Origin: a virus
Direction: 5' to 3' (one strand)
DNA: 23,238 bases
IMG/VR virus record: IMGVR_UViG_3300014839_000041
Span: 1 to 23,238 of that record
The notes under the pieces were generated by a model, which had not been told where the DNA came from, ran no database searches, and worked only from the letters and a program-made list of their open reading frames with translations. A program made the translations under genes and the position numbers. Of the stretch, positions 1 through 23,238 are shown one piece after another (the first letter of the stretch is position 1; each line of letters begins with the position of its first letter).

Positions 1-2
1 AG

Positions 3-326
3 TTCGTTCAAGAACTAGAGAAAGAAGGCATTGCCCCTGTAACGATGGTGCGTTTTGGACACTTGACTCTTGCGGAACCGAGTAAAGAATTCGAATCGTT
101 GATACTTGGTGGGCGTATAAAGCACGATAATTCGCCGTGCATGAACTGGCAAATCGGCAATGTCGCACCAAGATTAGACCAGAATGCAAACATAGTTCCT
201 GATAAGCAACGTAGTTCGGGCCGCATCGATGGCGTTTGTTCCACAATAATCGCACTTTATGCCGCCCTTAAGACTCCTGATGAAGTCAAGAAACCTACTG
301 AGTTGCGAGTAACACTGTTTGGCTGA
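3..326 (+). CDS. terL: Terminase large subunit, C-terminal end (partial)
   Basis: The reading frame is open from the window edge, so this is the 3' end of a longer gene. TerL is the packaging motor ATPase and nuclease that cuts the concatemer and pumps DNA into the prohead. The visible tail carries the end of the RuvC-like nuclease domain: a basic and His-containing stretch (ILGGRIKHDNSPCMNWQIGN), then NxxD and K residues, and the motif RIDGVCSTIIAL. In HK97-type terminases the acidic residue of that last motif helps bind the catalytic metal. It sits directly upstream of the portal gene apart from an inserted HNH gene, which is the normal terL-portal order. The ATPase part lies outside the window. 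Confidence 0.85.
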   Translation, partial: FVQELEKEGIAPVTMVRFGHLTLAEPSKEFESLILGGRIKHDNSPCMNWQIGNVAPRLDQNANIVPDKQRSSGRIDGVCSTIIALYAALKTPDEVKKPTELRVTLFG

Positions 327-345
327 CGCTAAATACCTTCAGTGC

Positions 346-378
346 GGCTCATGTGATGTTGAAGCACCACAATGAGCC
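346..378 (+). other. Hairpin between terL and the first HNH gene
   Basis: GGCTCAT (346-352) pairs with ATGAGCC (372-378). The helix continues as GTG (353-355) with CAC (368-370) across one bulged A, around a 12-nt loop. It lies just after the terminase stop and a CTAAATACC motif. No U-tract follows, so it is not an intrinsic terminator; mRNA processing or stabilisation is possible. It covers the GTG at 353, which argues against that codon as the HNH start. Confidence 0.45.
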
Positions 379-406
379 TAAACATGCACTTGGAGTTATC
401 AAGCGA

Positions 407-937
407 ATGTCTGAAACAATTTATTACCCAAGAAAACCAGCAGAAACCTATGACAAACTATGTGTGGAGTGCGGCAACACAAAGCGGTATGTGAGTAATG
501 ACCAATGTGTGTTCTGCAAACTTACCAAAGGGAACAGATATTATCACTCCCATCTAGACAAACTTCGTAAAAAGAATCTCAAGTGGGCAAAAGACAATCC
601 ACAAAAAGTCCGAGACAACAGTCGTAATTGGTCACATGCTAATCCTGATAGGGTTCGTGCGATGCATGTCAAAACTAGATACGGACTAACACCAGAGCAA
701 TATAACCGTTTGATGTTTCTTCAAAAAGGTATCTGTGCTGGTTGTTCTAATCCAGCAACATGTGTAGACCACGATCACAATTGTTGTCCGGGAGAAAGAT
801 CGTGTGGCAAATGTGTCAGAGGATTGCTTTGTAAGGCTTGCAATTCTACATTAGGTCTAGCCAAAGACAACACAACCACACTTCGCAACCTGATTACATA
901 CATAGAGACCTTCAGTCTAACCCCAACACATTCATAA
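407..937 (+). CDS. HNH homing endonuclease, endonuclease VII-like
   Basis: A predicted free-standing DNA endonuclease of 176 residues, inserted between terL and the portal gene. The N-terminus has a zinc knuckle (C19xxC22, C34xxC37). A basic helical linker with repeated DNP/ANPD elements follows. The C-terminus has the endonuclease VII-type HNH fold: GLTPEQYNRL, CAGC, VDHDHN, then VRGLLCKACN with paired cysteines for a second zinc. A Cys-rich insertion (CCPGERSCGKC) lies between the HNH histidines and the RGLLC helix. I chose ATG 407 because the sequence from there aligns with the start of the paralogue at 8992-9516, and a TTGGAG element lies upstream. The GTG at 353 lies inside a hairpin. 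Such genes spread by cutting phage alleles that lack them. Confidence 0.8.
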   Translation: MSETIYYPRKPAETYDKLCVECGNTKRYVSNDQCVFCKLTKGNRYYHSHLDKLRKKNLKWAKDNPQKVRDNSRNWSHANPDRVRAMHVKTRYGLTPEQYNRLMFLQKGICAGCSNPATCVDHDHNCCPGERSCGKCVRGLLCKACNSTLGLAKDNTTTLRNLITYIETFSLTPTHS

Positions 938-976
938 ATAAAGTTGTACTTGTGTCTCGCATGGATGAGAGATGCA

Positions 977-2989
977 ATGGGTTGGAACTCAATGTCACTA
1001 AAAACACTCTTCAGTAATTTCTCAAAGCGTTTCTCAGGCTTAAATGCCAATCAACAACAACTTCTAACCCGCTATGTTTCTCACTTTGACGAATCGAGCG
1101 ATAGTGTAGTCATCAACATTCACAGTGGCATGAGATTGGATACGGTTTATACCGCAATCAAGCGCATTGCCGATTCTGTAGCATCAACGCCCTTGCCAGT
1201 GTATGAGTACGACCTGAGAAGTAAGAACAAAGCCTATGACCATCCTGTTTATCGGCTGATGAATGTGCAAACCAATAAAGATATGACATCGTACACATTC
1301 AAACACTTGTGTATCACTCATCTTTTAGGTTGGGGTAATTCATATAGTGAGATTGAACGAGACAACGCTGGTCGCATCATTGGTTTGAATCCGATGCATC
1401 CTGATGATGTGAAAATCTGTGGCAGGAAGAAAGAAACAGGCGAATTAGTTTACTCATGGAACGACAATCTTGGTAACACATTCTACTTCCCTGCTAGTGG
1501 TGTGGTCCACCTGCGTGGGACAAGTTTCGATGGAATTTCTGGAATTTCTCCCATCATGCAAATGAGATTGCTTGTCGGCAGAGCAAAGGCAAGGGAAGAG
1601 TTTCAGACAAGGTTCTATGCAAACGGTGCCATGTTAGGCGGCGTGATTACAAGCCCCGTCGAATGGACTGACGCACAGATGGAGCGTTTTAGAAAGTCAT
1701 TTGAAGAATTGTACAGGGGTCCAAAGAACTCGGGCAAGATTATGTTGCTTGAAGGTGCGTCAAAGTTTGATGCGCTTGGAGTAAACCCAAGAGACGCACA
1801 GTTTCTAGAGACATCCAAGTTAGATGGCGCACGCATAGCCGCTCTCTTCGGAATTCCGATGCAATTCCTGAATGAGGTTGAAACTACAACTCGTGCATCT
1901 GCCGAGCAGTTATTCCGAGAGTTCCTTGCACTTGGATTGAATACGATATTTTGTAACTTCGAGCAACAAGTCAATGTAAGTCTCTTCACACCAGCAGAGC
2001 AGAAGTTGTACTATACAGAATTTTTGAGGGAAGCCCTAATACAGTCAGATTTCACAGCTTTGATAAACGGTCTGAAAGAAGAAGTACTCACAGCGATCTT
2101 GACTCCGAACGAAGCACGCCAAAAGTTGAATATGAACCCAGTTGAAGGCGGCGACACCCTGTTAGCGCCTGTAAACATGGTTCCAATACTCAAGTTAGGA
2201 CAGACACCAGCCTTTTTAGGTACACCAGCGCTCCAAAAAGAGCCTACACCACCACCAGAACCGGTAAAAAAGTCACTCAGAAGTCAAAGAGCGGCACAAA
2301 ATCACGGTCGAAAGCAACTCATAAAGTCAAGCAAAGTGCTCTTTCAAGACGCATTTGAGCGGGTTTCGAAGCGGGAAAAACAAGACATTACTAAGTTAGT
2401 GGTCAAGAATTTGCGTTCTAAACGCAGTTTTGACTCTGGATTAAGTGATTACTACGCTTCAAATTCAGATTTTAGCGAGTATTTTACCAAAACTATGAAG
2501 TCTATCGTTGACTCGACCTCAGATTCGACCGCAAACGATGTGGCGATCCAACTCGGTGCTGATCCGGCTGATGTTGCTGACTTCGCAAAGGCATATCTCG
2601 CCACACTTGCACTTCGATACACAAGTTCCAGCAGACAACAACTTCTAGCGCTGTTGTCAGACTTACCGGACGGAGAAGACCCTGCTGATGTGATTGAAGA
2701 GCGTTTAAGTCAGTGGGAATCAGGTTCGACTCCGCAGAACCCAACCAGAGCCGAGAAAGAAAGTCAAAACGAAAGTGTACGACTTGTAAATGCCGTGGCG
2801 AGAACTGCAATGGTCGCATCAGGAGTCACTACTTTAGTCTGGAGTGGTGGAGATTGTGATTTCTGTGCTGGATTAGACGGCAAAGTAGTCGGCGTAGAAA
2901 GCTCATTTGGCGAAACGATGGGCGGCGGCGACATGTTCAATCCGCCAGCACACAATGCTTGCGAGTGCTCAATCGAACCTGGAGAGTAA
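977..2989 (+). CDS. Portal protein with C-terminal MuF-like domain
   Basis: The portal is the dodecameric ring at the head vertex through which DNA enters and leaves. Residues about 50-430 match the HK97-type portal family, including the conserved region with GVVHLRG, FYANGA, GIPMQFLNE, TTTRASAEQL and LTPNEARQKLNMNPVEGGD. A Pro/Lys linker (about 435-470) leads to a helical domain. The C-terminus (about 600-670) resembles the SPP1 gp7/MuF minor head family: helix ending ARTAM, then CDFCAGLDGKVVG, and PPAHNACECS with paired cysteines. At 670 residues it is well above the 400-450 usual for this portal family, fitting a fusion. Start choice is open between ATG 977 (GAGAGA upstream) and ATG 992 (GGA upstream). 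The TTG at 944 lacks a site. The stop overlaps the ribosome binding site of the protease gene. Confidence 0.85.
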   Translation: MGWNSMSLKTLFSNFSKRFSGLNANQQQLLTRYVSHFDESSDSVVINIHSGMRLDTVYTAIKRIADSVASTPLPVYEYDLRSKNKAYDHPVYRLMNVQTNKDMTSYTFKHLCITHLLGWGNSYSEIERDNAGRIIGLNPMHPDDVKICGRKKETGELVYSWNDNLGNTFYFPASGVVHLRGTSFDGISGISPIMQMRLLVGRAKAREEFQTRFYANGAMLGGVITSPVEWTDAQMERFRKSFEELYRGPKNSGKIMLLEGASKFDALGVNPRDAQFLETSKLDGARIAALFGIPMQFLNEVETTTRASAEQLFREFLALGLNTIFCNFEQQVNVSLFTPAEQKLYYTEFLREALIQSDFTALINGLKEEVLTAILTPNEARQKLNMNPVEGGDTLLAPVNMVPILKLGQTPAFLGTPALQKEPTPPPEPVKKSLRSQRAAQNHGRKQLIKSSKVLFQDAFERVSKREKQDITKLVVKNLRSKRSFDSGLSDYYASNSDFSEYFTKTMKSIVDSTSDSTANDVAIQLGADPADVADFAKAYLATLALRYTSSSRQQLLALLSDLPDGEDPADVIEERLSQWESGSTPQNPTRAEKESQNESVRLVNAVARTAMVASGVTTLVWSGGDCDFCAGLDGKVVGVESSFGETMGGGDMFNPPAHNACECSIEPGE

Positions 2990-2994
2990 ATATT

Positions 2995-3609
2995 ATGATG
3001 CAAGACACACAAAAACGAACAGTAACAATTCCGAAGGTCACATTTCGTGCGGCAACTGATACCACGCCAGCCACGGTAAGTGGTCGAGCCATAGTATACA
3101 ACAGTTTGTCGGTTCCGATACCAGAATACGGCGGATTGAGAGAGATGATTTTCCCGGGTGCGGTAACAAACGCCTTGATTGGTGCTGATATTCGTTTGTT
3201 AGTTAATCATGATGCCAATTTGGTGTTAGGAAGAAACACCAGCGGCACCATGACACTCAAAGAAGACGAAATGGGGTTATCCTTCGAGTGTCAACTTGGA
3301 TCACAGTCATACGCTCAAGATTTGGCTGTCACTTTGTCAAGGGGCGACATGTCCGGTTGCAGTTTCGCTTTCAATATCGAAAACTCCACAACCGATAAGG
3401 TTGCTGGTGAGTCAGTAGTAGTCATCCGAAAGATTAGCGATGTCTCAGACCTTAGCGTTGTGACTTATCCAGCGTACACAGCGACAACAGCGAGCGTTCG
3501 GAGCTTGATCTTCAACGAGCCTGAAAAAGTTGTGACACTTGATCCGCCTGATGAGTTGTGGGAAGTTAAGAACCGACAGAGACAACTACAACTGTTGGAG
3601 TTGGAGTAA
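2995..3609 (+). CDS. Prohead maturation protease, HK97 gp4-like (U35)
   Basis: A serine protease of 204 residues that cleaves the capsid delta domain and itself inside the prohead. Key elements are GRAIVYNSLS near residue 30, FPGAV at 53, the catalytic His in LLVNHD (H72), and the serine motif GDMSGCSFAF (S120 or S123). VVTYPAYTATTASVRS is the typical distal strand. The length is close to the 225 residues of HK97 gp4. The start is ATG 2995 with GGAGAG 8 nt upstream, inside the portal stop region; ATG 2998 is the alternative and would suit a leaderless transcript. The last 44 bp overlap the antisense 3' end of the GIY-YIG gene. It precedes the capsid gene it serves, with one endonuclease gene inserted between. 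Confidence 0.9.
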   Translation: MMQDTQKRTVTIPKVTFRAATDTTPATVSGRAIVYNSLSVPIPEYGGLREMIFPGAVTNALIGADIRLLVNHDANLVLGRNTSGTMTLKEDEMGLSFECQLGSQSYAQDLAVTLSRGDMSGCSFAFNIENSTTDKVAGESVVVIRKISDVSDLSVVTYPAYTATTASVRSLIFNEPEKVVTLDPPDELWEVKNRQRQLQLLELE

Positions 3610-4297
3610 GTTTCACTGCTTTGAAACCCTTGTAATGTCCACGACATCCTAGAGTACCATCACTTAGGTTGTGATTACGACAGAATGCTGCTAGATTAAC
3701 TACCTGTTCTTGATGACCGTCTGGAAATGTTACCAACCAATATGCCGACCTATTAATAACTGCGGTCTCTGATTGAGATTTGCCCTTCTTTGCAGCCGAC
3801 TGTCTAAGTCGAGTTTCTTCGGACGGGTGTTTACCTTTTTGCGGCGACACTCTACCTTTCATGTGTTGAGACATGTTGCGCCGTGTCTCTTCGCTGTAGA
3901 TATCAGTCTTACCCTTATTCCAAGCTTTCTGTCCTATATGTTTGTTACTAATTCGGTGGCGTGTTTCTTCGGATCTTCTAACACCTAACACACTTTCGGC
4001 TGTGGGTGAGATGTTGTACAGTTTGCCGCTTGACCAACAACCATCAAGATACAGTTGTTCTATCTTGGTCAGTTGTGTCGGATCGTCAACATACTCTATT
4101 ACAGAGAACTCGAACGCTTCCGTACCATATTTCTTCCACGCATTTTGTAAATGTGTGTTTCTGTGGTTACCTTTAGTCAATGTCGTCCGGTGGGTCGCCC
4201 ATCTTTGTTTTAGGATTACAGCAGAACCGATGTAGTGTTTCAGATTGACTGTGTTCACTATAGAGTAAATCCCGCCTTTGGTTAAGTCATAAGCCAT
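3566..4297 (-). CDS. GIY-YIG homing endonuclease with NUMOD3 repeats
   Basis: A 243-residue homing endonuclease on the reverse strand between protease and capsid genes. The catalytic domain (1-95) shows GGIYSIVN (I10-Y11), the HYIGSA motif (Y22-G24), an Arg in KQRW (R32), a candidate metal-binding Glu (E80) and YNISP. NUMOD3 DNA-binding repeats follow at about 106-175 (SEETRHRIS, SEETRRNMS, SEETRLRQS with GKxP/KGK turns). A C-terminal module (about 185-230, SAYWLVTFPDGHQEQV then FCRNHNLSDGTL) is probably a helix-turn-helix or IENR-like DNA-recognition unit. The extreme C-terminus (PTPTVVVVSVGS) is read antisense to the end of the protease gene. A strong sigma70-type promoter ends about 7 nt before the ATG, so the mRNA is probably leaderless. 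Confidence 0.88.
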   Translation of the reverse strand: MAYDLTKGGIYSIVNTVNLKHYIGSAVILKQRWATHRTTLTKGNHRNTHLQNAWKKYGTEAFEFSVIEYVDDPTQLTKIEQLYLDGCWSSGKLYNISPTAESVLGVRRSEETRHRISNKHIGQKAWNKGKTDIYSEETRRNMSQHMKGRVSPQKGKHPSEETRLRQSAAKKGKSQSETAVINRSAYWLVTFPDGHQEQVVNLAAFCRNHNLSDGTLGCRGHYKGFKAVKLTPTPTVVVVSVGS

Positions 4298-4304
4298 TAC
4301 TACT

Positions 4305-4332
4305 ATTATCCCACTGTTTCTAATATTGTCAA
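4305..4332 (-). promoter_or_regulatory. Sigma70-type promoter of the GIY-YIG gene
   Basis: On the reverse strand, TTGACA (4327-4332), a 16-bp spacer and GATAAT (4305-4310). Predicted initiation is at 4298-4297, on or beside the A of the GIY-YIG start codon, giving a leaderless or near-leaderless mRNA. No clear ribosome binding site precedes that ATG. The reverse-strand HNH gene has the same TTGACA-N16-GATAAT-AG layout. Confidence 0.65.
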
Positions 4333-4334
4333 GG

Positions 4335-4429
4335 TCACCTGTTTATAAATACTCTTTGCTGAGTGATGGAATCACTCGACTTTGCGCCTTGTGGACAAGG
4401 TGATGTAACAACCAAAAGTTTACAGGTGA
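4335..4429 (+). promoter_or_regulatory. Structured leader of the capsid gene, hides the ribosome binding site
   Basis: TCACCTGT (4335-4342) is perfectly complementary to ACAGGTGA (4422-4429), which contains the capsid Shine-Dalgarno AGGTGA. Inside this closing stem are two more hairpins: GAGTGAT/ATCACTC with a GGA loop (4361-4377), and CCTTG/CAAGG with a TGGA loop (4387-4400). RNA entering from upstream could fold as a closed multibranch with the ribosome binding site paired. RNA starting at the TATAAATA motif (4344-4351) would lack the 5' arm and leave the site free. The complementarity is seen directly; the switch is inferred. Confidence 0.55.
4344..4351 (+). promoter_or_regulatory. TATAAATA, T4-late-promoter-like motif before capsid gene
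   Basis: An exact 8/8 match to the T4 late-promoter -10 consensus TATAAATA. Using T4 spacing, transcription would start near 4357, about 79 nt before the capsid ATG and just past the 5' arm of the leader stem. It is back-to-back with the GIY-YIG promoter. No canonical sigma70 -35 fits it at proper spacing. A T4-type late sigma is not visible in this window. Confidence 0.45.
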
Positions 4430-4435
4430 AAATAC

Positions 4436-5641
4436 ATGACAAGACAGTTAAGAGCAGATCGGGCAAAGCTCATTGAGGATATGCGTGCATTGAATACGAA
4501 ATCCGAATCCGAAAAGAGAGACCTTGACCCAACAGAAAAAGTGAATTTCGAGAAAATGCGGACAGATGCAATCGCATTGAAGGAACGGTATGAACGAATC
4601 GAAGCTACTGACGAATTAGCAAAAGAACTTGGCGAAAGCCGTGGCGCAAAGGTAGATCCGACTAAGGGTCGTTCGGCGATTGTTGATCCGAGTGACAAGA
4701 CACTGACACCAGAATACAAGCGTGCGGTAAATCATTATTTGAGAACCGGCGATCTGACTCAGTACAGAGACCTAAATCTCGGAACTCAGGCTGATGGCGG
4801 CGTGACAATTCCGACAGATGTAACTACATCAGTTGTACTTGCCTTGAACCGTGGAAGTGTGATGCGTAAAGCCGGTGCGAGCGTCCTTGCAACAGGAAGC
4901 AACACCAACATTCCAATTTCCAGCACAGTGACATCAACATGGGGAACTGAAGTTTCCGCATTTGGTGGTGGCAGTGATACCGATCCGACTATGAGCGTGT
5001 TCAATGCGTTGGCATTCAGGCTGACAGTTGGAACTAAGATTTCCACTGCATTGCTTGATGACTCTGCCGTTGACATCCAAGCGTTTATCACAGAGCGTTT
5101 TGTTGACACATTGGCTCAGGTTTCAGATGACGCCTATGTAGCCGGTGCCGGTACTACACAGCCAACAGGTTTGTTACTTGGTGCGACAACTAAAGTTGTA
5201 GCGTCCAATACTAAGTTCACGGCTGCTGAATTGATGGCAAATTATTTTGCTGTTCCTTCTCAATATCGGTCAGACAAGTCATTCGCCACGATTGCAAACG
5301 ATGTCACCATAGGGAACATTGCTGCGATGGCTCAGTCTTTGACTGCTCCTATCGTGCCGTTCAGTTACTCATTGGTTCCTGGCGAACCGGACAAATTGTT
5401 TGGAAAGCCATTCTTCTCCAGCGCTGCGATGCCGATTACCTATGACGCATCAGCGAAGGTGCTTGTGATGGCCGCAATGAAATATTACCAGATTGTTGAC
5501 CGCATCAAACAGATGTCGATTTTGAGGCTCAACGAATTGTACGCAGGGACCTATCAGGTCGGCTTCATGTCAGGTTTCCGAACAGACGGAAAGTTCTTGA
5601 TTCCTGATGCTGGTCGCATCTTGACATTAGGCACGGCGTAA
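4436..5641 (+). CDS. Major capsid protein, HK97 gp5 fold
   Basis: This 401-residue protein builds the icosahedral shell. Residues 1-100 form a charged helical delta (scaffolding) domain (MTRQLRADRAKLIEDMRALN and EKMRTDAIALKERYERIEA), expected to be removed by the upstream protease. From about 110 the HK97-type capsid core follows: GGVTIPTDV at the mature N-arm, NIPISS, ALAFRLTVGTKIS, DIQAFITERF and DDAYVAGAGTTQPTGLL. The C-terminal strands include KYYQIVDRIKQMSI, LRLNELYAGTYQVGF and SGFRTDGKFLIPDAGRILTL. Length matches HK97 gp5 (385). The ATG has AGGTGA at 6 nt spacing, but this site is paired in the predicted leader. A strong terminator follows directly, so the gene can be expressed as its own transcript. 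Confidence 0.93.
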   Translation: MTRQLRADRAKLIEDMRALNTKSESEKRDLDPTEKVNFEKMRTDAIALKERYERIEATDELAKELGESRGAKVDPTKGRSAIVDPSDKTLTPEYKRAVNHYLRTGDLTQYRDLNLGTQADGGVTIPTDVTTSVVLALNRGSVMRKAGASVLATGSNTNIPISSTVTSTWGTEVSAFGGGSDTDPTMSVFNALAFRLTVGTKISTALLDDSAVDIQAFITERFVDTLAQVSDDAYVAGAGTTQPTGLLLGATTKVVASNTKFTAAELMANYFAVPSQYRSDKSFATIANDVTIGNIAAMAQSLTAPIVPFSYSLVPGEPDKLFGKPFFSSAAMPITYDASAKVLVMAAMKYYQIVDRIKQMSILRLNELYAGTYQVGFMSGFRTDGKFLIPDAGRILTLGTA

Positions 5642-5667
5642 ACGCAAAGTAACATCGAAAAAGAGAG

Positions 5668-5700
5668 AGAGCAACTTCTAATCGAGGTTGCTCTTTTTTT
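5668..5700 (+). terminator. Rho-independent terminator after the capsid gene
   Basis: The stem AGAGCAACTTC (5668-5678) pairs with GAGGTTGCTCT (5684-5694) over 11 bp with one G-U pair and the loop TAATC. Seven T residues (5694-5700) follow. It lies 27 nt after the capsid stop. The T-run abuts the AGGTAA that serves as ribosome binding site for the next gene at 5713, so read-through RNA places that site at the foot of the hairpin. Confidence 0.9.
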
Positions 5701-5712
5701 AGGTAATCACTT

Positions 5713-6060
5713 ATGCCAACTTGGTTAGTTCATGAAGCAGGAATCAAATGGTCTTACTACCGCAATAAGTTGTACTTTGGAACGATGAAGTCGGGCTTAT
5801 CCCACAATGAGCTTCATGTTCAAAATTCAATACCGTTAACCGGCTCGCAGTTCGACTTAGTTGAAAGAGGTCGTGCAGCCGCATTCAAGATGAAAGGAAC
5901 CGGTCGAGTCAGACTCACTATCGAAGCAATCAGCACTGGCGGTAAAGAGCATCTGAGCAATGCTGCTGTAGATGCGGTCTTGGAACATTTCAATCTCAAA
6001 GAAGAAGACATCGATCTCGAATTGCTCGATCCATCTTGGGATAGCCAAGCGTTTACATAA
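5713..6060 (+). CDS. Unknown 115-residue head-region protein
   Basis: I do not recognise this protein. It starts MPTWLVHEAGIKWSYYRNKL, has a mixed central part (ERGRAAAFKMKGTGRVRLTI, likely beta strands) and ends with an acidic helical part (AVDAVLEHFNLKEEDIDLEL). There is no signal peptide, membrane segment or cysteine motif. It is the first gene after the capsid terminator, with AGGTAA about 8 nt before the ATG. Position between capsid and connector genes suggests a head-associated role, such as decoration or completion, but nothing in the sequence proves it. Its stop codon is embedded in a CATAAATACC motif. Confidence 0.7.
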   Translation: MPTWLVHEAGIKWSYYRNKLYFGTMKSGLSHNELHVQNSIPLTGSQFDLVERGRAAAFKMKGTGRVRLTIEAISTGGKEHLSNAAVDAVLEHFNLKEEDIDLELLDPSWDSQAFT

Positions 6061-6063
6061 ATA
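6056..6063 (+). promoter_or_regulatory. CATAAATA motif before the Ig-like head protein gene
   Basis: CATAAATACC overlaps the stop of the preceding gene. With T4-late spacing the start would be near 6069, giving a 16-nt leader that begins with TGAGGA, the ribosome binding site of the gene at 6085. It matches 7 of 8 positions of TATAAATA. Read-through past the capsid terminator would otherwise be needed to express the connectors. Chance occurrence cannot be excluded. Confidence 0.3.
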
Positions 6064-6084
6064 CCATCTGAGGAAACACCCAGA

Positions 6085-6882
6085 ATGCCAGCCCCTACAA
6101 CTTCCGTTTCCTGTGCGTCGGACACCCCGTGGTTCGTGGTTTATCATCTCACGGCGTCTTTTACCGATACACAGCAAACCAATGCAGTAGTTCATACTGC
6201 TTCAGCACTCAAATACATTCGACCAGGAGTAACCGCTCCAAAATCTTCCATTGTCAGTACCAAATACAATTCCGCTGTATCAGGTGTTGTTAACTTTGCT
6301 TATGACAATGCTACAGGAAACCTTTTGGCGTCTACCACAGGCTTTACTACTGGTCAGTCATACGATATTACCTTAACTCTCCGCAAAGAGCCATCTGATG
6401 TCTCTACAGCGCCGAATGTGACCGCTTTGACCATGGTTGACGCCCATAGCGGAATCTATGTAACTGGCGACACGCTGCGGGTTAAGGCAACCTTCGATCA
6501 AGTCATTTATGTCGAGTCGGCACACAGTTACATCAAATTCTCATTAGATTCCGGCGACATCTACGCTCGATACCGTGGTAATCAGACTGTCAGCGCTGTT
6601 AAGACTGGCTCTGGCACATTATATGCGGTCTTTGAATATACTTTCAAGGCTACAGATGGGGCAAGCGCTGGCTACATGTCAGTTACTCACATTGACAACA
6701 CCATCTTTGGTTCTGATGTTGGGCACCTTTCAGTAAGAGATGTTCTACCGGCCATCACAGGTATCGCCAATTTCACGGTAAACGAAAAGACGGGTGTGCT
6801 CAAAACGCAAACTGGAAAGACAAGAATAACCGTCAGAACCACAAAGACCTTGACTGGCACAACCAATATTGCAGGAGCCTAA
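6085..6882 (+). CDS. Ig-like domain virion protein (putative head decoration)
   Basis: A 265-residue beta-rich protein. Residues about 15-105 form a repeat-poor N-terminal domain (WFVVYHLTASFTDTQQTNAV, SGVVNFAYDNATGNLLAS). Residues about 108-240 match the bacterial Ig-like pattern YxTGDTLxVxxTFDxxxxV followed by SGDIYARYRGN and LYAVFEYTF. The tail tube protein at 9634 carries the same domain type. The last 30 residues (TGKTRITVRT, TKTLTGTTNI) match the 14-15-residue repeat of the 850-residue tail protein. It follows the capsid genes with GAGGA upstream of the ATG. Ig-like domains on phage virions often bind host-surface or environmental glycans. Head decoration is inferred from position; it could also be a neck or whisker protein. 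Confidence 0.65.
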   Translation: MPAPTTSVSCASDTPWFVVYHLTASFTDTQQTNAVVHTASALKYIRPGVTAPKSSIVSTKYNSAVSGVVNFAYDNATGNLLASTTGFTTGQSYDITLTLRKEPSDVSTAPNVTALTMVDAHSGIYVTGDTLRVKATFDQVIYVESAHSYIKFSLDSGDIYARYRGNQTVSAVKTGSGTLYAVFEYTFKATDGASAGYMSVTHIDNTIFGSDVGHLSVRDVLPAITGIANFTVNEKTGVLKTQTGKTRITVRTTKTLTGTTNIAGA

Positions 6883-6883
6883 G

Positions 6884-7060
6884 ATGCTAATCGAATTCAC
6901 GCAAGATTACATGGACAACAAAGCCGGAACAAGAATTGTGGTTGATACCTTTTCGGTATCACTTCAATTGTGCCTTATCAAAGGAATTGTCAAGGTGGTT
7001 GATGAACCAATGAAGACGGCTGTGATTAAACGCAAGGGAAGAAAGGCGGTGACAAGATGA
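6884..7060 (+). CDS. Small head-region protein, 58 residues
   Basis: A short basic protein: MLIEFTQDYMDNKAGTRIVV, then a helix and GIVKVVDEP, ending in KRKGRKAVTR. It resembles the common short phage proteins placed before the gp6-like connector, built from a strand, DY...KAGT and a short helix with a GI/V end, whose role is unknown. ATG 6884 is preferred because AGGAG lies 6 nt upstream; TTG 6869 has no such site. The stop overlaps the next start in ATGA (7057-7060), indicating translational coupling. Confidence 0.65.
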   Translation: MLIEFTQDYMDNKAGTRIVVDTFSVSLQLCLIKGIVKVVDEPMKTAVIKRKGRKAVTR

Positions 7061-7707
7061 GTTTCAATTTAGATCCAATAGGCGATCCGCTTTTCGACAA
7101 TGCTGTAAGTTTGGCTGATCTCAAGAAACACATGCGTGTGTCGCAATCAGCCGATGACTCATACATCATTGACATACTGGAACCGGCAGCAACACAACAA
7201 GTCGAGACGGATTTCAATGTCAAGTTAGTTGGTCAGAACTACGACTTACATCTGGAAAATGGTTTCTATCATTTTTACTACGAGCAGCTTTATGTGCCAC
7301 TTAACACTCATGTCCATTGGACTCCTTATTATCCAAAATTTCACATTCCGATTCAACCAGTGAACAGGAATTATCCGGTTGTCATCACTTACACCGATCT
7401 GAACGACGCAACACAGACCTTTGCTTCGAGTAATTACACAGTCAAATATTGGGCTGACCCGCCAGAAATCATGCTCAATCCGGCTGTGGCGTTGCCATCA
7501 ATCAAACCCGCAACTGATATCGTTGTGAACTTTACGGCTGGTTACGCAACCGCTGATGTGATTCCAAAGTTGTACAAACAAGCAATCCAGATCTTGGTTA
7601 GTACTTGGTTCGAAAATCGTGAGGGCACTTCGGAAACACTTGTGAGAACTATTCCGCTTGCCTATGATCGCATAAAGGCGCTCACCCAAATCAAGAGATT
7701 CAAATAA
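7057..7707 (+). CDS. Head-tail connector, gp6-like
   Basis: A 216-residue protein of the HK97 gp6/phage connector family, which forms the ring under the portal that joins head and tail. Typical features are the N-terminal helix start VSLADLKKHMRVSQSADDSY with IIDILEPAATQQVETDF, and the C-terminal helix pair IPKLYKQAIQILVSTWFENR followed by PLAYDRIKALTQIKRFK. A central beta insertion (about 85-165, aromatic and Pro-rich) is longer than in HK97 gp6 (about 110 residues) but occurs in many siphoviruses. It is coupled by ATGA to the preceding gene and by a 1-nt gap to the next. Confidence 0.85.
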   Translation: MSFNLDPIGDPLFDNAVSLADLKKHMRVSQSADDSYIIDILEPAATQQVETDFNVKLVGQNYDLHLENGFYHFYYEQLYVPLNTHVHWTPYYPKFHIPIQPVNRNYPVVITYTDLNDATQTFASSNYTVKYWADPPEIMLNPAVALPSIKPATDIVVNFTAGYATADVIPKLYKQAIQILVSTWFENREGTSETLVRTIPLAYDRIKALTQIKRFK

Positions 7708-7708
7708 C

Positions 7709-8134
7709 ATGCGTGCAGGTAAGCTGAGACACATTATCGACATTGAGTACCGCTGTGGTGACACTGACGATGGTTATGGAAATCCCATTCAGTCATGGGA
7801 GAAACTGTATCAGGATATTCCAGCCGAGATCAAAGCGAATCCGGCAACCGAAACTGTAGTAGGCGCTGAAGTTCAGTCGCAAATGACCTACACAGTCAAC
7901 ACAAGATATTTGCCGGATGTCAACAGCACACAGCGAATCATATTCGATGGTCGCATCTTCAACATTTCGGGCGTTGATGATGTACTTGAAAGACACATTG
8001 AGTTAATCATCACATGCAAAGAAGTTATTGCGCCATTGGTCGCACCGACATATAAAGTTCAACACATCAGTGGCGCTGGTCGCATTCTGAAACGCAATGC
8101 CGAGCCGATGGAAGGCAGGAGTGTAATTGTATGA
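7709..8134 (+). CDS. Head-tail adaptor / closure protein
   Basis: A 141-residue protein of the head-tail joining family (SPP1 gp16-like), which closes the portal channel. It shows MRAGKLRHIIDIEYR, the G(Y)GNPIQSWEKL turn, the barrel strand AEIKANPATETVVGAE, TRYLPDVNSTQRIIFDGRIF and a terminal IELIITCKE strand. About 30 extra residues follow the usual domain end (YKVQHISGAG to RSVIV) and have no clear match. The stop overlaps the next start as ATGA (8131-8134). Confidence 0.82.
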   Translation: MRAGKLRHIIDIEYRCGDTDDGYGNPIQSWEKLYQDIPAEIKANPATETVVGAEVQSQMTYTVNTRYLPDVNSTQRIIFDGRIFNISGVDDVLERHIELIITCKEVIAPLVAPTYKVQHISGAGRILKRNAEPMEGRSVIV

Positions 8135-8553
8135 GTGTCGATATCAAAGGAACGCTTGATACCTTTTGTGACTTGGCAAAGCAGTATGTCAACAATGCTT
8201 TGGATGACTCGATCTCTGCTGAAGTCACAAAGATTGTGGCGACTGCCAAGGAACTTTGTCCGGTTGGTACTGGAGAAATTCAAAAGGCGCATGTCGATAA
8301 GTATGGTTTTCATTCCGGCTTGATGCGAGACAGTATCTTCGGATGGGTGAACAAAGAGAAGCATATGGGTTGGGTCAAGGTGCCGACAACTGGTATGAAA
8401 GATCCTTATTACGGCGGAATGGTCCACTTCGGCACGGTGAAGATGACTGCTAGGCCATTTCTATATCAAGCCCAGGAACGACACATGAACGATTTCCCGG
8501 CTGAATTTCAGCAAGCATTGAAGAAAGAAGTACCAGAAGACAGACAGGGATAA
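8131..8553 (+). CDS. HK97 gp10-like neck/tail protein
   Basis: A 140-residue protein of the HK97 gp10-like family, which acts at the neck or in tail completion. The diagnostic part is central and C-terminal: KELCPVGTGEIQKAHVDKYG, then GLMRDSI, YGGMVHFGTVKMTARPFLYQ and AQERHM. The MVHFGT...ARPFL pattern matches the family's VEFGT...PFL box. The start overlaps the adaptor stop, and the next gene begins 2 nt after this stop, so the connector genes form a tightly coupled operon. Confidence 0.85.
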   Translation: MSVDIKGTLDTFCDLAKQYVNNALDDSISAEVTKIVATAKELCPVGTGEIQKAHVDKYGFHSGLMRDSIFGWVNKEKHMGWVKVPTTGMKDPYYGGMVHFGTVKMTARPFLYQAQERHMNDFPAEFQQALKKEVPEDRQG

Positions 8554-8554
8554 T

Positions 8555-8995
8555 ATGATCGCAGAACTCGAAATATTGGGATGGGTGGTTTCGGCGTTGA
8601 AAGCCGCAAACATAACTGGGTTGAATCCTAATACCGGCAATAGTCGCACTGTTGCTGTGTATAACGAAGTCAAACAGAATGCTTTTGTACCGTATGTCAG
8701 AGTTTCGTTTACCGACACCTTGAACATTGAGACGGAGCCGATGGATTATGCGTTCGTGCCGACTGCGAAGGCGATCAACCTAATCGTGAATGTCTTTTCC
8801 GACTACTCACCGGAAGCCCTAAACATCGCCAGCCAGATTCAAACCGTTCTGCAACACACCGAAGTTACCACGACGAATTATCACGGCAACACTTGGTTTA
8901 AGAGTTGCGATTTCTACGATGATAATTCCAATCCAGACAGGCTGCTACGGTGTGCCGCCTTACGCATCGAATGCCGGATAGAGCCGATCATTTAA
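8555..8995 (+). CDS. Tail terminator / completion protein (DUF3168-like)
   Basis: A 146-residue protein placed where siphophages encode the tail terminator, which caps the tail tube and docks it to the head. The N-terminal helix (MIAELEILGWVVSALKAANI), then VAVYNEVKQNAFVPYVRVSF and a later LIVNVFSDYS plus helix EALNIASQIQTVL follow the DUF3168 / gpU-like pattern of an alpha-beta fold. A GGGATAAT element serves as ribosome binding site. The stop TAA overlaps the stop of the reverse-strand HNH gene in a shared TTAA at 8992-8995. Confidence 0.75.
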   Translation: MIAELEILGWVVSALKAANITGLNPNTGNSRTVAVYNEVKQNAFVPYVRVSFTDTLNIETEPMDYAFVPTAKAINLIVNVFSDYSPEALNIASQIQTVLQHTEVTTTNYHGNTWFKSCDFYDDNSNPDRLLRCAALRIECRIEPII

Positions 8996-9516
8996 CCACT
9001 GGTTTCAAGATATGTAATGGCATTGCGAAGTATGGTTGTGTTGTCTTTTAATGAACCGATGCCATGATTACAAGGTCCACAAAGCAATCCACGAACCTTT
9101 CCAGTTACATGATTATGGTCAACATGCGGCTTTGTTAGTGGTTCATCACAGATTGCACAGATACCACGCTGACAAAAGAACATATGGTCAGACTCCTGCT
9201 GTGTAATTCCATAGGTTCGTTGGCGGTATTGTTCTATTGCTCTTTGGGGTTTATATCTGGCTTGCGCCCTTTCTGGATTGTTGGTTACCCAGTTGGTGAC
9301 AATTTGTGAAAGACAATAAACACACCGTTTGCTGCTCATATATCTTGTAGTTCCGCCACACTTTCGACACACTTTTCCTTCAAAGGTTTCTGCTTTTTGT
9401 CTTCGTGGATTCCCTTTAAGTTTGCAGTAAACACATTGATTATTACTCACATACCGCATTGTGTTTCCACATTTGACACACAGGTTGTCATAGGTTTTTG
9501 TGGTTTCTCTTGGCAT
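8992..9516 (-). CDS. HNH homing endonuclease with two zinc knuckles
   Basis: A 174-residue reverse-strand homing endonuclease between the tail terminator and tail tube genes. Two tandem zinc knuckles open the protein (CVKC/CVYC near residues 13-31 and CRKC/CVYC near 50-69), whereas its paralogue at 407-937 has one. A basic linker (NNPERAQARYKPQRAIEQYR) leads to the endonuclease VII-type HNH core: CAICDEP, HVDHNHVTGKVRGLLCGPCN, then a helix with KDNTTILRNAITYLE. The N-terminal knuckle shares long runs of identical DNA with the first HNH gene. The ATG has GGGAG 9 nt upstream and a consensus promoter. It converges on the upstream tail gene with overlapping stop codons. Confidence 0.85.
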   Translation of the reverse strand: MPRETTKTYDNLCVKCGNTMRYVSNNQCVYCKLKGNPRRQKAETFEGKVCRKCGGTTRYMSSKRCVYCLSQIVTNWVTNNPERAQARYKPQRAIEQYRQRTYGITQQESDHMFFCQRGICAICDEPLTKPHVDHNHVTGKVRGLLCGPCNHGIGSLKDNTTILRNAITYLETSG

Positions 9517-9539
9517 TACGACTAACTCCCAATACTTCT

Positions 9540-9567
9540 ATTATCTCACACTTCTGGTGCCTGTCAA
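9540..9567 (-). promoter_or_regulatory. Sigma70-type promoter of the reverse-strand HNH gene
   Basis: On the reverse strand, TTGACA (9562-9567), a 16-bp spacer and GATAAT (9540-9545). Initiation is expected near 9533, leaving a leader of about 17 nt with a GGGAG ribosome binding site. The layout repeats that of the GIY-YIG promoter, including GATAATAG(A/T)AGTA after the spacer, although the two proteins are unrelated. Confidence 0.68.
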
Positions 9568-9584
9568 TCACACTTCAAGCCAAT

Positions 9585-9592
9585 CATAAATA
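9585..9592 (+). promoter_or_regulatory. CATAAATA motif before the tail tube genes
   Basis: CATAAATACC lies back-to-back with the HNH promoter and 41 nt before the tail tube ATG. It matches 7 of 8 positions of the T4 late consensus. Predicted initiation is near 9598, leaving a 36-nt leader with GCGGGG before the ATG at 9634. The arrangement copies that at the capsid gene. Confidence 0.35.
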
Positions 9593-9633
9593 CCAAATGG
9601 AACACAGTAGTAACGGTTTGCGGGGTATAAACG

Positions 9634-10404
9634 ATGCTAGCGAAGGGCGTAAAAGTTTCACTCGGTGCCGGTGATGGACCGCCAGAGTCATTCAATCAAA
9701 TCATCAATGTAACATCATTCACGCTGTCTGGAACTACATGGGCGACTGAAGATGTTTCGAGTCATGACAACGCAGTACCAGTCAAGAACACGGCGACAAC
9801 AATCAGAGATGAAGGAAAAGTTAGTCTGATTATTAGTCCTTATGTTCGTGGGGATCAGTATCATGCAGCCTTACGAACTTTGAGTCTTTCAGGCGCAGCA
9901 AACAACTTCAAAGTCACTTATCCTGGCGATCAAATGGGTAGTTTCCAGTTCTCCGGTTATGTAAGTTCGTTCTCATACGATACGCCAGTGCTTGGTTTGC
10001 TTAAAGGAAAAGTTGACATCTTAGTCAACGGTGCTTTGCTTGATGACGCAGCAAATCTTTTGTCAGTGGTAGTCACCGACGCCAATGCACCAAATTACAC
10101 CACGGGTGAAACCTTGGAACTCACAGCGACCTTCGATGAAATTGTAAATGTCACTGGCGTACCAAAAATTGCGGTCGCTCTGACATCAGGAACGGTTTAT
10201 GCCAACTACGCATCAGGCACCGACACGAATGTCTTGAAATTCAGTCATGTAATCGGAAGTGGCGATGCATCAGAAGCAGGCACGATGACTGTAGGAACGC
10301 TTGGATTGAATGGTGGGTCAATCCTTGACTTCGGCGGCAATGTCGCTGTGGTGACCTTCGTAGCGCCAACAACGACCACTTTTTCAGTCAATCACTCAGC
10401 ATAG
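9634..10404 (+). CDS. Major tail tube protein with C-terminal Ig-like domain
   Basis: A 256-residue protein that should polymerise into the tail tube. Residues 1-140 form the tube domain (TSFTLSGTTWATEDVSSHDN, GKVSLIISPY, GYVSSFSYDTPVLGLLKGKV, DILVNGAL) and are roughly half identical to the next gene product. Residues about 143-256 form a bacterial Ig-like domain: YTTGETLELTATFDEIVNVT, then ALTSGTVYANYASGTD. This architecture parallels lambda gpV, which carries a surface-exposed C-terminal Ig-like domain dispensable for assembly. GCGGGG precedes the ATG. It is the first structural gene after the HNH insertion and follows a CATAAATA motif. Confidence 0.82.
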   Translation: MLAKGVKVSLGAGDGPPESFNQIINVTSFTLSGTTWATEDVSSHDNAVPVKNTATTIRDEGKVSLIISPYVRGDQYHAALRTLSLSGAANNFKVTYPGDQMGSFQFSGYVSSFSYDTPVLGLLKGKVDILVNGALLDDAANLLSVVVTDANAPNYTTGETLELTATFDEIVNVTGVPKIAVALTSGTVYANYASGTDTNVLKFSHVIGSGDASEAGTMTVGTLGLNGGSILDFGGNVAVVTFVAPTTTTFSVNHSA

Positions 10405-10443
10405 AAAGGAAGGAATTCAACAGGAACACAGAGGAAAACAATC

Positions 10444-10836
10444 ATGGCACTTGCAAAAAATACAGTATTCAAAGTCAACACCGTAGCAGTTACCGGTGTC
10501 ACATCAATTTCTTGGTCAGGTAGAGTCTTTGCAACAGAAGACATAACGAACCACGACGCAGCCACACCAGTAAAAATGGCACAAACAACAATTGCCGATA
10601 ACGGAAAGGTGAGTCTAATTCTGTCTCCGTATGACAAGGGCAATACTCAGCACGCTTTGCTACGGTCTCTTAACATTAGTGGCGCATCGGCTGCATTCGT
10701 GATGGTTCAGGTTAACTCAGGCGAAACCGCAACCTTCAACGGGTATGTAAGTTCCTTTAGTTGGGACACTCCAGTTCTCGGGATTCTTAAAGCCAAAGTA
10801 GACATTCTTGTCAATGGCGAAATGACGATTACCTAA
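10444..10836 (+). CDS. Second tail tube protein, paralogue without Ig-like domain
   Basis: A 130-residue paralogue of the preceding protein, containing only the tube domain (ISWSGRVFATEDITNHDAAT, GKVSLILSPYDKG, GYVSSFSWDTPVLGILKAKV, DILVNGEM). The ribosome binding site GAGGAAAA is better than that of the longer paralogue, so it may be the more abundant subunit. Two models fit. The tube may be mixed, with the longer subunit displaying Ig domains at intervals, as SPP1 does with gp17.1 and its extended form; or the proteins may build different tail regions. A 14-bp hairpin follows within 15 nt of the stop. Confidence 0.8.
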   Translation: MALAKNTVFKVNTVAVTGVTSISWSGRVFATEDITNHDAATPVKMAQTTIADNGKVSLILSPYDKGNTQHALLRSLNISGASAAFVMVQVNSGETATFNGYVSSFSWDTPVLGILKAKVDILVNGEMTIT

Positions 10837-10849
10837 ATCTGTTCGTCGT

Positions 10850-10899
10850 GGACGGTGTGAGTCAACACAGCGATGGCACAAAACCGACTCATACCGTCC
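10850..10899 (+). promoter_or_regulatory. Strong hairpin between tail tube and chaperone genes
   Basis: GGACGGTGTGAGTC (10850-10863) pairs with GACTCATACCGTCC (10886-10899) over 14 bp with one G-U pair and a 22-nt loop. No T-run follows, so it is not an intrinsic terminator. It ends 17 nt before the chaperone ATG. It may protect the 3' end of the tail tube message or be an RNase III target, lowering expression of the low-copy chaperone relative to the tube. Confidence 0.6.
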
Positions 10900-10916
10900 T
10901 GGCGGCGGGAAACAAT

Positions 10917-11282
10917 ATGACTGATAAAAAAGATGTGCCTATCAAAGTTGGCACCAAGCAGTATCTCTTGAGATACGGTTTCGCATCACTATGTCTAATC
11001 GAGGACACAACCAGCAAACCATTCTTAGATGTATTCTTGTCGCTCTCAAAGTTATCGTTCAATACGATGAAGGTTGTATTCTGGGCGGGCTTGCGAACAA
11101 ATCATCCTGAGATCGCTTTAGAAGATGTGGATGCGATTTTGGATGAATGCAACGACCTACCAGCAGTAATCAAGAGTTTGACTGCGACATTGAATAATTT
11201 CTTCAGTAAGACGGTACAAACACAGGAAAAAAAAGTAAAGGCTTTACCACTGAAGACGGACGCATCTGCTGGAGTAAATTAA
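10917..11282 (+). CDS. Tail assembly chaperone, G-like frame
   Basis: A 121-residue tail assembly chaperone analogous to lambda gpG. It is expected to bind the tape measure and recruit tube subunits. The fold is signalled by PIKVGTKQYLLRYGFASLCL, a helical DVFLSLSKLSFNTMKVVFWA and HPEIALEDVDAILDEC. ATG 10917 is chosen over GTG 10848 because GGCGGCGGGAAAC precedes it and the GTG lies beside the strong hairpin stem. An eight-A run (11227-11234) near the end provides a slippery A AAA AAA site, from which a minor fraction of ribosomes would enter the -1 frame to make the longer GT-like fusion. Confidence 0.82.
   Translation: MTDKKDVPIKVGTKQYLLRYGFASLCLIEDTTSKPFLDVFLSLSKLSFNTMKVVFWAGLRTNHPEIALEDVDAILDECNDLPAVIKSLTATLNNFFSKTVQTQEKKVKALPLKTDASAGVN
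11228..11234 (+). other. -1 ribosomal frameshift site (A AAA AAA G)
   Basis: In the frame of the G-like gene the bases read gaA AAA AAA GTA, a canonical slippery heptamer inside an eight-A run. The -1 frame is open from here through the T-like segment to 11611. GTAAA GGC TTTAC directly downstream could form a 5-bp stem, a weak stimulator at zero spacing. The position matches the conserved G/GT frameshift of siphophages. Confidence 0.8.
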
Positions 11283-11611
11283 AGGCATTTTGCAGCCAGC
11301 GGTTGCATTTGTCTTACGAAGAAATTGATGATACTACGCCGCTGGAACTTGAAGCGCTGACAGAGCATTACTTGGATGAATTAGACATCGATAACCAGCG
11401 CTTTGGTTTGATCTGTTCGACTCTATGCAATCTGAAAAGAGACCCAGACCAGAAACCAGAACCTTACCAGCCGAGTGACTTCTTCAGGATGCATCGAGAA
11501 CAAGAAAGTTTCAATATTGAAACTTCCGAGCAGGACCACACAACCGAAATGTTGGATGACTTTTGGGTTTGTATCAAGACAAGAACAAGAATGAAACAAG
11601 GTAAAAAATAA
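11234..11611 (+). CDS. Tail assembly chaperone, T-like frameshift extension
   Basis: This -1 frame segment encodes about 125 residues that would be fused after the slippery site, giving a GT-like protein of about 231 residues. After the shift the frame reads through FTTEDGRICWSKLKAFCSQR into LHLSYEEIDDTTPLELEALT, where LHLSYEEID is typical of the second chaperone domain, then an acidic and helical tail (FFRMHREQESFNIETSEQ). A separate start at TTG 11303 has no ribosome binding site and would discard the conserved junction, so frameshifting is preferred. The stop shares its last base with the tape measure ATG (TAATG). An exact 20-bp palindrome lies in this coding region. Confidence 0.75.
   Translation, partial: SKGFTTEDGRICWSKLKAFCSQRLHLSYEEIDDTTPLELEALTEHYLDELDIDNQRFGLICSTLCNLKRDPDQKPEPYQPSDFFRMHREQESFNIETSEQDHTTEMLDDFWVCIKTRTRMKQGKK
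11506..11525. repeat. Palindrome copy 1 (20 bp, in chaperone T-like frame)
   Basis: AAGTTTCAATATTGAAACTT is a perfect 20-bp palindrome. Its central 18 bp recur exactly at 16234-16251. Here it encodes SFNIET in the T-like frame and has no T-run. A symmetric DNA-binding site for a dimeric protein is a plausible role. Confidence 0.85.
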
Positions 11612-14600
11612 TGGCTTCAGATCTCTTAGTGAAAATTGGCGGCGATACCACAGATTTTCAAAACTCGCTGGCGGGTCTTGGTCAATCACTGATGAAGATG
11701 GTTGGTGACCTAAACCCAATCGTTGCTGGAGCCATCACGACTGTAGGTGGTCTTGCTGTGGCGGCGGTGTCAAGCGCAATTACAATCGAGGATGCCTTCA
11801 ATGTGCTCATTTCACAGACCGGTGCATCAGGCGACAAATTAGAAGGACTCAAATCAACATTCTCTGATATTTTTACAAGTATTCCTGTCGGTGCCAAAGA
11901 TGCAGCAGATGCTATCAGTATTCTTTCCGACCGCTTGAACCTTACCGGTAACGACTTAACCGCTCTGACGAAACAACTGGCTGAGTATAGCGTTGCTACT
12001 GGAACTAACTTGGTTGCCAATACTGATGCTGTATCAAAAGCGTTTTTGAATTGGAACATTGCGACCGGCGATCAAGGTACATCACTTGACCAATTGAATG
12101 TCATTTCTCAGCAGACGCATGTAAGTCTTACTACCTTGGGTACAAGCATGGCAGATATCGGCAACCTTGCCAGAATGTCTGGAGAAGATTGGGGAGAAGC
12201 AGCAAGCCAAGTTGGTACTCTATCCGCCGCTGGAATTGATGCCAGTGCAATCTTTCAATCCATGTCTCGTGCAATGGTACAAGCCAATGCTAGCGGCCAG
12301 GATTTATCTACAGTTACTTTGCCTGCGATGGTCTATGCAATTGAACATGCAAGTACAAGTCAAGAAGGATTCAATTTAGCCGTTGAAGACTTTGGTGCCC
12401 GCAAGGGACCGGTCATGTTCCAACTCATTCAAGATGGAAAGATCACCGTTGAAACTTTGACTAAGAGTATTGATAGTTCGACAGACTCAATCAAAAATAT
12501 GTATTCAGAGACGGATACTCTGTCCAAAAATTTATCGACACTTGGAAACCAATTAACAACATGGCTTGCGCCAGCAGGAAATGCCGCTGTGAAATATGGC
12601 GGTGATATTGTCGCAAGTTTGAACATGATAATTGTCAGTTCAAATGCGCTTCAGACCGTCTTGAATGGTGGAATATTTTCGTTGGATCGTTGGTACGCTG
12701 CTGGACAAGCGATGGCAGACTACATGCAGGGCACGGCTGCGTGGACGCAATACCAAAACTCAATAAAGGATTCCACAGCCGCACTTGCCCTACAAGCCTT
12801 TCAACTGGCGCTGAACGCAGAGAGACAGGCGAGTGCGAACGATGCAGCCAAGGCAGGCGCAGACGCAGCAGCAGCAGCAAAAGTAGCGACAGCCGAAAGA
12901 ACAGCCGTATTAGCATTGGAGAAAACCGCACTTGAAGACCTCACTCAAGCCGATGCACAACACGCAGCGGATATCAAGGCGCTTTACATTCCTGCGATTG
13001 AATCCCTTGTGAACGCCGAAGAAGATGTAAATGCTGCCCGGACTTTACTAAAGCAGTGTGATGACAATCTAGTCTTAGCCGAAGCAAACTTGGATGCTGC
13101 AAGGGTCAGTGGTAATGCCACATCGACGCAACTGACTGCATTGGAGAAAGCCGTAACCGATGCCAAGTTAGCGGCGAAAGACGCCAACCTATTATTGACT
13201 GACAGTGAAAAGACTCTTACTGAATCAAAGTTAGCGGATAAAGCCGGAACCGATCTCTATAACGCCACGCTTGCGATCACTTACAAAGCCATTGCAGACC
13301 AGAACGACATTCATACTGACTACATCAAAGTAATCACTGACGAATTGAACAGCACGAAATTACTCGACGCTTACAATAAGACTGTCATTGGAACTGAAGA
13401 TGATCTTGCAACATCACTAACCAACATTCAAGTTCTCAGACAAGATCAAGCAGACAAAGCATCGGCATTACAAGCAACCTTGGCTGCGGAAAACGAATTG
13501 ACCAAGCAAGGTGTTGTCAATGAAACAGACTCAGCAACAGCGTTGGAGAATTCCAAAGTAGCGCAAGATGCCTATAAAGCATCGACAGACTTATTGAATA
13601 CTGCGATGGATGCCGCCACGAAGAATTTCGGTCTGTCGAAAGATGCAATTCTCTTGATGACAACTACGGTTGGTAGCGCTGCTACGGCATCTGGTTTATT
13701 ACAACTTGCCTACAATGTCTTGGGTACTACATCGACAACATCATTTCAGAATCAAGCCGATGCCGCTAAGAAAGCGTTTGACACTATCGCATCATCCGGC
13801 ACAGCCACAACCAATCAGTTAGAGGCTGCATGGGTTGCCTATTACGGCAAACAGTTGGCATTGGACCAAGCGAACGGCACCGCAATGTCAGCAGCCGATC
13901 AAATCAGTTACGCCAATATGTCGCAAAACATGAAGGACTTCTCGGCTGAACATTTGACGCAATGGTCTGACCTGTACAACAAGATTGATACGACTGTTAA
14001 AGGAACCTGCGATGATATGATAAAAGCGCTGGTGACTGGTGACGGGTCATTCGTCAGCATCATGGAAAAGGGTCTTCAAGATATCGGCGTTGCTGTTCTG
14101 GAATCTTTGGTCAAGCCGTTTGAAGATGCGATAGCAAGACTCATAGCCGGTCAACTTACGAACTTGATTTCGAGTCTTGGGTCGGTCTTAGGTCTGACAA
14201 AGGACATCGGAACAAGTTGCACAACGAACTTAGGCAGTCTGACTGGTAGTACCGCAACGAGTGGCGCTGGTGGCGCTGCTAGTGCTGGTGGTTCGGCAGC
14301 AAGTGCCGCTGGATCTGCCGTGTCAAGTGTCATGGGCATTGTAAATGTCATCACGGGTGCTATTAGTGCGATTGCAAATGTGATTACAGCCATTCAAGGT
14401 TTCGAAGAGTTAGGCAAACTGGCATCCATCGAAGAGAACACAAGATACACACAGTTGTACCTCGGCGGGCGTGCAGATCAAGGCGTGTTGGGTCAACTCT
14501 TTATAATGGGTGATGATTTACAGTTTGGTATCACTCCGAGAAATCTTGACGCCATAAAGTCATTCAGCGAGAACATCAGCAACCATAGTAACGATTTGTA

Positions 14601-14823
14601 TTCGTGGATTCAATTGGTTGAAGGAGACCTTTCGAATCCAGCAAGTTGCATAAACAGTTCCCTGATTAACATCACCAGCGGAATTACGAATGGCTTTGCC
14701 AATGTCAGTGCAGCAATAGCAGCCAACAACCCAATCGTGAATGTCGCTGTAACTTTAGACGGGGCGGCAATTGCGGCGGCAGTGGAAACGACTATAGAGT
14801 CAGCGATCAAACAGGCGACATAA
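11611..14823 (+). CDS. Tail tape measure protein
   Basis: A 1070-residue tape measure that sets tail length and leaves during DNA ejection. At about 0.15 nm per residue it predicts a tail near 160 nm. The N-terminal third follows the TP901-type core (TVGGLAVAAVSSAITIEDAF, ISILSDRLNLTG, SRAMVQANASGQDL). An Ala-rich coiled coil spans about 390-560 (RQASANDAAKAGADAAAAAK, ERTAVLALEKTALEDLTQAD, with LLLTDSEKTLTESKLA). Near 900-935 a Gly/Ala/Ser stretch leads into a hydrophobic segment (VSSVMGIVNVITGAISAIAN), a candidate membrane-inserting region for ejection. No lysozyme or peptidase motif is visible. It begins in TAATG with the preceding stop, and an AAGG element precedes it. Confidence 0.93.
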   Translation: MASDLLVKIGGDTTDFQNSLAGLGQSLMKMVGDLNPIVAGAITTVGGLAVAAVSSAITIEDAFNVLISQTGASGDKLEGLKSTFSDIFTSIPVGAKDAADAISILSDRLNLTGNDLTALTKQLAEYSVATGTNLVANTDAVSKAFLNWNIATGDQGTSLDQLNVISQQTHVSLTTLGTSMADIGNLARMSGEDWGEAASQVGTLSAAGIDASAIFQSMSRAMVQANASGQDLSTVTLPAMVYAIEHASTSQEGFNLAVEDFGARKGPVMFQLIQDGKITVETLTKSIDSSTDSIKNMYSETDTLSKNLSTLGNQLTTWLAPAGNAAVKYGGDIVASLNMIIVSSNALQTVLNGGIFSLDRWYAAGQAMADYMQGTAAWTQYQNSIKDSTAALALQAFQLALNAERQASANDAAKAGADAAAAAKVATAERTAVLALEKTALEDLTQADAQHAADIKALYIPAIESLVNAEEDVNAARTLLKQCDDNLVLAEANLDAARVSGNATSTQLTALEKAVTDAKLAAKDANLLLTDSEKTLTESKLADKAGTDLYNATLAITYKAIADQNDIHTDYIKVITDELNSTKLLDAYNKTVIGTEDDLATSLTNIQVLRQDQADKASALQATLAAENELTKQGVVNETDSATALENSKVAQDAYKASTDLLNTAMDAATKNFGLSKDAILLMTTTVGSAATASGLLQLAYNVLGTTSTTSFQNQADAAKKAFDTIASSGTATTNQLEAAWVAYYGKQLALDQANGTAMSAADQISYANMSQNMKDFSAEHLTQWSDLYNKIDTTVKGTCDDMIKALVTGDGSFVSIMEKGLQDIGVAVLESLVKPFEDAIARLIAGQLTNLISSLGSVLGLTKDIGTSCTTNLGSLTGSTATSGAGGAASAGGSAASAAGSAVSSVMGIVNVITGAISAIANVITAIQGFEELGKLASIEENTRYTQLYLGGRADQGVLGQLFIMGDDLQFGITPRNLDAIKSFSENISNHSNDLYSWIQLVEGDLSNPASCINSSLINITSGITNGFANVSAAIAANNPIVNVAVTLDGAAIAAAVETTIESAIKQAT

Positions 14824-14824
14824 C

Positions 14825-15400
14825 ATGGAAATGACCATCACTATAGACGGAACTCCGGTACAAGCGATCTTGTCTTCAATTTCCATCACAAAGGATTTGA
14901 ATGGGCGGAGTTCTCAGTGCTCGTTTGACTTGGCGCTTGATCCACTTGCACCAAGCACATTTCCTACGACAGAACAGGAAGTGATTATCACGAACAGTAT
15001 TACAGGCACAAAGATATTTCGTGGTTTCATTACATCACTTACAATCGACCAGAAGTCCATCAAATTGGCTGTGTGGACAATCGGCTGTATTGGCTTAGAA
15101 TTTCTCTTGCAAAATGTTTCGATAAATCGTGCGTGGGTTGGGATGACTGACAGAGCAATCATTCAAGACGCATTCACCAGCGTGCTACCAGAGGTAACGA
15201 CAACATCGGCAACCGTATCGCAACTCTTAACATCGATTGATTACACAGCCAAGGATCAAACATTAGTAGAATTTGTGAAACAGATAGCGGCTTTGTCAGG
15301 TGCGGATTGGTTCATATCTTGTGATAAAGCGCTGGTCTATTATCCTTCAGGCAGCATTGTCGCACCTTTCGCATTTGGAGACCACCCAAACATTGGATAG
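14825..15400 (+). CDS. Tail hub / tip protein, N-terminal half
   Basis: A 191-residue protein directly after the tape measure. It resembles the N-terminal half of phage tail-tip hub proteins: an opening barrel (MEMTITIDGTPVQAILSSIS, RSSQCSFDLALDP), EVIITNSITGTKIFRGFITS, a second barrel, then the helical insertion DRAIIQDAFTSVLPEV and DQTLVEFVKQIAALSGADWF followed by KALVYYPSGSIVAPFAFGDH. Full-length relatives usually continue after this APF.DH element into a second barrel domain. Here a stop follows at once. The missing kind of domain is visible at 18937-19350 in another gene. The distal-tail role is inferred from fold pattern and position. Confidence 0.7.
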   Translation: MEMTITIDGTPVQAILSSISITKDLNGRSSQCSFDLALDPLAPSTFPTTEQEVIITNSITGTKIFRGFITSLTIDQKSIKLAVWTIGCIGLEFLLQNVSINRAWVGMTDRAIIQDAFTSVLPEVTTTSATVSQLLTSIDYTAKDQTLVEFVKQIAALSGADWFISCDKALVYYPSGSIVAPFAFGDHPNIG

Positions 15401-15409
15401 ACGATAAAT

Positions 15410-15661
15410 ATGACGTACAAGTTATCAGAACAAGAACAGAAGACAATCAATGGTCTTCAAGCCGAATTCAAAACCAGCCAAGACAATCTCTTGAGAATTC
15501 AAGGTGCGTTTAACGGTTGCGCCCAGATGTTAGCCAGCCAACAAAACTTGATCGTCACTGGTAGAGAACAACTCCAATTCAGTTCGGATTTCAGCGAACT
15601 AACAGTAACAAGCCCGGATACATCCGAGCAGAGAAAGGAAATACCACAAGAACAAACATAA
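15410..15661 (+). CDS. Small coiled-coil protein, 83 residues
   Basis: I do not recognise this protein. It is a single long amphipathic helix (EQEQKTINGLQAEFKTSQDN with LLRIQGAFNGCAQMLASQQN) followed by a polar, Pro-containing tail. There is no membrane segment. It starts 9 nt after the hub N-half stop, with its ATG overlapping an ATAAATATG sequence. Its position suggests a tail tip component or chaperone. Coiled-coil features alone do not decide. Confidence 0.55.
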   Translation: MTYKLSEQEQKTINGLQAEFKTSQDNLLRIQGAFNGCAQMLASQQNLIVTGREQLQFSSDFSELTVTSPDTSEQRKEIPQEQT

Positions 15662-15674
15662 GAGGAAATATAAC

Positions 15675-16235
15675 ATGGCAGAAACATTTCATTGGTGCGA
15701 AGATAATGGCGCACAAACAGGGTCTCCACTTCACGGCACCACACGCAGCGGCTTCGGAGCCGATACTAACTTCCCCCAATCGTGCAACTGGAAGAGCATA
15801 GATGATAACAGTGACAATGCCGGTACACTTTATTCGGCTGCACCTATTACGGCTGGCAATAACTCAATGAAGAAGTACCAGTATGCTCACTTTAGTGGGT
15901 CGTTCAATCAAATTCTGAACGGCATTTGGTCACTTCATACCGCAGGCACTAGCCCGATGGGGACTGGACTCACTCTCCAGGGGTCTGTTACATCCACATA
16001 CTCGACGCCATCCACATCGACACTAACTGGCACTGACTTCTCTAGCACAATCGCTATCGGTTCTGGCATCGCAGTCAATTTCAAGACGACTGGTCCTGAA
16101 GGCGCATCGCCAAGTGCAACACTGAGTGCTGAGGGTTATTCGCAGTACTTCTGTTCGCAGTTGCAAACGACCTCGGGTGCAGCCAGCGGCGACACACCTG
16201 TGATTACTCAAACGCTGCGTTACGATTCAAACTAG
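15675..16235 (+). CDS. Tail tip / appendage protein, 186 residues
   Basis: A beta-rich 186-residue protein. It opens METFHWC-like (MAETFHWCEDNGAQTGSPLH, with GTTRSGFGADTNFP), then WKSIDD, YSAAPITAGNNSMKKYQYAHF and FSGSFNQILNGIWSLHT. The C-terminal barrel part includes FKTTGPEGASPSATLSAEGY and SGDTPVITQTLRYD. I recognise this as a type seen beside S74-fibre genes in environmental siphoviruses, with unproven function, probably a tail tip or receptor-facing appendage. AGAGGAAA precedes the ATG. The stop codon lies within the second copy of the repeated palindrome. Confidence 0.6.
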   Translation: MAETFHWCEDNGAQTGSPLHGTTRSGFGADTNFPQSCNWKSIDDNSDNAGTLYSAAPITAGNNSMKKYQYAHFSGSFNQILNGIWSLHTAGTSPMGTGLTLQGSVTSTYSTPSTSTLTGTDFSSTIAIGSGIAVNFKTTGPEGASPSATLSAEGYSQYFCSQLQTTSGAASGDTPVITQTLRYDSN

Positions 16236-16251
16236 TTTCAATATTGAAACT
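16234..16251. repeat. Palindrome copy 2 (18 bp, intergenic)
   Basis: AGTTTCAATATTGAAACT is identical to the core of the palindrome at 11506-11525. It begins in the stop codon of the appendage gene and is followed by TTTTATAAGG. The hairpin form with a T-run could act as a weak terminator, but the T-run is missing at copy 1, so a protein-binding site is equally likely. The AAGG after it is the ribosome binding site of the next gene. Confidence 0.85.
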
Positions 16252-16267
16252 TTTATAAGGCAATACC

Positions 16268-16684
16268 ATGCATAAATTTCTTTTTGAAGCAACAATGACT
16301 GATGGCTCTGTAATTCAAGAGACACCAGAAGACAAGTCAAATACGACCGAAGGTAGAAACGCTTTCTATGATGTGATTCAGCGCATCGGCGAAGTCAAGC
16401 GTTTCAGCCTTCGGAACTGTGTGACAGACGCAGGCGACACTTCTACAGTGTCAGTTGATTTGACTGATGGCACTTTCACAATGAATGGTAGTCAACCATT
16501 CACAGTTCAAAATCCTTCCGTCGAACTTGACAACAATCCAGAATATAGACTCATTTACTTTCGTCGTGTCTAACAACACAGACATATGGATGGCACACAG
16601 TCAAGTGACATGGAGTTTCATATCGGTTGGCAAGTCACCACGGAAGGCGGCAAGAATGTCAAATACACAATAGCAGTGAGGTAA
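16268..16684 (+). pseudogene. Tail appendage protein interrupted by in-frame TAA
   Basis: The annotated frame gives 101 residues (MHKFLFEATMTDGSVIQETP to YRLIYFRRV) and stops at TAA 16571-16573. The same frame continues for 36 more codons (QHRHMDGTQSSDMEFHIGWQ, then VTTEGGKNVKYTIAVR) to a second TAA at 16682-16684, two bases before the fibre start. The EFHIGWQVTTEGGKNVKY end looks like a natural barrel-closing strand pair, as in related phage proteins ending after a GWQ(T/V)T element. One base change in TAA would restore a 138-residue protein. Alternatives are genuine truncation with a 32-residue downstream peptide from ATG 16586, programmed read-through, or a sequence error. The function resembles that of the neighbouring appendage genes and is unproven. 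Confidence 0.55.
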
Positions 16685-16685
16685 T

Positions 16686-18038
16686 ATGTCATTAGATAGC
16701 ACAAAGAATTTCGCAAAAGCAACAGTATCAACTTTATATGATGCTGCTGCAACATCAATCGTTCTGTCCACAGGGCACGGAGCTAAACTTCCTACCGCAC
16801 CTTTCAATGTGGTCTGGTGGAACTCATCTGACTATGCAGACCCGTCTGACGATCCGAATGTAGAGATTGTCCGAGTCACTATTGTGTCAACAGACACATT
16901 GACAGTGACCAGAGCGCAAGAAAGCACTTCCGCATCCACAAAGAATACTGCTGGCAAGACATACAAGATGATTGCTGGACTGACTGCCAAAGTCATGAAT
17001 ACAGACTTGGCAGCTAACTTTTTGCCTAATAGTGGGCTGGCAACAATTTCTGGTGCGAGTGCTGGTTTAAACATCCAGCCTGACGCAAGTACTGCTGGTT
17101 CCATAGCGGTATATACGCAAAATACCCAAACTCAGGGCGGTAGTGCTGTATACATGTTGAGCGGAAACAACAACACTTATCCAGCAGCGAATAACACACT
17201 CGGAACAATCGAGTTTAGAAACTTGGCGTGGGGGCTAAGTGCGTTTGTCAGAGGCTACGCATCACAGCAACATACAGCATCGGCGACGGGCGGATTTTTA
17301 ATGGTTGGAACAACCGCAAACGGAACGACCACAAGCACCGAGCGAATGAGAATTGACCAAAACGGTAATGTCAACATTGGAGCGGCGGCATCTCCGGGTA
17401 ACAAGCTTTGTGTAACATCGACAGCGAGCATTGATGGTGTCGCAATTACCAGCTTAGACCGTGCAAGTCTTTGGTTTAATGTTACGAACGGCAGTAGTTA
17501 TAATTGGTTGATTCAAAATGCAGTTGGCGGTTCTGGTGATCTTCAATTTCTTGCTTCTACAACAGCAGGTGGCACGCCGACGACCTCTGTGATGACGATG
17601 TTGTCAACCGGTAAAGTTGGCATCGGCATGACGCCAACTCACCAGCTAGAACTATCTACTGACTCAGCCGCTAAACCAACATCTTCTACCTGGACTATTG
17701 TATCTGACACAAGACTCAAAACAAATATCAAACCGTTTACCGATGGATTGAAAGTTGTCAAAGCATTAGATCCGATCACTTATGACTACAACGGCAAAGG
17801 CAACATGCCAACCGGAGTTAGTGGAATTGGTTTGATCGCTCAAGATGCACAGCCACATATTCCTTACGCAATCGGTTCTCACAAAGCTAAACTTTCACCT
17901 GATGACACCGAAGAGACGGACATTCTTAACTTGAGTTGTCATGCTCTGCCTTTCATCCTGATTAACGCCGTGAAGGAATTGTCTCAACAAGTTGAAGTCT
18001 TGACACAAGAAATCAAGGTATTAGAAGCTAAACAGTAG
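16686..18038 (+). CDS. Tail fibre with S74 intramolecular chaperone
   Basis: A 450-residue tail fibre or spike. The N-terminus (STKNFAKATVSTLYDAAATS, VVWWNSSDYADPSDDPNVEI, VRVTIVSTDTLTVTRAQEST) is a beta domain likely to attach it to the tail tip. The middle is a Gly/Ser/Thr-rich beta region. From about residue 340 the peptidase S74 domain begins: SDTRLKTNIKPF, with the Ser-Lys dyad candidates S340 and K345, then LDPITYDYNG, GIGLIAQDAQP and a terminal helix (FILINAVKELSQQVEVLTQE). In S74 proteins this domain trimerises the fibre and then cleaves itself off. GAGG lies just upstream of the ATG. It would provide receptor binding. Confidence 0.88.
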   Translation: MSLDSTKNFAKATVSTLYDAAATSIVLSTGHGAKLPTAPFNVVWWNSSDYADPSDDPNVEIVRVTIVSTDTLTVTRAQESTSASTKNTAGKTYKMIAGLTAKVMNTDLAANFLPNSGLATISGASAGLNIQPDASTAGSIAVYTQNTQTQGGSAVYMLSGNNNTYPAANNTLGTIEFRNLAWGLSAFVRGYASQQHTASATGGFLMVGTTANGTTTSTERMRIDQNGNVNIGAAASPGNKLCVTSTASIDGVAITSLDRASLWFNVTNGSSYNWLIQNAVGGSGDLQFLASTTAGGTPTTSVMTMLSTGKVGIGMTPTHQLELSTDSAAKPTSSTWTIVSDTRLKTNIKPFTDGLKVVKALDPITYDYNGKGNMPTGVSGIGLIAQDAQPHIPYAIGSHKAKLSPDDTEETDILNLSCHALPFILINAVKELSQQVEVLTQEIKVLEAKQ

Positions 18039-18051
18039 GCGGTGAGAATCG

Positions 18052-20604
18052 GTGGTATTTGGACAATCCAGTTACGGAGAATTAGAGCTTGGTGGGCAGC
18101 ATAGCGGTCAGACTACGCTCCAAACCGCAACTGGAAAATCTAGAATCACACAGCCAAATGTCATTCAAACGGCAACTGGAAAATCGAGAATCACCAATGC
18201 TGGTGTAACCCAAACCGAAACCGGCAAAGCCAACATCCGGGCGACTACCCTTCAGACCGCAACCGGTAAATCAAGAATCACGATTGCCAATGTCACCCAA
18301 ACGGCAACTGGCAAATCCAGAATTACGAATGCCGGAGTCATTCAGACGGCAACTGGTAAATCCAGAATCACCAGTGCAAATGTAGTTCAGCATTTGGATG
18401 GCAAAGCCAACATTCAACTTCCGCATGTTTTCAAAACTCTTGATGGTCGGTCGAACATTTACAACACCACCTATCAAACCTTTCCTGGAAAAGCGTCTGT
18501 CAAACAATCGGCACTTCAGACCTTATCTGGAAAAGGTTGCATCGCCTATGAAGTGTTGCAAACCCTTAACGGCCAAGCACGCATCTATGAGACCAGTTTC
18601 CAAACTCAACTTTCTGTAAGTCGAATTCTTCAACGAGTGCCGCAGAGTTTGACTGGTGTTGCCAAAATAACCAACAGCACTTATCAGACACTTACCTGTG
18701 TGTCGAAACTGACGGCAACTACAGACCAAACCCTTGCAGGAAAATCATCGGTTAGAAACACATCTACACAAAGCGCAGACGGTCGTTCAAGAGTATCTGG
18801 ACATACAAGTCAAGTACAGACAGGAAAATCATCAGTTCGCAACACGACGCTCAAGACACTCGCTGGAAAAGGTTCGGTCACAAAGACGCAGTATAAAACG
18901 CTTACCGGTCAAGCATCCGTAGCATCGCCAGTTTATCCATGGAGGATATCTTCAGTCCAGACCACTTCAAGTCAATTCGCAAATCGTGTGACTGTGCTTG
19001 GTGCCTTCGACAATGATGTGGAATTAAGGTCAACGGTGAATGATCTTGTAAGTCAAGCCGCATTGGGAAGAGTAATTTCGGCTATCGTAGTAAATCGAAA
19101 TATTGACAACCAAGCAGCGCTGGACTTGGATGCTCAGATAGAACTTGAAAGCCGTGGTGTGCTCGAAACGATTACATTCGATCACGACACTGATGGATTA
19201 GATGTTGGAATGCTTGTGAGAATTGACTCTGACGGAGCGAATGTACATGACTCTTTCGTAGTTCAGACAGTCAAGATGGTTCAGAAGACACCGAGTTGGA
19301 CAGTCTACTCAGTCACAGCGGGAAATTATCAAGGCACATTGGCACAGCGAATTCGTGAACTTGCAAGGATCGCAACTGGGCCGGTGCTACAGCCAGCAGT
19401 GCCGCCACCAGCCGGTTCGATTGGTACAGCCGAATTAGGCGTCGGTGCTGTACAAGCACTCAATATCGCCGCACAAGCAGTGACTAATGCGGCATTGGCA
19501 GTGGGTGCTGTTGGTCCGAGCATTCTGGCGGCTGGTGCTGTGACCACTACAGCCATTTCAGATAACGCCATATCGACTCCGAAATTGCAAGCCGGTTCGG
19601 TTACTGCCGTGAGTCTTGCGACTAATTCGGTGGTCGCTGGTAAGATTGCCGCTGGCGTCATTGTTGGCACAAATATTCAGGCTGGCACTGTGACCGCTCA
19701 GAATGCCATCTTTGCTACAGGTGCGATACAGACGGCGGATATCGGCACGGCGACAATCACAGGCGCAAAAATTGCCACGGCGACCATAACGGATGCAAAC
19801 ATAGTCAACGGCACAATCACTAACGCTTCGATTGCCAACGCCACCATTCAGTCAGCCAAGATCGCTTCTCTGAATGCTGACTTGATTAACGCCGGTACAC
19901 TGAACGCAAATCTCCTTGCTGTTGGATCAATAACAGGTCCCAAGTTACAGGATGGAACTGTAACCGGAGTCAAGATCGCCAGCGCCACAATCACAGATGC
20001 AAACATTGGAAGTCTGTCCGCAACCAAGATAACAACAGGAACTTTAAACGCTACAGTCATTGCAACTGGATCAATTACAGGAATCAAGTTGGCTGATGGT
20101 ACTGTGACAGGAGTTAAGATAGCGTCTGCAACTATCACGGATGCGAATATTGCCAACTTATCGGCAGACAAACTGACCGCTGGCACAATCAATGCGACAA
20201 TCAGCATCAACTCACCTATCATCACGGGCGCATCAATCTCGGGTGGATCATTAAGTATTGCGACTGGAAACGGAACGGTTTCAATTTCATCCGGTAGCCT
20301 TGGGATAGCTGTTACAGGCGGTGGTTACACCAGTTCTGTGTCCGGGGGTGGCTTCTACACTACAGGTGGATTCCAATCGACTGGCGTGGTAACTTGTGGG
20401 GCAGTAAATATCACAGGTTCTTACGCTGGCTACGGAGTGTATTGCCCAAGCTATGCGATAAATTGTGCTTCTTTGAAGACCGGCGCAGTCGTCGCAACAA
20501 GCTATGCAATCAGCGGTGGGTATTATGGGCAGGATGCTATCGGCATTGTGTGTGGCGCAAGAACTTTGTATTTCAAACAAGGAATGCTGTACGCATGGTC
20601 TTAA
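18052..20604 (+). CDS. Repeat-rich tail tip protein with hub C-half and beta-helix
   Basis: An 850-residue protein with four parts. (1) Residues 24-295: about 19 copies of a 14-15-residue repeat of the form QT-x-x-GK-s-r-I. (2) Residues 296-435: a domain like the C-terminal half of tail hub proteins (FANRVTVLGAFDNDVELRST, GRVISAIVVNRNIDNQAALD, GLDVGMLVRIDS, then FVVQTVKMVQ). (3) Residues about 455-715: hexad-type beta-helix repeats (TITGAKIATATITDANIVNG), with a 48-residue unit occurring twice. (4) A Gly- and Cys-containing tail ending CGARTLYFKQGMLYAWS. GTG start, with GGTGAG upstream. It probably joins the tip to a fibre-like extension. The domain mix of hub half plus fibre suggests fusion of formerly separate genes. 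Confidence 0.78.
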   Translation: MVFGQSSYGELELGGQHSGQTTLQTATGKSRITQPNVIQTATGKSRITNAGVTQTETGKANIRATTLQTATGKSRITIANVTQTATGKSRITNAGVIQTATGKSRITSANVVQHLDGKANIQLPHVFKTLDGRSNIYNTTYQTFPGKASVKQSALQTLSGKGCIAYEVLQTLNGQARIYETSFQTQLSVSRILQRVPQSLTGVAKITNSTYQTLTCVSKLTATTDQTLAGKSSVRNTSTQSADGRSRVSGHTSQVQTGKSSVRNTTLKTLAGKGSVTKTQYKTLTGQASVASPVYPWRISSVQTTSSQFANRVTVLGAFDNDVELRSTVNDLVSQAALGRVISAIVVNRNIDNQAALDLDAQIELESRGVLETITFDHDTDGLDVGMLVRIDSDGANVHDSFVVQTVKMVQKTPSWTVYSVTAGNYQGTLAQRIRELARIATGPVLQPAVPPPAGSIGTAELGVGAVQALNIAAQAVTNAALAVGAVGPSILAAGAVTTTAISDNAISTPKLQAGSVTAVSLATNSVVAGKIAAGVIVGTNIQAGTVTAQNAIFATGAIQTADIGTATITGAKIATATITDANIVNGTITNASIANATIQSAKIASLNADLINAGTLNANLLAVGSITGPKLQDGTVTGVKIASATITDANIGSLSATKITTGTLNATVIATGSITGIKLADGTVTGVKIASATITDANIANLSADKLTAGTINATISINSPIITGASISGGSLSIATGNGTVSISSGSLGIAVTGGGYTSSVSGGGFYTTGGFQSTGVVTCGAVNITGSYAGYGVYCPSYAINCASLKTGAVVATSYAISGGYYGQDAIGIVCGARTLYFKQGMLYAWS
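18121..18936 (+). repeat. Tandem 42-45-bp coding repeats (about 19 units)
   Basis: Each unit encodes 14-15 residues such as QTATGKSRITNAGVT. Units 1-6 are nearly identical at DNA level and later units diverge (KTLDGRSNIYNTTY, QTLAGKSSVRNTST). The pattern fits unit gain by slippage or recombination at the N-terminal side. The conserved GK/GR and an alternating hydrophobic pattern suggest a stacked beta turn or a short beta-solenoid. Confidence 0.85.
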
Positions 20605-20611
20605 ATAAATA
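20604..20611 (+). promoter_or_regulatory. AATAAATA motif, N5 before the start of gene 20617
   Basis: AATAAATA is followed by five bases and then ATG 20617. With T4-late spacing the first transcribed base would be the A of that ATG. The motif overlaps the region just after the stop of the 850-residue gene. It may instead be a chance product of TAA-rich gene ends. Confidence 0.3.
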
Positions 20612-20616
20612 CATGT

Positions 20617-21099
20617 ATGGCTGCTATAAAACAATGTTCGAAATGCGCTCAACTTAAGGCAGTAGACTGCCAGTTTATCGATGAGTGTCCGCATCGTATT
20701 GAGACTGTACTGAATACAAGAATCAATGGTGTGGACAAAGCAATCTCTGATTTGGATCGAGTACTGACTCTAGCGATTTCCGAGTTGGAAAAGAGATTCA
20801 ACGAAAATACCGAGTCTATTCAACAATCTACTAACCTAAAAGCCGAAGTGATCGAAAAAAGACTCGAAACGATGAACGAATTTCGCAACGCTCTGAAAGA
20901 TCAAGCGGGAACTTTCTTCACCCGTCCTGAACACGATTTGTACATGAAGGCGGTTGAAGCCGATCTCAGAGTGCTCAGAGAAGATCGTGCAAACGCTCAA
21001 GGAATGGCGAAACAAAGTTCGGTCATGTGGGCATATGCTTTTTCGGCATTGGCTGCGCTTGCCAGTGTGGTTTCAATTGTATTGCATTTTTTGAAGTAA
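20617..21099 (+). CDS. Coiled-coil protein with C-terminal membrane anchor
   Basis: A 160-residue protein. The N-terminus has closely spaced cysteines (CSKCAQLKAVDCQFIDECPH) that could bind a metal. A long charged helix follows (ISELEKRFNENTESIQQSTN, EKRLETMNEFRNALKDQAGT, with FFTRPEHD). The C-terminus is a single membrane helix (VMWAYAFSALAALASVVSIV, LHFLK). Membrane-anchored coiled coils like this are common just after phage tail genes, often beside lysis genes. A role in lysis or membrane attachment is likely but unproven. There is no clear ribosome binding site, which suits a leaderless start. Confidence 0.65.
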   Translation: MAAIKQCSKCAQLKAVDCQFIDECPHRIETVLNTRINGVDKAISDLDRVLTLAISELEKRFNENTESIQQSTNLKAEVIEKRLETMNEFRNALKDQAGTFFTRPEHDLYMKAVEADLRVLREDRANAQGMAKQSSVMWAYAFSALAALASVVSIVLHFLK

Positions 21100-21102
21100 A
21101 TA
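21095..21102 (+). promoter_or_regulatory. AGTAAATA motif, N5 before the start of gene 21108
   Basis: AGTAAATA overlaps the stop codon of the preceding gene and lies five bases before ATG 21108, the same spacing as at 20604 and 2985-2992. It matches 6 of 8 positions of the T4 late consensus. There is no ribosome binding site before this ATG. Confidence 0.25.
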
Positions 21103-21107
21103 CTCAC

Positions 21108-21308
21108 ATGTCCCTATTATACTTGATTCTCGTTCTTGTTCTCGTTGGCGTCGGTCTGTGGGCTGTGAACACCTATATTCCGATGCAGAAAGCAATCAAA
21201 ACAATTTTGAACATTGTCGTTGTGGTTGTCGTGGTGTTCTGCCTGCTTTCTTTATTCGGCTTGGTGGGTCCACTCCTTGAGCCGATACACCCCGTTCGAC
21301 TTCACTGA
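21108..21308 (+). CDS. Small two-helix membrane protein (Thivi_2564-like, holin candidate)
   Basis: A 66-residue membrane protein with two hydrophobic helices (MSLLYLILVLVLVGVGLWAV and ILNIVVVVVVVFCLLSLFGL) joined by NTYIPMQKAIKT. The pattern VGVGLWxxNTYIPMxxxIKxILNIVVV matches the Thivi_2564 family of small membrane proteins of unknown role, also found in bacterial genomes. Size, two-helix topology and position after the tail genes make holin a reasonable guess, but no lysin is visible nearby. ATG 21108 is chosen because the longer frame start at 21027 overlaps the previous gene and adds a Cys-rich shadow sequence. Confidence 0.65.
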   Translation: MSLLYLILVLVLVGVGLWAVNTYIPMQKAIKTILNIVVVVVVVFCLLSLFGLVGPLLEPIHPVRLH

Positions 21309-21317
21309 TGACATCGC

Positions 21318-21346
21318 TTGACATGCCGATGTTGATGTTGTAAAAT
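21318..21346 (+). promoter_or_regulatory. Sigma70 promoter, predicted leaderless start of gene 21353
   Basis: TTGACA (21318-21323), a 17-bp spacer and TAAAAT (21341-21346). The first transcribed base is predicted at 21353, the A of the next gene's ATG, giving a leaderless mRNA. No ribosome binding site lies before that ATG. The -35 element is part of the left arm of a 10-bp inverted repeat. Confidence 0.68.
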
Positions 21347-21359
21347 TCGGGCATGTCAA
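21318..21359. repeat. 10-bp inverted repeat around the promoter and start codon
   Basis: TTGACATGCC (21318-21327) is the exact reverse complement of GGCATGTCAA (21350-21359), with 22 bp between. The left arm contains the -35 box and the right arm contains the ATG of gene 21353. As DNA it looks like a two-site operator with centres about 32 bp apart. As RNA made from upstream it would form a stem covering the start codon. Confidence 0.7.
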
Positions 21360-21811
21360 CAACAACAGTTTTTCCATCTATGATTTCTGAAGTGCTTGGA
21401 CAACTGCAAAAGGCATTGTCCGAAGCCGAAGCATCGCACAAAAAACTGGAAGATGCTCAAGCAAAATTGAATCCGCTCGCCGAAGAAGTGAAAGATAAAG
21501 ATGCGGCGGTTCAGGCTTTGATGGCGCAATACCAATCCGCAACGAATCCAGAGCCAACCGAAACCACAACCAGAAAGCGTGCTGGTGGTCGTGGCGGAAA
21601 AAGAGGTCCGAGGTCTCTGCTTGCAATCACCAGCACAACCGCCACCAGATTGCTCAACGAATTCAAAAGGGAAAACAAAAAGAAGCCAGCCGCTATCACA
21701 GCCGCCATGGAACGAGTTGAGGCATTGGCGAAAAAGCGCAACGAAACGGTAACCGATGAAATTAGGGAAGCGGTGAACGCCAAAGCAAACGAGATTTGGG
21801 GATCGAAGTAG
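21353..21811 (+). CDS. Basic coiled-coil protein, 152 residues, unknown
   Basis: I do not recognise this protein. The N-terminal half is an amphipathic coiled coil (ISEVLGQLQKALSEAEASHK, AKLNPLAEEVKDKDAAVQAL). A Gly/Arg/Lys-rich hinge follows (TRKRAGGRGGKRGPRS), then a basic helical C-terminal half (LLNEFKRENKKKPAAITAAM, EALAKKRNETVTDEIREAVN). The basic hinge suggests nucleic acid binding. It has its own strong promoter, unlike the structural genes before it, suggesting expression outside the late programme, possibly as a DNA-binding regulator or accessory protein. That role is inference. Confidence 0.7.
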   Translation: MSTTTVFPSMISEVLGQLQKALSEAEASHKKLEDAQAKLNPLAEEVKDKDAAVQALMAQYQSATNPEPTETTTRKRAGGRGGKRGPRSLLAITSTTATRLLNEFKRENKKKPAAITAAMERVEALAKKRNETVTDEIREAVNAKANEIWGSK

Positions 21812-21826
21812 AAGCCGGTCTGTTGG

Positions 21827-21904
21827 CGTTTGCAGGGGCGTGGCTGCCCTTCAGGACGATGGCATCCCGTTGGTGTAGCGTCCAGGTCCACACCCTTGCA
21901 AACG
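21827..21904 (+). ncRNA. Candidate structured RNA
   Basis: Positions 21827-21843 and 21888-21904 form a 17-position stem with 15 Watson-Crick pairs, one G-U and one C-A mismatch. The 44-nt interior holds a second hairpin, GGACG/CGTCC (21854-21858 with 21879-21883), and an alternative small GGGC/GCCC pairing (21836-21839 with 21846-21849). It lies in the 133-nt gap between two genes. No convincing protein is encoded there. A T-run is absent, so it is not a terminator. Leader regulation of gene 21945 or a free small RNA are options. Confidence 0.45.
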
Positions 21905-21928
21905 ACATCGGAAACGACATCGGAACGG
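21900..21928 (+). repeat. Short 12-bp tandem repeat
   Basis: AAACGACATCGG occurs twice in tandem and is followed by a partial third copy (AACGG). It overlaps the 3' end of the structured RNA stem and precedes gene 21945. GAACGGAG in the partial copy lies about 15 nt before that ATG. Confidence 0.6.
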
Positions 21929-21944
21929 AGTACAACAAGGCATT

Positions 21945-22448
21945 ATGCTCCCGCAATGGGCCACGAAACCTGAGATGCTTCTAACGTATGTCCTCTTTTT
22001 CTTTGCTGGTCTCATTTCTGTGTATTCAACCGAGATACGCAGAGTCCTTTGGATTGTTTTTACGGTTCCGCCTAGCAAGGTACAAAGGGCATGGAAACAG
22101 TCTAGATTGATGGCGTGTCAAAATGAGGTTTTAGCACTTACCAAACGGCGGAATAGTGCTTATGAATTACTTCTCTACGCTATTCTTGAAATTGGCAAGA
22201 TGGCTCTCCCTACTCTTGCTTTTGTTTTCACATTTTTGGTTATCTCTTTGATAATGAAGGATTACTATCTTGGTGCTCCAGAGGAATGGGTCTTAGTCGT
22301 CATAACAGCTTTGTCTGTCGTTCCTCTGTTTATAGCAGCCGCCTTTGGCAGAATTTATGTTCAGTGCCGGAATCTCGTCAAATGTGACGAACGTATGGCG
22401 TATTTGGCAAAAGAGATAGCGGAGCTAGAGCGGCAGTTGCGGCTTTGA
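21945..22448 (+). CDS. Membrane protein with three helices, 167 residues
   Basis: I do not recognise the family. Three hydrophobic segments are clear: LLTYVLFFFAGLISVYS (12-28), MALPTLAFVFTFLVISLIM (about 86-104) and WVLVVITALSVVPLFIAAAF (about 115-134). Between the first two is a basic cytoplasmic part (KVQRAWKQSRLM, NEVLALTKRRNSAYELLLYA). The C-terminus is a charged helix (ERMAYLAKEIAELERQLRL). The start could be ATG 21945 or ATG 21975 (MLLTYV). This type of small membrane protein is common in phage accessory regions and proteobacterial genomes. It ends 2 bp before the stop codon of an opposing micro-ORF, where the coding strand switches. Confidence 0.65.
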   Translation: MLPQWATKPEMLLTYVLFFFAGLISVYSTEIRRVLWIVFTVPPSKVQRAWKQSRLMACQNEVLALTKRRNSAYELLLYAILEIGKMALPTLAFVFTFLVISLIMKDYYLGAPEEWVLVVITALSVVPLFIAAAFGRIYVQCRNLVKCDERMAYLAKEIAELERQLRL

Positions 22449-22449
22449 G

Positions 22450-22515
22450 CTACAGCCTTGCCAGCCACCACACAATGACCCCCGTCACAATACTGACGGC
22501 AGCGGTCACTATCAC
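22450..22515 (-). CDS. Possible micro-ORF, hydrophobic 21 residues
   Basis: A GTG-started reverse-strand frame encodes MIVTAAVSIVTGVIVWWLAR plus a final Leu, a single membrane-helix peptide ending in Arg-Leu. It lies downstream of the YbjQ-like gene and could be a small phage membrane peptide. There is no convincing ribosome binding site at normal spacing, so support is weak and chance is possible. Confidence 0.2.
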   Translation of the reverse strand: MIVTAAVSIVTGVIVWWLARL

Positions 22516-22576
22516 ACCCTACTGCTTGGTACGAGAAACCGGGACGCTACACGCTGCCCGGATCTTTCTACGCTCT

Positions 22577-22918
22577 TCAGGTCAAATCGGAACCACAATG
22601 CTTGCACTTCTTTGCTGCTCGTTTTATCGTCTCGGCACAGTGCGGACACTCTACTTCGTCCGACTCTACAATGACAGCGGTGCCCACTGCCTTCAACACT
22701 TCGTAGGAGATTAGCGACATGCCTCGGCTGTACTTCACATTCAGAACAGCGTTTGCTCCAAGTTTAGAGGCTTGCTCCTGTAACTTGAAGTTTACGTCTT
22801 CGATGGTAGGAGATTTCGAGAGCAATGATGCTTTGGACACCTTTGCGGTAATCTCGCCAACTGTCTTATAGGGCTGAGTGATGCCGTCTACGTGAATTGC
22901 AATTTCATTGATTTGCAT
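22577..22918 (-). CDS. YbjQ/UPF0145-like domain with C-terminal zinc ribbon
   Basis: A 113-residue reverse-strand protein. Residues about 15-85 resemble the YbjQ (UPF0145) type domain: VGEITAKVSKASLLSKSPTI, then the family-like helix FKLQEQASKLGANAVLNVKY and a closing strand VLKAVGTAVIVES. The C-terminus is a zinc ribbon (CPHCAETIKRAAKKCKHCGS). The molecular role of the family is unclear; heavy-metal binding has been suggested from a related domain. ATG 22918 is chosen over TTG 22933 because GGAG lies 5 nt upstream. It is unrelated to virion structure and probably a bacterial-type accessory gene acquired by the phage, or a host gene if the phage end lies nearby. Confidence 0.65.
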   Translation of the reverse strand: MQINEIAIHVDGITQPYKTVGEITAKVSKASLLSKSPTIEDVNFKLQEQASKLGANAVLNVKYSRGMSLISYEVLKAVGTAVIVESDEVECPHCAETIKRAAKKCKHCGSDLT

Positions 22919-22947
22919 TGTTGCTCCAGTCAAGGTAGAGAGTTAAA

Positions 22948-23073
22948 TCACGAACGCTGCGAACAATACTGCATCTGCACTTGTACGACAATCGGTGATT
23001 GGGCCGGTTGCTGTGCAGGTTGCGACCAAGCGGAAAAGCTGAGAACGGTGAGGGCGAGAAGGAATCGGCGCAT
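22948..23073 (-). CDS. Short secreted peptide, 41 residues
   Basis: A reverse-strand frame opening MRRFLLALTVLSFSAWSQPA, a clear signal peptide (basic start, hydrophobic core, SAWSQ cleavage area), then Gln/Pro-rich residues and QMQYCSQRS. There is no lipobox cysteine, so it is not a typical Rz1-like lipoprotein. GGAA lies 8 nt before the ATG. It precedes the YbjQ-like gene and follows another short frame, so the three may form an operon. Its frame lies inside a competing 62-residue frame that starts at 23131; the signal peptide favours this reading. Confidence 0.45.
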   Translation of the reverse strand: MRRFLLALTVLSFSAWSQPAQQPAQSPIVVQVQMQYCSQRS

Positions 23074-23127
23074 TCTGGCGGTTCCGTTGCCGGTTCTCAC
23101 GGCCCCGGCAATCAATTGCAGTGCTGG

Positions 23128-23238
23128 TCATTTAATCCATCCTAAATGACGGATTACCCTGTTGCCTCTAGTGATCGTAAGTTCCCGATTCCAACGTGGC
23201 TTATCCGTCTCGTATCGGAGTTCGAGCGTTTCGTTAAC
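23128..23238 (-). CDS. Partial CDS at window end (C-terminal 36 residues)
   Basis: A reverse-strand frame enters from beyond the window end and encodes VNETLELRYETDKPRWNREL followed by TITRGNRVIRHLGWIK, then stops. The residue mix looks coding but the family cannot be called. Its TGA overlaps an ATG as ATGA (23128-23131), which would couple it to the frame starting at 23131 if that frame is real. It precedes the secreted peptide and the YbjQ-like gene on the same strand. Confidence 0.4.
   Translation of the reverse strand, partial: VNETLELRYETDKPRWNRELTITRGNRVIRHLGWIK

Follow-up and report, generated by a model that had tools for sequence, protein, structure and literature searches.

Hubs are among the most conserved parts of phage tails. 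The question raised by this locus is why the hub domains are not located here on one polypeptide, the two halves of the hub being encoded in separate genes 3.5 kb apart, and how such an arrangement could have arisen. The window, that is the whole stretch of DNA analysed (23,238 bp), is an entire linear IMG/VR record and probably a fragment, the contig being incomplete. Its genes run from the terminase end through portal, protease, capsid, connectors, major tail proteins and a chaperone-like gene to the tape measure and the tail tip. The place of the hub gene is fixed by its upstream neighbour, the tape measure protein (TMP, 11611-14823, on the plus strand like all further features of the locus; PHROG tape measure, E 3.6e-13), and the N-terminal half of the hub starts directly behind it at 14825. 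In the tail module two adjacent genes (9634-10404 and 10444-10836) both match phrog_158, a family of major tail proteins, and a 265-aa protein at 6085-6882 is linked to the first of them by iterated search. Two endonuclease VII/HNH-like genes and one GIY-YIG homing endonuclease gene are found free-standing in the window (353-937, plus strand; 8992-9516 and 3566-4297, minus strand), two of the three on the opposite strand between structural genes.

The protein of 191 residues encoded after the tape measure (N191, 14825-15400), which ends in APFAFGDHPNIG-TAG, was regarded in an earlier note as the N-terminal half of a tail hub, and its coordinates were given correctly. That domain assignment, at first made from pattern recognition only, now rests on profile matches. 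An HMM built from six one-gene hubs of other viruses, with the window sequences left out, matches N191 over model positions 27-211 with E 5e-26, and pairwise blastp comparison with the hub vir515_00034 gives E 2e-7. The AF2 model of N191 is of low confidence (pLDDT 45.6); used as a Foldseek query it brings contractile-system spike, VgrG, Mu gp44 and MuSo2 hub chains to the top ranks, which points weakly in the same direction. Based on homology and on the secondary structure of this low-confidence model, N191 would comprise the first barrel and the helical domain of the hub. In the alignment with one-chain hubs it runs beyond this putative helical region and ends no more than about 25 residues ahead of the NRV strand.

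Between N191 and the 850-residue protein downstream the ORF coordinates agree with the description of four genes (83, 186, 101 and 450 aa) and an array of short repeats (19 units). The small 83-aa protein (15410-15661) is encoded in the same frame as N191, 9 bases past its stop, and no homologue of it was found in Pfam, PHROG or the 19 virus contigs with similar arrays described below. Read-through of N191 into this ORF across the TAG was considered and rejected, the 83-aa ORF having no visible hub similarity. It is followed by a 186-aa protein of unknown function (15675-16235), with homologues in 17 of the 19 array contigs (the best 51% identical) and none in the GenBank phage collection or the PDB, and by a 101-aa protein (16268-16573; rest of the frame at 16574-16684) with homologues in 16 of them. 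The 450-aa tail fibre (16686-18038) carries a C-terminal Peptidase_S74 chaperone domain (Pfam PF13884, E 1.6e-12) and matches PHROG tail fibre families. The 850-aa protein (18052-20604, GTG start) begins with the TGKARI repeat array (18052-18930), comprising 19 units of 13-15 aa at residues ~28-290, continues with a globular stretch at residues 296-435 and ends with fibre-like repeats.

It had been proposed that residues 296-435 of this protein (18937-19356, in frame behind the array) are the missing C-terminal half of the hub, and this is borne out by the profiles. The 850-aa protein matches the six-hub HMM further along the model than N191 (E 2.7e-4, positions 341-428), and the model gap between the two matches corresponds mostly to an insertion domain that is absent from the window. 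Once this domain is cut out, the alignment starts at the SQFANRV strand, ends at residue 422 and takes in almost the whole C-terminal profile (residues 302-422, E 7e-6). The segment is the best match after the true hubs among about 450 other ORFs, and scores 26.7 bits against 11.2 for the top of 5,000 shuffles. The homology of the C half to hubs is significant but modest. The same profile also matched the 265-aa protein mentioned above (E 1e-4), which was set aside because only 37 residues were covered. The AF2 model of the C half is unusable (pLDDT 36.5); by its homology the segment would be the second barrel of the hub. The array continues in frame into this half, so the array protein is here not independent of the hub, and an internal start freeing the C half from the array was rejected, as ATG, GTG and TTG are absent in frame between 18702 and the NRVTV strand. 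Behind the hub segment, fibre-like stalk repeats and the C-terminal end follow (19372-20604), with PHROG tail and tail-fibre families matching residues 455-734.

The two halves, both with open frames, complement each other. Their profile matches are in order and do not overlap, and N191 lacks the C-terminal part that is found in the 296-435 segment. The distance between the APF and NRV motifs amounts to 25 residues, 9 of them closing N191 and 16 opening the C half, compared with 24 in the intact hub of the IMG/VR contig G003, so almost nothing was lost or duplicated at the cut. Divergence from the relatives is similar for both (18-30% for the N half, 20-25% for the C half), which is what would be expected if both are still under selection.

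Library searches with the window proteins alone were nearly silent on the identity of the hub. A joined query (N191 plus residues 296-445) gave one match among 50,697 phage records, vir515_00034 of a Methanosarcinales virus (E 0.01), in a single alignment crossing the junction. This 611-aa one-gene hub, encoded after the tape measure, led on to the THSA-485A hub (Tsac_2848) and to the contigs L006 and L007. In L006 (1713-3540) the one-gene hub seems broken into two overlapping frames near 2446, with an intact close copy in L007, probably owing to a frameshift error. The single-gene version that the earlier note had suggested looking for in related viruses thus exists: one-gene hubs with both parts, right after the tape measure, are vir515_00034, Tsac_2848 of THSA-485A and the hubs of the IMG/VR contigs G003, G013 and G017. 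The family matches Pfam YqbQ-like, Prophage_tail and GPD as well as PHROG baseplate-hub families, the G003 hub being YqbQ-like at the curated cut-off, and a weak GPD C-terminal match falls on the part that corresponds to the C half. A PDB profile search with the hub alignment gave zero matches. No relatives turned up when IMG/VR was scanned for exact peptides from N191, the C half, the portal, the TMP and the array, or GTDB genome contigs for those from the C half; alignment scans gave candidates, none of them confirmed. Gp18 of Streptomyces phage Chymera, suggested as a one-gene version by similar head genes, was discarded for want of usable similarity.

The existence of one-chain relatives bears on the view that this lineage has long had a two-chain hub, comparable to lambda gpL/gpJ and RcGTA gp13/gp15, and that the inserted genes merely moved between already separate hub genes. 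In lambda (L-K-I-J) and RcGTA (13-14-15) the two hub genes are indeed separated by further genes (PMC10721106), and the window hub is placed on a long branch. All relatives found are nevertheless one-chain, and the N-half tree, although poorly resolved, puts N191 among the one-chain hubs with 77% support; the C-half tree is unresolved and the two trees are without clear agreement. N191 also seems to extend past the first barrel into the helical region, so the break looks later than HDI, and it has three scattered cysteines (32, 88 and 166 only) in place of the four-cysteine Fe-S domain of gpL, with no Pfam gpL match. Moreover, the array is fused to a hub half, a fusion that a simple move between genes would not produce. 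An old split is for these reasons held to be unlikely.

The origin of the intervening genes can be followed in other viruses. Nineteen virus contigs were fetched by the DNA pattern of the array, and in three of them a one-gene hub stands behind the tape measure. The presence of the array in these contigs is a consequence of the selection, that of the genes accompanying it is not. In most of the 19 the same order recurs: a 186-aa homologue, a small gene of an ~80-aa family, a 101-aa homologue, variable genes such as fibres, and the array. In the window the 186-aa and 101-aa homologues are likewise followed by the array, and the N-terminus of the 450-aa fibre is common to variable genes of the cassette in two contigs, G001 and G006. 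In the other virus contigs similar arrays are separate genes ending on their own. In at least seven of the contigs (G001, G003, G007, G008, G013, G014 and G018) PHROG or profile matches identify the genes next to the cassette as encoding a portal, terminase, capsid or head-tail adaptor protein. In G010 and G012, which are closest by the 186-aa protein (51%), it lies, judged by eye, seemingly downstream of a tape-measure-like gene. The cassette was found inside a hub in none of the 19 contigs, a hub being recognised in only three, and the head module of the window is without it. That the same cassette occurs elsewhere unconnected with the hub supports the claim that fibre and appendage genes were placed inside the original hub gene; as far as these comparisons of sequence reach, the intervening genes are not original to it. 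The insert bears no sign of a known splicing element: a search with a cut-off of E 1 detected no Rfam self-splicing RNA family in it, and neither of the hub proteins has a match to an intein family, N191 ending inside the hub alignment. No recognised mobility gene is located within the cassette and no flanking repeat at the insertion, so that excision by such repeats is without support.

The 101-aa gene is cut by an in-frame TAA (16571-16573), and the frame beyond it carries the conserved end EFHIGWQVTTEGGKNVKYTIAVR of the 129-158-aa homologues. The TAA may be a nonsense mutation, a sequence error or a site of read-through. This truncated gene is the chief warning sign of the locus, hinting at decay or sequence error. 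It could be taken to suggest that the metagenome assembly combined pieces from more than one phage, the more so as the split is carried by a single linear IMG/VR contig and as artefacts occur in the collection. Among the related contigs G004 (L038, 13495 bases) reads as a mirror-image palindrome in which each cassette gene has a second copy on the other strand; it is probably an artefact of assembly. A chimera would require two false joins, both in one hub gene and leaving complementary halves, one of them in frame and the other terminated by a stop codon where it is cut, followed 9 bases later by a new start, and the GC content is much alike across both junctions. Such an assembly error is regarded as highly improbable. 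The truncated gene and the incomplete contig could equally be brought forward for a split that is real in a hub that does not function, either in a defective phage or because the C half only anchors the array and the stalk while a complete hub is encoded outside the contig. The other structural frames are open, though, the hub place after the TMP is occupied, the halves are about equally conserved and a hub-profile search of the record found no second hub; this explanation, too, is deemed very unlikely.

The explanation considered likely is that the cassette was inserted into a one-chain hub gene and that both chains now co-assemble; against it weigh the occurrence of the split in one metagenome contig, no close relative or second example having been found, the nonsense codon in the 101-aa gene, the lack of a flanking repeat, the low quality of both AF2 models, the modest homology of the C half and the want of clear agreement between the two trees. 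An ancestor phage would have encoded a one-chain hub of the YqbQ/Tal/GPD type directly after the tape measure. A virion-appendage cassette (the 186-aa and 101-aa genes, the S74 fibre and the TGKARI array) would then have recombined between the N- and C-terminal halves, the left half keeping its own start and ending in a stop, and the last cassette gene being joined in frame, on the right side, to the hub C half and the stalk. By analogy with T4 gp27, lambda and RcGTA, the two chains would co-assemble at the tail tip in three copies each and form one functional hub. In T4 gp27 two similar barrel domains per chain give a pseudo-sixfold ring in the trimer (PMC3004832); the pseudo-hexamer ring of gp27-type hubs would here have become a true hetero-hexamer, a tail-tip ring probably built from two different proteins. 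The TGKARI array, joined to the N-terminal end of the C half, would be an external appendage tied to the hub, and the C-terminal stalk may form the central fibre.

Two-chain hubs are known from lambda gpL/gpJ and RcGTA gp13/gp15, whose four hub domains are divided between two proteins with other genes between them (PMC10721106, PMC7296036), so the kind is not new, and the hub domains of the window are likewise placed on two chains. In lambda the second protein runs on into the central fibre (PMC10721106, PMC7296036). In these systems the first protein consists of HDI and an Fe-S domain and the second of HDII-HDIV, whereas the break in the window seems to lie further on, after an N half that would comprise barrel and helical domain; the four-cysteine site is missing, and in front of the second half stands a repeat array. 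To the one-chain YqbQ, Prophage_tail (Tal), GPD and T4 gp27 hubs the window hub is homologous over both halves and it occupies the same place after the tape measure, but those hubs are single polypeptides and have an additional domain (~80 residues) inserted behind the NRV strand. The TGKARI cassette of uncultivated viruses has the same genes in the same order, its 186- and 101-aa proteins being ~27-51% identical to those of the window; there the array ends alone, apart from the hub and often in the head module, while in the window it is fused to a hub half. In phage Aeh1 the insertion of mobE also divides a gene, nrdA, whose product works as two chains, though the insert is a homing endonuclease gene and not, as here, a multi-gene virion cassette without a recognised mobility gene (PMC3653736). 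The hub gp147 of B. thuringiensis phage 0305phi8-36 was remodelled by attached domains, possibly by domain transfer, but unlike the window hub it stays one polypeptide (PMC2147016). Literature searches returned no report of a hub split by a cassette and none of TGKARI arrays in phages. As far as literature and collections show, novelty lies in the break point, in an array fused to the second half and in an origin that looks independent, and further in the fact that one-chain state and cassette are both identified.

On balance there is a slight leaning towards the complete scenario, in which a one-chain hub was converted independently into a two-chain, hetero-hexameric one by a cassette landing in its gene and welding the TGKARI array to the tail tip. 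A split hub for which one-chain relatives and the cassette have been identified can be treated as a natural experiment on the transition from one chain to two that lambda and the GTAs represent, and the fusion of array and hub hints at where in the virion the TGKARI-array proteins, so far unexplained, are located. If true, the cassette-driven conversion would show in one step a possible route to lambda-type split hubs and a possible workplace of the array proteins.
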